A stretch of 64,000 bases of DNA from Bradyrhizobium embrapense. GTDB lineage: Bacteria > Pseudomonadota > Alphaproteobacteria > Rhizobiales > Xanthobacteraceae. Where the stretch lies: NCBI RefSeq assembly GCF_001189235.2, contig NZ_LFIP02000003.1:682001-746000 (forward strand). The letters run 5' to 3'. Position numbers and translations under genes: made by a program. Under the pieces are notes generated by a model. The model was not told where the DNA came from and made no database searches. It saw nothing but the letters and a program-made list of their open reading frames with translations. Every line of letters starts with the position of its first letter. Positions within the stretch are counted from its first letter, which is position 1. Positions 1-64,000 of the stretch are shown in pieces.

Positions 1-121
1 CTTCGGCGTAGCCGTATTTGCCGACGACCTTGGTGGCGGCGTCGAAGATCTTCTGCTTGGTCCAGGCGTTGCGCTCGACCCGGTTCAGTTTTGTCACTTT
101 GGCTGAAGTCGCTTGCGTCAT
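1..121 (-). CDS. TetR-family regulator, N-terminal part only
   Basis: Forty codons of an ATG-started frame (ATG at 121) run off the left edge. The residues are a basic leader followed by KQKIFDAATKVVGKYGYAEA, which matches helix 1 of a TetR-type DNA-binding domain (family knowledge). Its ATG overlaps the TGA of the upstream 42-codon acyl-CoA synthetase scar as ATGA, so the two were or are cotranscribed. The ligand-binding domain lies outside the window, so the ligand cannot be guessed. Confidence 0.75.
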   Translation of the reverse strand, partial: MTQATSAKVTKLNRVERNAWTKQKIFDAATKVVGKYGYAE

Positions 122-246
122 GCGGTGGCCTCGAGTTCGGCGCGCAGCACGCGCTTGAGCATCTTGCCGGATGGATTGCGCGGCAGGTTGTCGCGGTCCG
201 GAGACCGCCGGGCATGAAATGCGATGAAGCTGAAAAGATTGATCAT
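118..246 (-). pseudogene. Acyl-CoA synthetase scar (N- and C-terminal ends joined in frame)
   Basis: The frame from ATG 246 to TGA 118 encodes 42 residues. The first 18 (MINLFSFIAFHARRSPDR) look like the start of an AMP-binding acyl-CoA synthetase. The last 23 contain LPRNPSGKMLKRVLR, the C-terminal motif of the same family, with the catalytic Lys region of the A10 core. Members usually have about 500-550 residues, so roughly 500 internal codons are missing and the ends are fused in frame. The ATGA overlap with the TetR gene is kept. The scar cannot be an active ligase because the adenylate-binding core is absent. Confidence 0.7.
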
Positions 247-415
247 TTGCCGCTCGTCGAGCTGATTCCCGCGTCGTATTCTCCCGCGGTGAATTCTGAC
301 TCGTAATTCATCTTTGGCTTGACGTCACCCCCCTTGCTCTGAAAGCATTGTGGTCACGGAGACGAAACGATCTCCGGCAGGGATTTGGGAAAGCCAACCC
401 GACAGGGAGGGGAAC

Positions 416-1675
416 ATGACGAGGACCCGGAAACCGGGCATCAGCCGGCGCTCGACGCTTGCGCTGATCGGCGTCGGTGCGGCGACCTTTGCCGCGCCGT
501 GGGTGGCGCGCGCACAGGCCAAGACGATCAAGATCGGCATGCCGACCATCCTGTCGGGCCGCGTCGCGCAGCTTGGCACGTCCTCGCGCAACGCGGTGCT
601 GCTGGAAGTGGAGAAGATCAATGCCGCCGGCGGCCTTGCCGGGCGGCAGATCGAGATGGTGATCCGCGACTCAAAGGGACAGCCGCAGGAAGCTGCGCGC
701 ATCGCACGCGAGCTCGTCAACACCGACGGCTGCGAGATGCTGCTCGACGGCGAGGCGTCGTCGGGATCGTTTGCGGTTCACGAGGTGGCGCGCGATCTCG
801 GCGTGCTCTGCATCCATACCTGCTCGGAAGCGTCGTCGCTGACGGCCGATCCCAAGCAGCACATCCCGAACGCCTTCCGTTGCGTGCGACAGGGTATCCA
901 TGACTCGATCGTGGGGGCGGGCTACGCAGCCGGGATCGCCAAGGCAAAGGGCTTAAAGAAGTGGGCGACCTGCTCGCCCGACTATGCCTATGGCCGCGAC
1001 ACCACCGGCGAGTTCGTGCTGTATCTGAAGAAGTTCGCACCCGATGTCGAGATCATCAGCGAATCATGGCCGAAGCTGTTTCAGCCCGACTACACCGAGG
1101 TGGTGACCAAGATCCTGCAGGCCAAGCCGCAGGCGCTCTATTCCTGTCTGTGGGGTGGCGATCTCACCTCCTATATCGACCAGGCCAACATCTACGCGAT
1201 GTTCGCCCAGATGGAGGTGTTCGCGGTCAACATGGCCGACTACACCGCACTCACGGTGGTGAAGAACCTGCCCAAGGGCATCCACTCCGGCGACCGTTAC
1301 ATCAAGACATTCCCGCCGACGCCGGAGAACGCGGCCTGGGGCGATGCCTACAAGGCGAAGTACAACGAGTATCCGACCAACTGGTCCTGGCAGAACGCGA
1401 CGGCCGTCATGTTCCTCAGCGAGGCCGTCAAGAAGGCGAACTCGACCGACGGCAAGAAGGTTGCGGAGGTGCTCACCGGACTCACGATCAAGTGTCCGTT
1501 CGGCGCCGATGGCACCGTCACCATGCGCGCCGACGACCATACGCTGGTCGGCTACGCGATCGGCTGGGGAACCACGATCCCGCAGGAGCCTTACGTGCCT
1601 GACGTGAAGGCTGGGGACTGGAAAGCCATCTTCGAGCTCGAGGCCGAGTGGAAGAAGAGCAAGGGCTACACCTGA
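416..1675 (+). CDS. Branched-chain amino acid-type ABC importer, periplasmic binding protein (LivK-like)
   Basis: This is a 419-residue type 1 periplasmic binding protein (Peripla_BP_6 family). The N-terminus carries a Tat-like signal, SRRSTLALIG, followed by a hydrophobic stretch and a likely AQA cleavage site near residue 36. The mature protein starts with KTIKIGMPTILSGRVAQLG, typical of the first strand of the fold. ATG 416 was chosen because a strong Shine-Dalgarno sequence (GGGAGGGG) lies a few bases upstream; a longer reading from 350 lacks one. It is followed by two permeases and two ATPases, so it delivers a ligand to LivHMGF. The neighbouring CoA-thioester enzymes suggest a carboxylic acid rather than leucine, but this is inference. 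Confidence 0.9.
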   Translation: MTRTRKPGISRRSTLALIGVGAATFAAPWVARAQAKTIKIGMPTILSGRVAQLGTSSRNAVLLEVEKINAAGGLAGRQIEMVIRDSKGQPQEAARIARELVNTDGCEMLLDGEASSGSFAVHEVARDLGVLCIHTCSEASSLTADPKQHIPNAFRCVRQGIHDSIVGAGYAAGIAKAKGLKKWATCSPDYAYGRDTTGEFVLYLKKFAPDVEIISESWPKLFQPDYTEVVTKILQAKPQALYSCLWGGDLTSYIDQANIYAMFAQMEVFAVNMADYTALTVVKNLPKGIHSGDRYIKTFPPTPENAAWGDAYKAKYNEYPTNWSWQNATAVMFLSEAVKKANSTDGKKVAEVLTGLTIKCPFGADGTVTMRADDHTLVGYAIGWGTTIPQEPYVPDVKAGDWKAIFELEAEWKKSKGYT

Positions 1676-1773
1676 TCGCATGCAAAGGCGGAGGCAGCAG
1701 CCCGCTGTTTCCGCCTGTCGTCTGATGCTTGTCGCGCGCCGGCGTTGCGGCCCGCCGTAATGGATGATTTCTC

Positions 1774-2676
1774 GTGGACCTCGACGCGCTCGCCAGTTGC
1801 CTTACCAGTCCTGCATGCCTGGTGACGCAGACCACCAGCGGCCTAATCATCGGCATGCTACTGTTTCTCGTCGCCGTCGGGCTGACGCTGATCTTCGGCG
1901 TGCTCAAGGTGGTGAACTTCAGCCACGGCGCTTTTTACATGTTTGGCGCCTATTTCGCGATGACGGCCTATCAACTCACCGGCAGCTTTGCGCTGGCGAT
2001 CCTGAGCGGTGCCGTCGGCACTGCGCTGCTCGGCCTGGTCTTCGAGCGCGCGTTCATGAGCCGGGTCTATGGCCGCGACGTGCTGATGCAGCTTCTGGTG
2101 TGCTACGCCTTCGTGCTGATCTTCGATGACGTCGTCCGCATGATCTGGGGTCCTGAGTTCAAGTCGATGGGTATGCCGGCCGCATTCCAGGTGCCACCGC
2201 TGTTCATCGCTGGCGGCGTGGTGCCGCCATACTATCTGCTGCTGATCGGCGTAGCGCTCGCTGCTGCCGCTGTTCTCGGGCTAGGGCTGGCGCGCTCCCG
2301 GATCGGCAAAGTGATCCGTGCGGCCGCGCATAATCCCGGGATGGTGTCGGCGCTCGGCATCAACACCGGGCTGATCTACGGCGGCGTGTTCGCGCTGGGT
2401 GGCATGCTGGCGGGACTGGCGGGCGCGCTCGCCGCGCCGGTGCGCTCGCTGACGCCTGGCATGGGTTTCTCGGTGCTGATCGAATCCTTCATCGTCACCG
2501 TGATCGGCGGCATGGGTTCGATCCTGGGAGCGCTGATCGGCGCGCTGCTGATCGGTTTGATCCGCTCGTTCGGTTCGCTCGGCTTCCCGCTGTTCACCGA
2601 AGGGCTGATGTATCTCTTCATGGTGATCGTGTTGGTGTCGCGTCCGACTGGCCTGTTCGGCAAGGAGGTCGCATGA
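1774..2676 (+). CDS. livH: ABC importer permease, LivH family
   Basis: This 300-residue inner-membrane permease has about eight hydrophobic segments and the typical LivH stretches FGVLKVVNFSHGAFYMFGAY near the N-terminus and VTVIGGMGSILGALIGALL near the C-terminus. The start used is GTG 1774; no strong ribosome site is visible and a downstream start is possible, though the N-terminal hydrophobic segment favours this one. It lies 98 bases after the binding protein and its TGA overlaps the ATG of the second permease (ATGA). It forms the channel with the LivM-like protein. Confidence 0.9.
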   Translation: MDLDALASCLTSPACLVTQTTSGLIIGMLLFLVAVGLTLIFGVLKVVNFSHGAFYMFGAYFAMTAYQLTGSFALAILSGAVGTALLGLVFERAFMSRVYGRDVLMQLLVCYAFVLIFDDVVRMIWGPEFKSMGMPAAFQVPPLFIAGGVVPPYYLLLIGVALAAAAVLGLGLARSRIGKVIRAAAHNPGMVSALGINTGLIYGGVFALGGMLAGLAGALAAPVRSLTPGMGFSVLIESFIVTVIGGMGSILGALIGALLIGLIRSFGSLGFPLFTEGLMYLFMVIVLVSRPTGLFGKEVA

Positions 2677-3692
2677 CCGAGTTGCAGGCAGGTCAGGGCG
2701 CGCAGCCGCTGGAAGTGCCCCGGATCGACGCTAGGCCGCAGCGCTATCGTGATCTTTTGGTCGCGCTCGCGGCGTTTGCCGTGCTCGCGCTGCTCCCGAT
2801 GGTGTTCGGCAGCAAGCAGCTGCTCGACTTCGTGATCCGTTGTGCAGCTTACGGTCTGTTCGCGACGTCGCTCAACCTTCTGGTCGGTTACACCGGCCTG
2901 ATCTCGTTCGGGCACGGCATGTTCTTCGGCCTCGGCGCCTATGGCTTCGGCCTCATGATGCAGAAGACCGGTGTGCCGATTCCGGTTGCCTTTGTCGCCA
3001 CGCTGGCGATGACCTGCGTCGTCGCCGTCGTCATCGGCGCGATCTGCGTGCGGCTGAAGGAGATCTATTTCGCCTTCGTCACGCTGGCGTTCCAGATGCT
3101 GATTCACTCGACCATCCTGTCGTGGCAATCGCTGACCGGCGGCGACCAGGGCCTGCGCGGCGGCATTCCGCGGCCGCCGTTTCTCGGCATCGACCTGTCA
3201 AACCATCTGCATCTCTACATCACGAGCTGCGCGTTGCTGGTGGTCGGGCTGCTGCTGATGCGCCAGATCGCGCAGTCGCCGTTCGGCTACACGCTGCGCA
3301 TGATCCGCGACAACGCGACGCGGGCGAGCTTCATCGGCATCGATGTCTGGCGCGCCAAGCTCGTGATCTTCGTGCTGGCGGCGCTGTTCGCCGCCACAGG
3401 CGGCATCATCATGGCGCTGTTCGTCTCCGGGGCCTATCCCGAATTCGCCTACTGGACGATCTCAGGCGAGGGCATCTTCATCAACATGCTTGGCGGCGTG
3501 ACCACCTTCCTCGGTCCGATGGTCGGCACCGTGCTGCTGCTGATCCTCAATGACACCGTCACGCGCATCACCGAGTACCACGGCATCGTGCTCGGCATCG
3601 TGATCCTGTTCTTTGCCGTCGGCCTGCGGAAGGGCCTGATGGACTTTGTCGTCGAATGGTTCGCGCAGCGTCGCGGCGAGGGGCGCGGTTAG
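2673..3692 (+). CDS. livM: ABC importer permease, LivM family
   Basis: The 339-residue protein has a hydrophilic N-terminal extension of about 25 residues and then multiple membrane spans. It contains the LivM signatures LLVGYTGLISFGHGMFFGLGAY and GEGIFINMLGGVTTFLGPMVG. Its ATG overlaps the livH stop, and it ends two bases before the start of the ATPase gene, so translation is coupled. It is the partner permease of the LivH-like subunit. The substrate is unknown, as for the whole importer. Confidence 0.9.
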   Translation: MTELQAGQGAQPLEVPRIDARPQRYRDLLVALAAFAVLALLPMVFGSKQLLDFVIRCAAYGLFATSLNLLVGYTGLISFGHGMFFGLGAYGFGLMMQKTGVPIPVAFVATLAMTCVVAVVIGAICVRLKEIYFAFVTLAFQMLIHSTILSWQSLTGGDQGLRGGIPRPPFLGIDLSNHLHLYITSCALLVVGLLLMRQIAQSPFGYTLRMIRDNATRASFIGIDVWRAKLVIFVLAALFAATGGIIMALFVSGAYPEFAYWTISGEGIFINMLGGVTTFLGPMVGTVLLLILNDTVTRITEYHGIVLGIVILFFAVGLRKGLMDFVVEWFAQRRGEGRG

Positions 3693-3694
3693 CC

Positions 3695-4449
3695 ATGCTG
3701 GAGATACGCGCCCTCTCGAAATCGTTTGGCGGCGTCAAGGCGACCGATAACGTCTCGCTCGACTTCGCCGATGGCTCGCTCACCGCGGTGATCGGCCCCA
3801 ACGGCGCCGGCAAGAGCACCTTCTTCAACCTGATCACCGGCGCGCTGCGGCCGGACGCCGGGCAGGTCCTGCTCAATGGCATCGACATGGCGGGCAAGAC
3901 GCCGCCCGAGATCGTGCGCCACGGTATCGGCCGCGCCTTCCAGGTCGCGAGCATCTTCCCGTCGCTGACGGTCGAGGAGACGATGCTGGCGGCAGTCTGT
4001 GCCGATCAGCACCGCGCCGGTGTGATGCATCGCCGCTTTCCACTGGCCGAAACGCGCGACCGCGCGGAGCATGCGATGGAGCTGCTCGGCCTTGCCGGCA
4101 AACGCAACAGGACCGCGGCGACGCTGTCGCATGGCGACCAGAAACTGCTCGACATCGCGCTCGCGCTGGTGCTCGATCCCAAGGTGCTGCTGCTCGACGA
4201 GCCGACCGCCGGCATGGGAACTGAAGAGCGCTGGAGGATGATCGACAAGGTGCGCGAACTCTGGGAGAAGCAGAAGATCACGGTCGTGTTCATCGAGCAC
4301 GACATGGATATCGTGTTCAAGATCGCGCCTGAGATCGTCGTGCTGTGCTACGGCCGGATTCTGGCGACCGGGACGCCGGACGCGATCCGCAGGAATGAAG
4401 CCGTCATCGAGGCCTATCTCGGCAGCGACCATCACGCGGGAGCGGTGGC

Positions 4450-4453
<4 letters not shown>
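3695..4453 (+). CDS. livG: ABC importer ATPase, LivG family
   Basis: The 252-residue ATPase starts MLEIRALSKSFGGVKA. It has Walker A GPNGAGKST (about residue 36), an ABC signature-like LSHGDQK, Walker B VLLLDEP and the switch histidine in FIEHDMD. The signature has H in place of the common second G (LSGGQ), which is frequent in LivG proteins. ATG 3695 was preferred over an upstream start at 3656 because the latter lies inside livM. The stop overlaps the livF start. It energises import through LivHM together with LivF. Confidence 0.9.
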
Positions 4454-5166
<713 letters not shown>

Positions 5167-5193
5167 GGCCCTTCGAGTGTCATGGGAGGACAA

Positions 5194-6414
5194 ATGGCGG
5201 GCAAGTTGACGCCGACGCACGAAGCGCCGTATCGCGGATTGAAAGTGCTGGATTTCGGGCAGGGGATCGCCTCGCCTTATTGCGCGATGCTGCTCGGGGT
5301 CTATGGCGCCGACGTCATCAAGGTCGAGCCGCCCGAGGGCGACTGGTCGCGCTACCTCGGCACGACCTATGGCAATCACACGACTCTGTCGGCGGTCTAC
5401 AACCGCGGCAAGCGCAGCCTGTGCCTCGATATGAAGCACAAGGATGGGATCGCGATCGCGCAGCTTCTGGCGCGCGATGCCGACGTGCTGATCGAGGGGT
5501 TTCGCCCCGGCGTCGCAGAGCGGCTCGGGCTCGGCTATGAGAGCCTGTCGCGCGACAATCCGGGTCTGATCTATCTGTCGGTCAGCGGATTCGGGCAGAG
5601 CGGGCCGTACTCGAAGCGGCCGGGTTCGGATTCGGTGGCGCAGGCGTTCTCGGGATTGGTCTCGGTCAATGTCGGCGCTGACGGTGTGCCGCACCGGGTC
5701 GGCACCACGATCTCCGACGTCGTCACCGGCGTCTATGCGTTCCAGGCGATTGCGACCACCCTGTTCGCGCGTGCGACGGTCGGCACCGGCCGCTGGATCG
5801 ACGTCAATCTCTGCCAGTCGACGTCGGCGCTGCTTGGGCACAAGGTCGCGGAGTTCATCCTCGAGGGCGGTGCGCCGCGCGCGCTCAATGTGCCGGCCGG
5901 CACCTACCAGACGCAGGACGGCTGGATGATGGTCACGCTGGTGAACGAGCCGCAATACAAGCGGCTGTGCGGTGCGATCGGCCGCGAGGATCTCGCCACC
6001 GATCCGCGCTTCGCCGACTTCGCCCGGCGCGCGGACGCTGCCGATGCGCTGATCCCGCAGCTGCGCGAGGTGTTCCTGGCGCAGCCGACGGATACCTGGC
6101 TGACGCGGCTGCACGGCGCCGATATCATCGCGGAGCGGATACTCAATCCCGGCGAATGGCTGCGCAACCCTCACGTCGAGGCTGTCAGGGCGTCGGTCCG
6201 CCAGGATACGCCCGGCGTCGGCGCGGTGTATTCGCCGCGTACCCCGGGGACCGCGAGCCTGTCCGAGGACCACCTCTGTCCGGCGCCGGACGTCGGGCAG
6301 GACAGCCGCGCGGTGCTGACGGAGGCTGGATTTGGTTCCGCCGAGATCGACGGCTTGCTCCTGTCGGGTGCGGTGCGGCAGGCCAAAGCGATGACAGGAG
6401 GCAAGACATCATGA
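5194..6414 (+). CDS. Family III CoA-transferase (CaiB/BaiF)
   Basis: This 406-residue enzyme moves CoA between carboxylic acids. The N-terminal KVLDFGQGIASPYCAMLLG and YGADVIKVEPPEGD stretches are typical of the family, and Asp175 in TTISDVVTG fits the catalytic Asp that forms the acyl anhydride intermediate. ATG 5194 is chosen over ATG 5182 because GGGAGGA ends four bases upstream of it. The stop overlaps the ATG of the enoyl-CoA hydratase. Lying between an importer and hydratases, it probably activates the imported acid, for example with succinyl-CoA as donor (inference). It could be an itaconate CoA-transferase (Ict) equivalent. Confidence 0.88.
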   Translation: MAGKLTPTHEAPYRGLKVLDFGQGIASPYCAMLLGVYGADVIKVEPPEGDWSRYLGTTYGNHTTLSAVYNRGKRSLCLDMKHKDGIAIAQLLARDADVLIEGFRPGVAERLGLGYESLSRDNPGLIYLSVSGFGQSGPYSKRPGSDSVAQAFSGLVSVNVGADGVPHRVGTTISDVVTGVYAFQAIATTLFARATVGTGRWIDVNLCQSTSALLGHKVAEFILEGGAPRALNVPAGTYQTQDGWMMVTLVNEPQYKRLCGAIGREDLATDPRFADFARRADAADALIPQLREVFLAQPTDTWLTRLHGADIIAERILNPGEWLRNPHVEAVRASVRQDTPGVGAVYSPRTPGTASLSEDHLCPAPDVGQDSRAVLTEAGFGSAEIDGLLLSGAVRQAKAMTGGKTS

Positions 6415-7187
6415 GCACGGAACTTATTCGTTATTCGGTCAGCGGCCAGATCGCGGAGATCGTGCTGGATCGCGGGCCGGTCAATGCGCTCAGCATCCCC
6501 CTGATCGACGCGCTGCTGGCCGCGCTCGCGAAAGCGCGCGATGATGACGCGGTACGCGCCGTCATCATCAGCAGCGCGCACAAGGTGTTTTGTGCCGGCC
6601 TCGACCTCGACATCGTCAGGGGCAAGCCCGCGATCGAGACCAAGGCATTCCTCGAGCGGTTGTATTTCGCGCTGAACGATACGCAGTACCGCATGGGCAA
6701 GCCGACGATTGCGGCGGTCGATGGCGCGGTGCGGGCCGGCGGCATGACGATCGCGATCTCCTGCGACATGATCGTCGCGGGCGACGGCTCGACCTTCGGC
6801 TATCCCGAGATCGATGTCGGCCTGATCCCGGCGATCCACTTCGTACAGCTGCCGCGGCTGGTGGGAAAGCACCAGGCGTTCGGCCCGCTGTTCCTCGGCG
6901 AGCCGTTCGACGCCGCAACCGCCTATCGCATGGGGCTGCTCAGCGAAGTGGTGCCGAAGGGTACCGCGCTGGAGCGGGCCCGCGAGATCGCGCGGAAGCT
7001 CGCGGCGAAATCACCCATCGTGATGAAGATCGGCCGCGACGCCTTCATGCGCGCCGTCGATGCCGATTTCCGTCGTTCAGTGGAGAACACGGCGGAAAGC
7101 TTCGTGGTGGTCGCGTCGACGGAAGACTGCCAGGAAGGGCTGAATGCGTTCGTTGAAAAGCGAACGCCCAACTACAAGGGACGGTAA
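6411..7187 (+). CDS. Enoyl-CoA hydratase/isomerase family protein
   Basis: The protein has 258 residues of crotonase fold. The oxyanion-hole segments are KVFCAGLDLD (about residue 60) and AVDGAVRAGGMTIAISCD (about residue 105). The second deviates from the common GxAxGGG pattern but keeps the GG pair. The usual catalytic Glu region reads SCDMIVAGDGSTFGYPEIDVGLIP, keeping a Glu in PEIDVG. It is ATGA-coupled to the CoA-transferase and followed without a gap by the MaoC gene. It could hydrate or isomerise the acyl-CoA made upstream; the exact reaction cannot be read from sequence. Confidence 0.85.
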   Translation: MSTELIRYSVSGQIAEIVLDRGPVNALSIPLIDALLAALAKARDDDAVRAVIISSAHKVFCAGLDLDIVRGKPAIETKAFLERLYFALNDTQYRMGKPTIAAVDGAVRAGGMTIAISCDMIVAGDGSTFGYPEIDVGLIPAIHFVQLPRLVGKHQAFGPLFLGEPFDAATAYRMGLLSEVVPKGTALERAREIARKLAAKSPIVMKIGRDAFMRAVDADFRRSVENTAESFVVVASTEDCQEGLNAFVEKRTPNYKGR

Positions 7188-7643
7188 ATGGCTGGATTGT
7201 ATTTCGAAGAGTTCGAAGTCGGGCAGGAATTCCATCACGAGTTCAGCCGAACCGTGACGGAGATGGACAACACCATGTTCAGCCTCCTGACCATGAATCC
7301 GCAGCCGTTGCACATCGACGCGCATTTCTCGGAGAAGACCGAATTCGGCCAGCGGCTGTTCAACAGCCTCTATACGCTCGGTATCATGATCGGCATGAGC
7401 GTGTACGACACGACGCTGGGCACCACGGTCGGCAATCTCGGCATGACCGACGTCAAGTTTCCGAAGCCGGTGTTCCACGGCGACACGCTGAAGGCGCACA
7501 CCAAAATTATCGGCAAGCGCGCCAGCAAGTCGCGGCCGACCCAGGGCATCGTCGAGTTCGAGCACACTATGACCAACCAGCGCGGCGAGGTGGTGGCAAG
7601 CTGCCGCCGCACTGGCCTGATGCACTGCAAGCCGAAGGCGTAA
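7188..7643 (+). CDS. MaoC-like hot-dog hydratase
   Basis: The 151-residue protein has a single hot-dog domain. The hydratase motif is visible as MNPQPLHIDAHFSEKTEFGQ near residue 43, with the His-Ile-Asp pair expected at the active site; the usual first Asp of D-x-NP is replaced by Thr-Met. The start ATG 7188 directly abuts the TAA of the upstream gene. Members of this family include itaconyl-CoA hydratase (Ich) and mesaconyl-CoA hydratase. With the CitE-like gene only three bases downstream, hydration to a citramalyl-CoA-type intermediate followed by lyase cleavage is the most natural reading (inference). Confidence 0.85.
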   Translation: MAGLYFEEFEVGQEFHHEFSRTVTEMDNTMFSLLTMNPQPLHIDAHFSEKTEFGQRLFNSLYTLGIMIGMSVYDTTLGTTVGNLGMTDVKFPKPVFHGDTLKAHTKIIGKRASKSRPTQGIVEFEHTMTNQRGEVVASCRRTGLMHCKPKA

Positions 7644-7646
7644 ACG

Positions 7647-8501
7647 ATGCGATCGTTCCTGTTCGTTCCCGGCGACAGCACCCGGAAGTATGAGAGCGCG
7701 AAGAAGACCGCGGCCGACGCCCTGATCCTCGATCTCGAGGATTCCATCGCGCCGGAGCAGAAGGTCGTCGCGCGCGACATCACGCGCGAAATGCTCGATG
7801 CGCGCAATCCGAGCCAGAAGATGTACATCCGCGTCAATGCGTTCGACACCGACCTGACATTGGGTGATCTGGCTGCCGTGATGCCCGGGAGGCCCGATGG
7901 CATCGTGCTGCCGAAATGCGCGGGTGCCGCCGATGTCAACAAGCTCGCGCTCTATCTCGATGCATTCGAGGCCGCCTCAGGTATCGCGCAGGGCACCACA
8001 CGGATCGTTACGGTGGCGACCGAGACGGCGCGGGCGGTGCTGAAAATCCTCGACTTCGAGAATATGAGCCCGCGGCTGTGGGGCATGATGTGGGGCGCGG
8101 AGGACCTTGCGGCCTCGCTCGGCGCAACCCGCAACCGCACCGACGGCCGCTATCACTCGCCGTTCATTCTTGCCCGCGATCTGTGCCTGATCGGCGCGGC
8201 CGCCGCCGGCGTGGTTGCGATCGACACCATCGCCACCGACATCAACGATCTCGATGCGCTGAAGGCCGAGGCGATTGCCGCGCGACAGGACGGCTTCCTT
8301 GCCAAGGCCGTGATCCATCCCAAGCATGTCGATGTCGTCAACGCGGCCTTCATGCCGACCGACGAGGAGATCGCATGGTCGGAGCGGGTGATTGCTGCGT
8401 TCGCCAACAATCCGTCAGGGGTCGCCAGAATGGACGGCAAGATGCTGGACAAGCCGCATCTGCGCGCCGCCGAGAAGATCCTGGCGTCGCGCAGAAAATA
8501 G
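7647..8501 (+). CDS. HpcH/HpaI-CitE family acyl-CoA lyase
   Basis: The protein has 284 residues and a TIM-barrel fold of the CitE/Mcl family. It starts MRSFLFVPGDSTRKYESA. It shows the DLEDSIAP loop, a likely Mg-binding Glu in VATETARA and a Glu-Asp pair in WGAEDLAASLG, and the C-terminal KAVIHPKHVDVVNAAF typical of the family. Reactions in the family include citramalyl-CoA, malyl-CoA and HMG-CoA-like cleavage. Its place after a CoA-transferase and MaoC hydratase matches citramalyl-CoA lyase (Ccl) in itaconate breakdown. It converges on the next gene with no spacer (TAG at 8499-8501, opposite-strand TGA at 8502-8504). Confidence 0.86.
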   Translation: MRSFLFVPGDSTRKYESAKKTAADALILDLEDSIAPEQKVVARDITREMLDARNPSQKMYIRVNAFDTDLTLGDLAAVMPGRPDGIVLPKCAGAADVNKLALYLDAFEAASGIAQGTTRIVTVATETARAVLKILDFENMSPRLWGMMWGAEDLAASLGATRNRTDGRYHSPFILARDLCLIGAAAAGVVAIDTIATDINDLDALKAEAIAARQDGFLAKAVIHPKHVDVVNAAFMPTDEEIAWSERVIAAFANNPSGVARMDGKMLDKPHLRAAEKILASRRK

Positions 8502-9737
8502 TCAGCCGGGTTCGATCAGCGCGCCCTCCTCGAGGAGGGCCGCAATCTCCGCCTCCGCAAGCCCTGCCTCGCGCAGGATCTCCCGGCCATGCTCGCCGAG
8601 GTTCGGCGGATAGGTTCGGATCGATGGCGGCGTCCGGCTCCAGGTCGCCGCTGGGCCGGCCACCCGCAGCGTGCCTTCGGTCGGATGCTCCACTGGCTGG
8701 ATCAGCCCGACGGCTGCCAGATGCGGATCGTCGATCAGGCTGTCGAGATCGTGCAGCGGCGCATGCGGGATGTCGGCCTCCTCGAAGAAGCGCATCCATT
8801 CGGCGGTGCTGCGGGTCTTCATCATCTGCGAGAACCAGTCGTAGACGAAGTCGTAGTTTTGGGTTCGCGCAGAGATGCTGTTCAGCCGCGGGTCGCGGTC
8901 GGCTTTATCAGCAAGGCCGATTTTGGCGAAGAACGCGTTCCACTGCTTATCGGAATAGACCAGCGCGCAGATGTAGCCGTCGCTGGTCCGGTACGGGCGG
9001 CGGTCGGGCGAGAGCAGCCGGGAATAGCCCGGCGGCCCGATCGGCGGCTCGAAGCTGCGGCCGGCCATGTGATCGCAGAGCACGAACTGCGCCATGGTCT
9101 CGAACATCGGGACTTCGATCGCCTGGCCTTCGCCGGTCCGCTCGCGATGGAACAGCGCGGCCAGGATGGCGTGCACGGCATTGAGACCGACGATGCGGTC
9201 GGCCATGGTCGCCGGAGAATAGCGCGGCTCGCCGGTGATCCCTCCGGTCAGCGCGGGCAGGGCGGTCAGCCCCTGGATCAAATCGTCATAGGCGGGTCGG
9301 CCTGCATAGGGTCCGGTCTCGCCGAAGCCGTGCAGGCTGGCATAGACGAGCCGCGGATTCTTGGCGAGGAGATCGTCGGCGCCGAGCTTCAGCCGCGCCA
9401 TCGCCGCAGGACGAACGTTGTGAACGAACACGTCGGCGTCCGCGGCAAGTTGCAGCAGCGCGGCGCGGCCGCCGGCCTTCTTCAGGTCGAGTACGATCGA
9501 GCGCTTGTTGCGATTGCCCTGCAGGTACATTGCGCCCATCGCGGGATGGCGCATCGGGGCAGCGTGGCGCATCACGTCGCCATCGGGGCTCTCGACCTTG
9601 ATCACGTCGGCGCCGTAGTCGCCAAGGATCATGGTCGCGTAGGGTCCCATCATCACACTGGTGACGTCGATGATCTTGACGCCGGCGAGCGGGCCCGCCG
9701 GCGCGGATGGTTTTTCTCTCGTCGGTGCCTGGCTCAA
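8502..9737 (-). CDS. Family III CoA-transferase (CaiB/BaiF), last gene of the TRAP operon
   Basis: The enzyme has about 411 residues. The core starts GPLAGVKIIDVTSVMMGPYA and contains YGADVIKVESPDGD; the candidate catalytic Asp180 lies in ATMADRIVG. I place the start at TTG 9737, which overlaps the TGA of the preceding dctP gene (TTGA); the reading frame stays open further upstream inside dctP, but the homologous core starts just after this TTG. It is the last gene of a TRAP importer operon, suggesting that it activates an acid brought in by that importer. It differs clearly from the CoA-transferases at 5.2 and 22.8 kb. Confidence 0.85.
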   Translation of the reverse strand: MSQAPTREKPSAPAGPLAGVKIIDVTSVMMGPYATMILGDYGADVIKVESPDGDVMRHAAPMRHPAMGAMYLQGNRNKRSIVLDLKKAGGRAALLQLAADADVFVHNVRPAAMARLKLGADDLLAKNPRLVYASLHGFGETGPYAGRPAYDDLIQGLTALPALTGGITGEPRYSPATMADRIVGLNAVHAILAALFHRERTGEGQAIEVPMFETMAQFVLCDHMAGRSFEPPIGPPGYSRLLSPDRRPYRTSDGYICALVYSDKQWNAFFAKIGLADKADRDPRLNSISARTQNYDFVYDWFSQMMKTRSTAEWMRFFEEADIPHAPLHDLDSLIDDPHLAAVGLIQPVEHPTEGTLRVAGPAATWSRTPPSIRTYPPNLGEHGREILREAGLAEAEIAALLEEGALIEPG

Positions 9738-10780
9738 TGGGTGACGGCCAGTGCTTCGATGAAGGCCTTGAAGACGTCGCTGCCCGGCTTGCCGCGCTTG
9801 TCGACGTCCTTCACCCAATCCTGCGCCACCGACTTGAAGGCGGTGTCGAACACCTTCTTGTCGTCGGCGCTGAAGTTGATGACCTTCATGCCCTGCGACT
9901 TGATCTTTTCGGCTGCGGCCTTCTCGCCGTCCTCGAACCGCTTGCAGGCCTCGCGCGTGGTCTGTTCGCCGGCCTCGACCAGCGCCTTGCGCACGTTCTC
10001 GGGCAGCGACTTGAACTTCAACTCGCCTATCGAATAGGTGAAGATCGCGGTGCCGAAGTTCAGCCCCTCGGTGCCGGACTTCAGGATCTTGCCGAAGTCG
10101 TAGGACGCCGAGCTCTGGTAGGAGAAGATCAGGCCATCCAGCGTGCCGCGGGTCAGCGATTCATAGATCTCGGGCGCGGCCATCCGAACCGGCACGCCGC
10201 CGATCGAACGCATCATCAGATCCATTGCACCGCCGGTGGTGCGTATCTTCAGGCCTTCGAGGTCCTTTGCCGTCTTCACATCACGGCTGGTGGCAAGCTG
10301 GACCTGGTAGGCCGGCAGTGCGAGCGTCACCAGCGGGCGAAGCTGGTTCGGCGTGAACTCCCTGGTCTCCAGGATGCCGCCATTGTGCGAGATCTTGTAG
10401 AAGGCGAGCGATCCCTGGCATTCGTTGTCGAAGATGCCGGGCAGTTCGGCGACAGCCGTCAGCGGAAACTTGTCCGACGAATAGGACGGCACGATGTAGG
10501 AGACGTCCGCAACGCCGAGCGCGGTGAGCTGGGCCATGTCCTTGGCCTTGCCGAGCTGCTCCGCCGGGAAGTGCTGGAACGTGACCTGGCCGTTGGTCAG
10601 CTTGGTGACGAGCTCCGAAAACGGCTTGCCGACGAGCTCGTGGATCACGTGGCCCGACGGCAGGCTGTCGGCAAGGCGCAGAGTGATCTTCTCCTGGGCA
10701 AAGGCCGAGGATGCGGAAGCCGCCAGCAGGACTGTGGCGACGCCGGCGCCGGCGAGGAAGCGGGAATGCAAATTCATCAT
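9734..10780 (-). CDS. dctP: TRAP transporter solute-binding protein (DctP family), copy 1
   Basis: The 348-residue protein has a Sec signal peptide (hydrophobic VATVLLAASASSAFA, cleavage after AFA) and a mature start KITLRLADSLPSGHV. The TRAP signatures are LKIRTTGGAMDLMMRSIGG and YESLTRGTLDGLIF. The conserved Arg in KIRTTGG is expected to bind a carboxylate. It lies 37 bases downstream of dctM in an operon that already starts with another dctP. The two binding proteins are clear paralogues (for example GGxxDLxxRxIG and RMAAPxxYESL in both). Confidence 0.9.
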   Translation of the reverse strand: MMNLHSRFLAGAGVATVLLAASASSAFAQEKITLRLADSLPSGHVIHELVGKPFSELVTKLTNGQVTFQHFPAEQLGKAKDMAQLTALGVADVSYIVPSYSSDKFPLTAVAELPGIFDNECQGSLAFYKISHNGGILETREFTPNQLRPLVTLALPAYQVQLATSRDVKTAKDLEGLKIRTTGGAMDLMMRSIGGVPVRMAAPEIYESLTRGTLDGLIFSYQSSASYDFGKILKSGTEGLNFGTAIFTYSIGELKFKSLPENVRKALVEAGEQTTREACKRFEDGEKAAAEKIKSQGMKVINFSADDKKVFDTAFKSVAQDWVKDVDKRGKPGSDVFKAFIEALAVTH

Positions 10781-10817
10781 GATCTCCCAGAGATGGCCGT
10801 CTCGACCGGCGGCTTCT

Positions 10818-12107
10818 TCAATGTTGCATATGGTTCGGCAGCCAGAGGATGATCTCCGGAAATGCCACGAAAATGGCGATTGCGATCAGATGCGCGATGA
10901 AATGCGGGAACGTGCCGTGGAACACCTCGCCGACGGGGCGGTGAGCATAACGCGCGACGATGAAGCAATTCAGCCCAATTGGCGGTGTGATCATGCCGAC
11001 CTCGGCGGTGACGATCTTGATGACGCCGAACCAGATCGGGTCGAAGCCGAGCGACTTGATCAGCGGCAGCACGATCGGAACTGTCAGCACCAGGATCGCG
11101 ATCTGGTCCATGAATGAGCCGAGCACGATATAGCCGCACAGGATCAGCGTGATGATGATCCAGCGCGAGACGTCGAGCCCGCCGACCCAGCTGACGATGT
11201 TCTGCGTAACCTGGGTGAGGGTGAAGAAGTAGCCGAAGATGTGTGCGCACATGATGATCAGCACGATCATGCAGGTGCCCTGGGCGGCATGCCGTAACGT
11301 CGTGTAGAGCGAGGTCAGGTTGATCTTGCGCTTCCAGCAGGCGAGGCAGAAGGCCCCGAACGCACCGAAGGCCGAGGCTTCCGTCGGCGTCGCGATGCCG
11401 AGATAGATCGTGCCCGTGACGATCGAGAACAGGACCACCATCGGGCTGACCTGCCAGAGCAGGCTGAACCGCTCCGACCATGTCACCGCCGAAATCGTCG
11501 GAGCGCGCGTGGGATCGAGCAGCACCAGGATATAGATCGTCGACATGATGATGATAGTGACGAAGATCGCCGGGATGATGCCGCTGATCAGGAGCTTTCC
11601 AATGTTCACCTCGGCAAGCAGGCCGAAGATGACGAGCGCCACCGAAGTCGGCAGCAGCATTGCAAGCGTGCCCGAGATCGCGACGACGCCGGCCGCCATT
11701 TTTGGCTCATAGCCCTGTCGGATCATCGCGGGCAGGCTGGTCGACGACAGCGTCGCGGCGGAGGCCGTGCTGGTGCCGCAGATCGAGCCGAAGCCGGCGC
11801 CGGCCAACGCAGTTGCCATGCCGAGACCGCCGGGGATGCGTCCGACCCAAGCTGCTGCGGTCTTGAACAGGTCGTCGGCGACGCCCGACAGCAGCACCAG
11901 GTCTGCCATCAACAGGAACATCGGGATCGTGATCAGCTCGTAGGAGGTGACCGCCGACAGCGGCGTCGTTTGCAGCACGCCGAGCAGGATCGGCAGGCCG
12001 CCGGTCAGATAGAGGCCGAGCCCGCCGGAGAATGCCATGGCGAATGCGACCGGCGTTCCAATCGCCAGCAGGAAGAACAGCAGCGCAAGGATGAAGGTCG
12101 GAATCAT
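10818..12107 (-). CDS. dctM: TRAP transporter large permease (DctM family)
   Basis: This 429-residue integral membrane protein has about twelve hydrophobic segments and contains the DctM stretches AGFGSICGTSTASAATLSS and TPTEASAFGAFGAF. ATG 12107 overlaps the dctQ stop and is preceded by GGAGG, which is a clear reason to reject longer upstream readings. It works with the DctQ subunit as the sodium-driven transport channel (family knowledge). Two DctP proteins encoded on either side may feed it. Confidence 0.92.
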   Translation of the reverse strand: MIPTFILALLFFLLAIGTPVAFAMAFSGGLGLYLTGGLPILLGVLQTTPLSAVTSYELITIPMFLLMADLVLLSGVADDLFKTAAAWVGRIPGGLGMATALAGAGFGSICGTSTASAATLSSTSLPAMIRQGYEPKMAAGVVAISGTLAMLLPTSVALVIFGLLAEVNIGKLLISGIIPAIFVTIIIMSTIYILVLLDPTRAPTISAVTWSERFSLLWQVSPMVVLFSIVTGTIYLGIATPTEASAFGAFGAFCLACWKRKINLTSLYTTLRHAAQGTCMIVLIIMCAHIFGYFFTLTQVTQNIVSWVGGLDVSRWIIITLILCGYIVLGSFMDQIAILVLTVPIVLPLIKSLGFDPIWFGVIKIVTAEVGMITPPIGLNCFIVARYAHRPVGEVFHGTFPHFIAHLIAIAIFVAFPEIILWLPNHMQH

Positions 12108-12685
12108 TCGAAACCTCCGGTAGCCTTCTCCGAATGGCCGGAGATGGCCGGCAGCGGCAGCAGGTTTTCGCCGGTCAGGAGGCTTGCGGTATTGGCAATG
12201 AGATGAACGGCAAGGCGCAGCGCGAGAATTCCCGCCCCGACTGGCACGAAGATCGAGGACGCCCAGGTCGGCCATGGGATCGCGCCGGCCATCACGTCGC
12301 CCGAGACATAATTGTCGAGCGCGCGCTGATAACCGAGCCAGGCGATCGGAACGAAGATCGCAAGGCCGACGAGATTGGAGATGATGACGCAGAGGCGCTG
12401 GACGATAGCCGAGAAGCGCGGCAGCAGAATATCGACGCTGATATGGCCGTTGACCGCATAGGTGCCGGAGAGCGAGAGAAAGAACACGCCGGCCATCACG
12501 TAGAGCGAGATCAGGTCATAAGCCCAGGAGAATGGCTGGTTGAACACGTAGCGCATCACGACATCGGAGAAAACGATGATCATGATCGCAAACATCATCG
12601 CCGCGGCGATGGCCGAGGTCACCTTTTCGATGGCGGTCAGGGTCTTCAGGCTGGTCTTGATCAATTTGGGCTCCGTCCGTGTCAC
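12104..12685 (-). CDS. dctQ: TRAP transporter small permease (DctQ family)
   Basis: The 193-residue protein has four hydrophobic segments and the DctQ signature DVVMRYVFNQPFSWAYDL. GTG 12685 overlaps the TGA of the upstream dctP (GTGA), which sets the start; a longer frame upstream lies inside dctP. The stop overlaps the dctM ATG. It is the usual partner of DctM. Confidence 0.88.
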   Translation of the reverse strand: MTRTEPKLIKTSLKTLTAIEKVTSAIAAAMMFAIMIIVFSDVVMRYVFNQPFSWAYDLISLYVMAGVFFLSLSGTYAVNGHISVDILLPRFSAIVQRLCVIISNLVGLAIFVPIAWLGYQRALDNYVSGDVMAGAIPWPTWASSIFVPVGAGILALRLAVHLIANTASLLTGENLLPLPAISGHSEKATGGFE

Positions 12686-13710
12686 TGGGCCGGCACGGCC
12701 GCAACGGCGGCGCTGAATTCCTTCAGGGCGTCGCTGCCGTGCTTGCCGCGCGCATCGAGCCCGTCGGCCCATGCCTTACCCACGCCCTTCGTCAGGTCCT
12801 TGAGCTTTGCGACGACGTCGGGCTGCAGGGTGTCGAAGTGGACGCCTGCGGCTTCCATCGACTTCATGGTCTCGCTATCCTGTTTCTGCACCTCCTTGCA
12901 GGCGGACGGCAGGATCTCCTCGGCAGTGTCGATCATCGCCTTCTGGATCTCGGGAGACAGTTTCTTCCAGGCAGTCTCGCTGATCGAGTAGGCGACCACG
13001 AAGCTCGCGAAGCCAAAGCCGTCGGTAGAATGTTTCACGAGCTTGTCGGCGCCATAGGCGACGACGCTCTCGAGCGGAAACAGCAGACCATCCATCGTGC
13101 CGCGTGACAGCGACTCATACGCATCGGGGGCGGCCATGCGCGCCGGTACCGCGCCGATCGCACGCAAGGTGAGATCCTGCGCGCCGCCGGTCGAGCGCAG
13201 CTTCAGTCCGTTGATATCCGCGACGTCCTTCACCGGCTGTTTAACGGTCAGGATGCGATAGGGCGGCAGGCTCACCGCGAGGAGCAGGCGGATGCCGTTC
13301 GAGGTATAATCCTGCTGCGCGATCACGCCGCTTCGTGCGGTCTTCCAATAAGCGAGCGTGCCCTGGCAGGAATGCTCGAACGCGCCGGGAAGCATCGCGA
13401 CTTCGGACACCGGCATCTTGTCGGACACATAGGCGGGTGCGACATAGCCGATGTCGGCGACGCCGGTTTGCGTCAGCTTGAGCATATCGGCGGCCTTGCC
13501 GAGCTGCTGGGCCGGATAATGCTCGAACGTCACGGCGTTGTTGGTGCGCTTCTGCACCTCGGTCATCCAGGGCTCGAGCACGAGACGGACGAGGTAGTGC
13601 CCCTTCGGAAAGGAGTCGGCGACCCGCAGCTTGATCGGCTCCGCTGCGGCTAGATTGATCGATGCGATGAGGAAGCCGTAACCGGCCAGCGCCTGCCGAA
13701 GCCCGCCCAT
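12682..13710 (-). CDS. dctP: TRAP transporter solute-binding protein (DctP family), copy 2
   Basis: The 342-residue exported protein is the first gene of the P-Q-M-P-CoA-transferase operon. The signal peptide is within the first 23 residues and the mature part starts EPIKLRVADSFPKGHYLVR. It has LKLRSTGGAQDLTLRAIG and YESLSRGTMDGLLF, with the carboxylate-binding Arg. ATG 13710 has AGGAAAA just upstream; the longer open frame to 14109 runs over a non-coding gap. It is paralogous to copy 1 in the same operon. The promoter must lie in 13711-14038. Confidence 0.9.
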   Translation of the reverse strand: MGGLRQALAGYGFLIASINLAAAEPIKLRVADSFPKGHYLVRLVLEPWMTEVQKRTNNAVTFEHYPAQQLGKAADMLKLTQTGVADIGYVAPAYVSDKMPVSEVAMLPGAFEHSCQGTLAYWKTARSGVIAQQDYTSNGIRLLLAVSLPPYRILTVKQPVKDVADINGLKLRSTGGAQDLTLRAIGAVPARMAAPDAYESLSRGTMDGLLFPLESVVAYGADKLVKHSTDGFGFASFVVAYSISETAWKKLSPEIQKAMIDTAEEILPSACKEVQKQDSETMKSMEAAGVHFDTLQPDVVAKLKDLTKGVGKAWADGLDARGKHGSDALKEFSAAVAAVPAQ

Positions 13711-14038
13711 TTTTCCTGCCCTGAGTAGCTTTGTTGTTTTGAGCAGCTGCGCACAAACGAATTTGCGCGTCAAGCAGGGCTCGGCTGAGCATGCCTGATC
13801 AGACAACCGGAGAGCGCGTGCTACCATGTACCGAAGCGATTGCGAGGGTAGATGGGATCGCGCGAGAGGATTCGAGCCGTCGACGCCGACGGCCTGTTGC
13901 AAGCCAACGCTGAGAAGCACCCGGATCTCGATGTCAATTTGTCCACCGCGCGGGAAATTCCTCCGGCGCTGTCGACGACCTGACGGCGACACCGTCGGCA
14001 TGGTCGCCGCGATCACCATCGAGCGGAACCGATCCCGC
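13711..14038. other. Gene-poor 328-bp gap upstream of the TRAP operon
   Basis: This gap must hold the promoter of the leftward TRAP operon. I see no convincing terminator of the two-component genes. A 43-codon plus-strand frame from ATG 13852 (GAGGG upstream) to TGA 13983 reads like normal protein but resembles no family known to me. It may be a remnant. Confidence 0.4.
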
Positions 14039-15631
14039 TCAGACCGCGGGAAACTCCAGCGCGAAAGCCGCGCCCTGGCTGGACGGCAGGAGACGGATCG
14101 TACCGCCATGGCTGACCATCACGGCTTGTGCGATAGCGAGCCCCATGCCGGTGCCGCCGCTGTCGCGGCGGGTGGTGAAGAAGGCATCGAAGATCCTGTC
14201 GCTGTTGGCGTCGGAGATCGGGTCGCCGTTGTTGCTCACCGTCACCCTGACGGTCGATGCTTTTGCGGTCGTTTCGAGCTGCACCGACCTGGCTTTGTGA
14301 CGAAACGCGTTGTCGACGAGATGTGCGAGTACGATCAGCGCCTTCTCGCCGGACATCGCGACGGAGCGGTCGAGGTCGCCTCTGGCCACGATGGTCCGCT
14401 CGGCAAAGCGGTTCTTCAGGTTCGCGATGACGCCGGAGAGTGGGGTCTGCTCGTTCCGCGGAGCGCTTTCCGCTCGCGCCAGCTCACGCAACCGCTGGCT
14501 CATCGCATCGAGCCGCTCGACATCGCCAAGGATGTTCGAGATGAAGCTCTGTTGCTCGGATCGAGTCAGCGCATCCGACTTGCTTTGGAGCGAGTCCTGC
14601 AGCAACTCGGCGGCACCCCTGATCGATGTCAGCGGCGATTTCAATTCGTGCGTCAGGTGGGCCGAGAAGGTGGCGATATAATCGGTGCGGCGCGACAGCT
14701 GCTCGGCCATGTCGAGGAAGCTGTCGGAGAGCTGGGCGAGCTCGCGGGTGCCATAGTGTTGCAGCGGCTGAAATGCATCGCGGTCGCCGCGGCCGATCCG
14801 CGCGGCACGATCGACGAGCTCCCGCATCGGACGTGTGACCGTGCGCGAGAACATCAGCCCGATCGCAATCGTCGCCAGCAGCACGGCCAACGTTGCGAGC
14901 AAGAACTTGCCGCGCTCCTGATAGAGATGATCGAAGATGTTGCTCGGCGTCCGCGATGTGTAGATTACGCCGGCGACGTGATCGTTGACGATCACGGGCA
15001 TGGCGGAGAAGACATGGACGCCGACGCCGCGGCTGATCGAGTAGATCGGAGGCGGAGGCTTGTCGGGCATGCGGATGCGCAGCGCGGCACTGTACTGCCC
15101 GCCCAGCGCGGCAGCCACCTCCTCGATATGGGCAAGCGATTGCCCGACCTCCTGGCGCCCGGCGATCACCACGCCTTGCGGATCGAGAATCCGAAAACCC
15201 GCCAGCGTGACCTTCTGAGTCTCCAGGATGATCGGCATGAGCGCGGTCCCTATCTCGACATAGGCCGGATCCGCCGGCTTTGCCGCCGGCAGCGCATCGG
15301 GGCGCCGCCGCAACAGGTCATTGCCGGCAAGATCGAGCGCGGGACGGATCGGTGTCACTTGATCGTTGGGGTCGGGCAGGGCCTCTTGAGGGACCGCAGC
15401 GCCGAGCGGGATGCCATCGCCGAGCCGTGCATGCACGTTCCGCGCATAGATGGCGGCCAGCACGCGGCTCTGCGCGATCAGCTCGGCCTGGGTCTGGTGA
15501 ATCAGCTGGTTGTCGTAGAGCCGGAAGAAGAACAACCCCATCAACGGCAGCACCGCGACGAGGGCGAGCACGGTAAAGATCACGAAGCTGAGCGACGGTC
15601 GCCACTTCTGGTCGGCGCGGAACGACGTCAT
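14039..15631 (-). CDS. Two-component sensor histidine kinase, CreC-like
   Basis: The protein has 530 residues. Membrane segments are at about 14-36 and 243-262, enclosing a periplasmic sensor domain of about 205 residues. A HAMP linker follows (about 263-315), then the dimerisation helix with His328 in FSAHLTHELKSPLTSIRGAAELL, which is close to the CreC motif, and an ATPase domain with an N box (VDNAFRHK) and GTGMGLAIAQAV. It senses an unknown periplasmic signal. Its ATG overlaps the response regulator stop. It lies just upstream of the TRAP operon on the same strand, so a dicarboxylate-sensing role is possible but unproven. Confidence 0.88.
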   Translation of the reverse strand: MTSFRADQKWRPSLSFVIFTVLALVAVLPLMGLFFFRLYDNQLIHQTQAELIAQSRVLAAIYARNVHARLGDGIPLGAAVPQEALPDPNDQVTPIRPALDLAGNDLLRRRPDALPAAKPADPAYVEIGTALMPIILETQKVTLAGFRILDPQGVVIAGRQEVGQSLAHIEEVAAALGGQYSAALRIRMPDKPPPPIYSISRGVGVHVFSAMPVIVNDHVAGVIYTSRTPSNIFDHLYQERGKFLLATLAVLLATIAIGLMFSRTVTRPMRELVDRAARIGRGDRDAFQPLQHYGTRELAQLSDSFLDMAEQLSRRTDYIATFSAHLTHELKSPLTSIRGAAELLQDSLQSKSDALTRSEQQSFISNILGDVERLDAMSQRLRELARAESAPRNEQTPLSGVIANLKNRFAERTIVARGDLDRSVAMSGEKALIVLAHLVDNAFRHKARSVQLETTAKASTVRVTVSNNGDPISDANSDRIFDAFFTTRRDSGGTGMGLAIAQAVMVSHGGTIRLLPSSQGAAFALEFPAV

Positions 15632-16326
15632 GCCTGCTTCTCGCAGCGCCCGAGCTTGAAGCCGACGCCGTGCACGGTCTCGATGACATTGTCGCAGTTC
15701 GCGGCGGCAAGCTTGGCGCGGATATTGCGGATATGGCTGTCGATCGTGCGGTCGGAAACTTGGATGTTGAGCTGGTAGGCCGCGCTCATGATCTGCTCGC
15801 GCTTGAACACCGCGACCGGCCGCGTCAGGAAGGTACGCAGAATACCGAATTCGATCGCGGTGAGATGAAGCGCTGTGCCTGCGAATGACGCAACGTGCTG
15901 CTCGGGATCGATCGAGAGCTGTCCCCGCGAGAGCACCTTCGGTATCGTGCCGGCCGCGCGCGGCGCGAGCCGCCGCAAGATGACGTTGATCCGCGCGACC
16001 AGTTCGCGCGGACTGAACGGCTTGGTCACGTAGTCGTCGCCGCCAATCTCGAGGCCGAGGATGCGGTCGATCTCCTCGTCACGGGCGGAGAGGAACAGGA
16101 TCGGCACGTCGGACGATTTGCGGATCTCGCGGCAGACGTCGAGGCCGTCGAATTCCGGCATACCGATGTCGAGCACGATCAGGTCCGGCCGTTCGCCGGC
16201 AAACCGGGCTAGTGCGTCCTTGCCGTCGCGTGCCTCGGTCACGCTCATGCCGGCTTTCCTGAGAGCGACGCGGATGACCTCGCGGATATGCGGGTCATCG
16301 TCGACGACGAGAATACGGTGGGTCAA
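15628..16326 (-). CDS. OmpR/PhoB-family response regulator, CreB-like
   Basis: The protein has 232 residues. The receiver domain has acidic residues 9-11, phospho-acceptor Asp53 (LIVLDIGMP) and Lys102 (YVTKPFSP). A winged-helix output domain covers about 135-228. The start is taken as TTG 16326 because GGAGAT lies five bases upstream and the receiver begins right there; a longer open frame up to 16518 has no such support. It is coupled to the sensor kinase by an ATGA overlap. Confidence 0.87.
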   Translation of the reverse strand: MTHRILVVDDDPHIREVIRVALRKAGMSVTEARDGKDALARFAGERPDLIVLDIGMPEFDGLDVCREIRKSSDVPILFLSARDEEIDRILGLEIGGDDYVTKPFSPRELVARINVILRRLAPRAAGTIPKVLSRGQLSIDPEQHVASFAGTALHLTAIEFGILRTFLTRPVAVFKREQIMSAAYQLNIQVSDRTIDSHIRNIRAKLAAANCDNVIETVHGVGFKLGRCEKQA

Positions 16327-16384
16327 CGGGATCTCCGAATGCAGCGTTCTAGCCACGCCTTTGCTCTCGTTTGATGCAAATGTT

Positions 16385-16654
16385 CTACAGGGCAACCGCG
16401 GCGGGAGACAAGGACGGATCGGCTTCAAGACGGTCGGGAAAGGCCGGAGCGAGGCGGTCCGTCTCGAGCGGATGATATCCGACCCGCAGCTCGGCCATCT
16501 TGAGTCGCGCATGTGCATTCTGCGGGAACGCGATCAGCAGGACTTCAGGATTCCCATGCAGATTGCGTGCAGACGCGACGTATCCGCTCGCGCCGGTGAA
16601 TCTCGTCTGATACGGACGACGCCGATCGGCCCATTCAGTCACGCGTGGTCTCAT
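16385..16654 (-). CDS. Possible 89-residue protein of unknown function
   Basis: A frame from ATG 16654 to a stop at 16385 fills the gap between the response regulator and the GH3 gene. Its composition looks coding (for example GNPEVLLIAFPQNAHARLKM), but I recognise no family and no signal peptide. Its start overlaps the start codon of the divergent GH3 gene by two bases, so both being real would leave the GH3 promoter inside this frame. No ribosome site stands out. Confidence 0.3.
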   Translation of the reverse strand: MRPRVTEWADRRRPYQTRFTGASGYVASARNLHGNPEVLLIAFPQNAHARLKMAELRVGYHPLETDRLAPAFPDRLEADPSLSPAAVAL

Positions 16655-17957
16655 GCAAGTCAGCAAATGCATCGGCATTATCCTGCTCTGGATCGCCGGA
16701 TTCGTATTCGTCCTGGTGGGCGTCAACAGCAACGATCCGTATCTCGTCCCATTGCGCGGGACGGGCAACCTTCTCCTCGTGGTCGCAAGCATCGCCGTCG
16801 TATTCGTGCTGGTCCATGGCGCGGCCTGGCACGGGCGGACGCGGGCAGGAAAGCTCCTGGTTACCCTGTGGTGCCTGCCGCCGCTGGCGATGCTCGCCGC
16901 GCATGGTGCGTTCGAGGTGCGGAAGCACCGCGTTCTGCAGACAGATCCGGTTCTCGCGCGGTCGCTCGGGCAGCACTTTGTTGTCGGCTATCGATCGTTC
17001 GACGAGGTCGTGCCGCTTGTGGAGAATGGGTTCGTTGCGGGCATCTATGTCACCCGGCGGAACATCGCCGGCAGGACGGCCGACGTGTTGAGGGCGGAAA
17101 TCGCCACACTGCAGGCCAGGCGGTGGAGCGCGAGGTTGCCGCCGCTGATGGTCGCGACAGATCAGGAGGGAGGCATTGTTTCGCATCTGGCTCCGCCGCT
17201 CACGAGACTGCCCGCACTGGCCTCCCTGGCCGAGCTCGCGCCGGACGAGCAAAGGGCAAAGGCCGAAGAGTTCGGGCGCATCCATGGACGCGAACTGGCG
17301 TCATTTGGCATCAATATGAATTTCGCGCCGGTGCTCGACTTGCGTCCCGTGGCCAAGCACAACCGGCTCGATTTCAATACGCTGATCAATCAGCGGGCGA
17401 TCTCCGATGATCCGGCCAAGGTGAGCGCGATTGCGGGCGCCTACATCCACGGCCTCGAGTCCGCAGGCGTCTCTGCCACCGTGAAGCACTTTCCGGGATT
17501 GGGCCGCGTGCGTGCCGACACGCATCATTTCAACGCCGATCTCAATGCGCCGGTTGGCGAGCTCGAGGCGACCGACTGGCGTCCGTTCCGCGATATGCTG
17601 TCCTCGACCGGCACGCGCCTGATGGTCGGGCACGTGGCGGTGAATGCGCTCGATCCAAGACGACCTGCGTCCCATTCAAAAGCCGTCGTGGACGGGCTGA
17701 TCCGGAAGAGATGGAACTACCAGGGCATCGTCATGACGGATGATCTGGTGATGGGCGCGATCTACCAGCATGATGTCTGCACCGCGGTCGTGGAGGCGCT
17801 GAACGCGGGTGTCGATCTGTTGCTGGTCGCCTATGATGGGTTGCAGTTCTACCGCCTGTTCGCTTGCGCTGCGGATGCAGCTGCGCGAGGGGGCCTCGAC
17901 GCCGCCATGCTGCACGACAGCGAGACGCGGCTGAGGCGCGCGGCGCTGGTCGACTAG
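16653..17957 (+). CDS. Membrane-anchored glycoside hydrolase family 3 (NagZ-like)
   Basis: The protein has 434 residues. The first 90 or so contain three hydrophobic helices, unlike cytoplasmic NagZ. The catalytic domain then shows DQEGGIVSHLAPPLTRLP, the NagZ-type KHFPGLGRVRADTHH with the His loop, and MTDDLVMGAI, where the first Asp is the expected nucleophile. NagZ removes beta-N-acetylglucosamine from muropeptides; activity on a periplasmic or cyclic glucan is an alternative because an OpgC-like gene converges on it 10 bp downstream. The N-terminal membrane part is the odd feature. Confidence 0.85.
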   Translation: MQVSKCIGIILLWIAGFVFVLVGVNSNDPYLVPLRGTGNLLLVVASIAVVFVLVHGAAWHGRTRAGKLLVTLWCLPPLAMLAAHGAFEVRKHRVLQTDPVLARSLGQHFVVGYRSFDEVVPLVENGFVAGIYVTRRNIAGRTADVLRAEIATLQARRWSARLPPLMVATDQEGGIVSHLAPPLTRLPALASLAELAPDEQRAKAEEFGRIHGRELASFGINMNFAPVLDLRPVAKHNRLDFNTLINQRAISDDPAKVSAIAGAYIHGLESAGVSATVKHFPGLGRVRADTHHFNADLNAPVGELEATDWRPFRDMLSSTGTRLMVGHVAVNALDPRRPASHSKAVVDGLIRKRWNYQGIVMTDDLVMGAIYQHDVCTAVVEALNAGVDLLLVAYDGLQFYRLFACAADAAARGGLDAAMLHDSETRLRRAALVD

Positions 17958-17967
17958 ACCGCCGAAT

Positions 17968-19122
17968 TCAGGAATGAGCTCCGACGGCCGATTTGTTGTC
18001 CTGCTGCTTCGACCACGAGACGTAGTAGGCAACGGCAATCATCGCCGCGATGCCGAGGATGCTGACCGCGACCTGCCTGACCACCGAGTTCGGGCCTGTG
18101 ATCAGGACCAGGTGCGCGGCAAAGGAGAGGAACACGCCTGCACAGAATACGGCGAGCCATTCCTCGCCGCACTTGATGATCGGTTGCAGAGCGTAGGATC
18201 GCAGATGCTCCCAATTGCATGGCACGAGCAACGTGAACAGAAATGTCAGGGCCAGGAAATGCAGGATGCGGTGCGGCGCGATGTCCTCCCGGTCGGCTGG
18301 CAAGAGCATGTCGCTTAATCCGCTCGGCATCATCTGGGCAAGTGCCGGAATGTCGCTGCCGGAGACGATCACAAGAGCGAACACCAGATACAACAGGGCG
18401 GCAGCACGCAGCGCCGGAACGGCCTGCAGCGCGCGAATCTCAGGCGCGAACTGCTTGCCGACGAGCGCAAGCCAGCCACCCATCACGAACAGCAATTGCC
18501 AGCAGAGCGGGTTCAGGTACCAGCGTCCATCCGGGTATGACGTCAGGTTCCAATCGAGCATGCGAGCGGTCGCATAAAGGGCGGTGGAGCCCGCGAGCGT
18601 CGCGTTCGGTGCATAGAACAGCCCGCACACGACAACGGGCTGGAACGCCATCAGAACGATAATGAGTTGCAGGACATCGAGATTGAGCGGCTTCGCCTGT
18701 AGGAACAGACCGTAGATCAGCGTTCGGATCCCGTGATCGATGAATCCGGTAATGTTGAACTCGCTGATGATCTCGGGTGCCGCAGTCCGGGCCGCAACAT
18801 AGCTGATCAACTCGACATAGATGACGAAAAGAACGATGTAGGCGGCGTAAAGCTGCCACACGCGCCTGAAGATGCGGGTGGCCGCCACCAGCATCCCGCG
18901 CTCCACGGCCATCCTTGTGTAGATCAGCGTCGTCGCATAGCCGCCGACGAACACGAACAGATCAGTCGCGCCGCTAAAGCCGAAATTGCGCATGGTCAGT
19001 GCGCTGACGACGTTATGCGGAACGTGATCCAGAAACAGAAACCAGTTAGCGATGCCAAGCAGCAGCGCGATCCTGAGATCGCCATCGGCTCTCGCGATCT
19101 CGGCATTTGTTGTCGAAGTCAT
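17968..19122 (-). CDS. OpgC-like membrane protein (glucan succinylation family)
   Basis: The 384-residue protein has about ten membrane segments. The start LRIALLLGIANWFLFLDHVPHNVVS and NFGFSGATDLFVFVGGYA match the OpgC_C family, which modifies osmoregulated periplasmic glucans, a division of the acyltransferase-3 fold. ATG 19122 was chosen because residues upstream in the open frame look non-coding. It converges on the GH3 gene with a gap of only 10 bases. Alphaproteobacteria carry many OpgC-like paralogues, so the acceptor is uncertain. Confidence 0.85.
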   Translation of the reverse strand: MTSTTNAEIARADGDLRIALLLGIANWFLFLDHVPHNVVSALTMRNFGFSGATDLFVFVGGYATTLIYTRMAVERGMLVAATRIFRRVWQLYAAYIVLFVIYVELISYVAARTAAPEIISEFNITGFIDHGIRTLIYGLFLQAKPLNLDVLQLIIVLMAFQPVVVCGLFYAPNATLAGSTALYATARMLDWNLTSYPDGRWYLNPLCWQLLFVMGGWLALVGKQFAPEIRALQAVPALRAAALLYLVFALVIVSGSDIPALAQMMPSGLSDMLLPADREDIAPHRILHFLALTFLFTLLVPCNWEHLRSYALQPIIKCGEEWLAVFCAGVFLSFAAHLVLITGPNSVVRQVAVSILGIAAMIAVAYYVSWSKQQDNKSAVGAHS

Positions 19123-19286
19123 CTGAAACTGAAATCTGCCGGCCCGAGAAAACGATTCGCAATCTAGAGGGAACCCACGCCCGGTCCGAATAGACTCTGC
19201 GTGAACCCTATCTAGTCCGTTTCGGGTTCCGGCCAAGTGGTCGGCTCAAGAAAGATCACGTTTTCGCAATCACCACGTGAGCGCCA

Positions 19287-19562
19287 TCAGACCGGCTCGT
19301 GTTTGCGCAGGTCGCGGGCGTGATCCAGCGTATTGGCTTGCAGGTCTGCGCCGGCCAGGGGGACTTCCGGCAGGGCGGCCTCGGCAAGGATCTCGTTCGT
19401 GACATCCTCGACCGAGCACGCAGCAATCTCGTGGATGAAACTGATATTGGTGTACTCCCCTGACGCCACCCGCGAGACGACCTCGCGCCGTGTCATTTCG
19501 GGGTCGACGATCGCCTCGCGGCCACGGCGGCCATAGTCGATCATCACGACAAAATACTGCAT
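19287..19562 (-). CDS. 91-residue protein of unknown function, in the repressor module
   Basis: The protein starts MQYFVVMIDYGRRGREAIVDPEMTRR... and has no recognised domain, signal or membrane segment. Its upstream region (19563-19650) holds a TTGACA -35 box at 19626-19621, a 17-bp spacer and a weak AACAAT -10 box. A perfect 15-bp palindrome (19603-19617) sits inside this promoter. It is therefore a likely direct target of the S24-type repressor encoded at 19724-20362. Confidence 0.65.
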   Translation of the reverse strand: MQYFVVMIDYGRRGREAIVDPEMTRREVVSRVASGEYTNISFIHEIAACSVEDVTNEILAEAALPEVPLAGADLQANTLDHARDLRKHEPV

Positions 19563-19602
19563 TGCCTGGTGGCTCGATGCGTTGACTTTCGTTGACCATT
19601 GT

Positions 19603-19617
19603 TTCCGATAATCGGAA
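19603..19617. promoter_or_regulatory. Operator-like palindrome A1
   Basis: TTCCGATAATCGGAA is a perfect inverted repeat around one central base. It overlaps the spacer and -10 region of the promoter of the leftward 91-residue gene. Three imperfect copies occur nearby at 19634, 20398 and 20431. The likely ligand is the CI-like repressor (inference). Confidence 0.7.
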
Positions 19618-19633
19618 TTATGTCAAGCGAAAT

Positions 19634-19648
19634 TGCCGAAAATCGGAA
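19634..19648. promoter_or_regulatory. Operator-like half-conserved site A2
   Basis: This site has an exact ATCGGAA half and a degenerate other half (TGCCGAA). Its centre lies 31 bp from that of A1, about three helical turns, which suits cooperative binding of two repressor dimers. Confidence 0.5.
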
Positions 19649-19723
19649 CCCGGGCATGGGCCTCCAACCGATTCGGGCCCCAATGCACCCGAATCGGTCA
19701 GGCAGGGCTCTGAAGCCGCGCTG

Positions 19724-20362
19724 CTATTTCTCGGACGACCGTCCGCCTTGTGACCGGGCGGATTTGCGGCCCTTCGCGGCCGTCTTGCCGCGCAACCTTT
19801 CGATCTGGCCGCGGGGTAAGGTGACGCAAATCTCGCCGATCCATTCCAGCTTGACGCCGTTGATTGGCTTGGCATTGAAGCTCTTGAGATTGACCGTGCC
19901 GGACGAGGTGCCCCGCTCGATCGTCTTCAGATAGCGCTCGCCGCTCTTCAGCCGGACCGCAGCTTCCTCTCCGTAGAAGCTCGAGAGCGGGTAGCGCTGC
20001 TCGCGATACACCACGATGACATCGCCGTTCTCGTATTTCGGCAGCATCGAATCGCCAGAGACCTCGAAAGCGACGGTTTCCTCCGTCATCGGGAAGGGGA
20101 GCTCGATCTCGCCGAGCCCCTCCGGCGGGACCTGCTCAAGCTCGGGCTGGATCGATGCACCAGCGCCGACCCGGCCCACGATCGGCACCGAATTCAGCTC
20201 CAAGTATTCCATGATCGGGGCGATCTCCGATGCCTTGATCAAGCGGATTCCCGACAGGATTTCGGACACCGCCCCGGCGCGAACGCCCATTGCACGGGCA
20301 AGCCCGCCTTTGCTCTTTCCCGTCTTTTCCAGTGCCCGTTCGATAAGTGCCGCGTCCAGCAT
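19724..20362 (-). CDS. CI/LexA-like repressor: HTH plus S24 peptidase domain
   Basis: The protein has 212 residues. The N-terminal helix-turn-helix covers about residues 5-40 (KSKGGLARAMGVRAGAVSEIL). A linker with VGRVGAGAS near 63-70 fits the usual cleavage region. The S24 domain has Ser105 in SGDSMLP and Lys146 in GERYLKTI as the expected catalytic dyad. This is the architecture of phage repressors that self-cleave on RecA activation. Paired operator-like sites flank both its own start and the 91-residue gene. A basic, Ser-rich C-terminal tail follows residue 185. It is divergent from the GcrA-like gene. Confidence 0.87.
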   Translation of the reverse strand: MLDAALIERALEKTGKSKGGLARAMGVRAGAVSEILSGIRLIKASEIAPIMEYLELNSVPIVGRVGAGASIQPELEQVPPEGLGEIELPFPMTEETVAFEVSGDSMLPKYENGDVIVVYREQRYPLSSFYGEEAAVRLKSGERYLKTIERGTSSGTVNLKSFNAKPINGVKLEWIGEICVTLPRGQIERLRGKTAAKGRKSARSQGGRSSEK

Positions 20363-20397
20363 GTTGCATCCTCTCCAAAGCTGGATGCACTTTACCG

Positions 20398-20412
20398 TTA
20401 CGATTATCAGAA
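20398..20412. promoter_or_regulatory. Operator-like palindrome B1
   Basis: TTACGATTATCAGAA matches the A1 palindrome except for one symmetrical change in each half. It lies 36 bases upstream of the repressor start, where it could give autoregulation. Confidence 0.6.
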
Positions 20413-20430
20413 TTCAAGCTTGACTTTTTC

Positions 20431-20445
20431 TTCGGAATATCGGAA
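20431..20445. promoter_or_regulatory. Operator-like site B2
   Basis: TTCGGAATATCGGAA has one exact ATCGGAA half. It lies 33 bp from B1, centre to centre, just downstream of a TTGACT -35-like box at 20420-20425. It is well placed to block transcription toward the GcrA-like gene. Confidence 0.5.
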
Positions 20446-20488
20446 GCTATGCGAGGCGCCGGCGGAATGACAAAAATGGGAATTTGGA

Positions 20489-21049
20489 ATGGATATGATG
20501 AACTGGCTGCCGGAGCATTCGGCGGCCTTGCAGGACCTGCGCGCCCGCGGCTTGTCCTACTCGGAAATCGCCGACACCATCAACGCAACCTTCAGCACGG
20601 CTTATACGCGCAACGCAGCCCTCAGCCGAGCACAGCGCATGGGGTTGGCTGGCCTCGATCGGCCAGAGCCATCCCTGTCAGGGCGCCTCGACCCACCCAA
20701 GCCGGCCTTGCCGGAGCCAGCGAGGATCGAAAGCCCGTGTGAACGGCGGGCCGAGCCGAAGTGCGATCTGCTTCGCTGGCCGAAAAGCTTCACCGAAACG
20801 GTGGAGATGCCTCAACTTCGTTGCGCGGCGGTCGCGCCGCGGCACCTTTCACTGTTCGACCTCAAGCGCGGAGACTGCCGCTATCCCTATGGCGGGGATG
20901 TCGATGGCGAAGCCATGACGTTCTGTGGTCACCCGCGCCAGCCGGGCTCGAGCTATTGCACCCCGCATTTTCACCTGAGCCGCGATTCCGAGGCATCGGC
21001 CCGGCCGGTCCTGAACGATGCCTGGCTTCAAACCGTCGGGGCCATCTGA
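20489..21049 (+). CDS. GcrA-like transcriptional regulator
   Basis: The protein has 186 residues. The N-terminal helix-turn-helix has MNWLPEHSAALQDLRARGLSYSEIADTINA followed by YTRNAALSRAQRMGL, as in GcrA. The C-terminal half has the GcrA-type Cys pattern GDCRYPYGGD...FCGHPRQPGSSYCTPHFH. In Caulobacter, GcrA binds sigma70 and methylated DNA. Here the gene sits in a repressor module, so it is more likely a phage-derived paralogue than the housekeeping copy (inference). ATG 20489 or the second Met two codons on are both possible. Confidence 0.85.
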   Translation: MDMMNWLPEHSAALQDLRARGLSYSEIADTINATFSTAYTRNAALSRAQRMGLAGLDRPEPSLSGRLDPPKPALPEPARIESPCERRAEPKCDLLRWPKSFTETVEMPQLRCAAVAPRHLSLFDLKRGDCRYPYGGDVDGEAMTFCGHPRQPGSSYCTPHFHLSRDSEASARPVLNDAWLQTVGAI

Positions 21050-21146
21050 GGCCGCTCACTTCCCGACCGATCGATGTCGGTCCGCACACAACCGCGATCG
21101 CGCGGAAGACGCCGCGCGCTTTCATGACACATTTCGGAGGTGACCA

Positions 21147-21722
21147 ATGCCGCGCGCAAAACGCCGGAAGCCGTACGATCCCGCTGGAACACATGATCGG
21201 CGCTCCCAGGATCTGCCCTTTAACGCCGAAGTGGCGACCGTTGAGGTCGACAATCCTCTCGCGCTTGAGCTGGGCGAGAAGATCGTCGCGTTTCGCTCGA
21301 TCCGCAACGACCCGCTCGGCCGGTTGCATGCACACCGGCAGATCGACGACACACAGTACCGGAGCGGTCGAGCCTTCCAGAACGATTGGGAGAAGGCCGA
21401 GCGCGGCCCTCGAGCGGTGGATACGACGCGTGAATATGTTGACGGAGGCCAGCAACGTGAGCCGATCACGGAGGGGCAGCGCCAGGCGACTTTGCGCCTG
21501 AGTCGCGCCGAGCATGAGCTCGGTGCCGACGGTTCGGCGCTGGTGCACGACGTCCTGATCCTCGGCATGACCATGGAGCAGGTTGGACAGCGGCGCGGTT
21601 TGTGTACGCAGCGTTGGCAGGACTATTTTGCGCGGCGTCTCAAGGAGTGCCTGGATCGGCTGGCGCTGATGTACGGGTTCGCAACGCCGAACAAGGTTCC
21701 GGCGAAGGACTGGCAACGCTGA
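21147..21722 (+). CDS. Phage-module protein, possibly DUF6456-like regulator
   Basis: The 191-residue soluble protein begins with a basic segment (MPRAKRRKPYD). A central stretch, NDPLGRLHAHRQIDDTQYRSGRAFQ, recalls the DPLxRLxxxGxID motif that I associate with DUF6456-type proteins. The C-terminal part has a possible helix-turn-helix (GMTMEQVGQRRGLCTQRWQDYFARRL). GGAGG lies seven bases before ATG 21147. It follows the GcrA-like gene on the same strand and is probably under the same repressor. The function is unproven. Confidence 0.65.
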   Translation: MPRAKRRKPYDPAGTHDRRSQDLPFNAEVATVEVDNPLALELGEKIVAFRSIRNDPLGRLHAHRQIDDTQYRSGRAFQNDWEKAERGPRAVDTTREYVDGGQQREPITEGQRQATLRLSRAEHELGADGSALVHDVLILGMTMEQVGQRRGLCTQRWQDYFARRLKECLDRLALMYGFATPNKVPAKDWQR

Positions 21723-22055
21723 AGTGATGTGCTCGCGTGCCGGTTGCCGCAGAGGCATCCGGCACGACAGTGCTGCATCACATTGCAGCCCTGTGCTTTG
21801 CCCCACACTCGGCTCGTCCGTGTGTCGTCAAAGACCGTCGACAGCAACGCGGAATCTCATGTAACTTCGCCCGCGTCGATGACCTGCCTGCATTCGAGTG
21901 CAATGTGATGGTGTGGGGAATGGTCTGGTACACCTATAAGGGAGCTGGCAGCGGCGACGCCCGCCTACGTCTTATTCCAGCATCGCGATCATCACGAATA
22001 ACGTGGGTCGATGCCGGCGCGGGGTCCTATCAATTCACCCAAGGAGAACCGAGCG
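21723..22055 (+). other. 333-bp gap with hairpin after the regulatory module
   Basis: A GTGCCGG/CCGGCAC stem with an inner TGCC/GGCA stem (21737-21765) follows the stop of the 191-residue gene. It lacks a T-run but may act as a terminator or 3-prime processing signal. The rest of the gap shows nothing I can support apart from AAGGAGAA just before the next gene. Confidence 0.4.
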
Positions 22056-22478
22056 ATGAGTCACACTGGAAACTGCTTTTGCGGCGCCGTCGAGCTCAAG
22101 GTCACTGGAGAGCCTGAGGCGATGGGTTACTGCCATTGCCGTTCATGCCGCTCCTGGTCCGGCGGCCCGGTGAATGCGTTCAGCCTATGGAAGCCCGAGG
22201 CGGTCGAGGTCACCAAGGGCGCCGATCATGTCGGGACGTACGAGAAGACCGCGATGAGCCAGCGGAAATACTGCACCAAGTGCGGCGGTCATCTGATGAC
22301 GAACCACCCGACGCTTGGGCTCGTCGACGTTTTCACTGCAACGATCCCAACGCTGAAGTTCAGCCCCGGCGTTCACGTCAACTACTCCGAAGCGGTGCTG
22401 CCGATACGTGATGGCCTGCCGAAGCTAAAGGACTTTCCGGCCGAGTTCGGTGGCTCCGGCGAAGTGATCGCCGAATAG
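22056..22478 (+). CDS. GFA-family (Gfa-like, CENP-V fold) zinc protein
   Basis: The 140-residue protein starts SHTGNCFCGAVELKVTGEP and continues YCHCRSCRSWSGGPVNAF. Its zinc ligands are the two Cys of CFCG, the CHCRSC cluster and CTKCGGHL (about residue 70). This is the glutathione-dependent formaldehyde-activating enzyme family. Most members of this size have unknown function, so formaldehyde detoxification should not be assumed. ATG 22056 has AAGGAGAA upstream. It is a single gene. Confidence 0.87.
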   Translation: MSHTGNCFCGAVELKVTGEPEAMGYCHCRSCRSWSGGPVNAFSLWKPEAVEVTKGADHVGTYEKTAMSQRKYCTKCGGHLMTNHPTLGLVDVFTATIPTLKFSPGVHVNYSEAVLPIRDGLPKLKDFPAEFGGSGEVIAE

Positions 22479-22493
22479 CGCGACGATTCTCGC

Positions 22494-22522
22494 GCGGGTG
22501 GCGACGGAGCGTCGCTACCCGC
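22494..22522 (+). terminator. Hairpin after the GFA gene
   Basis: A 12-bp stem (GCGGGTGGCGAC against GTCGCTACCCGC, one G-T wobble) closes a five-base loop 16 bases after the stop. No T-run follows, so a weak or Rho-assisted terminator is likely. Confidence 0.45.
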
Positions 22523-22770
22523 CGATGTTTATCCTTCCGCTGGCCGAACGCACCGACAGATCCGGTATCGGCGGGTATCCGTGATGTTCGAATCGTTGGC
22601 CCGGGTCGGCGCTGCTCCTTGCTGGTGACAGCCATGTCAGGCGAAGGTCCCGCCCTGCAAAATCCGGGTTTGGTTTTGGTGACGCCCTTCCGCTAAAAGG
22701 CAGGCAACGCCGGTCCTGGCTAGGGTCGTCGTATTTCACCTGACAAAAATAACAGAGGAAGCGTCAGATC

Positions 22771-24066
22771 ATGACCAAACCAGAATTGCCGGGGCGCACG
22801 CCGCGCGGGGAGGGAGTTCCGACTGCGCTCGATGGCCTGCTGGTGGTCGACTTCACCCGCGTCGTCGCCGGCCCGGCCTGCACGCAAACGCTGGCCGACT
22901 TCGGGGCCGAGGTCATCAAGATCGAGAATCCGGACGGTGGGGACGACACGCGCGCCTACGAGCACGCTGAAATCGGCGGGGAGAGCGCCGCATATCTGAG
23001 CCTCAATCGTAACAAGCGTGGCATTGCGCTCGATTTCAACAATCCTGCGGCGCTCGAGGTCGCGCGCGCGTTGATCGCCAAGGCAGATGTCGTGGTGGAG
23101 AATTTCTCCGGCGGCGTGATGAAGAAATTTGGCCTCGACTATGCGTCGGTGGCGCCGACTAATCCGCGGCTGATCTATTGCTCGATCTCGGCCTATGGCC
23201 GCAAAGGCGATTTCGCGCTGCGCCCGGGCTTCGACCCGATTACGCAGGCCGAAAGCGGCTTCATGTCGCTGAACGGCTTTCCGGACGGCGAACCGGTGCG
23301 CACCGGGCCGCCGATCGTGGATATGGCGACCGGCATGTCGGCCTGCAACGCCATCCTGCTCGCCTTGATTGCGCGCGATCGGCTTGGTCGCGGGCAGCAG
23401 GTCGAGGTCGCGTTGATCGACACCGCGGTGTCGATGACGGGCTTCTACGGCATGGCCTATCTCATCAACGGCAATAACCCCGGCCGTTTCGGCAACTCAC
23501 CGAACGGTTCGCCGACCGTCGGCGTCTACCGGGCGTCCGATGGGCCGCTCTATATGGCCTGCGCCAACGACCGTCTCTATCGCCGGCTCGTCACCGACGT
23601 ACTCGAGCGCCCGGATCTCGTCACGGACCCCGAGTTTGCTCACCGCAAGGCGCGGACCGCCAACAAGGAGAAGCTGCGCGGCATCATCGCCAGCGTGTTT
23701 GCAAGCGACACACTCGAGCACTGGATGGCAAAGATGAAGAAGGCCAATATTCCGGTTGGCTATCTGCGTACCGTCGAGGAGGGCTTTAACGCACCCGAGG
23801 TGCGCGATCGTCATCGTCTGAGCAAGATCGCACATCCGACCGCCGGCTCGGTTCCGAACATCGAGTCGCCGGTCAATATGAGCCTGACACCGGCGGTCGA
23901 TCCGGTTGCGGCTCCACTGCTCGGTCAGCACACCCGGGATGTACTGAGCAAGACGCTTGGCTACGACGACCGGCGCATCGCCACGCTGGCCGAGGCAGGC
24001 GCGTTCGGCAAGCCAGGCAACACCGGCTGGCCGTTCAGCCTGAACCAAGGATCAGATGCGCGCTAG
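22771..24066 (+). CDS. Family III CoA-transferase (CaiB/BaiF)
   Basis: The 431-residue enzyme has DGLLVVDFTRVVAGPACTQTLADFGAEVIK, with a candidate catalytic Asp184 in PIVDMATGMS. The frame begins MTKPELPGRTPRGEG. It stands alone, with no enzyme of acyl-CoA metabolism directly beside it, so donor and acceptor are unknown. The upstream gap 22479-22770 must hold its promoter; apart from the hairpin at 22494-22522 nothing stands out there. Confidence 0.87.
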   Translation: MTKPELPGRTPRGEGVPTALDGLLVVDFTRVVAGPACTQTLADFGAEVIKIENPDGGDDTRAYEHAEIGGESAAYLSLNRNKRGIALDFNNPAALEVARALIAKADVVVENFSGGVMKKFGLDYASVAPTNPRLIYCSISAYGRKGDFALRPGFDPITQAESGFMSLNGFPDGEPVRTGPPIVDMATGMSACNAILLALIARDRLGRGQQVEVALIDTAVSMTGFYGMAYLINGNNPGRFGNSPNGSPTVGVYRASDGPLYMACANDRLYRRLVTDVLERPDLVTDPEFAHRKARTANKEKLRGIIASVFASDTLEHWMAKMKKANIPVGYLRTVEEGFNAPEVRDRHRLSKIAHPTAGSVPNIESPVNMSLTPAVDPVAAPLLGQHTRDVLSKTLGYDDRRIATLAEAGAFGKPGNTGWPFSLNQGSDAR

Positions 24067-24144
24067 CCGCCCCTGAGGCGAGAAGGAAGCCTCTCGCCCC
24101 ACTCGTGCCGATGGCCCTAGACCCGGAACTGGCCTGTTCGGACC

Positions 24145-24330
24145 TCAGTTCGGCTTGCTGCGCAAGTTGTTCCTTGGCATAGTTTCAACTTCCTCGGGCT
24201 CCGCCCGATCAATCTCGAGACGGGCCATTCGGAGTATCAAGGTTGCCGTGGTCAGGCCAAGGCGTTCGGCCTCTTGCGCTGCGGTGTCGACCTTCTGGGC
24301 CAAGCCTTCACGTTTACCTGGGTATGCCAT
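24145..24330 (-). CDS. Small protein of unknown function (61 residues)
   Basis: The protein starts MAYPGKREGLAQKVDTAAQEAERLGLTTATLILRMARLEIDRA and is mostly helical and charged. The A-A-x-E-A-E-R-L-G-L-x-x-x-x-x-L-x-x-A pattern is typical of small alphaproteobacterial orphan proteins. It is divergent from the 60-residue gene 25 bases away. Confidence 0.5.
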   Translation of the reverse strand: MAYPGKREGLAQKVDTAAQEAERLGLTTATLILRMARLEIDRAEPEEVETMPRNNLRSKPN

Positions 24331-24355
24331 TCGTAATCCTCACTTAAGGTGCGAG

Positions 24356-24538
24356 ATGAAAAATCCCACATACGTTGCAGAGCTGCAGAACAAGCTCGGA
24401 GCTCCATCGAGCGAAACACTGGAAAGCCTGCGACTGTTGAAGGCCTTCCTTCGACTTGCGCCCGACCAGCGTTTCGAGGTCCTCGAGCTGGTCGAACGTT
24501 TGGCGGTTGAGCCGCCGCGCGATCCCTCACTGTCCTGA
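24356..24538 (+). CDS. Small protein of unknown function (60 residues)
   Basis: The protein begins MKNPTYVAELQNKLGAPSSE and continues with an amphipathic helical segment, LRLLKAFLRLAPDQRFEVLELVERLA. No family was recognised. It forms a divergent pair with the 61-residue gene. It ends 24 bases before the convergent stop of the cupin gene. Confidence 0.5.
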   Translation: MKNPTYVAELQNKLGAPSSETLESLRLLKAFLRLAPDQRFEVLELVERLAVEPPRDPSLS

Positions 24539-24562
24539 GGTGCTCGCAATCTCTCCTGTGCG

Positions 24563-24883
24563 TCAGTGGTTCAATGGTTTCGCAGGCGGCTGGATCGCAA
24601 TCACATAGATTGCACCGCCTTCCAGCGCCTCGGATTGATGCCGGGTGCCGGCAGGCAGCAGGATGGTGTCGCCGGCGCCGACCACCTGCTCGCCGCCATC
24701 CCAAATGAAGTTCAACCGGCCACTGATGATCATCAGGATTTCATCGACCGGATGAGTATGGAAGTGATGCACCTTGCCGGCTGCATCATGCTGCAGCTCG
24801 ACGGATCCCTGGGCCGGGAGCAGGTTCAGGATCTCCGGATCGATGGCAAATGCGGTCTTCGTGCCCGCGATGATCTGGGTCAT
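24563..24883 (-). CDS. Single-domain cupin, coupled to the YqcI/YcgG gene
   Basis: The protein has 106 residues. Both cupin motifs are present: His42, His44 and Glu48 in HHFHTHPVDEI, and His82 in PAGTRHQ, which gives the usual three-His one-Glu metal site. It probably binds iron or manganese. ATG 24883 overlaps the TGA of the upstream YqcI/YcgG gene. The tight coupling suggests that the two act on the same molecule. A simple sugar- or ligand-binding cupin is the alternative. Confidence 0.82.
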   Translation of the reverse strand: MTQIIAGTKTAFAIDPEILNLLPAQGSVELQHDAAGKVHHFHTHPVDEILMIISGRLNFIWDGGEQVVGAGDTILLPAGTRHQSEALEGGAIYVIAIQPPAKPLNH

Positions 24884-25635
24884 GCTGCCTGCTCCTTGTT
24901 CGTGATAGGTGGCGTCTTGTTCTGCGCGAGCTTGGCGAAGGGGCAGCCTCCGCTCGCATTGTTGTCGTCGTGCAGGAAGTACTGCAGATACTCGCGGCCA
25001 TCGGTCGCGCCGTAGCGGCCAAGAAGCGGAGAGGGGCTGGCGCTGTCGTAGGGGATCAGGCGCTTGCGTACCTCGGCGAACGCCGCGGTCGCGGCCTTTT
25101 CCGTCCCGAGGATCTTGTCGAACACCCAGCGCGGCTGGAACGTGAGCATGAAGGCACTGGATCGACGGCTCTGGCGCATCACATGGGCCGGTGTCGTGCA
25201 CACGACGAAGATCGGCTCGCCCGCAAACGAGAACTCCCACATCGGATGGTCGATCTGTTCCGGAATCTCTGATGGCCACGGGTACTTGTCCAGGCGCGCG
25301 AGCTGATCGAGCGTCAGCCACATCTTGCGGTAATAGGCGTCGAGGGTCTGCACGGGGCGGGGCCGTGTGAACACGATCAAGGAGGTGTTAGGACCGAACG
25401 AGCGCGCCTCCGAAACATATCGTGCGAGCTGCTCGCCGAGCACCGCGACGTCATACGGATCGAGGAACAGATAGCGGAGCTGATCCTGTCGATGTCCGGT
25501 CACCCCGAACACGCAAGGGAATGGCCTCGCCTCGCTGCTCATCTGCGCTTCAAACTCGGAGAACATCACGCTTTGCCAGCTGCTGACCGGAAAGTTTGAT
25601 GCAACTTCGCCTTTTCTCAAGAACAAGCGCTCCAT
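24880..25635 (-). CDS. YqcI/YcgG-family protein (possible heme N-oxygenase)
   Basis: The protein has 251 residues from ATG 25635, chosen because AGGGGG lies just upstream. The family landmarks are FPCVFGVTGHRQDQLRYLF near the N-terminus, HVMRQSRRSSAFMLTFQPRWVFD in the middle and DNNASGGCPFAKL near the C-terminus. Some members of this family (the N-hydroxylases GntA and AglA) are heme enzymes that oxidise guanidine nitrogen; most are uncharacterised. It is in an operon after an MFS transporter and before a cupin. The product is unknown. Confidence 0.8.
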   Translation of the reverse strand: MERLFLRKGEVASNFPVSSWQSVMFSEFEAQMSSEARPFPCVFGVTGHRQDQLRYLFLDPYDVAVLGEQLARYVSEARSFGPNTSLIVFTRPRPVQTLDAYYRKMWLTLDQLARLDKYPWPSEIPEQIDHPMWEFSFAGEPIFVVCTTPAHVMRQSRRSSAFMLTFQPRWVFDKILGTEKAATAAFAEVRKRLIPYDSASPSPLLGRYGATDGREYLQYFLHDDNNASGGCPFAKLAQNKTPPITNKEQAA

Positions 25636-25660
25636 AACACCCCCTACACTCATAACGACA

Positions 25661-26953
25661 CTAACGAGCTATCAACTTGCTTCTCATCAGCAGCGGCCCG
25701 GCGATGCCGGGCAGCGACATGAGAAGCAGAATGACGATCAAGGCGCTGTAGCCGCCGTCACCGATCGCGGCCGCATTGTGCACGGCGTCGGTCCCGGAGG
25801 CGTTGCTGGCGGCAAGCATCGCGACGCCGATGATCGGCTGCGAGACGCCGGCGAAGATCCCGGCAGCGGTGGTGTTCACGGAAGCGCCGACACCGATCAG
25901 GTCGGAGGTATAGAGCTTCTTGACGCATTTCAGCACCAGCGGGACGGTGCCGCCGGCGACGAGCCCCAGGGCCGTGAACACGACGGTGACGTAGGCAAGA
26001 CCAAATGTCCGGGCGATCGGCGGTAGCAGCATCGCGATCAGCAGCATGCGCAATACGCAAATGCCGATCAATGCGCGGTCGAGCGCCGCCGCGGCACGAT
26101 CGGCAGCGTGACCGAGGAAGATCGAGCCGAGTGCATTGCCGATCATGAAGGCGAGCAGCGGCGTTCCGGCAGCGGTAGGAGAAATGTGGAAGAAGTGGGC
26201 GACCATCGGAATGCCCCAGACGCCCGACAAGGTCGTCACGACCGCGAAGTGCGACGCGAACGTCATTGCGCAGCCCCAGTTCGCGAGATGGGCCAGCGAT
26301 TGCCGCGCAGCGATCACGACGCCCTTCAGCGTCTTGTTGCTATGTGATGCCGGATCAGGCTTGAGCGCGAGCTTGGCGAAGGCGAGGTTGGCAAGACCAA
26401 TGCAGGCGATGACCAGGAAGCAGGCCCGCCAGCCGAATCCCGAGACGGCGGCTGCGAGCGGCGTGGTTGCAATCACGCCTCCGACATAGCCGGAGACCTG
26501 CGAAATGCCCGACATCATGCCGAACCGCTCGTCGGCAAAGCTTTGTGCCACGAGCTTCAGCAGTGCCGTGAAGACCAGCGCATCGCCGCAGGCAATGATC
26601 AGGCGCGCGGCAAATACGTCGAGGAGGTTCGGCGCCAGCGCGAACGCTGCGCTGCCGAGCGACGAGGCAATCATGCTGACGAGGACGACGCGTTTGACGC
26701 CGTACCGATCGACCAAAAGGCCGGCCGGGATCTGCATCAAGGTGTAGCCCCAGAAATAGCTCGAGGCGAGCATCGCAACACCGGCCGCATCGGTGTTGAA
26801 GTCGTGCATGAAACTGAGGCTTACCGATTGCGGCGACACGCGCTGCAGGAAGGCAATGGCATAGGCGACGGCCACCGCCATCCAGGCGAGATAGGCGCGG
26901 TCGGTGAGGCGCGACGCAGGGGCGTAAACGGCTTGTTGTCCGAGCATCGACAT
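25661..26953 (-). CDS. Major facilitator superfamily transporter
   Basis: The 430-residue protein has twelve predicted membrane segments, starting with AYLAWMAVAVAYAIAFLQRVSPQSVS. The MFS motif A-like loop is LLVDRYGVKRVVL after segment 2. ATG 26953 overlaps the stop of the GNAT gene by one base (TGATG). It may export the product of, or import the substrate for, the neighbouring GNAT, YqcI/YcgG and cupin proteins. Confidence 0.87.
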   Translation of the reverse strand: MSMLGQQAVYAPASRLTDRAYLAWMAVAVAYAIAFLQRVSPQSVSLSFMHDFNTDAAGVAMLASSYFWGYTLMQIPAGLLVDRYGVKRVVLVSMIASSLGSAAFALAPNLLDVFAARLIIACGDALVFTALLKLVAQSFADERFGMMSGISQVSGYVGGVIATTPLAAAVSGFGWRACFLVIACIGLANLAFAKLALKPDPASHSNKTLKGVVIAARQSLAHLANWGCAMTFASHFAVVTTLSGVWGIPMVAHFFHISPTAAGTPLLAFMIGNALGSIFLGHAADRAAAALDRALIGICVLRMLLIAMLLPPIARTFGLAYVTVVFTALGLVAGGTVPLVLKCVKKLYTSDLIGVGASVNTTAAGIFAGVSQPIIGVAMLAASNASGTDAVHNAAAIGDGGYSALIVILLLMSLPGIAGPLLMRSKLIAR

Positions 26954-27666
26954 CACACCCTCGCGTAACCGACCGAGAAAAGGGCATCAGCGGAATTCGG
27001 AATTTTCCGCAACATCGCGGCATCGACCAGCGATGCGGTGCCACGATAGGCCTGCCGATGGTGCTTAATGTGGCCGTAGGCGCCACGCATGATCATGTCG
27101 GGCAGTTCGAGCGGCTTGCCCGGATAGAGCGAGGTGCACATCTCGACACAGGCCTCTTGCAGCGCCGGATCCTGCGCGCCATCGAGCAAAGATGGAGTCA
27201 CTTTTTCGCAAATCTTAGCGTTCGCCGCCCATACGATCGGATTGCGGGTCCGCCAGCCGTAGAGCAGTTTGCCGTCGGCTCTCTCCGCGGCGCCCGAACA
27301 CTTCAGGACTTCCGATGTGAAGAAGCCGTAGAATCCGCGCCCTTGATGTGCCGGAAGCACTTCCGTGCCGCTCCGATAGATTCCAAGTCCGGCCGACATC
27401 TGCAGGATGCGATAGACCGAGAAGGCGACGAGCCCGGAGCCGTCGTAGACGAGGATCAGGCTGTATTTTTTGTCGAAGGGCGAAGAGGTTGCCGTCCAGT
27501 GCGGCTCCGTGGCCTGCCAGTTGACGGCGATGATGTCGTTCATGGCGTCCATCAGTTGCTGACGGTCGCAGGCTTCGATCCGGGAGGCGTCGGGTAGACT
27601 GTAGATCGCATAGTCCGTCCAAGGCGATTTGACCGCCTCGTATTTGCTGCCCAGATTTCCCGACAT
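26953..27666 (-). CDS. GNAT-like acyltransferase, first gene of the YqcI operon
   Basis: The protein has about 237 residues. The GNAT motif A is visible as EVLPAHQGRGFYGFFTSEVL around residue 110 (Q-x-x-G-x-G acetyl-CoA loop). ATG 27666 is chosen because GGAG lies eight bases upstream; the longer frame to 27687 lacks one. It heads the leftward operon GNAT-MFS-YqcI/YcgG-cupin and is divergent from the GlxA-type regulator. The acceptor is unknown. Confidence 0.72.
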   Translation of the reverse strand: MSGNLGSKYEAVKSPWTDYAIYSLPDASRIEACDRQQLMDAMNDIIAVNWQATEPHWTATSSPFDKKYSLILVYDGSGLVAFSVYRILQMSAGLGIYRSGTEVLPAHQGRGFYGFFTSEVLKCSGAAERADGKLLYGWRTRNPIVWAANAKICEKVTPSLLDGAQDPALQEACVEMCTSLYPGKPLELPDMIMRGAYGHIKHHRQAYRGTASLVDAAMLRKIPNSADALFSVGYARV

Positions 27667-27729
27667 GGCAGAACTCCAGAATTCCACCGCGAGCTATACA
27701 GGGCGGCCTCGAATGGCTTAAAGGACAAT

Positions 27730-28749
27730 ATGCCCTCGAAAACTGCCAAAGCGTCCCGGCCCGAGCCACGTGACAAGAAAGCGACCCGGTCGATCGCGAT
27801 CGTCGCCTTTCCGGGCGTGACCTTGCTGGACATTTCCGGACCGGCGCAGGTGTTCGCTGAACTGGAAGCGATCGAACTGCCGGGGCCCGGATACTCGATA
27901 TTCTATTTGTCGACCTCAGGCGGATTGGTGCCGACCGATGTCGGCATGATGATCGACACGGCGCCGGTCGCCAGTGTTGCGCCCGCCGAGGTCGATACGC
28001 TGGTAATCCCCGGCGGGCCCGGTATCTGGAAGATCCGCAACGACGCCGGGTTGATGGACTGGATTGCGGAGGCGCTGCCGAAGGCGCGCCGTATCGCATC
28101 AGTCTGCCTCGGCGCGTTTGCGCTGGCCTGGACCGGGATTCTGGACGGCAAGCGTGCTGCAACGCACTGGCGCTATTGTCCGCGTTTGCAGGACAGCTTT
28201 CCCAACATTCGCGTCGAGCCCAACGCGATTTTCGTCAAGGACGGACGTGTCTGGTCGTCGGCGGGCGTCAGCGCCGGCATCGATCTGGCACTCGCGATGA
28301 TCGAGGAGGATTTCGGCCACACCATCGCGCTCGATGTCGCGCGCAGGCTGGTGGTGTTTTTGAAGCGGCCGGGCGGTCAGAGCCAGTTCTCGACCGTCCT
28401 TGCAGCCCAGGCGTCGGACGTCGAGGGACGGTTCAGTGCGCTGCATGCCTGGATCATCGAGAACATCACTGAAGACCTCAAGGTCGAGACCCTCGCGGAA
28501 AAGGCCGGGATGACGCCGCGCACCTTTGCCCGAACCTATGTCAGCCGCACCGGCATGACACCCGCTAGCGGCGTCGAGGCGCTGCGCGTAGAGACGGCGC
28601 GCTTGCTGCTCGAAAGCCGCCAGATCGGCGGCGTGGTCGAGGTCGCAAAGCGCGCAGGATTTGGCGACGACGAACGAATGCGGCGGGCCTTCCTGCGCCA
28701 CCTCGGCGTGTCGCCGACCGAGTACCGAAACCGGTTTTCGGGCAGCTAG
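27730..28749 (+). CDS. GlxA-family transcriptional regulator (DJ-1/PfpI plus AraC)
   Basis: The protein has 339 residues. The DJ-1/PfpI-like domain (about 20-190) has SIAIVAFPGVTLLDISGPAQVF and a nucleophile-elbow Cys in IASVCLGAFALAW. The AraC-type DNA-binding domain (about 235-335) has LAEKAGMTPRTFARTYVSRTGMTP and the second helix-turn-helix in VAKRAGFGDDERMRRAFLRHLGVSPTEYR. It is divergent from the GNAT-MFS-YqcI-cupin operon with a 63-base gap, so it probably regulates that operon. Confidence 0.88.
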   Translation: MPSKTAKASRPEPRDKKATRSIAIVAFPGVTLLDISGPAQVFAELEAIELPGPGYSIFYLSTSGGLVPTDVGMMIDTAPVASVAPAEVDTLVIPGGPGIWKIRNDAGLMDWIAEALPKARRIASVCLGAFALAWTGILDGKRAATHWRYCPRLQDSFPNIRVEPNAIFVKDGRVWSSAGVSAGIDLALAMIEEDFGHTIALDVARRLVVFLKRPGGQSQFSTVLAAQASDVEGRFSALHAWIIENITEDLKVETLAEKAGMTPRTFARTYVSRTGMTPASGVEALRVETARLLLESRQIGGVVEVAKRAGFGDDERMRRAFLRHLGVSPTEYRNRFSGS

Positions 28750-28903
28750 CGCGTGTCGGACGGCTCAGTGCGGAGGCGTCGAAACCCGATCTATCTCACA
28801 AGCGAATAGCTGGCCTTCGCTGGCCGGTTGGGTGGGTCAAGGTGGTAGCTTTTCCGGTTTGTCTGCGGCTAATGTGCCGGCCAAATCGGGAGAAGAAACG
28901 ACC

Positions 28904-30037
28904 ATGAATGACGGGACCCCCATTCGGCAGGCGCGTAATGTTGAACTCGGCGCCAGCGGCGAGGAATTCCAGAACCTGCACGAGTTCGCGCAAAAGGCCC
29001 GCGCCAGGTTGAACCAGAATGCCTGGGACTACATCGTCGGCGCCTCGGAAACCGAGACCACGATGCGCCGTAACAGAATGGCGCTCGACGAAATCGCGTT
29101 CCGGCCGCGGGTTCTGCGCAACGTCATCAATGTCGATCCTTCCACCGAGGTATTTGGGCGCAAGCTTCGGCTTCCCGTGATGATCGCGCCGGTCGGCGCG
29201 CTGGAGATATTCGATCCGGATGGGGGCGCAGCCGTCGCGCGCGGAGCGGGGACGTTCGGCGCGGCGCATATGCTGAGCTCGGTGTCGGAGCCTGGGCTGG
29301 AAAATACCGCCAAGGCGGCACCCGACGCCTTGCGCATCTTCCAGCTCTATGTGCGCGGCGACGATGCGTTCGTCGAGGATACGGTCGGCCGGACCATCGA
29401 CAATGGTTACGCTGCGTTCTGCCTCACCGTGGACACCGCCCATTACAGCCGGCGTGAGCGCGACATCGCCAAGCGCTATGTCCGCGAAAGCCGCGTCCGC
29501 GCCACCGGCGGCGATTTCCAGAAGGGGCTGGAATGGCGGACGGTGAAGTTGATCAAGGACAAGTTCAAGATTCCGCTCATTCTCAAGGGAATTGCTACCG
29601 CGGAAGACGCCAGGATCGCCCTCGACCACGGGGTCGACTGGATCTACGTCTCAAATCACGGCGGACGGCAGCTCGACCACGGGCGCGGATCCATGCACGT
29701 CCTGCCCGAGATCGTTCAGGCCGTCGCCGGCCGCGCCAAGATCATGGTCGATGGCTCGATCTGCCGCGGCACTGATATCGTGAAAGCCATCGTCTCGGGG
29801 GCCGACCTTGTCGGGATCGGCCGTTTGCAATGCTGGGCGCTCGCTGCGGCCGGCGAGGCAGGCATCGTCCGCATGCTCGAATTGCTGGAGGACGAGGTGA
29901 TCCGCTGCCTCGGTCTGCTCGGCGTCACCAGCTTCGCCGAACTGGACAAGTCCTATCTGCATCCAGCGACGCCGACCAACCTGCCGAGCGTGTTCAGCGC
30001 ATTCCCGCTGCTCGATATCGACCCTTACCGCTACTGA
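28904..30037 (+). CDS. FMN-dependent 2-hydroxyacid dehydrogenase (LldD/glycolate oxidase family)
   Basis: The protein has 377 residues and a TIM-barrel FMN domain. The N-terminal NAWDYIVGASETETTMRRNRMALDEI and the active-site segment YVSNHGGRQLDHGRGSM (catalytic His in SNHGG) are typical, as is the phosphate-binding VDGSICRGTDIVKAIVSGADLVGIGR. ATG 28904 fits the domain start, with GGGAGAAG upstream. It oxidises an L-2-hydroxyacid to the 2-oxoacid, with the electron acceptor unclear. It is a single gene. Confidence 0.87.
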   Translation: MNDGTPIRQARNVELGASGEEFQNLHEFAQKARARLNQNAWDYIVGASETETTMRRNRMALDEIAFRPRVLRNVINVDPSTEVFGRKLRLPVMIAPVGALEIFDPDGGAAVARGAGTFGAAHMLSSVSEPGLENTAKAAPDALRIFQLYVRGDDAFVEDTVGRTIDNGYAAFCLTVDTAHYSRRERDIAKRYVRESRVRATGGDFQKGLEWRTVKLIKDKFKIPLILKGIATAEDARIALDHGVDWIYVSNHGGRQLDHGRGSMHVLPEIVQAVAGRAKIMVDGSICRGTDIVKAIVSGADLVGIGRLQCWALAAAGEAGIVRMLELLEDEVIRCLGLLGVTSFAELDKSYLHPATPTNLPSVFSAFPLLDIDPYRY

Positions 30038-30177
30038 ACCGCACCGCAGCGAGAGACACAAGGAGCGATGACGCGATCGGGGCTCCGGGCACCTCGATCG
30101 CGCCGTCAATCTGTGGTGTCCATGAAGCCGCCGCGGCAAAGACAAAGTCTGATCGAAATGCGGAGCTAGTGAGGTGA

Positions 30178-30381
30178 ATGGCAGATAATCCATTCGCTGA
30201 ATTTTCACTTGAACGCGCGATCGCCTTGCGATGGATCCTTCGCGATATCCAGGCCGGCAGGCTCAAATTGTCTCCGGTCAGTGACGAGAATTTGCGCGTT
30301 CTCACGGAGCTCGGTCTGGTCGAGCTGTATGACGACGAGCCCGAGCTGACGGAGGCGGCGGCCGCGGTGCTGAACGACTGA
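30178..30381 (+). CDS. Small protein of unknown function (67 residues)
   Basis: The acidic, helical protein begins MADNPFAEFSLERAIALRWILRDIQAGRLKLSPVSDENLRVL. No domain was recognised; the layout recalls a small winged-helix-like fold, but this is speculative. The GTGAGGTGA stretch upstream may serve as a ribosome site. Confidence 0.55.
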   Translation: MADNPFAEFSLERAIALRWILRDIQAGRLKLSPVSDENLRVLTELGLVELYDDEPELTEAAAAVLND

Positions 30382-30394
30382 ACGGACCAATCGC

Positions 30395-30523
30395 CTAGCG
30401 CGCGTTCAGGAAGCTCTCGCCGGAATTGCATGGCGCGCACTGATAGGTCAGCACGTCGTAGACTTGGTCGCGCGGCTCGATCAAGGCAAGCCGCATTTGC
30501 GTGCCGCACTTCATGCAAGGCAT
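30395..30523 (-). CDS. Small zinc-ribbon-like protein
   Basis: From ATG 30523 the frame gives 42 residues with MPCMKCGTQM and YQCAPCNSGE, two CxxC knuckles that suit one zinc ion. Such tiny proteins are common and uncharacterised in Bradyrhizobium-type genomes. The frame is open up to 30616, so a 73-residue form with an Arg-rich leader is possible. Confidence 0.55.
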   Translation of the reverse strand: MPCMKCGTQMRLALIEPRDQVYDVLTYQCAPCNSGESFLNAR

Positions 30524-30785
30524 CTCTATGCTGGTCTTGAAGCGGGTGCAGGTCGGTGTTGGACGGACGGCGCGTAGCATCGGGACGCGAACGCGACCAC
30601 GACGAGGTCGAATCACTATGCCACAGTGCTGACATGATTGGAATCGGTAGGTGGCGCGGTCTGCCCTGCTAGGTAATTTTTCCTCGGTTGGAGGAACGAG
30701 TGGGCGCTGTCATGGTTCGCGATACGGCGCTGACGTCGTCATAATCTATGCTAACTTGCCAGACACTTATTTCAGGGGCGCGATC

Positions 30786-31139
30786 ATGATTGAGCCGAAG
30801 CTTGAAGTTCCCGCCGAGTTGCGCGATCTCGCGGAAAAGACCATCGACCAGGCCGAGAAAGCCTTCAGCCTGTTCTTTGATGCCGCGAGCAAGTCGATGA
30901 CGGCGATGCCGGGCACCGGTACCGAGATCTCCAAACAGGCGCTGTCATTCACCGAGCAGAACATGAAGGCGGCGTTTGAGCACGCGCGCAAGCTCGTGCA
31001 TGCCACGGATCTGCAGGAGGCGATGCGGATCCAGTCGGAATTCTTGCGCAGCCAGTTCACCAATGCCGGCGAACATATGCGTCAGATCAGCGGAAGCGTG
31101 ATGTCCGCAACCAAGGACGCCACGAAGGGCAAGTTCTAG
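30786..31139 (+). CDS. Phasin-family protein
   Basis: The protein has 117 residues, nearly all amphipathic helix. It contains AEKTIDQAEKAFSLFFDAASKSM and ISKQALSFTEQNMKAAFEHARKLVHATDLQEAMRIQSEFLRSQF, the core of the phasin_2 family. Phasins coat polyhydroxyalkanoate granules. The ATG at 30786 gives a normal length. It is a single gene; no PHA synthase is in the window. Confidence 0.85.
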   Translation: MIEPKLEVPAELRDLAEKTIDQAEKAFSLFFDAASKSMTAMPGTGTEISKQALSFTEQNMKAAFEHARKLVHATDLQEAMRIQSEFLRSQFTNAGEHMRQISGSVMSATKDATKGKF

Positions 31140-31168
31140 GGCGAGCGGCCCTTGCGGCGCGGTGACGT

Positions 31169-31429
31169 CTAGCGCCGGCGCGCGATGGCGATACCGAGCA
31201 GGAACGCGACAAACAGACTGGCGAGGGGCGCTTCACGCGTGACCGCGCTCACCGTGGCGAGGACGCCGCCCGGCCGGCGCGAGGTTGCGATCGCATCGCT
31301 GAGGCGGTCGGCCGCCGCTCGAAGTCCGTCCGACACCTCGGTGATGGTGCGCGAAACGTCCGTCGCGGTGTCGATCGCCCGCTCACCGAGCGTGGGCTGA
31401 AGCGGAGACTCGGGTGTTTCAGAGTTCAT
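31169..31429 (-). CDS. Small membrane-anchored helical protein (86 residues)
   Basis: The N-terminal two thirds form a charged helix (TATDVSRTITEVSDGLRAAADRLSDAIATS). A single C-terminal membrane segment, APLASLFVAFLLGIAIA, ends in RRR. This resembles the ElaB/YqjD/DUF883 type of membrane-bound protein in layout only. It converges on the phasin gene. Confidence 0.6.
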   Translation of the reverse strand: MNSETPESPLQPTLGERAIDTATDVSRTITEVSDGLRAAADRLSDAIATSRRPGGVLATVSAVTREAPLASLFVAFLLGIAIARRR

Positions 31430-31618
31430 GTGTCGGCCGCGATTTCACTCAAGAGATGAGGTGGCCGTCCTGCTTATCCGGGCGTGCGCATTCTCGACGG
31501 TCACATATCATGAAAATTCAGCCGCCGGGAATTGGTTCCACCAACGTACGTCGCTTCCGCATTGGGGAACCGGAAACTTAGCTGCCGCTCGCGGTTTATC
31601 TCCGTGAAGGAAACGGCG

Positions 31619-31927
31619 ATGACAATGCAGGCGCATGGCATATCGGATGGCCGTTCGGTCAAGCATCGCAATCGGCACGGCGGAACGCCGCTGTGGATCG
31701 CTGCGCTGGTAGCGATCCTTGGCGTGCTGGGCATGCTGATGGTCGACCACGGTCCGTGGAGCAAGCCGAAGGTGCAGCCGGCCGCTTCCGCCAACTACTC
31801 AACGACCGGCGAGGCAGCACGTGCGGCCGGCGCAAAGGTGATGCCGACCGAGCCCAAGACACCGATTGAGCCAGATCCACCCGGTCCAAAGCCCGCCCAG
31901 CCGGCAAATCCGAGTACACCGCAATAG
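31619..31927 (+). CDS. Small single-span membrane protein with Pro-rich tail
   Basis: The protein has 102 residues. The N-terminal 25 are hydrophilic, then TPLWIAALVAILGVLGMLMV spans the membrane, and the last 50 are rich in Pro, Ala and Lys. AAGGA lies upstream of ATG 31619. A protein of similar layout is encoded at 59654-59938. No known family was recognised. Confidence 0.6.
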   Translation: MTMQAHGISDGRSVKHRNRHGGTPLWIAALVAILGVLGMLMVDHGPWSKPKVQPAASANYSTTGEAARAAGAKVMPTEPKTPIEPDPPGPKPAQPANPSTPQ

Positions 31928-32027
31928 ATGCGGGGCGTCCTTGAGATTGCATCCGACGCAAGGTGCAGGAAATGGCTGGTCGGGCAAATTAGCGGGACAA
32001 GGCTATAGTCGAAATACTGCAGGACGA

Positions 32028-32213
32028 TCAGCGCACGCTGACGAGCATGCCCCACGCTGCGGCGAACCCGGCACCGACGAGAACCAGCACCGGACTGTCG
32101 CAGAAGAGACCGCCATACTGGCACATGGTGGCACCGATCGAACCTATCTCATGATGGCCCGCTGCATAGAACAGGCCGGACAGGACCGCGAGCACGGCAG
32201 CAACGAAATACAT
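32028..32213 (-). CDS. Small membrane protein (61 residues)
   Basis: Two hydrophobic segments (MYFVAAVLAVLSGLFYAAG and SPVLVLVGAGFAAAWGMLV) are joined by a loop with two Cys (MCQYGGLFCDS). A strong AAGGAGGAA lies just upstream of ATG 32213, which argues that it is translated. No family was recognised. Confidence 0.65.
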   Translation of the reverse strand: MYFVAAVLAVLSGLFYAAGHHEIGSIGATMCQYGGLFCDSPVLVLVGAGFAAAWGMLVSVR

Positions 32214-32477
32214 CGACGCTTCCTCCTTGCAATCTAATTGCGGCGCGGGTCAACCGACGCGAGCCAAAACTGTCCTGATGTCGATCTAAAAGATGTGGGC
32301 TGGTTGTCCCCTTGACGCGTCGGGCAACTCAGCGGCACACTGACATCATCGCAGCCAGGATACGGCGATCGGCGCCGGCTCGTGTCGCGATTCCGGATCA
32401 TGCATCAACTTTCGATTAGGGCGGTTTCTCACCGTCGAAGGCGACGCGTCGTATTTTATCGATCGCATTCAGCTCTT
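32214..32477. other. Gene-free left part of the 32.2-33.0 kb gap
   Basis: Apart from a degenerate promoter-like copy at 32312-32341 I see no coding frame. The gap continues into the 337-bp repeat and ends at the membrane-protein gene at 33013. Confidence 0.5.
32312..32341 (+). promoter_or_regulatory. Degenerate third copy of the repeat promoter
   Basis: TTGACG followed by CGTCGGGCAACTCAG and then CACACT matches the promoter part of the 337-bp repeat but has a poor -10 box, and no hairpin follows. It shows that the promoter block exists apart from the longer repeat. Confidence 0.4.
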
Positions 32478-32485
32478 AAAAACAT

Positions 32486-32515
32486 TTGACACGTCGGGCA
32501 ACTCAGGGGCATAAT
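32486..32515 (+). promoter_or_regulatory. Near-consensus sigma70 promoter in repeat copy 1
   Basis: TTGACA at 32486-32491 and CATAAT at 32510-32515 are separated by 18 bases. The expected start site is near 32522, only about 14 bases before a strong hairpin. Confidence 0.6.
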
Positions 32516-32535
32516 CCGAAAATCAGAAATTATTG

Positions 32536-32568
32536 AGCCCGCGCGGAGCAATCCGAAGCGGGCTTTTT
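32536..32568 (+). terminator. GNRA-capped intrinsic terminator, copy 1
   Basis: The outer stem AGCCCGC (32536-32542) pairs with GCGGGCT (32558-32564). The inner stem CGGA/TCCG is capped by a GCAA tetraloop (32548-32551). T-tract 32564-32568 follows. Placed right after the promoter, it would yield an RNA of about 45-50 bases. Confidence 0.65.
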
Positions 32569-32814
32569 GTTTGCCGTTTCACCAATCGGACGGCGGCCGC
32601 AACGTCACGACGCCACATCCTCCCAGCCCGTCGCCTGAGCGTCGCAAGCGAGCCGCCGTCCGAACCCGTTGAAACGAGCACGAAATTGACCGGCGCGCGC
32701 GAACGCGCCGGTCCAGCGGCGCGGCGCAAGCCGGCGCCGCCAGCGGCCCCACTCGTCAGGGATAAGGTTCGCGCCCCAAAGATCGCCATCCGTTGCGCGA
32801 TCTGCCGCACATTC

Positions 32815-33012
32815 ATCCACCACAGGCGCCGCGCGAGCGCCGGCTCTTCTGCACAAAAGCTCCTGAAACCATGCGCAACAAATGCCCGGGTTTGTGGGCG
32901 CTGCTGCGCGGCATTTGCTCGTATACTCTAGAGAGCAGATGCGCCGCTGATTGCTGGCGATGAACCGCGGGTGTTGTAAGCTCGCCTGGTTCAATCATGA
33001 GCGGTTGGGGTG
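32815..33012. other. Spacer between repeat copy 1 and the membrane-protein gene
   Basis: No coding frame is supported. A near-palindrome ACAAATGCCCGGGTTTGT (about 32878-32895) is present. A TATACT-like -10 box near 32930 could drive the next gene. Confidence 0.35.
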
Positions 33013-33411
33013 ATGTCTCATCTAAATCGCCTTCCGCGGGGACAATTCATGGACGCCGAGCAGATTATCCGCGCGACACCGATGATCAATCATCTCTCCA
33101 CGATTGCCGCTATCGGGTGCGTCCATCTCCGTCCGGCGACTTACAGATTGATCCTGTCTGTGGGGATTATCTTCGGCCTTTCGACGTTGGCGATCGGGAT
33201 TACGGCGCTGCTCGTTGGCCCGTTCGACGATTTCGTTCGTGATACTGCAATCGGTACACTTGTGTCGTTCTCATCGCTCATTGTTGTCCTGACCGCAATT
33301 CTTGTGGGGATCAAGTGGATCTCACGCGTCGTCTTGTGGAACACGATTGTCTTGACTTCCCTCATTTTGGATTGGGCGGGAGTCTGGGCCTACTTCTGGG
33401 CTCTTTCGTAA
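33013..33411 (+). CDS. Small membrane protein with three spans
   Basis: The protein has about 132 residues. Hydrophobic segments are LILSVGIIFGLSTLAIGITALLV, TLVSFSSLIVVLTAILVGI and VLLWNTIV-like to the C-terminus. GTG 33010, ATG 33013 and ATG 33049 are possible starts. It sits just before a decayed gene with a lysozyme-like N-terminal region, so a holin-type role is conceivable, but nothing in the sequence proves it. Confidence 0.55.
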   Translation: MSHLNRLPRGQFMDAEQIIRATPMINHLSTIAAIGCVHLRPATYRLILSVGIIFGLSTLAIGITALLVGPFDDFVRDTAIGTLVSFSSLIVVLTAILVGIKWISRVVLWNTIVLTSLILDWAGVWAYFWALS

Positions 33412-33456
33412 GTACTCGTAAACCGACCTGAAACGCATACCCCAAAGAGATTGATC

Positions 33457-34657
33457 ATGGCCTCTGCTCCGTCATACGGCAAGAAAACCCTGGCCTTGGT
33501 TCAATCGATGGCACCCCAGATCACCGCTGCGGCAGCGAGGTATGGAGTACCTGCAGAGGCCATTGCCGGAGCTTTGGCTCAAGCGCAGTTCGATCAGACC
33601 GCAAGCTACGAAAGATGAAGGCCTACCTCTCGTCTCTCTACGCAGACACGTCTCTTGGCATCGATTACGCGCGAGGGCTGGCAAGGAACCTATTTAATGC
33701 GGAGCGGGGAGCCTCGGACTACATCTCGGAAGATATCGTGCCAATCCCAACGCGATAACGGTTGGATCGGATGTCTGGACGAAATTCTTCAACCCGCTGT
33801 GGTCGATTGCGGTCTCGCCGGCATGAATTTCACAACGCTATTCAGGCAATTCTGAAAAATCCAAATGATCCCGCCTTCGCGCCCTATGCGAAGAATCTAT
33901 ACTCGGCGGGCGTCGCCTTGCAGAATGGCAGCGACAAAGCGCTGACAGCATCAGCGATCGCTGCATATTTGCAGCACGGTCTTGGCGTTTATCAATCCAA
34001 CATGAGCATCAATGGAGACCCGACGACGGGGATCAACGCTTGGAACGGCTTAAGCCCGGAACTGCAACGCGCACTGCTTGTTCAGTTCTACAAGCAAGGT
34101 CCGACTCCAGAGCGGGTGCTGAGAAACAAGTGGAATGCTGTGCAGCGCGGTGTTGCTGCGTTCCGCAGATCGGTGCTGACGGAGCTGGCGCGACATATCT
34201 GGCAAACCAATCCGCGGTGGCGCAGGCGTTGGCTGACGGACCTGCCGACTTTGCGGACCGCTGGAGCGCGGTGCCGGCATCCGCTGCGAGCGGCGGCCCA
34301 GCTCGATCATTCGCTGCGCTACCCGGCGATGTTTCGCAGGTGGAGGCCGGTAAGAAAGCGGCTATTCGGCACTTGGTCCGTGTACCGGTTGCGGGCGAGG
34401 GGCAAACTGCATTCGATGTAGGAGCGCCGGCCGTGCCGTTGGTTCCGTCCGCGTCGATTCCCTCTACTGGCCGGCCCGCTGCGTTCGATGAACGGTTTCC
34501 TGCGTCCTCTCCTCCGGCAGCTGCGCCCTCGGCAGCGGCGAGACCGCTGAGTCCGTTCAGCGGACAGCCCATGCGATACCTGCCGCCGTCGGTGTTGCGT
34601 GTTCCGGACAATTCCGATGTTCCGGAGACGGATTTCAATGATTGGCTGGCCGGCCGG
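33457..34657 (+). pseudogene. Frameshifted gene: lysozyme-like N-terminus plus shared C-terminal tail
   Basis: Protein-like segments run in alternating frames and imply at least four frameshifts (near 33618, 33750, 33830 and 34140). The first segment (ATG 33457) has APQITAAAARYGVPAEAIAGALAQ, reminiscent of lytic transglycosylase or lysozyme-like domains. A long conserved middle follows (for example YLQHGLGVYQSNMSINGDP). The last frame carries a Pro-rich linker and the tail RPLSPFSGQPMRYLPPSV ending NDWLAG (34541-34654). The same tail ends the gene at 37.0-38.0 kb. The first frameshift creates an ATGA overlap (33615). It is not expected to be functional. Confidence 0.72.
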
Positions 34658-34757
34658 CCTGATCAGGCCACGTCCTCGTCAGTGACGGTCCGTGGGCGAC
34701 CACCGCAGCGAGGTGGTAGCTCGGTGCCAATGCAGTCCTGGCTCATCGGCGGCAGGT

Positions 34758-34805
34758 TTGTCGATCTTGAAAATTCGCACCGCAAAAATGTACAAGCCGC
34801 TGTAG
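34758..34805 (+). pseudogene. Remnant of a terminase large-subunit 5-prime end (copy 1)
   Basis: TTG 34758 followed by SILKIRTAKMYKPL and an amber stop matches the start of the better kept remnant at 38089 (SILKIPTAKVFEPL). It lies about 100 bases after the shared tail, as in the second copy. Only 15 codons remain before repeat copy 2. Confidence 0.6.
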
Positions 34806-34848
34806 CAGGTGGCGCATCGAACGCTTCCGCTTCATCTCGCAAAAACGT

Positions 34849-34878
34849 TTGACACGTCGGGCAACTCAGGGGCATAAT
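34849..34878 (+). promoter_or_regulatory. Near-consensus sigma70 promoter in repeat copy 2
   Basis: Both boxes and the 18-base spacer are identical to copy 1, although the flanks have changed. This suggests either recent duplication or selection on the promoter. Confidence 0.6.
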
Positions 34879-34898
34879 CCGAAAATCAGAAATTGTTG

Positions 34899-34931
34899 GG
34901 CCCGCACGGAGCAATCCGCGGCGGGCTTTTT
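34899..34931 (+). terminator. GNRA-capped intrinsic terminator, copy 2
   Basis: The stem GCCCGC (34900-34905) pairs with GCGGGC (34921-34926). The inner CGGA/TCCG stem and GCAA loop are kept, and T-tract 34927-34931 follows. Changes relative to copy 1 fall in linker or outer positions. Confidence 0.62.
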
Positions 34932-35224
34932 GTTTGCCGTTTCGCCAATCGGACGGCGGCCGCAACGTCACGACGCCACATCCTCCCAGCCCGTCGCCTG
35001 AGCGTCGCGAGCGAGCCGCCGTCCGAACCGATTGAAACGGGCACGAAATTGGCCGGCGCGCGCGAACGCGACGGTCCTGCGGCGCGGCGTAAGCCGGCGC
35101 CGCCAGCGGCCCCACACGTCAGGGATAAGGTTCGCGCCCCAAAGATCGCCGCCCGCTGCGCGATCTGCCGCACATTCTATTCGATGGCCGCATCGCGCGT
35201 TGACGGCCGATCAACGAGGTTCGC

Positions 35225-35293
35225 ATGACTGCCTATCTGATATCGCTCGCGCTTGCGGGCCTGATCGCCATTGCATTGTCGGAGTTCGCATGA
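35225..35293 (+). CDS. 22-residue membrane peptide
   Basis: The peptide MTAYLISLALAGLIAIALSEFA is a single hydrophobic span. Its TGA overlaps the ATG of the next small gene (ATGA), which supports translation. The function is unknown. Confidence 0.4.
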   Translation: MTAYLISLALAGLIAIALSEFA

Positions 35294-35451
35294 GCGCAGA
35301 GATCATACAGTTCATCCCCCGTCCGCGTCACGAAGGCGAGCGAACGGATTTTCCGACGATCGCATTTCGCTCGGTGGTGCCCGATCCTGACACGAATGAT
35401 GCCGATACGGCTCCGAGTGAATATCTCCCGTCCGATTGGGAGGAGAAGTGA
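35290..35451 (+). CDS. Small phage-module protein (53 residues)
   Basis: The acidic protein begins MSAEIIQFIPRPRHEGERTD and ends in SDWEEK. It is coupled to the 22-residue peptide by ATGA and abuts the next start. Similar short proteins precede terminase genes in Bradyrhizobium-type prophages (recollection, not checked). Confidence 0.55.
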   Translation: MSAEIIQFIPRPRHEGERTDFPTIAFRSVVPDPDTNDADTAPSEYLPSDWEEK

Positions 35452-35706
35452 GTGGCGAGGACGACTACGCAGATCCGTTCGCTTGCGCGGAGCCATACGA
35501 GAAGCGCACTCAACGCACTGGTCGGCGTGATGCGATCGACCAGCGCCACTCCGGCTGCCCGCGTCTCGGCGGCCAATGCCATCCTCGATCGCGGCTGGGG
35601 CAAAGCGCCGCAGGCGATCGAAAACGCTGACGGGGCGCTCGAACTTGTGCACCGCATCGAGCGCATCATCGTTGAACCCGAGGAGATTGACGGCGAAGAT
35701 GCCTGA
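35452..35706 (+). CDS. Phage small protein, terminase-small-subunit-like position
   Basis: The protein has 84 residues from GTG 35452, which directly follows the upstream TGA and has GGAGGAGAAG before it. ARSHTRSALNALVGVM and AARVSAANAILDRGWGKAPQAIE form a helical domain that recalls proteins encoded just before the terminase large subunit. In this window the terminase remnant is displaced to 38089, so the original order has been broken by insertion or rearrangement. Confidence 0.6.
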   Translation: MARTTTQIRSLARSHTRSALNALVGVMRSTSATPAARVSAANAILDRGWGKAPQAIENADGALELVHRIERIIVEPEEIDGEDA

Positions 35707-36017
35707 GAGCAGCGGCCCGTCCGATTTGGGCTGACTTTGTCGACGACCCCGCCAAAACGTTCAATCACGTCGATGCGAAGCCGAACCACTGTCGCGGCCG
35801 GCTCTTGCATCGTGGGCCTCGTTCTACGGGACCGCTCTACCAACGCGTTGCCCGGCATGATATCTACCATGGCGTGTCCGAGCGGAGCGGTGCCATTGTG
35901 CGATGATGCGGCCTAGTCGGTCGGTAGCGGCCAGTGCGGCCGCGTGCTCGATGATCTGGAAATGCGATCCAACGAACCGGGCATGAGTTGGTAAATCACT
36001 GCAAAGCGGGGGCAGCC
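35707..36017. other. Decayed phage DNA, no intact gene
   Basis: A frame around 35735-35905 (ADFVDDPAKTFNHVDAKPN and onward) reads like protein but lacks a start and is short. It may be debris of the gene that once followed the 84-residue protein. No terminator or other signal was recognised. Confidence 0.4.
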
Positions 36018-36695
36018 ATGCGAAATTTCGTTCTCTTGTTTGCAAGTCTCGTCGTTCTTGTCGATGCGACCTTGCCGATGAGTGCCGAGCAATCTTCTGA
36101 ACAAGCGGGTGCGCCGGCGTCGAGAGTCAAGACCTGCAGCGAGTCGTTTTCACGCGACGCTACTGCGGAATTCAATGCACGGTGCGTGGCGTTGGCGGGG
36201 CCGTTGGCCGCAATGCGAGGCAACACTCTCGTTCTTCGCATGGATAGCGGCAGCCGGAAAATATTCGATAACAAGAACGGATTCGGAAGGAGTGAAGGAG
36301 GATTTGGTTACGGCCTTGCCGACTTCTATCCATCGACACGTATTTTTGTCGTTTGTGACCACGGAGCGGACGGTGGTCAATGCGCGGCTATCGAGGGAAG
36401 AACAGGTCGCGAGCTCGATTTCGGAAATGCGTTTCCTCAATTTTCTCCAGACGGGAATCTAGTGCTCACCGAGGAAGGCGGCGAGGACGAAACAAGCTTT
36501 GCGATTCTCGACGTTCGAGGCAAAAAGCAGCGTCCAGTTTGGACATCGAAAGAAAGCAAGACTCCCTTGCCCGCAAAAGCGACCTTTGTCGCGTGGATCG
36601 ATGACAAAACGATCAAGCTTGAGAGCCCCGACAAGAAGCCCGTGGTTTTGACCCAAGGTTCAGACGGAACGTGGAGCGTCAACGCTGCGCCTTAG
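36018..36695 (+). CDS. Exported protein of unknown function, possible immunity partner
   Basis: The protein has 225 residues. The signal peptide MRNFVLLFASLVVLVDATLPMSA is likely cut near residue 23. The mature part contains three Cys (KTCSESF, ARCVALAG, FVVCDHG) plus one in GGQCAAIEG, which could form two disulfides in the periplasm, and beta-rich repeats such as FPQFSPDGNLVLTEEGG. It precedes the M23 peptidase gene by about 300 bases. Its place before a cell-wall enzyme allows an inhibitor or immunity role (inference only). Confidence 0.65.
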   Translation: MRNFVLLFASLVVLVDATLPMSAEQSSEQAGAPASRVKTCSESFSRDATAEFNARCVALAGPLAAMRGNTLVLRMDSGSRKIFDNKNGFGRSEGGFGYGLADFYPSTRIFVVCDHGADGGQCAAIEGRTGRELDFGNAFPQFSPDGNLVLTEEGGEDETSFAILDVRGKKQRPVWTSKESKTPLPAKATFVAWIDDKTIKLESPDKKPVVLTQGSDGTWSVNAAP

Positions 36696-36785
36696 CCGCT
36701 GCAGGGGCGGCTCATTGGCGATGAGCGGGCGCCGACCCGATCTGAGAGCCATTTTCTGGCCGATGTAGATCTAAGAACCTGTCAA

Positions 36786-37001
36786 ATGGCTGCGATTGAC
36801 GAGTCGTTCGCCAATTGCCTGTCCGCGGTCCGTGCCGCTAACCTCACTGCAATGAGCGATCGGCCGCGCAATCCCGGGATTGTGACGCAGATCGTCTGCG
36901 CGAGGGCGCTGCCGCCGAAGACGGGCTTACAGTCATCGTCAACGGTCCGCCGCGACCGTTGCGCCAATGACGATCAGGAGTACTTTGCAAAGGAGACCTG
37001 A
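36786..37001 (+). CDS. Doubtful 71-residue frame in the 36.7-37.0 kb gap
   Basis: The gap 36696-37002 contains a frame beginning MAAIDESFANCLSAVRAANL that stops one base before the TTG start of the M23 gene. The spacing suits coupling, but the ribosome site of the M23 gene lies within its last codons and the residues look unlike a folded domain in the second half. It may be chance. Confidence 0.25.
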   Translation: MAAIDESFANCLSAVRAANLTAMSDRPRNPGIVTQIVCARALPPKTGLQSSSTVRRDRCANDDQEYFAKET

Positions 37002-37002
37002 A

Positions 37003-37557
37003 TTGAATTTACGAGACATCATAAACATGATGCTGCCTCCGATTGATGGCCGCAATGGACATGTCACGGGACGATCGGGCGACTTTGGCGCCGGACGAGC
37101 GGAAGGTCGAGTGAAGCCACCGTCGTCGGACCCCCATATCGGCGTTGACATGAATTATCTTGGAGGGCAGACGGGAATAAACCTTCAACATCCGCTGGTG
37201 CATTCGCCCGTGTCAGGTGTCGTGACTAGGGCGGGGGGCGGGAAGACAAATACCATTGCGATTAGAGATTACAACGGCAATTCCCACGAGATTCTTCATA
37301 CTCAGAGTCAAATTGTGAAGGAAGGCCAGAAGGTGTTCGCAGGTGACCTCATCGGCAAGATGGGCAATGTGGGTACGAAAGATCAACATGCCCATTATCC
37401 GATTTACGGTCCCGACGATCCACGCCGTCAGAATCCCATTAATCCGCACGTCTTCTGGAATCATCCGTTCTTCCGGACCAGGAGCGTTTTGTTCCAAGAT
37501 CGCCTAGTCTCGTACCGCTCGAGTCCCCAATACCTGATCCTACCTATAATTACCTAA
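37003..37557 (+). CDS. M23 (LytM-type) metallopeptidase, TTG start, C-terminus cut by frameshift
   Basis: The frame has 184 residues from TTG 37003, supported by AAAGGAGA seven to ten bases upstream. The zinc ligands are present: His and Asp in PHIGVDMNYL and the HxH of DQHAHYPI. VHSPVSGVVTRAGGG and KEGQKVFAGDLIGKMGNVGT are the usual flanking strands. No signal peptide is visible, so export would need another route. The natural protein continued into the Pro-rich linker and shared tail, now out of frame. The catalytic domain itself looks complete. Confidence 0.8.
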   Translation: MNLRDIINMMLPPIDGRNGHVTGRSGDFGAGRAEGRVKPPSSDPHIGVDMNYLGGQTGINLQHPLVHSPVSGVVTRAGGGKTNTIAIRDYNGNSHEILHTQSQIVKEGQKVFAGDLIGKMGNVGTKDQHAHYPIYGPDDPRRQNPINPHVFWNHPFFRTRSVLFQDRLVSYRSSPQYLILPIIT

Positions 37558-38023
37558 ATCCCGCGCCTAGCGAGTCTGATGCCGTTCGCGGGTTCGGTAC
37601 TGGCGGACGATTCATGCAGGGATCGGCTACATCGTCGCGACCACTTTACGAGACGCAGTCGTTCGGTGCGCCACCCGATGACCCCTCGCAAGAACAGGCC
37701 AACGAGCAAGCACCTGTCCGGAGCCTCGTGCGCGTGTCGCCGACGGGTGAGAGCCAAGCTGCTTTCGACGGGGAGCGTCTGCTGTGCCGTTCGTTCCGTC
37801 GGATTCGATTCGGCAGGTGGGTCGGCCCGCGACATTCGACGAACGCTTCGGGGCTGTCGCGGGCGCGCCGCCGGCTTCGATCAGGCCGCTGAGCCCGTTC
37901 AGCGGACAGCCAATGCGATATCTGCCACCGTCAGTGTTTGGCATTCCGGACGCTTCCGGCGCGCCGGAAATGAGTTTGAATGACTGGCTCGCCGGTCTCG
38001 CCAGAGCGCGCCTGCGCCAATGA
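37520..38023 (+). pseudogene. Out-of-frame continuation of the M23 gene: linker and shared C-terminal tail
   Basis: After a frameshift near 37520 the frame reads SPIPDPTYNYLNPAPSESDA and a Pro/Ser/Gln-rich linker. A second shift comes from loss of one base in a run of four G at 37770-37773, after which the frame reads VPFVPSDSIRQVGRPATFDERF. It ends with RPLSPFSGQPMRYLPPSV and NDWLAG (from 37883) before TGA 38023. This aligns block by block with the end of the gene at 33457-34657. Either both shifts are real decay or one is a sequencing error in the G run. Confidence 0.72.
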
Positions 38024-38088
38024 TGCTTCAAGCCGGACGATCGCCGTGAGGCGGGCGAGCAAGCCGTCGTGCATTACCGAGAGCAGCC

Positions 38089-38325
38089 TTGTCGATCCTG
38101 AAAATTCCAACCGCAAAAGTGTTCGAGCCGCTGCTTCGGCCGGCGCGATACAAGGGGGCATTCGGCGGCCGAGGATCGGGAAAATGCGTGATCTGGGACA
38201 AGGTTCTCGGCCTTGGCACGACGCCGCAACTTGCGGGAGATGTGAGCACCTGGGCTGGCATGATCATGGGCTTCTACTTTGGAAAGCGTACGTTTGAGAA
38301 TGTCGCCCGCATTATACGACGGTGA
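38089..38325 (+). pseudogene. Terminase large-subunit N-terminus fused to an unrelated C-terminus
   Basis: From TTG 38089, 31 residues (SILKIPTAKVFEPLLRPARY and then KGAFGGRGSGK) match the start of a phage terminase ATPase with Walker A GGRGSGK. After Lys32 the frame changes at once to CVIWDKVLGLGTTPQLAG and a 45-residue end with a hydrophobic patch (WAGMIMGFYFGKRTFENVARI). Terminases have about 400-550 residues, so the remainder was lost by deletion. The next gene starts five bases later, as expected for an intact downstream phage module. Confidence 0.65.
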
Positions 38326-38329
38326 TCCG

Positions 38330-38623
38330 ATGCATGAAGCTGATGTCAGGGCAATCGTGATGGAAACGTTGATCGAACAGGATCGGGTGCGCCGAAGCGA
38401 CATCGACGCGGTCGTGGTCAAGACCATCGCGACAGTCTTGACTTCATTCGGGTTCGAAGAAGGTGATCGACGGGAGCTGCGTGCGGATTTCCAGCACCTT
38501 CGGCGGTGGCGACGGAGCGTGGAGCAGGCGCAAAGTTATACATTCAAGGCGGTTATCACCGTGATCGCTACCGGCTTTCTCGGCGCCGTTTGGCTGGGGA
38601 TCAAAGCCACGCTCGGGAAATAA
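38330..38623 (+). CDS. Small phage protein with C-terminal membrane span
   Basis: The protein has 97 residues. A helical, charged N-terminus (HEADVRAIVMETLIEQDRVRRSDIDAVVVKTI) leads to a membrane segment AVITVIATGFLGAVWLGI at the C-terminus. It may belong to the lysis or DNA-entry functions of the lost prophage; I cannot name it. The start follows the fused terminase frame by four bases. Confidence 0.6.
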   Translation: MHEADVRAIVMETLIEQDRVRRSDIDAVVVKTIATVLTSFGFEEGDRRELRADFQHLRRWRRSVEQAQSYTFKAVITVIATGFLGAVWLGIKATLGK

Positions 38624-38708
38624 TTCGTGTTGCAGCTGGAGTGGGCGCCTCTCTCCCGATTAGAGAACGAAGTACCTTGGCGGACAATAGAATCTTGAGG
38701 TGCGAAGA

Positions 38709-39137
38709 ATGTACAGGATACGTGAGATTGATCCGCAGGACGAAGAGGTCGCGGATGCGCTCGCCGAGCTTCATCAGCTGACCTTCTGCGATGGGACTCG
38801 CGTGCCCGACTTCGAGCAGGGGTATTGGTGGATTGCTTTTTGTGGGCTGAAGCCAATTGCATTCGCAGGCGTCGTCCCGTCGACCCATGTTGCCAACGCC
38901 GGATATCTATGCCGCGTTGGCGTCATGATGCCGCACTGCGGTCACGGCCTGCAAGTGCGGCTTACTCGCGCGCTGGAAGCGCGAGCGAGGCGGGCGGGTT
39001 GGAAGGCGATCGTGTCGGATACGACCGACAATCATTTTTCGGCCAACAACTTCATCCGGCAGGGGTATCGGCTCTTCGAGCCTGCCTCGCGCTGGGCCTG
39101 GCAGCACTCGCTGTATTGGCGGAAGGAACTCTGCTAG
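38709..39137 (+). CDS. GNAT-type acetyltransferase in the prophage remnant
   Basis: The protein has 142 residues. The acetyl-CoA loop is degenerate (VGVMMPHCGHGLQVRLTRALEARAR), with C-G-H-G in place of R-G-x-G. The C-terminal NFIRQGYRLFEPASRW is typical of GNAT strand 7. GAGG lies eight bases before ATG 38709. GNAT genes are frequent between small phage genes and the terminase in such prophages. The substrate is unknown. Confidence 0.7.
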   Translation: MYRIREIDPQDEEVADALAELHQLTFCDGTRVPDFEQGYWWIAFCGLKPIAFAGVVPSTHVANAGYLCRVGVMMPHCGHGLQVRLTRALEARARRAGWKAIVSDTTDNHFSANNFIRQGYRLFEPASRWAWQHSLYWRKELC

Positions 39138-39412
39138 GCCCTGCGAAGTGGATCTGGCCTTTGCCGAGACGTGGAGCGCCCGGTGGTCGAATGGCCCCGG
39201 GCTTCTCGGCGTTGCTGGTTCGCTGGCAGCACCCGTCGGCAAGCCGCGGTCGTTAGCTGGTCGCGCGCAGCGGAGCGCCGCGTCGGCAGCTGACGGCTCC
39301 GTGGTCATGAATTCACCCGGGGTGCAGGTTTGTGCATATTGATCTCCGGTGATCGCTCGATAAACTGAGCGGGCCGCGCGAAATGTTTGGAGCTGAAGCG
39401 AAGGAAGAGACC

Positions 39413-40639
39413 ATGGTTGAGGTTGGCCGCGGGCTCGACGTGACGGTGCTGTCAGGCCCCGACACGGATCGTTATTCAGTCATGGTCGCACGAGCTAGGG
39501 CGCTTGCTCCACACTTGCGTGAGCGGGCGCAGCGGACCGAGGAACTGCGCCGTTTGCCGCCCGAGACCGAGCGGGATCTACACGATAGTGGGCTGTTTCG
39601 AATCCTGCAGCCCAGGCGCGTCGGGGGCAGCGAGCTCGACTACGTTGCGCTGGTCGATTGCGCCGACGCGCTGGGGCAGGGCGATGCGTCGGTCTCCTGG
39701 AACTTTGCCAATCTTGCGAGCCACCACTGGATGCTGGGTATGTTCGCGCCCGAGGCTCAGAGCGCCGTGTGGGGCGATAATCCCGATACGTTGATCGCGT
39801 CTTCCTTTGTTTTCCCGGCAGGACGGGCCAGGAAGACAGGTGGCGGTTATCTGCTGAGCGGTCATTGGCCGTTCTCGTCCGGGGTGGAAGCGTGCGGGTG
39901 GAACATGCTCGCGAGCGTGGTTGCCTCGGACGATGAGGCCGACGGCGTCGAGTATCGGCTCTTCCTGTTGAACAGGCGGGATTACAGCATCGACGACACC
40001 TGGAACGCGGCGGGTCTGCGCGGAACAGGATCGAACGATGTGCGAGTAACCGACGCATTCGTTGCCGAGCACATGACGGTAGCCGTCAGCGATCTTGCGG
40101 GTGGCGCAACGCCGGGCAGTGCCGTCAATCCGAACGCGCTCTACAAGCTTCCGGTTTTCTCGTTGTTCCCCTATGTGCTGTCCGGGGTCGGTCTGGGGAA
40201 TGCCCAGGCTTGCCTCGATGATTACGTCGAGATCGCGCGACACCGTGCCTCGACATACAACCGGGCCAAGCTCGGCGACCTGCAGAGCACGCAGATCAAG
40301 ATCGCAGAGGCTTCTGCGAAGATAGATGCCGCACGTCTGATCATGCGCACGAACTGCGTTGACGTACTTGCAGAGGTCAGGCGTGGTGATATTCCCGGCA
40401 TCGCGGCGAAGACGCGGCTGCGGCGCGATGGCGCGTTCGCCGTCAATCTGTGCACTGAAGCCGCGTCTCTTCTGTTTGCAGCGAGCGGGGCGCGCAGCCT
40501 GTTCACCTCGGGAGCGTTGCAGCGCCAGTTTCGTGACGCGCATGCAGTTAATTCGCATTTCGCCTTCAATTTCGACGCTGCGGGCACCAATTATGGGCGG
40601 GTAGCTCTTGGGTTGCCGTCTGAAAACTTGACGCTTTGA
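39413..40639 (+). CDS. Acyl-CoA-dehydrogenase-fold flavin monooxygenase (group D, HsaA-like)
   Basis: The protein has 408 residues with RRLPPETERDLHDSGLFRILQPRRVGG at the start, FSSGVEACGWNML in the middle and NSHFAFNFDAAGTNYGR at the end. These mark the two-component aromatic or heteroaromatic monooxygenases that use reduced FMN or FAD from a partner. AGGAAGA precedes ATG 39413. The flavin reductase gene follows after ten bases, which supports this reading over a true acyl-CoA dehydrogenase. Confidence 0.85.
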   Translation: MVEVGRGLDVTVLSGPDTDRYSVMVARARALAPHLRERAQRTEELRRLPPETERDLHDSGLFRILQPRRVGGSELDYVALVDCADALGQGDASVSWNFANLASHHWMLGMFAPEAQSAVWGDNPDTLIASSFVFPAGRARKTGGGYLLSGHWPFSSGVEACGWNMLASVVASDDEADGVEYRLFLLNRRDYSIDDTWNAAGLRGTGSNDVRVTDAFVAEHMTVAVSDLAGGATPGSAVNPNALYKLPVFSLFPYVLSGVGLGNAQACLDDYVEIARHRASTYNRAKLGDLQSTQIKIAEASAKIDAARLIMRTNCVDVLAEVRRGDIPGIAAKTRLRRDGAFAVNLCTEAASLLFAASGARSLFTSGALQRQFRDAHAVNSHFAFNFDAAGTNYGRVALGLPSENLTL

Positions 40640-40649
40640 GGCGAGCCGG

Positions 40650-41204
40650 ATGTCTGACACATCGAAGCATCCGCCGGACCCGGCCAGTGAGCTCGCAAGC
40701 GACAGCTCGACGATCGATCCCCGCGACTTCCGCAATGCCCTCGGCATGTTTGCGACCGGTGTGACGATCGTCACCGCGATGTCGACCGAAGGACGCCCCT
40801 ACGGCATCACTTGCAATTCCTTTGCATCGGTGTCGCTCAACCCTCCACTCGTGTTGTGGAGCTTGGGGATGTTTTCGCAGGGACTGCCGATCTTCCAGAA
40901 TGCGAGCCATTTCACAGTCAATGTTCTTGACGTGTCGCAGCAGACGCTGGCCACGCAGTTTGCCAGATCGTCGGGTGACAAATTCGCCGGTGTGAGCTGG
41001 ACACCGGGTCTGGGAAGCGCTCCCGTCCTGGCCGACGTGGTCGCAAACTTCCAATGCCGGGCCGCCAACCGTTACTACGGCGGCGACCACGTCATTTTCC
41101 TTGGGGCGGTGGAAGCCTACGCCTATAACCGGAACAATCCGCTGCTGTTCGCGCAAGGAGGTTTTGGGCGGTTCCTGGCCGACGACGACGGCAACGGGTC
41201 ATGA
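40650..41204 (+). CDS. Flavin reductase component (HpaC/HsaB-like)
   Basis: The protein has 184 residues. DFRNALGMFATGVTIVTAMSTEGRPYGITCNSFASVSLNPPLV is the canonical start of the flavin reductase-like FMN-binding domain. GGDHVIFLGAVEAY is the C-terminal signature. It supplies reduced flavin to the monooxygenase encoded just upstream. Its TGA overlaps the ATG of the TetR gene. Confidence 0.9.
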   Translation: MSDTSKHPPDPASELASDSSTIDPRDFRNALGMFATGVTIVTAMSTEGRPYGITCNSFASVSLNPPLVLWSLGMFSQGLPIFQNASHFTVNVLDVSQQTLATQFARSSGDKFAGVSWTPGLGSAPVLADVVANFQCRAANRYYGGDHVIFLGAVEAYAYNRNNPLLFAQGGFGRFLADDDGNGS

Positions 41205-41887
41205 ATCGAAAGACACTCGTCAAACGTACTCGTGCCAAGCAGAGGCGGCTGTCGGCAGACGATCGTCGCAGTGAGTTCGTCACCAAGGCGACAGAGCTTT
41301 TTGCGGAGGAAGGATTTGGCTGCGGCACGCGCGCCCTCGCTCGCAGGCTAGGTGTGACGCAGCCGTTGCTCTACCGGTATTTTCCGAGCAAGGACGATCT
41401 CATCAAGGAGGTCTACCGCAAGGTCTATCTCGAGCCCCTTGAGATCGGCTGGGAGAAATTGCTCTCGGATCGGTCGCGTCCTCTCCGCGTGCGGCTTCAA
41501 GAGTTTTACGAAGTCTACACGGACGCAATCTTCAACCGGAAATGGCTGCGGATCTATCTCTACTCTGGACTGAAGGGCCTCGATATCAATCGTTGGTATG
41601 TTGGCATGGTCAAGGACAAGATCCTGACGCGTATCCTCAGGGAATGTCGCCACGAGGCCGGCCTCGCGACGCAGAGCAGGCCAAGCGCGGCCGAATTGGA
41701 ACTGGCCTGGGTGTTTCACGGCGGCATCTTTTACTATGGCGTACGCAAGTACATCTATGAGGCGCCCGTCCTGGAGGACAAGGCGCAGATGATCAGTGAT
41801 GCGCTGGATCTCTTTCTGGCCGGATTTGAGAGGATGGCGGAGAGCGCGACCGATCGTCGGAGGGCGCCGATCAAGATCGTCGGCTAA
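41201..41887 (+). CDS. TetR-family regulator of the monooxygenase operon
   Basis: The protein has 228 residues. The DNA-binding part (about 20-70) has ATELFAEEGFGCGTRALARRLGVTQPLLYRYFPSKDDLI, standard TetR helices with YRYFPSKDDL. The basic N-terminus KTLVKRTRAKQRRLS is longer than usual. It is coupled to the flavin reductase by ATGA, so it probably controls its own operon and perhaps the divergent Mo-hydroxylase genes. Confidence 0.88.
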   Translation: MNRKTLVKRTRAKQRRLSADDRRSEFVTKATELFAEEGFGCGTRALARRLGVTQPLLYRYFPSKDDLIKEVYRKVYLEPLEIGWEKLLSDRSRPLRVRLQEFYEVYTDAIFNRKWLRIYLYSGLKGLDINRWYVGMVKDKILTRILRECRHEAGLATQSRPSAAELELAWVFHGGIFYYGVRKYIYEAPVLEDKAQMISDALDLFLAGFERMAESATDRRRAPIKIVG

Positions 41888-41893
41888 GCTGAA

Positions 41894-42769
41894 TTACTTT
41901 GCCGCCATCTGGTCCCGATACCAATCTCCAATCTCGCTCGCCGTCATGAGCGCGACGCCGTTATGGCCAATCACGTAGTCGAGCAGGGCTTCCAGGTATT
42001 TGATTCGATGCGGGACCCCCGTGATGTAGGGATGCACCGAGATCGCCATGATCCGCGCGTTCTCAGCGCCTTCGAGATACAGCCGATCGAACTGGTCGGT
42101 ACAGCGCGTCAAGAACTGTTCCGAGGGCAGGTGCTGCAGCGCGTGAATGACAATGTCGTTCGTCTCGACGGAATAGGGGATCGTCGTCACAGTTCCGTGC
42201 GGTGTGGCGATGTCCTGGGGAAGATCGTCGATCACCCAATCGGCCACGTATTCGATCCCGTTGAGGCGCAGGAGATCGAGTGTTTCTTCGGTCTCGGTCA
42301 GGCCGGGACTTTCCCACGATCGCGGCGGCTTGCCGGCAAAGGTGGCGATCGTGTCGACAGCACGCTTGATCGCTTCCGCCTGGTTCTCGACCTTGTGCAT
42401 TGGGCCCTGCACGAACCCATGCCCCATGAATTCGAAGCCTGCCTCGCGCGCCGCTGATGCCACGCGCGGGTAGCTGTTGCAGACATTGGCATTCGTCGCC
42501 AGCGTCACCGGTATCCTCCGGTCGGTGAGGGCCTTGAATTGCCGCCAGAAGCCGGCGCGCATGCCGTATTCATGCCACGACCAGTTCGGTACGTCAGGCA
42601 GCAGCGGCTGGCCCATCGGCGGACTCAGGACGGTACGCGGCATCGGATTCTCGATACGCCATTCCTCGACGTTGAGGATGACCCAGACAGCAAGCTTCTT
42701 GCCATCAGGCAATGTCAGTTTCGGTCGGTCGATCTGAGCCTGGTACGGAATGCGATCAGTGAAAGCCAC
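41894..42769 (-). CDS. Polysaccharide-deacetylase-fold hydrolase (PuuE/allantoinase-like)
   Basis: The 291-residue protein is of NodB-homology fold. EYGMRAGFWRQFKALTDRRIPVTLATNANVCNSYP, FMGHGFVQGP and SVHPYITGVPHRI match the PuuE-like branch, which hydrolyses cyclic or linear amides rather than sugars. It lies downstream of the luciferase-like gene (16 bases) on the same strand. In an N-heterocycle pathway it could open a ring or remove a formyl or acyl group (inference). Confidence 0.82.
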   Translation of the reverse strand: MAFTDRIPYQAQIDRPKLTLPDGKKLAVWVILNVEEWRIENPMPRTVLSPPMGQPLLPDVPNWSWHEYGMRAGFWRQFKALTDRRIPVTLATNANVCNSYPRVASAAREAGFEFMGHGFVQGPMHKVENQAEAIKRAVDTIATFAGKPPRSWESPGLTETEETLDLLRLNGIEYVADWVIDDLPQDIATPHGTVTTIPYSVETNDIVIHALQHLPSEQFLTRCTDQFDRLYLEGAENARIMAISVHPYITGVPHRIKYLEALLDYVIGHNGVALMTASEIGDWYRDQMAAK

Positions 42770-42785
42770 GTCGAAACTCCCTTCG

Positions 42786-43880
42786 TCACGCGGGTGATCC
42801 GGCAGCGGCGTTGATCCGCGGCAAGACCTTCTCGGCCATCAGGATCATCGATTGACGGCCGAGTTCGCGATCCTTCCAGTCCTTGCCGGCATAGAGCAAG
42901 GTTCCGAAAGTGCCGATCTCTTCCTGGAACGCCAGCAATTGATCGGCCACGCTTTCGGGCGTGCCGTGGATGATCAGCTTGTCACAGATCGCCTCGAGGG
43001 CGATCTCCGTGTCTGGTTGATCCCGCCTCGTCTTGAACAGCTCGAGCCGGCCGCTGCGCTTCAGCTTCGTGAATAGCTGGTGATAATAGTACACGTAGGG
43101 ACTGTCGGGCGACGTGGCATAGGCCTTCGCCGTTGCTGCGTCCTTTGCCACGAATACGCTCTTGGCGACGCGCCAGTTGGCGGGGTCCGCTGCCCGGTTC
43201 ACACGCGCGCAACCCTCGACATATTTGGACCAGTGGCTCTTCACCCAAGCAGGCATCAGGAAGTTCGCCGAGATCGGATCCCAGCCTCGCGCAGCGGCTT
43301 CCGTGACGCCTTTTGAGAACGGCGCGACCGCGGTCACCACGATCGGCGGGTGAGGGGCTTGCAAAGGGCGGGCTATCAATCCCTGGCCAATCTCCTCGAT
43401 CAAGGTTCGCCGGACCGAGACATTCCAATATCTGCCCTGCAAATCATACGGCGGCTTGCCAGCCCAGATATCGAGCACCTGATTGATCGCCTCCAGGAAC
43501 ATGGCATTGCGGTCAGCATCGAGATTGCAGAAAACCTCCGCATCGGACAGCAATCCGCCGGGGCTTATTCCGAAGATGAAGCGGCCATCAAGCATGTGAT
43601 CGAGCATGGCGACGGATGCGGCGACCGCCGCCGGATGCGTGTTCGGCATGTTGATGGTGCCGGTTCCAAGCTTGATCTGCTTGGTTGCGTCCGCAAGCCA
43701 AGCAATGAATGCGATGCTCGAGGTGATGTTCTCGGCTTTGTCGGTGACATGCTCGCCGACATACGCCTCGGTGAACCCGAGCTCATCCGCGAGCAGGAAG
43801 GCCTCTCGGTCCTCCCGGAGCGATTGCCGCCAATCCTTGTCGAGAGGATGGATCGGCATCGTAAAGAAACCGAGCTTCAT
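42786..43880 (-). CDS. Luciferase-like (LLM) flavin-dependent oxidoreductase
   Basis: The protein has 364 residues. MKLGFFTMPIHPLDKDWRQSL, the YVGEHVTDKAENITSS strand and GRFIFGISPGGLLSDAEVF belong to the bacterial luciferase-like monooxygenase fold. ATG 43880 has GGAGGGAGG upstream; a longer frame to 43961 lacks this. It may use the flavin reductase at 40650. It is divergent from the molybdenum hydroxylase operon. Confidence 0.88.
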   Translation of the reverse strand: MKLGFFTMPIHPLDKDWRQSLREDREAFLLADELGFTEAYVGEHVTDKAENITSSIAFIAWLADATKQIKLGTGTINMPNTHPAAVAASVAMLDHMLDGRFIFGISPGGLLSDAEVFCNLDADRNAMFLEAINQVLDIWAGKPPYDLQGRYWNVSVRRTLIEEIGQGLIARPLQAPHPPIVVTAVAPFSKGVTEAAARGWDPISANFLMPAWVKSHWSKYVEGCARVNRAADPANWRVAKSVFVAKDAATAKAYATSPDSPYVYYYHQLFTKLKRSGRLELFKTRRDQPDTEIALEAICDKLIIHGTPESVADQLLAFQEEIGTFGTLLYAGKDWKDRELGRQSMILMAEKVLPRINAAAGSPA

Positions 43881-44047
43881 GATCCGCCTCCCTCCGCGGT
43901 TGACTTTAGTTGGCGAGGAACCTGCGGCCTTCCCAAGGCGAAGACAAGCCCTGCCGCACAAATAATCAGTCGATAAACAAACTTGACGTTTGAAAGGGCG
44001 GGCTCTCTAATCGGGCGACCTAAATTGGGCCGGGAGGCCACGCCCAC

Positions 44048-44929
44048 ATGAAAGCTGCGGCTTTCGCCTACGCCCGCGCGACCAGCGTCGTGAATGCGCT
44101 GGAGTTGCTTGCTGCGCATGGCGACAAGGCGAAGATTCTGTCGGGTGGCCAGAGCCTGATGCCGGCTATGAACCTGCGGCTCATCTCCCCGGACATTCTG
44201 GTCGATATCGGTGGCCTGGCAGAGTTGCGTGGGATCACCGTGAGCGCGGGCGTCCTGATCGTTGGCGCGCTGACGCGGCATGTCGACCTGCTCAAATCGC
44301 CAGAGATTGCGCTGCACGCGCCGCTGTTGCGGAATGCCGTTACCCACGTTGCTCATCCTGCAATTCGCAATCGCGGAACGATAGGCGGTAGCCTTGCGCA
44401 CGCCGATCCGGCATCGGAACTGCCGGCCTGTGTTGTGGCACTTGACGCCATGATTGTCGTTCGCGGTTCCTCCGGCGAACGCCGGATTGGCGCCACTGAA
44501 TTTTTCAAGGGCATCTACGAAACGGCGCTGTCGCCAGACGAATTGCTCGTCGCGATCGAGATGCCAGTCGCGGGCAAGAGCTCGACATTCTTCTTTCAGG
44601 AGTATGCTCGTCGACATGGTGACTACGCCGTCGTTGGTCTTGCCGCACGTGCCGTTGTTGCAGCTGGCAGGTTCACGGATCTTCGGCTCGGCTTCTTTGC
44701 GGTTGGCGACCGGCCTCTGCTGGCGGCGGCCGCAGGCAGGTTGATCAATGCATCCGTGACGTCGGCCTTGCTTTCAGAAGCCGCGACAGCGCTGGCCGAT
44801 GAGCTCGATCCACAGGAGGATCAACAGGCTACCGCGGCGATGCGCCGACATCTTGCTACGGTCTTGCTCCGGCGCTGCGTGGCCGCATTGCTGGCGCGGC
44901 CCGAACTGGAAGCAGGAGTGACCAAGTGA
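44048..44929 (+). CDS. Molybdenum hydroxylase FAD-binding subunit (CoxM-like)
   Basis: The protein has 293 residues. LSGGQSLMPAMNLRL (about residue 35) and AHPAIRNRGTIGGSLAHADPASELPA (about residue 105) bind FAD. It passes electrons from the iron-sulfur subunit to the acceptor. It is first in the operon M-S-L. The stop overlaps the GTG of the next gene. Confidence 0.9.
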   Translation: MKAAAFAYARATSVVNALELLAAHGDKAKILSGGQSLMPAMNLRLISPDILVDIGGLAELRGITVSAGVLIVGALTRHVDLLKSPEIALHAPLLRNAVTHVAHPAIRNRGTIGGSLAHADPASELPACVVALDAMIVVRGSSGERRIGATEFFKGIYETALSPDELLVAIEMPVAGKSSTFFFQEYARRHGDYAVVGLAARAVVAAGRFTDLRLGFFAVGDRPLLAAAAGRLINASVTSALLSEAATALADELDPQEDQQATAAMRRHLATVLLRRCVAALLARPELEAGVTK

Positions 44930-45411
44930 GCGCTCCAGTGCCGGTTTCGCTTCTGGTCAACGGCGAGCCCATTGAAGCGCTTGTATTGCCGCGTCTCAAT
45001 CTCGCTGACTTTCTCAGAGAAAGTCTGAAGCTGACCGGAACTCATGTCGGTTGCGAGCACGGCGTGTGCGGTGCCTGTACGGTCCGGATCGATGGCGAGA
45101 TCGTCCGCTCTTGTCTGATGCTGGCGGTCCAGGCGGAGGGCGCGTCGGTCGAGACAATCGAGGGGTTGTCCGACAGCGGTGAAATCGCCGACCTCCAGGC
45201 GGCATTTCGTGAACGCAATGCATTGCAGTGCGGCTATTGCACGCCTGGGATGCTGATCACAGCGCAGGATCTGCTGAAACATCTGCCCGTGCCTGATCGC
45301 CAGGCGATCCGCGAACATCTTTCCGGTAATTATTGCCGCTGCACCGGCTATCAAGCCATTGTGGACGCCGTCGAGGCGACTGCCAAGATGCGCGGGGAGC
45401 GGCCGGCGTGA
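44926..45411 (+). CDS. Molybdenum hydroxylase [2Fe-2S] subunit (CoxS-like)
   Basis: The protein has 161 residues from GTG 44926 (GTGA overlap). The plant-type cluster is CEHGVCGACTVRIDG...SC (about residues 44-66) and the second cluster is CGYCTPGM with CRCTGY near 105-145. Both [2Fe-2S] sets are complete. It ends in a GTGA overlap with the large subunit. Confidence 0.93.
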   Translation: MSAPVPVSLLVNGEPIEALVLPRLNLADFLRESLKLTGTHVGCEHGVCGACTVRIDGEIVRSCLMLAVQAEGASVETIEGLSDSGEIADLQAAFRERNALQCGYCTPGMLITAQDLLKHLPVPDRQAIREHLSGNYCRCTGYQAIVDAVEATAKMRGERPA

Positions 45412-47801
45412 CCGTGACCCGTGCTCCGGCAGAGACGCTTTCGGTGCTCGATCGCCCGAATTCCTATATCGGCAAGACGGTGCCACGGCCCAACCTCGAC
45501 AGGTTGCTGCAAGGGCGCGGACAATACGTCAGCGACCTGGAATTGCCGCGGATGGCGCACGTGGTCTTCCTGCGGTCGCCTTATGCCCACGCAAGAATTG
45601 TTGCGATCGATGCCGACGCGGCCCGGCGTATGTCCGGGGTCATTGCCATCGTCACGGGTTGCGAGCTTGAGGGCGTCATCGCGCCGTGGGTCGGCGTGCT
45701 TTCGCACCTGAAGGGATTGAAGTCGGCGCCGCAGCACGCGATCGCGGTCGATCGGGCCTGTTGGCAGGGCGAGGCGGTCGCGGCGATCGTGGCAACCAGC
45801 CGTGCGGCAGCCGAAGATGCGATGGAGCATGTTGCCGTCGAATACGAAGAACTCGAGGCGGTCACCGACATGCGCACCGCGCTCGATCCGGCAACGCCCG
45901 TCATTCACGCCGCGCTCGGTGACAACCTCGCCTTTGAACGGATTCTTGATGCCGGCGATGTCGACCATGCATTGTCGGATTCCGAGGTGGTCGAGGCCGA
46001 ATTCGTGTTCGGACGCCACACCGGCGTGACGCTTGAACCGCGGGCAGTGGTTGCCGACTGGAATGCGGCCGAAGCGCGGCTCACGATCTATCAGGGCACG
46101 CAAGCGCCCCACATGGTGCAGAACATCGCAGCCCTGCATCTCGGATTAAGGGAAGCGCAGGTCCGGGTGGTTTGCAAGGATGTCGGCGGCTCTTTCGGCA
46201 TCAAGGTCCACATCTACGCTGACGAGATGGCGACCTATGCGCTGTCCAAGCTGCTGCGCCGCCCGATCAAATTCGTGGCCGACCGGGTCGAGAGCTTCAA
46301 CACGGACATTCACGCCCGCGATCATCGATGCAGGGGGCGGATCGGCGTCAGGCCGGACGGCACCATCACGGCCTTCGAGATCGACGACCTGACCGGGATC
46401 GGTCCCTATTCGATGTATCCGCGCACCAGTGCCATCGAGGCCAATCAGGTGGTCAATCTGGTCGGCGGGCCGTATGCCACGGCGAACTATCGGGCGCGAG
46501 CGCGCGTCGTCTTCCAGAACAAGAACGTGATGTGTCAGTACCGGGCGGTCGGGCACCCGATTGCCTGTTCCGTCACCGAGGGGCTGGTCGACCTTGCCGC
46601 AGCGAAGATCGGCATGGATCCCGTCGAGATCCGCCGGCGCAATCTGATCGGCGACGATGCCTATCCCTGTGCATCACCCTCCGGCATGAAATTCGAGCAG
46701 CTTTCGCATCACGCCTCGCTGGCCAAGCTGCTGCAGATGATGGACTACGACGCATTGCGTGCCCAGCAAGCGGGATTGCGCGCCAGGAACATTCACCGGG
46801 GTATTGGAATCGCAAGCTTCATCGAGGTGACCAATCCCAGTGCCGCCTTTTACGGCGTCGGCGGCGCGAAAATCTCGTCGCAGGATGGCGTTGCGGTTCG
46901 GCTCGACGCGCAAGGGTCGGTGATCTGCCAGACCAGCATCACCGAGCAGGGGCAAGGGTCGGAATCACTGACTGCTCAGATCGTGGGCAGTGTGCTGGGC
47001 GTTTCGATGGACCGGGTTCGCGTGATCCTGGGCGACACCGACAACACGCCCTATGGCGGCGGCACCTGGGCCTCGCGCGGTGCCGGCATCGGCGGCGAAG
47101 CCGCGTTGCAGGCCGCCAAGGCTCTGCGCCAGAATATCCTCGATGTCGCCGCGGCCATCCTGCAATCGACACCGGCCGGGCTCGATATCGTCAACGACAG
47201 CATCGTCAATGTCGACGACGGCGGCACGCCGCGGATCGAGCTGAGCGAACTGGCGCGGATCGTCTATTTTCGGCCGGACACCCTCCCGCCGGGTGTCCAG
47301 CCCGAACTGATGGCGACCCGGCATTTCGTCCCGCGTCAATTTCCCTTTGCATTCACCAACGGGGTTCAGGCCTCGTGGCTCGAGGTCGATATCGAGACTG
47401 GGTTCGTGACGCTGCTTAAGCATTGGGTTGTCGAAGACTGCGGCACCATCATCAACCCCCAACTGGTCGACGAGCAGATACGGGGCGGGGTCGTGCAGGG
47501 GCTCGGCGCGGCGCTGTTCGAGAAATGCATCTATGACGAGCGCGGTCAGCTGACCAACGCCAATATGGCGGACTACTTGGTCCCGATGTCCGGCGAGATG
47601 CCCGATATCGAGGTTGGCCACGTCGTGTCTCCAGCGCAGGAATCTGAGCTGGGGGCCAAGGGGGCGGGTGAGGCCGGCACGGCCGGCGCGGCAGCCGCGG
47701 TGGCCAACGCGGTCAATGACGCGCTGCGGCCGTTGGGCGCAACAATTACCGAGATTCCGTTAACGCCTCAGGTTATTCTGACGGCCTTGGGACGAATCTG
47801 A
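45408..47801 (+). CDS. Molybdenum hydroxylase catalytic subunit (xanthine dehydrogenase/CoxL family)
   Basis: The protein has 797 residues from GTG 45408 (GTGA overlap); the longer frame from 45333 lies in coxS. GGSFGIKVHIYADE binds the cofactor, and the essential Glu near the molybdenum lies in GAKGAGEAGTAGAAA about 50 residues from the end. The loop that reads AYRCSFR (CO dehydrogenase) or AYRGAGR (form II) is here CQYRAVGHP (about residue 375), so CO is not the substrate. Its neighbours, a monooxygenase pair, a PuuE-like hydrolase and an importer, suggest hydroxylation of a heteroaromatic ring. Confidence 0.9.
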   Translation: MTVTRAPAETLSVLDRPNSYIGKTVPRPNLDRLLQGRGQYVSDLELPRMAHVVFLRSPYAHARIVAIDADAARRMSGVIAIVTGCELEGVIAPWVGVLSHLKGLKSAPQHAIAVDRACWQGEAVAAIVATSRAAAEDAMEHVAVEYEELEAVTDMRTALDPATPVIHAALGDNLAFERILDAGDVDHALSDSEVVEAEFVFGRHTGVTLEPRAVVADWNAAEARLTIYQGTQAPHMVQNIAALHLGLREAQVRVVCKDVGGSFGIKVHIYADEMATYALSKLLRRPIKFVADRVESFNTDIHARDHRCRGRIGVRPDGTITAFEIDDLTGIGPYSMYPRTSAIEANQVVNLVGGPYATANYRARARVVFQNKNVMCQYRAVGHPIACSVTEGLVDLAAAKIGMDPVEIRRRNLIGDDAYPCASPSGMKFEQLSHHASLAKLLQMMDYDALRAQQAGLRARNIHRGIGIASFIEVTNPSAAFYGVGGAKISSQDGVAVRLDAQGSVICQTSITEQGQGSESLTAQIVGSVLGVSMDRVRVILGDTDNTPYGGGTWASRGAGIGGEAALQAAKALRQNILDVAAAILQSTPAGLDIVNDSIVNVDDGGTPRIELSELARIVYFRPDTLPPGVQPELMATRHFVPRQFPFAFTNGVQASWLEVDIETGFVTLLKHWVVEDCGTIINPQLVDEQIRGGVVQGLGAALFEKCIYDERGQLTNANMADYLVPMSGEMPDIEVGHVVSPAQESELGAKGAGEAGTAGAAAAVANAVNDALRPLGATITEIPLTPQVILTALGRI

Positions 47802-47868
47802 GTGGAGACGTTCCGGGCAAAGACAATACGATAAGCAAAACACAGGCGGTTCTTGGGGAGGAATGGTC

Positions 47869-49122
47869 ATGACGAACAAGATCACCAAAGCTGGATCGAT
47901 ATCGCGTCGTCGCTTGCTGACGACGGCAAGTGCCACCGCCGCTCTCGCCGTCTCGCCTTTTCGCATCAATCTGCTCCAGGCCGAGGAGGCGCCCATCAAG
48001 ATCGGCTTCCCTGTGCCTCTGACCGGCCCATATGGCGCCGAGGCCCAGGACCAGGTGCGGGCGGGGCAGCTCGCTGTTGCCCAATTCAATGATGCTGGCG
48101 GTCTTAATGGCCGCAAGGCCGAGCTCGTCGTGCGCGACGACAAGCTCAATCCCGGTGAGGCGGCAACGCGGACATTGGAGCTGGTCGAGAAGGAGAAGGT
48201 GAATTTCGTCGTCGGCAGCCTGTCGGCGGCGGTTCAGCTTGCGATCAACAACGTTACCAAAGAGCGCGGCGTCATTTTCAATTCGATCAGCCAATCCGAC
48301 GCCATCAACGAGGCGGCCGACTTCAGCAAGTTCACATTTCACGAAGCGCTGAACCCGCACATGACGTCAGGCGCGGTCGGCCGCTATGCCTTCGCCAAAT
48401 TCGGCAAGAAGGTTGCGTTTCTCACGGCCGATTATGCCTACGGTCACGAAATGGTTCGCGGTTTTCTCGAGGTCGGCAAGGAATTCAACATCGAGAACCT
48501 CGGTGACATCCGTCATCCGCTGGGAACGACCGACTTCTCCACTTTGCTGCCCCGTCTCCAGGCGCTGAAGCCGGATATTCTCTGCATCAGCAATTTCGGC
48601 CGCGACCAACAGATCGCGCTGAAACAGGCGACCGACTTTGGCGTCAAGAAATCGATCCAGATCATCGCGCCGCTGCTCTCGCATGCCAGCCGCGTCGCGG
48701 CCGGTCCCCAGGCATTCGAAGGTGTCATCGGCGGTTGCTCTTTCTACTGGGGTATCGAGGACAAGTTCGCCTCGACCAAGGCGTTCAACGATGCGTTCCG
48801 CAAGATGTACGACGGCAAGCTGCCCACCGACTACGGTGCGCTCGGTTACGGCGGTGTTCGGACCGTGCTCGAGGCGGTCAAGGGCGCCGGCAGCGTCGAG
48901 ACCAACAGGGTCGTCGCTGCATTGGAAGCCCTCAAATACGACTACTACAAGGGGCCGCAATATTATCGCAAATGCGATCACCAGTCGGTGCAATCGGTGC
49001 TCGTGATCAAGTCGAAGTCCAAGGACCTGAGGAACGTATCCGACGTGTTCGAGGTCCTGTCGACCGAAGAACCCAACGAGAAGTACCTGCGCAGCTGCGA
49101 GGCGCTCGGTCACAAGAGCTGA
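47869..49122 (+). CDS. Periplasmic binding protein of the second Liv-type importer
   Basis: The protein has 417 residues of type 1 periplasmic binding fold. The Tat-like signal is SRRRLLTTASATAALAVSPF, followed by APIKIGFPVPLTGPYGAEAQDQVRAGQLAVAQFNDAGG, the conserved ligand-site start. ATG 47869 has GGGGAGGA upstream. It follows the Mo-hydroxylase operon by 67 bases and precedes LivHMGF. Confidence 0.9.
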   Translation: MTNKITKAGSISRRRLLTTASATAALAVSPFRINLLQAEEAPIKIGFPVPLTGPYGAEAQDQVRAGQLAVAQFNDAGGLNGRKAELVVRDDKLNPGEAATRTLELVEKEKVNFVVGSLSAAVQLAINNVTKERGVIFNSISQSDAINEAADFSKFTFHEALNPHMTSGAVGRYAFAKFGKKVAFLTADYAYGHEMVRGFLEVGKEFNIENLGDIRHPLGTTDFSTLLPRLQALKPDILCISNFGRDQQIALKQATDFGVKKSIQIIAPLLSHASRVAAGPQAFEGVIGGCSFYWGIEDKFASTKAFNDAFRKMYDGKLPTDYGALGYGGVRTVLEAVKGAGSVETNRVVAALEALKYDYYKGPQYYRKCDHQSVQSVLVIKSKSKDLRNVSDVFEVLSTEEPNEKYLRSCEALGHKS

Positions 49123-49177
49123 GCTCGTGCGACGGCGTGCGTCGCGGGTCGGTGCGCGCCGTGCTGGGGGGGGACAA

Positions 49178-50062
49178 ATGGCGGGCCTGAGCTTTGAGCT
49201 GATTGCGTTGCAACTGTTTGCCGGATTGGCGCTCGGCGCCATCTACGTGCTGTTTGCGATCGGTCTCTCGCTGATCTTCGGGATGTTGACGGTCGTCAAC
49301 TTCGCCCATGGCGCGTTCTACATGGTCGGCGCCTATGTCGGGCTCTATCTGATCTCGATCGGGGGCAATTTCTGGATCTGCCTCGTGGCCGTGCCGATCG
49401 CAATCGGACTGTTCGGCCTCGCCGTCGAGCGCGTGCTGATCCGGCCGCTTTACGGCCGGGGCATTGACTATCCGCTGCTGCTGACCTTCGGGCTGAGCTA
49501 CGTGATGGTCGAATGCGTCCGCATTGCCTTTGGCAAGACTGGCTACCCTTTCGACACGCCCGAAGTTCTGCAGGGCGCCGTCGATATCGGCGTCGGCTAT
49601 TTCCCGCTCTACCGCCTGTTCGTGATAGGTGCGACGGCCGTCGTGCTGCTGGCGCTCTGGCTGTTCCTGGAGAAGACCAGCTTCGGGCTGATTATCCGCG
49701 CCGGCGCACGTGATCCACAGATCGTCCGCGTCCTCGGCGTCGATGTAGCCAGGGTATGGCTGATCGTGTTCGGTATAGGCACCGCGATTGCGGGCTTTGC
49801 CGGCCTGTTGGCCGCGCCGCTCCAAGGCGTCATTCCGGAGATGGGCGGCACGATTCTCGCGGAAGCCTTCGTTGTGACCGTCGTCGGAGGGATGGGGTCG
49901 ATCGGCGGCGCGGTCCTGGCGGGCCTGCTGGTTGGTGTGGTGGTCAGCATGACCTCGCTGTTCGCACCGGAGATGGCCAAGGTTTCGATCTTTGCCTTGA
50001 TGGCGCTTGTCCTGATCGTTCGTCCCCAGGGCTTCTTCGGCCGCGCCGGATTGATGAGCTGA
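49178..50062 (+). CDS. livH: ABC importer permease, LivH family (second importer)
   Basis: The protein has 294 residues. IFGMLTVVNFAHGAFYMVGAYVGLYL and VVTVVGGMGSIGGAVLAGLLVG are LivH signatures. ATG 49178 is preceded by GGGGGGGA, a strong reason to reject the upstream ATG at 49127. It lies 7 bases before livM. Confidence 0.9.
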   Translation: MAGLSFELIALQLFAGLALGAIYVLFAIGLSLIFGMLTVVNFAHGAFYMVGAYVGLYLISIGGNFWICLVAVPIAIGLFGLAVERVLIRPLYGRGIDYPLLLTFGLSYVMVECVRIAFGKTGYPFDTPEVLQGAVDIGVGYFPLYRLFVIGATAVVLLALWLFLEKTSFGLIIRAGARDPQIVRVLGVDVARVWLIVFGIGTAIAGFAGLLAAPLQGVIPEMGGTILAEAFVVTVVGGMGSIGGAVLAGLLVGVVVSMTSLFAPEMAKVSIFALMALVLIVRPQGFFGRAGLMS

Positions 50063-50069
50063 GCCCGGC

Positions 50070-51056
50070 ATGACCGAAACCGCTCGATCGATCAAACAGT
50101 CCGGTGTTGCGACGGGCGGCTGGTACCAGTTCGTGACGCGGCATCGTGCCAGTATTGTCGCGGCGGTTATCCTGGTTTTCCCACTGGTGATGCCGTTCAC
50201 GGCTCTGGCTGTGAACATCCTGATCTATGGGCTGTACGCCCTCGGCTTCAACCTTGTGTTCGGTTATCTCGGCCTGCTGTCGTTCGGTCACGCGGCGCTG
50301 TTCGGGACCGGTGCCTATCTCTGTGGCATCTCCATCGTGCACTTCGGCTGGCCGTGGTATGCGGCGATTGCCGCCGGGGTCGCCGGCGGATTGTTGATGG
50401 CGCTGTTGATCGGCGTGCTCGCGATCAGGACCCGAGGCATCTACTTCGCCATGGTCACGATGGCGCTGTCGCAGTGTGTCTACTACCTTTTCTATCAGGC
50501 AGTTGACTTGACCGGCGGCGAGAACGGCCTTCGCGGCATCAATGTCCGCACCATCGATCTGTTCGGCCTGCAAATCGATTTCATCAATCCAATGATCCGC
50601 TACTATGTCATCGCGGCTTTCGTGATTGCAGCTTTCTTCGTGATGTCGCGCATTCTGGCGTCGCCGTTTGGTGCCGTCATCGAAGCGGTGCGCGAGAACG
50701 AGATGCGTGCGCGCGCGTCCGGCTACGACGTGACTCTGACGCGATTGCTGACCTTCGTCCTGTCGGGCGCTTTCTGCGGCCTTGCCGGTGCGTTGCAGGC
50801 CCTGCATTTGTCGATCGTTCCGATCGAAATCCTGCACTACGAGACCTCGGGCTTGGTGGTGATGATCGCGCTCCTGGGCGGCATGGGGACGTTTTTCGGA
50901 CCGATGATCGGTGCTGCGGTCTTCCTGGTCCTGGAGAATGTGGTCTCGGTGTGGACCGTTCACTGGCAATTGATCGTTGGAGGCATCTTCATTGCATGCG
51001 TGCTGTTCTTCCCGGCCGGCATCTGGGGCACGCTGATCGCGCGGAGCAGGCGATGA
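50070..51056 (+). CDS. livM: ABC importer permease, LivM family (second importer)
   Basis: The protein has 328 residues. FNLVFGYLGLLSFGHAALFGTGAYLCG and TSGLVVMIALLGGMGTFFGPMIGA are typical LivM stretches. The stop overlaps livG (ATGA). It has diverged clearly from the LivM at 2.7 kb, so the two systems are not a recent duplication. Confidence 0.9.
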   Translation: MTETARSIKQSGVATGGWYQFVTRHRASIVAAVILVFPLVMPFTALAVNILIYGLYALGFNLVFGYLGLLSFGHAALFGTGAYLCGISIVHFGWPWYAAIAAGVAGGLLMALLIGVLAIRTRGIYFAMVTMALSQCVYYLFYQAVDLTGGENGLRGINVRTIDLFGLQIDFINPMIRYYVIAAFVIAAFFVMSRILASPFGAVIEAVRENEMRARASGYDVTLTRLLTFVLSGAFCGLAGALQALHLSIVPIEILHYETSGLVVMIALLGGMGTFFGPMIGAAVFLVLENVVSVWTVHWQLIVGGIFIACVLFFPAGIWGTLIARSRR

Positions 51057-51823
51057 CTGCCACGGCCGGCCAGGCGAATGAGATCATTCTGCGCACCAGG
51101 GGCGTCGGCAAGACGTTCGGGAAGTTCGTCGCCCTCAACAATATCTCGGCCGAGTTCTCCAGAGGAGCGGTCACCTCCATCATTGGTCCGAACGGGGCTG
51201 GAAAGAGCACCTACTTCAACCTGCTGTGCGGCGCGTTTCCGCCGACGAAGGGCAGCATCGAGTTCGACGGCAGGGATGTCACCGGTCTGCCGCAACACCG
51301 CTTCGCGCATATGGGGATCGCGAAATCGTTTCAGATCACCAGCGTGTTTCCGCAGCTTACGACACGAGAGAACATTCGCGTCGGTCTGCAGGCGCTGGTG
51401 TCGCGATACGATATCTGGCGTCCCCGCGCGCGGCTGACCGAACTGATCGAGCGGGCGGACGAACTGCTGGCTCTCGTCGGGTTGTGGGAATCCCGGGAAC
51501 GTGCGGCCAAGACGCTGGCCCATGGTGAGCAGCGGGCGCTGGAGATCGGCATGGCGCTCGCCAGCCAACCTCGTTTGCTGCTGCTGGACGAGCCGACGGC
51601 CGGCATGAGCCCGGAAGAAACCCGGACCATGATGGATCTGATCGTGAAACTCGCCAGGGAGCGGACGGTCATCCTCGTCGAGCACAAGATGAAGCTGGTG
51701 CTGGGGATCAGTGACCGCATCCTCGTGCTGCACCACGGAGAATTGCTTGCCGAGGGGACTCCGCAGGAGGTCCGGCAGAACGAGGCGGTAAAGCGGGTCT
51801 ATCTCGGTCAGCGGGAGCATTGA
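51053..51823 (+). CDS. livG: ABC importer ATPase, LivG family (second importer)
   Basis: The protein has 256 residues. Walker A GPNGAGKST, signature LAHGEQR, Walker B LLLLDEPTAGM and switch VEHKM are all present. ATG 51053 overlaps the livM stop. The gene ends three bases before livF. Confidence 0.9.
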   Translation: MTATAGQANEIILRTRGVGKTFGKFVALNNISAEFSRGAVTSIIGPNGAGKSTYFNLLCGAFPPTKGSIEFDGRDVTGLPQHRFAHMGIAKSFQITSVFPQLTTRENIRVGLQALVSRYDIWRPRARLTELIERADELLALVGLWESRERAAKTLAHGEQRALEIGMALASQPRLLLLDEPTAGMSPEETRTMMDLIVKLARERTVILVEHKMKLVLGISDRILVLHHGELLAEGTPQEVRQNEAVKRVYLGQREH

Positions 51824-51826
51824 CGA

Positions 51827-52531
51827 ATGCTGCAGATCAGCAAGCTCAATGCCTGGTATGGTGCAAGCCACGCGCTGCAGGACATCAGTCTCGAGGTGAC
51901 CAGGGGCGAGATCGTCTGCCTGATCGGGCGCAATGGCGCCGGCAAGACGACGACGCTCAAATCGATCATGGGATTGATGCGGCGGACGCGCGGCTCGGTC
52001 ACCTTCAAGGGTGAAGAGCTGTTGCGCCAGCCGGCGCATGTGCGCTTCGCGTTGGGACTGGCCTACGTTCCGGAGGAGCGACGGATCGTACAGGGGCTGA
52101 CCGTGCGCGAGAATTTGCGCCTAGGGCTGGTCGCATCGAAGCAGAAGAAGCGGGAAACCCAGCTGATCGACGAGATCGCAGCGATCTTCCCACGTCTGGC
52201 CGAGCGTATGGATCAAGAGGCGGTCACGATGTCCGGCGGCGAGCAGCAGATGCTGGCGATCGCGCGGGCGATGATCGCAAAGCCCGACCTGATCATGCTG
52301 GATGAGCCGTCGGAGGGCATCATGCCTGTTCTGGTCGACGAGATGTTCGAGCTGTTCCGCAGCATGAAGGCGCAGCGAACGACGGTTCTGCTCGTCGAGC
52401 AGAACGTCGAGCTTGCGCTCGGCATTGCCGATCGCGCTTATGTGTTGGATCAGGGCTGCGTGGTGCACCACGCGTCTGCGCAGGCACTGCTCGCCGACGA
52501 CGAGATCAAGGAGCGCTACTGCTCGGTCTGA
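51827..52531 (+). CDS. livF: ABC importer ATPase, LivF family (second importer)
   Basis: The protein has 234 residues with Walker A GRNGAGKTT, LAYVPEERRIVQGLTVRENL, signature MSGGEQQ, Walker B LIMLDEPSEGI and switch VEQN. It is the last gene of the rightward Mo-hydroxylase-Liv cluster. It converges on the alcohol dehydrogenase gene with a 46-base gap that shows no clear hairpin. Confidence 0.9.
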   Translation: MLQISKLNAWYGASHALQDISLEVTRGEIVCLIGRNGAGKTTTLKSIMGLMRRTRGSVTFKGEELLRQPAHVRFALGLAYVPEERRIVQGLTVRENLRLGLVASKQKKRETQLIDEIAAIFPRLAERMDQEAVTMSGGEQQMLAIARAMIAKPDLIMLDEPSEGIMPVLVDEMFELFRSMKAQRTTVLLVEQNVELALGIADRAYVLDQGCVVHHASAQALLADDEIKERYCSV

Positions 52532-52577
52532 GCTGCGCCCGCTCTGGCGCGGTGACAACCGGCCCGGCGACCCGGAC

Positions 52578-53729
52578 TTACTCCGCGGCGCTCGCGATGG
52601 CGTCTGCCTTGCGATTGGTCACGACGACCTTGATCGCATCATCGACGCGGTCGCGCGCATATCTCAGCGCCGTCGGCAGGTCGGCGAGCGGAAATGTATG
52701 CGTATGGATCCTGGTCGCGTCGAACCGCTTCGCGGCCATCAATTCCATCGCGCGGTGAGTGGCGCTGCGGCCTTCGCCGCGGATGCCGTAAGCATAGATG
52801 TTGTTCCGTACGAGGTGCGCAACGTCCAGCGTCGCCGCCTCGTGCGGGAAGGCGGCCAGACAGATCTTGCCGCCGCGATTGGTCATGTGAATGGCCTGAT
52901 TGAGTGTCGCTTCGGTGCCGGCACATTCGACGACATAGTCCGCGCCGATCCCCCCTGTTAGTTGCTTCACGACGTCGACGGCGTCTTCGTCGTTGATGTT
53001 GATGACGCGGTCGGCCCCCAATTCCCTGCCGATCGCCAGCCGCTTGCTGCGTGTTCCGGTCAGGATGACCGGGCTTGCACCAAGCGCCTTGGCCACAGCA
53101 ACTGCGAGAAGTCCGATCGGCCCAGGGCCGATCACCACGACGCACTCGCCGGCCACCAATCCCCCCAATTCCGTCAACCCATACATCGATATCCCGGCAG
53201 TCACCACGAGCGTCGCCTCCGCGTCGCTCATGGTATCCGGGACGCGCGCCAGCGTATTGATGTGATTGACCGCGTATTCGGCGAATCCGCCGTCGGTCGT
53301 AAAGCCGTTGGCGCGGTGACCCTTCTCCGGCTTTCCATAGTTGAGGCACGATGTGTACATGCCCTGGCGGCAGCGCTTGCATTGGCCGCAGCCCGCGTGG
53401 ATCTCGACGCTGACCCGCTCACCGATCCCGAACTCGTCGACACCGGGGCCAAGCGCGGCAACCGTGCCCATGTATTCGTGACCCGGCGTGAAGTTCTTGT
53501 TGAAGGGTGTGCCGCCCTGAATGCTTGCCGGCGACCCGGCATGGATGATTTCGAGGTCGGTGGCGCAGATCGCCACCGCGTCGATCCGCACCAGCACTTC
53601 GGCGCGCGAGGGGATCGGCGTCGGCTTCTCGCGCAGCAGGAGCTGGTCGGGATCACCAAGGACCCAGGCTGCCATCAGGTCGGGGATGGGAAGGTCGGGC
53701 GATGTCTTGACGCCGGGCGGCTGGTACAT
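52578..53729 (-). CDS. Zinc-dependent alcohol dehydrogenase (MDR family)
   Basis: The protein has 383 residues. Catalytic zinc ligands are Cys in AICATDLEIIHAG and the His-Glu of GHEYMG. Structural zinc Cys are in CGQCKRCRQGMYTSC (about residues 115-130). The NAD(P)-binding loop is GPGPIGLLAVAVAKALGA. The first 20 residues (MYQPPGVKTSPDLPIPDLMA) extend beyond the usual start; an internal Met at 19 is a possible start. It is a single gene; the substrate is unknown. Confidence 0.88.
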   Translation of the reverse strand: MYQPPGVKTSPDLPIPDLMAAWVLGDPDQLLLREKPTPIPSRAEVLVRIDAVAICATDLEIIHAGSPASIQGGTPFNKNFTPGHEYMGTVAALGPGVDEFGIGERVSVEIHAGCGQCKRCRQGMYTSCLNYGKPEKGHRANGFTTDGGFAEYAVNHINTLARVPDTMSDAEATLVVTAGISMYGLTELGGLVAGECVVVIGPGPIGLLAVAVAKALGASPVILTGTRSKRLAIGRELGADRVININDEDAVDVVKQLTGGIGADYVVECAGTEATLNQAIHMTNRGGKICLAAFPHEAATLDVAHLVRNNIYAYGIRGEGRSATHRAMELMAAKRFDATRIHTHTFPLADLPTALRYARDRVDDAIKVVVTNRKADAIASAAE

Positions 53730-53924
53730 GGGCGTTTCCTCTTTCCGCTCTCAGCCTAGCGCGAAACGACGGTTTGCCGCGAGCCTCGGATCATTGGCAT
53801 CCGGGCCGGTGCATTTGCTGCACGGCAGCAAGCGCGTCGCAAAACATTCATACGCGGCCTATACTTGGTCGCTCCGTTGATGTTGAAATCGGCATTGCAT
53901 CCCTCTCCCAGACCGGAGCCTCTC

Positions 53925-54932
53925 ATGAAGACCGTCCGCCTTGTCCTTGCGTTGCTGGCGCTGACGCTGCTCGCGCCGTGGCAATCCGCCAGGGCGGCCG
54001 ACGTGATCTGCTACAATTGCCCGCCGGAATGGGCCGATTGGGCCTCGATGCTGAAGGCGATCAAGGCGGACCTCAACTACGATATCCCGCATGACAACAA
54101 GAATTCCGGCCAGGCGCTGGCCCAGATCCTGGCAGAGAAGAGCAACCCGGTCGGCGATATCGGCTATTTCGGCGTGACCTTCGGCATGAAGGCCAAGGCC
54201 CAGGACGCACTCGAGCCCTACAAGCCCGTGCATTGGGATCAGGTCCCGGCCGGTCTCAAGGATCCCGACGGCTACTGGACCACGATCCACTCCGGCACGC
54301 TCGGCCTGTTCGTGAACAAGGACGCGCTCGGCGGCAAGCCGGTGCCGGCCTGCTGGAAGGACCTCCTGAAACCCGACTACAAGGGCATGGTCGGTTACCT
54401 CGACCCGTCGTCCGCCGCGGTGGGTTATGTCGGCGCAGTCGCCGTCAATCTCGCGCTGGGCGGTTCGCCGACCAATTTCGATCCGGCGATCACCTTCTTC
54501 AAGGAGCTGCGCAAGAACGATCCGATCGTGCCCAAGCAGACGTCGTACGCCCGCGTCGTGTCGGGTGAGATGCCGATCCTGTTCGATTACGACTTCAACG
54601 CCTATCGCGCGAAATATTCCGAGAAGGGCAACTTCGAGTTCGTCATTCCCTGCGAGGGCTCGGTGGTGTTTCCCTATGTCGTTGGTCTCGTGAAGAACGC
54701 GCCGGACAAGGAGAAGGCCAAGAAGGTGATGGACTATCTCTTGTCCGACAAGGGGCAGGCGATCTGGACCAATGCCTATCTGCGCCCCTCGCGCCCGATC
54801 GAGCTGCCGGCTGCCGTGAAGGGCAAATTCCTCCCTGACACCGACTATGCCCGCGCCAAGAGCGTCGACTGGGGCGAGATGGAAAACGTGCAAAAAGGCT
54901 TCGTCGACCGCTATCTCGCCGAAGTCCGCTGA
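53925..54932 (+). CDS. ABC importer solute-binding protein (Fe3+/aminoethylphosphonate type)
   Basis: The protein has 335 residues. The signal peptide is MKTVRLVLALLALTLLAPWQ, cut after ARA. The mature protein starts ADVICYNCPPEWADWASML and has two Cys close together. The SGTLGLFVNKDAL and VVGLVKNAPDKEKAKKVMDYLLSDKGQ stretches place it in the type 2 binding protein group with Fe3+, putrescine and phosphonate carriers. CCGGAG lies upstream of ATG 53925. A phosphodiesterase gene at the operon end points to a phosphorus compound (inference). Confidence 0.85.
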   Translation: MKTVRLVLALLALTLLAPWQSARAADVICYNCPPEWADWASMLKAIKADLNYDIPHDNKNSGQALAQILAEKSNPVGDIGYFGVTFGMKAKAQDALEPYKPVHWDQVPAGLKDPDGYWTTIHSGTLGLFVNKDALGGKPVPACWKDLLKPDYKGMVGYLDPSSAAVGYVGAVAVNLALGGSPTNFDPAITFFKELRKNDPIVPKQTSYARVVSGEMPILFDYDFNAYRAKYSEKGNFEFVIPCEGSVVFPYVVGLVKNAPDKEKAKKVMDYLLSDKGQAIWTNAYLRPSRPIELPAAVKGKFLPDTDYARAKSVDWGEMENVQKGFVDRYLAEVR

Positions 54933-54970
54933 GGCAATATGGTTCCCTTCGACGGGGCACCATTCTTCCG

Positions 54971-55786
54971 ATGTCGCAAAGATCCTTCGTCTGGTTCTGT
55001 CTGCTGCCGCTTGCGGTCGTGACCACGGCGTTCTTCCTGTTGCCGATGGCACGGCTGGTGGTCGCGGGCGCCGAAGGGCCGCACGGGCTCGCCGGCTATC
55101 TCGCCATCCTCACCGAAGGGCGCTATCGCGCGACGCTGATCAACACCGTCTTGCTGGCCGCCGCAACGACGGTCGTCACGCTGATCGTGGCGACGATTGC
55201 CGGAATGTTCCTGCAACGGCACCGCTTCCCCGGGCGGGCCGTGCTGATCGCGATGCTGACCTTTCCGCTGGCCTTTCCCGGCGTGGTGGTCGGCTTCATG
55301 ATCATCCTGCTGGCGGGCCGGCAAGGGCTGATCGGCGATCTCTCGAACCGGATCTTCGGCGAGAAGCTCGTGTTCGCCTATTCGATCTACGGGCTTTTCC
55401 TCGGTTATCTCTACTTCTCGATCCCGCGCGTGATCCTCACCATCATGGCGGCCGTGCAGAAGCTCGACGTCGGGCTCGAGGAGGCTGCACGTTCGCTCGG
55501 CGCAAGCCCATGGGCGGTGCAGCGTGACGTCGTGCTGCCGGCGCTGGCGCCGGCCTTCGTCGCGTCCGGCGCGATCGCGTTTGCGACCGCGATGGGCGCC
55601 TTCGGTACTGCCTTCACGCTGGCGACGAACATCGACGTGCTGCCGATGCTGATTTACACCGAGTTCACGCTGGCTGCCAACTTTGCGACCTCGGCCGCGC
55701 TGTCGGTGGGGCTTGGCCTGATCACCTGGCTCATCCTTGCGCTGGCCCGCACGTTCAGCGGCAGCGCGGTCGCGGCGGCCGGGTGA
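54971..55786 (+). CDS. ABC importer permease 1
   Basis: The 271-residue protein has six membrane segments. The EAA loop reads EEAARSLGASPWAVQRDVVLPALAP, the site that docks the ATPase. It pairs with the next permease, which starts three bases after its stop. Confidence 0.88.
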   Translation: MSQRSFVWFCLLPLAVVTTAFFLLPMARLVVAGAEGPHGLAGYLAILTEGRYRATLINTVLLAAATTVVTLIVATIAGMFLQRHRFPGRAVLIAMLTFPLAFPGVVVGFMIILLAGRQGLIGDLSNRIFGEKLVFAYSIYGLFLGYLYFSIPRVILTIMAAVQKLDVGLEEAARSLGASPWAVQRDVVLPALAPAFVASGAIAFATAMGAFGTAFTLATNIDVLPMLIYTEFTLAANFATSAALSVGLGLITWLILALARTFSGSAVAAAG

Positions 55787-55789
55787 CGC

Positions 55790-56575
55790 ATGCGCGATCG
55801 CCTGATCTTTACCGGCCAGTTCATCTTCACGCTATTCGTCGCGGCATTCCTGGTGGTGCCCGCAGGGCTCTCGATCTCCGCCGGCGTCACCGTGAATTAC
55901 TTCCGGGGCATCCAGTCCGGCGTGACCCTGCAATGGGTCGCGCAGGTCTGGGAGCTCTATGCCGGCACCATTCTCCTCTCGTTCGTGATCGCCTTTGCGA
56001 CACTTGCCGTCACGCTGCTTGCCGGCGTTCCCGCGGCCTACGCGCTGCACGCGCGGGGAGGCCGACTCGCCCGTATCGTCGAGGAAATCATCACGCTGCC
56101 GCTGGCGATCCCCGGGCTTGCGATCGCGCTTGCGCTGCTGCTCACTTACGGGAGCTTTGGCGACTTTCGCCGCTCCTGGCTGTTCATCCTGGTCGGCCAT
56201 GTGATTTTCACCATGCCGTTCATGGTGCGATCGGTGATGGCGGTGTTTGCCACCGTGGACATCAAGACGCTCGACGAGGGCGCCGCCTCGCTGGGGGCGT
56301 CGCCATGGCGGCGCTTCTGCGATGTCATCGTGCCGAACGCGCTGCCAGGGATCCTTGCCGGCGCGCTGATGGTGGTGACGCTGTCGCTCGGCGAATTCAA
56401 CCTGACCTGGATGCTGCATACGCCGTTGACGAAGACGCTGCCGATCGGACTTGCCGACAGCTACGCCTCGATGCGGCTCGAGGTGGCCTCGGCGTATACG
56501 CTGATCTTCTTCGTGATGATCATCCCGCTGCTGGTTGCGATGCAGCTGCTGGCCGACAGGGACAACAAGCGATGA
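55790..56575 (+). CDS. ABC importer permease 2
   Basis: The 261-residue protein has six membrane segments and an EAA loop, DEGAASLGASPWRRFCDVIVPNALPG. Its TGA overlaps the ATG of the ATPase gene. Separate permeases distinguish it from fused FbpB-type iron importers. Confidence 0.88.
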   Translation: MRDRLIFTGQFIFTLFVAAFLVVPAGLSISAGVTVNYFRGIQSGVTLQWVAQVWELYAGTILLSFVIAFATLAVTLLAGVPAAYALHARGGRLARIVEEIITLPLAIPGLAIALALLLTYGSFGDFRRSWLFILVGHVIFTMPFMVRSVMAVFATVDIKTLDEGAASLGASPWRRFCDVIVPNALPGILAGALMVVTLSLGEFNLTWMLHTPLTKTLPIGLADSYASMRLEVASAYTLIFFVMIIPLLVAMQLLADRDNKR

Positions 56576-57630
56576 ACACGGCGGGGCACGGTGCGGCGGT
56601 GCAGATCGAGGCATGCGGCAAGACCTTTGCCGACGGCACGCGTGCGCTCGATCCTGCGACCCTCGACATCGCACGCGGCGAGACGCTGGTGCTGCTCGGT
56701 CCATCCGGCTGCGGGAAGACCACGATGCTGCGCATCATCGCAGGCCTCGAATTGCCGGATGCGGGCGGCAAGGTGCTGTTCGATGGCAAGGATATGACCT
56801 CGGTTCCGATCGAGCGGCGCAATGTCGGCATGGTGTTTCAGTCCTACGCCCTGTTCCCCAACATGACGGTCGCGGACAATATCGCCTACGGCCTGAAGAT
56901 CCGGGGTGTTGCCAAAGACGAGCGGGCCGCGCGCGTTGCCGAGCTGGTTGCCCTCACGAACATCACGGGGTTGGAGAACCGGCGCATCGAGCAGCTTTCT
57001 GGCGGCCAGCGCCAGCGTGTGGCACTGGCGCGTGCGGTCGCGATCCGGCCGGGCATCTTGCTGCTCGACGAGCCCTTGACCGCGCTCGACGCCGCCTTGC
57101 GGGACCGGCTGCGGAGCGAGCTCAACCGGCTGTTGCGCGCGCTCGGAATCACGACGATCTACGTCACCCACGACCAGGCCGAAGCCATGGAATTGGGTGA
57201 CCGCATTGTCGTGATGCGGAAGGGGGCGATCGCCCAGATCGGCACGCCGCGCGAGGTCTACTTCGCGCCCAGGGACCGCTTCGTGGCGGAATTCATCGGA
57301 GCGGCGAATATAGTGGAAGCTCCTATCGACAACGGCGAATTGATCCTGCCCGGCGGACGATTGCCGATCAGGGACGGCGCCACGGGGGCGAACGCGACCG
57401 TCATGATCCGCCCCGAAACCATTCGTGTGACGGACGCCGAGGCGGCGGTGCTCTCGGGAGTAATCGATTCCATCAGCTTCGTCGGCGACCGGCAGCGAAT
57501 TGTCGTGAGTGGTGCATCGAGCAAGCCGCTCAATGTCGACGCGCCCAACACAATCCTGGCCAAGGTTGGCGATCGAATCGGGCTATCTATCGCACCCGAT
57601 GCGCTTCGCATGCTGCCGTCCGAACCCTGA
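56572..57630 (+). CDS. ABC importer ATPase with TOBE domain
   Basis: The protein has 352 residues. Walker A GPSGCGKTT, Q loop MVFQSYALFP, signature LSGGQRQ, Walker B ILLLDEPLTALD and switch THDQAEAM are intact. The C-terminal 110 residues form a TOBE-like regulatory domain (GVIDSISFVGDRQRIVVSG). It energises the importer of permeases 1 and 2. Confidence 0.92.
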   Translation: MNTAGHGAAVQIEACGKTFADGTRALDPATLDIARGETLVLLGPSGCGKTTMLRIIAGLELPDAGGKVLFDGKDMTSVPIERRNVGMVFQSYALFPNMTVADNIAYGLKIRGVAKDERAARVAELVALTNITGLENRRIEQLSGGQRQRVALARAVAIRPGILLLDEPLTALDAALRDRLRSELNRLLRALGITTIYVTHDQAEAMELGDRIVVMRKGAIAQIGTPREVYFAPRDRFVAEFIGAANIVEAPIDNGELILPGGRLPIRDGATGANATVMIRPETIRVTDAEAAVLSGVIDSISFVGDRQRIVVSGASSKPLNVDAPNTILAKVGDRIGLSIAPDALRMLPSEP

Positions 57631-57639
57631 GATACATCG

Positions 57640-58479
57640 ATGCCGTCGAAACCCGTCCTGATCGCGCAGATCTCCGACCTCCATATCAAGCCGCCGGGAG
57701 CGCTGGCCTATGGCCGGGTCGACACCGCGAAGGCGCTCGAACGTTGCGTGGCGGCGCTCGGCGCATTCGAGCCGGCGCCCGATTTCGTCGTCATCTCCGG
57801 CGACCTCGTCGACACGCCGTCGGTCGAGGAATACGACTATCTCAAGCGATTGCTCGCGCCGCTGCGGCTGCCGTTTGCCGGCATTCCCGGCAATCACGAC
57901 TCGCGCCGGTGGATGCGCGAAGCGTTTCCGGCCGCGCCCTATGTTCACCCGACTGGCCCGCTCGACCAGAAGATCGCGGTGAGTGGCCTCGATCTCCTGC
58001 TGCTTGATTCAAGCGTAGCCGGCAAGCCGCACGGCATGCTCGAGCCGTCCACGCTGCAATGGCTGGACGCAGCGCTGGCGACGGCGGCAGGCCGGCCGGC
58101 GCTGCTTTTCCTGCATCACCCGCCATTCAAGGGCGGCATCTGGCATATGGACCGGCAAGACCTCTTCAATGCCGACGCATTGGCCGACATCGTCAGGCGT
58201 CACCCGCGCGTTCGGTTGATCGCGTGCGGGCACGTCCATCGTGCGATGCTGACCACTTTCGCCGGCATCCCCGTGACCATATGCCCAGCCCCGAACCATG
58301 CGGTCGACCTGGACCTCGGACAGCTCCGCGAGCCGTCGTTCAAGGTGGAACCGCCCGCATTTCATTTGCACACATGGTTTCCCGGGCCGGACTTTGGACA
58401 GCTGGTCACGCACCAGATCCCCATCGGTCAGTTCGACGGGCCGCATCCGTTCTTCGGGCCGGACGGCAAGCTGCTGTGA
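57640..58479 (+). CDS. Class III metallophosphoesterase (CpdA/GpdQ-like)
   Basis: The protein has 279 residues. All five metal motifs are present: ISDLHIK, SGDLVD, GNHD, LHHPP and GHVH. The family includes cAMP phosphodiesterase CpdA and glycerophosphodiesterase GpdQ. It follows the ATPase gene by nine bases, so it is probably the last gene of the importer operon. A phosphodiester as imported substrate is an attractive but unproven idea. The gap 58480-58774 that follows has only a small GCCCC/GGGGC hairpin (58670-58683). Confidence 0.87.
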   Translation: MPSKPVLIAQISDLHIKPPGALAYGRVDTAKALERCVAALGAFEPAPDFVVISGDLVDTPSVEEYDYLKRLLAPLRLPFAGIPGNHDSRRWMREAFPAAPYVHPTGPLDQKIAVSGLDLLLLDSSVAGKPHGMLEPSTLQWLDAALATAAGRPALLFLHHPPFKGGIWHMDRQDLFNADALADIVRRHPRVRLIACGHVHRAMLTTFAGIPVTICPAPNHAVDLDLGQLREPSFKVEPPAFHLHTWFPGPDFGQLVTHQIPIGQFDGPHPFFGPDGKLL

Positions 58480-58774
58480 GGGAGCCGCGTCGCCCCCCTC
58501 ACACGAACGGGTTTTGCAGGCGGGATTGCCGCTGGTGGGCGGGGGTTTCCAGATCGAAGGCAACCGCCGGCTACAATTGAGCGTTGCAACTAGGCACATA
58601 TTTATTCCAAATTGTACCTTGGATGCCTTCCAGCCCGATCTCACCGGCCCGGACCTTTTGTTGCTGTAGGCCCCCGGTGGGGCTATAGTCGTTTCCGCTT
58701 TCATTGATCACTGGCTTGTCGGTGCCGCGCTGCTGGCGCGCCGGCTCAACGCAACACAATCAGTCTGGATCACA

Positions 58775-59512
58775 ATGACCGGTGCGCTGCCCATAGAACG
58801 AACTGCCGGCGCGCCGTTGTTTTCGAACAACAAGCTGTCGGTGCTGCGCAAGCATCCTTACTTTGTCGATCTCGAGCCCGAAGCATTCGATCAGCTCTGC
58901 CGCTATGCCAAGCACGTCACGCTGAAGCGCGGAACGACGATCTTCTCCAAGGGCGATCCGGGCACCAGCCTGATTGCGGTGATCTCGGGCACGGTGAAAA
59001 TCAGCATCTCGTCGCCGGACGGTCGCAACGCGATCCTGAACCTGATCGAAGCAGGAGAGATATTCGGCGAGATCGCGCTGCTCGACGGTCTGTCGCGGAC
59101 CGCCGATGCTACCGCCAACACCAATTGCGAGTTGTTCGTCATCGACCGGCGCGAGTTCATTCCGTTCGTGCGCAGCCAGCCGACGCTTGCGATGAAGTTC
59201 ATCGAGCTGCTGTGCGCGAGGTTGCGCTGGACCAGCGACCAGGTCGAGCAGGTGATCCTGCAGGATCTGCCGGGCCGTCTGGCGAGCGCGCTGCTGCGCC
59301 TGAGCGACAAGCACAAGCCGCAGGGGCGCACCATCTCGATTACCCAGCAGGAGATCAGCGAGATGGTCGGGATGACCCGCGAGAGCATCAACAAGCAGCT
59401 CCGCGCGTGGGCGACACGCGGTTGGGTCAGGCTTGAGCACGGTGCGATCGTCGTGCTGAAGCCCGAGTCGCTGCAGGCCCTGGTCGAGGCCGGGGCTGAT
59501 GACGGCGAGTAG
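58775..59512 (+). CDS. Crp/Fnr-family transcriptional regulator
   Basis: The protein has 245 residues. The cyclic-nucleotide-binding-like domain covers about 25-140 (FSKGDPGTSLIAVISGTVKIS, GEIFGEIALLDGLSRTADATA). The helix-turn-helix covers about 175-230 (TQQEISEMVGMTRESINKQLRAW). The Cys are not in the FNR cluster pattern. GEIALLDGLSRTA resembles the cAMP-binding loop, where G-E-x-x-L and R-T/S-A are expected. It stands alone downstream of a possible cyclic-nucleotide phosphodiesterase gene, a suggestive neighbour. Confidence 0.88.
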   Translation: MTGALPIERTAGAPLFSNNKLSVLRKHPYFVDLEPEAFDQLCRYAKHVTLKRGTTIFSKGDPGTSLIAVISGTVKISISSPDGRNAILNLIEAGEIFGEIALLDGLSRTADATANTNCELFVIDRREFIPFVRSQPTLAMKFIELLCARLRWTSDQVEQVILQDLPGRLASALLRLSDKHKPQGRTISITQQEISEMVGMTRESINKQLRAWATRGWVRLEHGAIVVLKPESLQALVEAGADDGE

Positions 59513-59653
59513 CCGCTATCTGGTCGGCGCGGTCGCACCGGCGTTTCACGAAATGGTGAATCGGACAAGGCCTGTGAGATCATTCACATCGGCCGTGCGT
59601 GCCCTGCGGTAAGTGACGCTTCGGTGGAGCACACTCGCACTGTGGAGAAATCC

Positions 59654-59938
59654 ATGCAGGGCTCTTTCGACAACCGGGAACAGGACACGCGGCAGCAGGA
59701 TCCGGAGAGCAACTACGGGAGCTTCGGCATCAAGCTGATCGCTCTCCCGGTGCTCGTGGTCGTTGCATTGATCGGGATGTTGGTCAGCCACCCCGCCGCG
59801 GTCAAATGGATATCGGACGCGGCGCAAGCGGAATTCGCCGGAACCGGCGCCGTAGATGCCGATCCGTCGACCAAGATCGCACAGCCGGCGCCCACGGCGC
59901 AGCCGCGCAATGAGACGCGGACGGTGAAGACCAACTGA
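59654..59938 (+). CDS. Small single-span membrane protein
   Basis: The protein has 94 residues from ATG 59654 (GGAGAAA upstream). A polar start with repeated Gln/Asp (FDNREQDTRQQDPES) leads to the span IKLIALPVLVVVALIGMLV. A tail rich in Pro and Ala follows. The layout resembles the protein at 31619-31927; both are unassigned. Confidence 0.6.
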   Translation: MQGSFDNREQDTRQQDPESNYGSFGIKLIALPVLVVVALIGMLVSHPAAVKWISDAAQAEFAGTGAVDADPSTKIAQPAPTAQPRNETRTVKTN

Positions 59939-59953
59939 TCGTTGGCATCCTCG

Positions 59954-61048
59954 TCACGCCGCAACCCCGAGCAGCTTGGCCGCGGTCCGGCCGAGAACGT
60001 TGGCCTTGTCATCGTCGCTCAGCGATGCGCAGGCGAAGATGTGGTCGGCCGGCGCCAGCTGCCACGGATAGGGATAGTCGCTTCCCAGCACGATCTGGCC
60101 GGCGCCAACCTGCGCGGCAAGGTGCCGGATCGCCTCGGGCGTGAAGATCAGCGAGTCGAAATAAATCTGCTTGAGGTATTCGGTCGGCGCCTTCTGCAGC
60201 TTGATCTTCGGATCGCATCCCTTCGGTCCGACCAGGCAGGGGTGGTCCGAACGATCGGCGTAAGAGGGAAGATAGCCGCCGCCATGCGCGGCGATGATCT
60301 TCAGTCCCGGGAAGCGGTCGAGCGTGCCCTCGAAGATCAAATGGGAGAGCGCGATCGTGGTCTCGAGCGGATTGCCGATGGTGTTGCCGAGCCAGCCATT
60401 GCCCGAGAGCCGCTTGCCAAGCTCGGGCACGCCCTGCGGATGGATGAACAGGGGGACGCCGAGCTCCTCCGCCTTGGCCCACACGGGATGAAACCTGGAA
60501 TCGGAGAATTCGACGCCGTCGACCACGCCGCCGATCGCCGCGCCCTTCAGCCCCTGCTTCTTCACTGCCGTCTCCAGCTCCTGCACGGCAAGGTCGGGTG
60601 CCTGCAACGTCAGCGAGGCGAAGGCTGCGAACCGCTCGGGCTTCGAAGCGCACAGCTCGGCGAGCTTTTCATTCTGGACCTTCACGATCTTGCCGGCGAG
60701 ATCGCGATCGCGCTCGTACCAGAATGGATTGATCGAGAGCACCTCCATATCGACGGCCTGTGCGTCCATTGCTGCGAGGCGCTTGTCGATCTCGATGAAC
60801 GCTTCCGCGGCGCCGTTGACCGGCGGTAGTTGATATTTTCCGGCGTCTGCGCCAAGCAGCGCGCCCGCCTCGCGGAAGTGGCAATGCGCGTGAATGTCGA
60901 TCGTCTTGATGCGCTTGCCGTCGACGGTGACCGGCAATTTCTGGCGCGATGCTTGCGCATTCGCGTTGTGGACGAGCCCGCAGCCGCAGAACACGATGCC
61001 TGCCGCCGCCGTCGCTCCCGCTTTCAGGAAATCCCGCCTTGTGGTCAT
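59954..61048 (-). CDS. Tat-exported amidohydrolase (amidohydrolase-2 family)
   Basis: The protein has 364 residues. The twin-arginine signal is MTTRRDFLKAGATAAAGIVF, with a Cys-Gly-Cys near residue 22. The barrel has the metal-binding HAHCHF after strand 1, IHPQGVPELG with a His in the middle, AHGGGYLPSY and LGSDYPYPW with the late Asp. This is the ACMSD/gamma-resorcylate decarboxylase-like branch, so it may be a hydrolase or a decarboxylase. It is in tandem with the TRAP operon (116 bases downstream of dctM). Confidence 0.86.
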   Translation of the reverse strand: MTTRRDFLKAGATAAAGIVFCGCGLVHNANAQASRQKLPVTVDGKRIKTIDIHAHCHFREAGALLGADAGKYQLPPVNGAAEAFIEIDKRLAAMDAQAVDMEVLSINPFWYERDRDLAGKIVKVQNEKLAELCASKPERFAAFASLTLQAPDLAVQELETAVKKQGLKGAAIGGVVDGVEFSDSRFHPVWAKAEELGVPLFIHPQGVPELGKRLSGNGWLGNTIGNPLETTIALSHLIFEGTLDRFPGLKIIAAHGGGYLPSYADRSDHPCLVGPKGCDPKIKLQKAPTEYLKQIYFDSLIFTPEAIRHLAAQVGAGQIVLGSDYPYPWQLAPADHIFACASLSDDDKANVLGRTAAKLLGVAA

Positions 61049-61164
61049 GACGATCGCCTCCCTGGTCTTTTGTTATGGACGGCAGCCTAGGGATGCCGGC
61101 GAGCGGTCGCAAGACCACACGCCGTGCGTGTAGCGCAGTGTTGATCTGCAAGATGCCGTTTGCC

Positions 61165-62460
61165 TCAGTGCAGCACCTGAAGTTGGCGCGGCAGCCATAG
61201 CGAGATTTCCGGCAGATAGGTCACGCACATCAGGACAAAGAACATCACCGCGTAGAACGGCCAGATCTTGCGCATGACCTGCTCGATCGTGACCTTGCCG
61301 ACCGCGCATCCGACGAAGAGAATTGCACCGACCGGCGGATGGCACAGGCCGATGCCGAGATTGAGCAGCATGATCATGCCGAAATGGACCGGGTCGACGC
61401 CGAAGTTCTTCATGACCGGCAACAGGATCGGCGTGGCGATCAAGATCGACGGCGCCATGTCGACGAGCGTGCCGAGCACCAGCAGCAGGACGTTGATCAG
61501 GAGCAGGATGACGTACTTGTTATCCGAGATCGACAGGAAGAAGGCCGTCATCTTGGCCGGCATCTGCGTCAGCGCCATGATGTAGCCGACGCTGGAGGCG
61601 CAGGCGATCAGCGTCATCACCATCGCGACAGTGCGCAGCGTGCGATGCAGCAGCACCGGCAGGTCGCGCCAGCGATAGTCGCGATAGATGAACATCGTGA
61701 CGAAGAAGGCCCAGATGCAGGCGATCGCCCCGGCTTCGATGGCGGTGAAGATGCCGCCGAGGATGCCGCCCAGGATGATGACGAGGGTGATGAGACCCCA
61801 GGACGCATCGATGGCGATCCGGATCGCGTCCTTGGCTGGCACGGTCTGGCCGTGCGGGTGCTCGTCGCGATAGGCGACGGCGAGGCACAGGATGATCAGC
61901 GAAAAGCCGAGCAACAGCCCGGGGAACACGCCGGCCATGAAGAGGGCGCTGATCGAGATCGTTCCGCCGGTTGCGAGCGAGTAGAGCACCGCATTGTGGC
62001 TCGGCGGCACCAGCAGCGCCTGCACCGACGAGGTGATCGTCAGGTTGGTCGCGAACACGCGCGGATAGCCGTTCCTTTCCATCTGCGGGATCATTACCGA
62101 ACCGATGGCGGACGTATCGGCGACGGCCGATCCGGAGATGCCGCTCAGGAATGTCGTCGCAAGCACGTTGACGATCGAAAGGCCGCCGCGCAGCCGGGTC
62201 AGTCCAACCAATACGTCGGCAAACGCGACCAGGCGGCGGGCCATGCCGCCCTCCGCCATGATCGCGCCGGCCAGCACGAAGAACGGGATCGTCAGCATCG
62301 CGACCTTGCTGACGCCGTCGGAAATCTTCAGCATCACCGCTTCCAGGGGAATGCCGATCCACAGAGCGCCGACGATCGCCGCCATCGCCAGCGAGTAGGC
62401 GATCGGCATGCCGATCACGAAGCAGAGCAGCATTGTCGCGAGCAGAATGAGGATATCCAT
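61165..62460 (-). CDS. dctM: TRAP transporter large permease (DctM family), second system
   Basis: The protein has 431 residues and twelve or so membrane segments. TTFLSGISGSAVADTSAIGSVMIPQM and AIEAGAIACIWAFFV are typical. GGGAGG lies upstream of ATG 62460. Its partner DctQ gene lies 15 bases upstream. Confidence 0.92.
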   Translation of the reverse strand: MDILILLATMLLCFVIGMPIAYSLAMAAIVGALWIGIPLEAVMLKISDGVSKVAMLTIPFFVLAGAIMAEGGMARRLVAFADVLVGLTRLRGGLSIVNVLATTFLSGISGSAVADTSAIGSVMIPQMERNGYPRVFATNLTITSSVQALLVPPSHNAVLYSLATGGTISISALFMAGVFPGLLLGFSLIILCLAVAYRDEHPHGQTVPAKDAIRIAIDASWGLITLVIILGGILGGIFTAIEAGAIACIWAFFVTMFIYRDYRWRDLPVLLHRTLRTVAMVMTLIACASSVGYIMALTQMPAKMTAFFLSISDNKYVILLLINVLLLVLGTLVDMAPSILIATPILLPVMKNFGVDPVHFGMIMLLNLGIGLCHPPVGAILFVGCAVGKVTIEQVMRKIWPFYAVMFFVLMCVTYLPEISLWLPRQLQVLH

Positions 62461-62475
62461 CGGGGCCTCCCGCGA

Positions 62476-62988
62476 TCAGTCGGCGGATACGTCGCGGTGC
62501 GCTGCGATCGGATCAGGCGGGGCACCCAGGAAAATCCGCTCGATGATGAACAGCAGCAGGCAAGCGCCGCCGATCGGAATCGGAAGATAGGTGACGCCGA
62601 CCGAAAGCGACGGGAAGTCGGCAATCGTGTTGTACCAGGTCACCTCGACGAGCCGGGCGCCCCAGATGATCATGAATAGCGCGATCAGCCCCATCAACAG
62701 CTGGACGGCAAGGTCAGTCAGCTTGCGGAGCGGGTCAGGCAGCTTGTTGGCAAAATATGCGACGTTCATGTGCAGATTGAGCCGATAACCGGCGGCCGCA
62801 CCGATGAACGTCACGACGATGGTGAGCAGCACCGCGAGAGGTTCGGGCCAGGATGCCGCGCTGTTCAGGACATAGCGGGTGAACACCGCCCAGGGGATGA
62901 CGGCCGAGATCAGGATCAGCGCCGCAGAGCCCGTAATGACGCAGGCAAGATACAGATAGTCCATCGCGCGGCGATATGATCCGGCCAT
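62476..62988 (-). CDS. dctQ: TRAP transporter small permease (DctQ family), second system
   Basis: The protein has 170 residues from ATG 62988, which has AGGA at suitable distance; an ATG two codons earlier lies too close to it. It has four membrane segments, with IPWAVFTRYVLNSAASWPEPLAVLL as the family motif. Confidence 0.88.
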   Translation of the reverse strand: MAGSYRRAMDYLYLACVITGSAALILISAVIPWAVFTRYVLNSAASWPEPLAVLLTIVVTFIGAAAGYRLNLHMNVAYFANKLPDPLRKLTDLAVQLLMGLIALFMIIWGARLVEVTWYNTIADFPSLSVGVTYLPIPIGGACLLLFIIERIFLGAPPDPIAAHRDVSAD

Positions 62989-63030
62989 GTCCATTTCCTG
63001 TGAGAAGACGATTTCCTGTGTGAGGCAGTG

Positions 63031-64000
63031 TCAGGCAGACTGGATACGTCCGATCATGTCCTGATACTTCGGGCCATATTTGCCCCATACCGGCTTGACC
63101 GCGTTCTGGAATGGCGCCTTGTCGGCGATCTCGATGATCTCGCACCCGGCAGCCTTCGCTTTTTCCATCGCCTGCTGCTCATAGGTGTTCCAAAGCCCGC
63201 GCTCTTCCATCTGCGCCTCGCGGGCAAGCTTCTTGATCAGCGTCTGGTCATCGGCTGATAGCGCGGACCATGCGCGCTTCGAGAACACCAGCACCTCGGG
63301 AACGATCAGATGCTCGGTCAGCGAAAAGTGCTTCGCGGCGGTGTAGTGATTGCTGAAGACGTAGCTCGGCGGATTGTTCTCGGCGCCGTCGATCACGCCG
63401 GTCTGCAGCGCGCTGAACACCTGATCGTAGCCCATCGCGACACCGTTGCCGCCGAGCGCGTTCATCATGTCGATGAAGATCGGATTGCCGATGACGCGGA
63501 ACTTGAGGCCTTTGATGTCGGCGATCGTCTTGATCGCGTGCTTGGTGTTGTACAGGCTACGCGCTCCGGAATTCATCCAGCACAGCGCGACCAGTCCAGC
63601 ATTCGTGCTTGCCGTGATCTTGTCCAGCAGCTCCTGGCCGATCGGGCCGTCCATCATCCGCTCGGCATGCGCCATGTTCTTGAACAGGAAGGGCATGTTG
63701 ACGACGTTGATGTCGTCGACGATCGGGCCGATCGAGCCGGCGCTGACGCGCAGCATCTGGATCGCGCCGATCTGGGTCTGCTCGATGGTTTCCTTCTCGC
63801 CGCCGAGTTGCATCGAGGGGAACATCTGCAGGGACAGCCGGCCGTTGGTCGCCGCCGCCAGCTTCTTGCCGAGGTTTTCCGTCGCGACCACGGTTGGATA
63901 GCCGGGCGGCTGGACGTCCGACGCCTTGAAGATCGCTTTCGACTGGGCGAGGGCGGTCTGCGCCGAGGTCGCAACCACCGCGCCAAGGCCCGCGCCGATC
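63031..64000 (-). CDS. dctP: TRAP transporter solute-binding protein (DctP family), 5-prime end outside window
   Basis: At least 323 residues are visible; the start and part of the signal peptide lie beyond the right edge. The signal end VATSAQTALAQS is followed by KAIFKASDVQPPGYPTVVA. The DctP motifs LKFRVIGNPIFIDMMNALGG and VFSALQTGVIDGAENNPPSYV are clear, with the carboxylate-binding Arg. It is first in the operon P-Q-M with the Tat amidohydrolase after it. Confidence 0.9.
   Translation of the reverse strand, partial: IGAGLGAVVATSAQTALAQSKAIFKASDVQPPGYPTVVATENLGKKLAAATNGRLSLQMFPSMQLGGEKETIEQTQIGAIQMLRVSAGSIGPIVDDINVVNMPFLFKNMAHAERMMDGPIGQELLDKITASTNAGLVALCWMNSGARSLYNTKHAIKTIADIKGLKFRVIGNPIFIDMMNALGGNGVAMGYDQVFSALQTGVIDGAENNPPSYVFSNHYTAAKHFSLTEHLIVPEVLVFSKRAWSALSADDQTLIKKLAREAQMEERGLWNTYEQQAMEKAKAAGCEIIEIADKAPFQNAVKPVWGKYGPKYQDMIGRIQSA

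Follow-up and report, generated by a model that had tools for sequence, protein, structure and literature searches.

Two pairs of operator-like palindromes around an S24 repressor gene in the chromosome of Bradyrhizobium embrapense raise the question of whether a lambda-type switch is present and, if so, whether it now belongs to a phage or to the bacterium. A first-pass annotation of the window (the whole 64-kb stretch of DNA that was analysed) had read a complete lambda-like switch directly from the letters. A literature search recovered no paper on this locus by title or abstract opening. The features of the region, in which O denotes putative operators and P promoter-like sequences, are as follows:

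19287 to 19562, minus strand: gene for a 91-aa protein of no known family, conserved beside the repressor gene; the putative leftward target of the switch
19598 to 19626, minus strand: P_L, TTGACA (19626-19621), 17 bp, AACAAT (19603-19598), serving the 91-aa gene; a promoter scan match
19603 to 19617, no strand: O_L inner, the perfect operator TTCCGATAATCGGAA, within the P_L spacer
19634 to 19648, no strand: O_L outer, 31 bp from O_L inner; the least conserved of the four operators
19664 to 19701, minus strand: strong hairpin (z -2.9) between the repressor gene and O_L, with no T run; possibly a terminator
19724 to 20362, minus strand: gene for the HTH-S24 repressor, 212 aa (PF00717, 49.5 bits; HTH_31 and HTH_3 below their cut-offs)
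20389 to 20417, minus strand: P_RM, TTGAAT, 17 bp, TAAAGT, promoter-like sequence of the repressor gene, read by eye; its -35 block is conserved
20398 to 20412, no strand: O_R inner, within the P_RM spacer
20420 to 20449, plus strand: P_R, -35 element TTGACT (20420-20425), directed towards the GcrA-like gene; read by eye
20431 to 20445, no strand: O_R outer, just behind the P_R -35 element TTGACT (20420)
20489 to 21049, plus strand: GcrA-like gene, 186 aa (PF07750, 99.7 bits), first in the rightward operon
21147 to 21722, plus strand: DUF6456 gene, 191 aa (PF20057, 32.0 bits, cut-off 26.3), of the GafA/GafZ family

The palindrome TTCCGATNATCGGAA was found at each of the four positions given in the first-pass annotation, with 0 mismatches at 19603 and 2 each at 19634, 20398 and 20431, and the spacings that it had reported between site starts (31 bp for 19603/19634 and 33 bp for 20398/20431) were recovered. 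At up to 3 mismatches, the window contains 10 matches against 3.6 expected, a number reached in 0 of 100 shuffles. The genome-wide search that had been proposed as a check was carried out, and the perfect TTCCGATAATCGGAA was found to occur once in the 8,267,832 bp (8.27-Mb) genome. Sites with up to 2 mismatches number 36 genome-wide, compared with 4 for a reversed-pattern control, and 4 of these 36 lie within 843 bp, where the expected count is 0.0037 and the Poisson probability of three more sites beside the perfect one is 7.6e-9. Four sites at up to 2 mismatches in 843 bp are thus far beyond chance, the reversed pattern being a simple null.

The remaining six window matches at up to 3 mismatches are at 3514, 31081, 32514, 34612, 34877 and 35351. 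Those at 32514 and 34877 are identical and lie inside a duplicated element (window positions 32490-32580 and 34840-34930), the near-identical copies of which carry TTGACACGTCGGGCAACTCAGGGGCATAAT, the operator-like palindrome and a terminator-like hairpin, GCCCGC..GCGGGCTTTTTG. This element resembles a short promoter-terminator unit and has related copies elsewhere in the same genome; an Rfam search of the 64-kb window returned nothing at gathering score. A relaxed motif at up to 1 mismatch gave 63 sites in the genome, and among the 8 of the other sites that were inspected none was shown to be a further operator. Five of the 8 adjoin a dispersed repeat of the gagttgcccgac type (L119, L121, L123, L124 and L125), one is next to sequence like a repeat found in the related genome G025 (L118), one is inside a 457-codon open frame (L122), and L120 is in neither setting. 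Genome G025 itself carries 44 copies of TTCNGAWWWTCNGAA and genome G020 carries 54; most of the 20 G025 copies that were retrieved (L126-L145) are in one dispersed repeat containing gatttgcccgtcgggt.

The product of the repressor gene retains an intact Ser105/Lys146 catalytic dyad and an Ala67-Gly68 cleavage site, roles that we take over from LexA and cI, and all four residues are invariant in the 26 of 26 repressors aligned. The repressor is therefore predicted to be self-cleaving. Its profile found no match among PDB sequences at E <= 0.001. A second HTH-S24 protein, of 217 aa, is encoded elsewhere in the genome (G000:C2:285375-285686; L002), and S24-domain matches of similar score are present in most genomes of the family that were searched; a LexA assignment was considered for these second matches and was given no support by NCBIfam for the one checked.

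Matches to the repressor were detected in 190 of 195 sampled Bradyrhizobium genomes, and an orthologue (E <= 1e-77) in 187 of 195; three of the others have a weak second S24 match only and five have no match. In this search the aligned range of some rows contains a single in-frame stop, which was taken as the gene end, and the G077 match begins only at residue 38. In a search of 198 genomes of the family, ten of them from the genus beside the source genome, the matches listed from outside the genus mostly cover the S24 domain only, and near-full-length ones are rare among those listed, examples being one in a genus-45 genome (52% over residues 9-200) and one in a genus-4 genome (33% over residues 3-190). 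As the repressor is near-universal in the genus and near-full-length relatives are rare outside it, we infer from these sequence matches that an ancestor at or close to the root of the genus acquired the module. Of the eight flanking proteins scanned, which come from both sides, none is an integrase, replication or structural protein of a prophage; all belong to ordinary chromosomal families (OpgC, glycosyl hydrolase 3, GFA, CoA transferase III, YqcI/YcgG, MFS, a histidine kinase and a response regulator). The locus belongs to the core of the genus and does not form part of a prophage.

For comparison of the surrounding sequence, 80 loci (L003-L082, including MAGs) were used. These lean towards close relatives because they are the best 80 of 166 relatives in one scan, and 20 loci of a second clade, picked by hand and with repressors 73-79% identical, were added for that reason; L083-L111, apparently in large part from genomes already represented, were not counted. 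The 91-aa gene was present in 80 of 80 loci, and the GcrA-like and DUF6456 genes in 77 of 80 each. The rightward operon is absent from L005, L009 and L020, in which the outer O_R site is also not recognisable, and one deletion could explain both losses. In the second clade, the 91-aa gene was found in 20 of 20 loci and the DUF6456 gene in 8 of 20, the stretches of the other 12 being too short to judge.

The operators are conserved along with the genes. In an 81-row alignment, the two most palindromic windows of each region fall at the operator positions, with palindromic fractions of 0.785 and 0.698 upstream of the repressor gene against a mean of 0.259 (145 windows), and of 0.753 and 0.684 downstream against a mean of 0.272 (177 windows). 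The highest fraction of the 145 windows is that of O_R inner. O_L outer differs from TTCNGAWNWTCNGAA by no more than 1 letter in 55 of the 81 rows, and O_R outer by no more than 2 in 78. Within the palindromes, TTC-GA and TC-GAA are conserved. Palindrome positions 4 and 12 vary without regular pairing (at O_R outer, C/C in 32 and T/C in 31 of 81 rows), indicating that conservation, with no visible compensatory change, maintains the palindrome; such change, in the form of pairs like TTCTGA..TCAGAA, had been considered, and the counts, with no clear covariation, do not bear it out.

At up to 1 mismatch to TTCNGAWNWTCNGAA, 71 of the 80 loci combine at least two upstream sites with at least one downstream. 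Two or more sites are found on both sides of the repressor gene in 47 loci, at least one on each side in 75, and no downstream site at this threshold in 5. The spacing is 33 bp in 62 upstream cases and 31-32 bp in 42 of 48 downstream. Three or more upstream sites are present in 36 of the 80 loci, usually with one site 24-25 bp from the inner site. At up to 2 mismatches, each of the 20 second-clade loci shows three sites upstream and either one or, in 15 loci, two downstream, whereas mononucleotide-shuffled DNA, a simple null, yields 0.025 such sites per 340 bp. Where a third upstream operator is present (for example in L038, L071 and L202-L221), one site lies near the ribosome-binding region of the repressor gene. 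A three-site O_R, as in lambda, is thus common in the genus, though O_R of the window has only two sites. The exact TTCNGAWWWTCNGAA is absent from 5 of 26 sampled genomes, four of which have the repressor and keep one-mismatch variants (L202-L205), and some second-clade genomes lack the exact motif because their sites are mostly variants of this kind. The lack of covariation and the evidence from the second clade act in opposite ways on the probabilities given below, which were kept unchanged.

The annotation had also placed each operator pair at a promoter, and all four sites do lie in or against promoter-like sequence, although two of the three promoters match the consensus poorly. P_L is the best promoter-like sequence of the region, and the operator at 19603 fills its 17-bp spacer; its blocks CTTGAC and AATANT are conserved in the 81-row alignment, and TTGACN-N16-18-NANNNT precedes the 91-aa gene in 69 of 80 loci, a count that has no control. 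P_RM and P_R are back to back, with near-adjacent -35 elements and one operator each, and are called weak because neither hexamer pair passed the promoter scan. The -10 element of P_R (20443-20449) is weak and overlaps the operator end. The P_R block AAAGTCAAGCTTGA is conserved in the 81-row alignment, and the layout is equal in the virus contig G389.

The protein encoded by the 91-aa gene belongs to no Pfam, NCBIfam or PADLOC family, and its fold gave no match in PDB or BFVD at E <= 0.001; five PHROGs were each matched weakly by one of 34 relatives. The genome encodes four GcrA-family proteins with PF07750 (contigs C5, C1, C4 and C3), of which the product of the gene at 20489 to 21049 scores lowest, and its 38.8 bits against the equivalog for the sigma-70 cofactor GcrA are below the cut-off of 280. 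Judged by these scores, it is a divergent GcrA paralogue.

The DUF6456 protein is the sole match to this family in the genome, and the family was matched in 36 of 36 members tested. In the accessible parts of PMC9638019 and PMC9765227, DUF6456 is the family of the gene-transfer-agent activators GafA and GafZ. GafZ of Caulobacter is reported as an antiterminator in the accessible part of PMC11150451, which also states that GafZ models resemble no known antiterminator. An AlphaFold model of the Bradyrhizobium protein has a pLDDT of 67.6, with the first 53 residues mostly below 50. When this model was compared with VIA, phage 21 Q made up the four best rows (Z 7.5-8.7; the best with Z 8.7, rmsd 4.3 and 100 residues aligned), values that are near those of sigma-factor rows and within reach of the noise level for helical folds. 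The DUF6456 protein is tentatively predicted to be a Q-like antiterminator. It had no match in BFVD at E <= 0.001, the best (E 0.003) being a phage DUF6456 protein, and an IMG/VR scan for close relatives found none.

All four genes are under purifying selection. Nei-Gojobori dN/dS values between the window and chosen loci were 0.01-0.21 for the repressor gene and 0.04-0.27 for the 91-aa gene (14 comparisons each), and 0.17-0.36 for the GcrA-like gene and 0.05-0.16 for the DUF6456 gene (13 each); the pairs share the window sequence and are not independent, and some dS values are near saturation. Structure alignment A4 omits L044, the frame start of which is doubtful, and A5 omits L020, L038 and L071.

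A lambda-type immunity region consists of cI with O_L and O_R. The gene order here is leftward gene, O_L, repressor gene, O_R and rightward operon; as in lambda, the repressor gene is bracketed by two operator groups facing opposite early promoters, the inner operator is in the repressor's own promoter, a gene for a predicted Q-like protein is in the rightward operon and, in the part of the genus noted above (36 of 80 loci and 20 of 20 in the second clade), three upstream sites occur. Unlike lambda, the window has two sites per group and a GcrA-like gene in the position of cro, and the Bradyrhizobium locus, which has no N, cro or other phage genes, is fixed in the genus. A second repressor expressed from P_R, as Cro would be, was looked for, and the first rightward gene is of the GcrA family. 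The description as a complete lambda-like switch is therefore upheld for the two operator pairs that bracket an S24 repressor in lambda order, for the similar arrangement of related virus contigs and for the conservation of the sites in the genus. It is not upheld for completeness, as cro is missing, the genes on either side are of ordinary chromosomal kinds and a core module stands in place of a prophage.

When IMG/VR was scanned for operator pairs, 17 stretches were recovered (13 + 7, with 3 shared), and a relative of the repressor was detected by tblastn in 10 of them. L175 (84%) is the bacterial cassette itself, L180, L187 and L188 carry a 74% relative, L185 has only the end of a gene of the 74% type, and five have distant relatives (32-46%, some partial). 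No repressor match at E <= 0.01 was found within L179, L181, L183, L186, L189, L190 or L192, of which L186 is a tandem repeat and L192 a further stretch of the contig of L191. Whole-record searches of G389, G392, G393, G394, G395 and G396, records that may be fragments, each recovered four sites and no more, arranged as two pairs; the first four records, with equal sites, equal spacing and, where present, a 73.8% match, may be one virus. A whole-record search of two Bradyrhizobium phage records found no such operator sites.

The G389 stretch contains integrase, endolysin, DNA methylase and AAA-ATPase genes and has the lambda order around its repressor gene, with one operator pair facing the AAA-ATPase/methylase side and the other a short rightward gene. 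The O_R side of G396 carries GcrA-family and DnaB-like helicase genes, and its O_L side encodes an exonuclease. The promoter-operator geometry, TTGACT-GA-TTTCTGATTATCCGA-AATAGT in G396 and TTGACT-TAAAT-operator in G389, matches what is seen at the bacterial locus. These contigs thus share the four sites in two pairs, which in G389 and G392-G394 surround a closely related repressor gene, but they have their own gene of no known family next to O_R (89 aa in G389, 88 aa in G396), and towards O_L they encode a methylase, an AAA-ATPase or an exonuclease; the stretch of G395 gave no match to the repressor. Phages that combine this type of repressor with the operators have no DUF6456 (0 of 10 virus records). 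The phage ppBeUSDA76-2 (OP596614.1) encodes a relative of the 91-aa protein in its recombination operon (ERF/YqaJ/NinB) and a DUF6456 relative two small genes before the large terminase gene, in the position of a late regulator, but has 0 operator sites and no match to the repressor at E <= 1e-3. As no record has all of the parts, the cassette is best described as a mosaic, with no parent phage shown.

Taken with the distribution in the genus, the locus is most readily explained as a former temperate-phage immunity region that has become a core regulatory locus, in which a damage-released repressor would act on both operator groups; we put the probability of this reading at about 0.75. Repression, autoregulation and release by self-cleavage are proposed here from the anatomy of the locus and from what is known of the families, so that binding, cooperativity, cleavage and antitermination are inferred by analogy. 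The S24 repressor, probably in the form of cooperating dimers, would bind at both ends of its own gene, where the palindromes are separated by about three turns of the helix. At O_R it would shut off the rightward gcrA-like/DUF6456 operon and, from the inner site, tune its own promoter, and at O_L it would shut off the 91-aa gene. DNA damage is the probable trigger of release, in that RecA would stimulate self-cleavage at Ala67-Gly68 and so free both promoters at once, and the output, a GcrA-type sigma-70 cofactor and a GafZ/Q-type antiterminator, would act on a target elsewhere in the chromosome. No target of the antiterminator was found, the RcGTA markers having been searched for in the source genome. 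Retention of the switch, without the remainder of the virus, in nearly every genome sampled from the genus suggests that it now serves the bacterium itself.

The main rival is that the repressor is kept for superinfection immunity, silencing incoming phages with equal operators, and that the output genes are secondary. Virus contigs do carry equal operator pairs, and one virus repressor type has a nearly identical HTH region (GVRxGAxSEIxSG), which makes this a possible explanation, though not a probable one. It leaves unexplained the purifying selection on the 91-aa, GcrA-like and DUF6456 genes and the conserved promoter blocks, and there was no PADLOC match.

A relationship with gene transfer agent control was also considered, in which the locus would be the Bradyrhizobium version of the Caulobacter RogA-GafYZ circuit. 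According to the accessible part of PMC9632790, RogA is an HTH-S24 protein that represses gafYZ, and the Bradyrhizobium locus is similar in having an HTH-S24 repressor gene upstream of an operon with a GafZ/DUF6456 protein. However, RogA is said in the same text to lack key catalytic residues and its target to have GGAA-N4-TTCC repeats, whereas the Bradyrhizobium repressor keeps Ser105/Lys146, its sites are TTC..GAA and its gene is adjacent to the operon. A PF07750 GcrA-like gene is present where GafY, which is DnaA-like, would be, and the second HTH-S24 protein (L002) may be the RogA counterpart instead. The two RcGTA markers searched for, DUF2460 and GTA_TIM, each gave 0 matches in the source genome. 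Orthology with this circuit is on these grounds unlikely.

In the genus, GTA_TIM was matched in 5 of 80 at E <= 0.001, 4 of them over the cut-off and 1 strong. The strong match (G035:C186:1649-2557; L113) is from an 80%-complete assembly assigned to the genus, and may be contamination or else a real GTA. The lack of both markers in the source genome agrees with the accessible part of PMC7363004, according to which each of the four main nodulating Rhizobiales lineages may have lost its GTA genes; on our reading, Bradyrhizobium is one of these lineages. The missing RcGTA markers would mean that a GafZ-family gene under a cleavable repressor has outlived RcGTA or never belonged to it.

A functionless, decaying prophage remnant would account for the lack of phage genes among the eight flanking proteins scanned, the loss of the rightward operon in 3 of 80 loci and the absence from the window of the third upstream operator of other clades. 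This reading is very improbable and was rejected, as dN/dS is well below 1 for all four genes, the locus is near-universal in the genus sample and the operators are conserved. That the palindromes are part of a dispersed repeat unrelated to the repressor is hardly credible: the motif is repeated in G025 (44 copies, most of the 20 scattered copies retrieved being inside one repeat) and in the duplicated element at 32514 and 34877 of the window, but flanks of this kind are missing at the four sites, the sites stay beside the repressor gene while copy number varies from 0 to 54 between genomes, and virus contigs carry them around S24 repressor genes.

The reading of the locus as a former immunity region in bacterial service leaves room for a more speculative and rather doubtful extension, namely that the damage-cleavable core switch drives, in a fraction of cells, an unrecognised late programme such as a non-RcGTA particle, lysis or DNA release. 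If true, this would be a convergent counterpart of RogA-GafYZ in a group reported as possibly lacking RcGTA.

The locus is a real, well-conserved module and a switch of a familiar kind in an unusual setting, being core and orphan and having a GcrA and DUF6456 output. A viral decision switch seems to have been turned into a core circuit of a major soil and nodule genus, with its operators kept and the other parts of the virus gone. With exact operators, promoters and named genes, it offers a test of what phage switches do in bacteria, whether immunity, damage response or hidden DNA transfer, and a route to the function of GcrA paralogues and of DUF6456 proteins away from GTA clusters.
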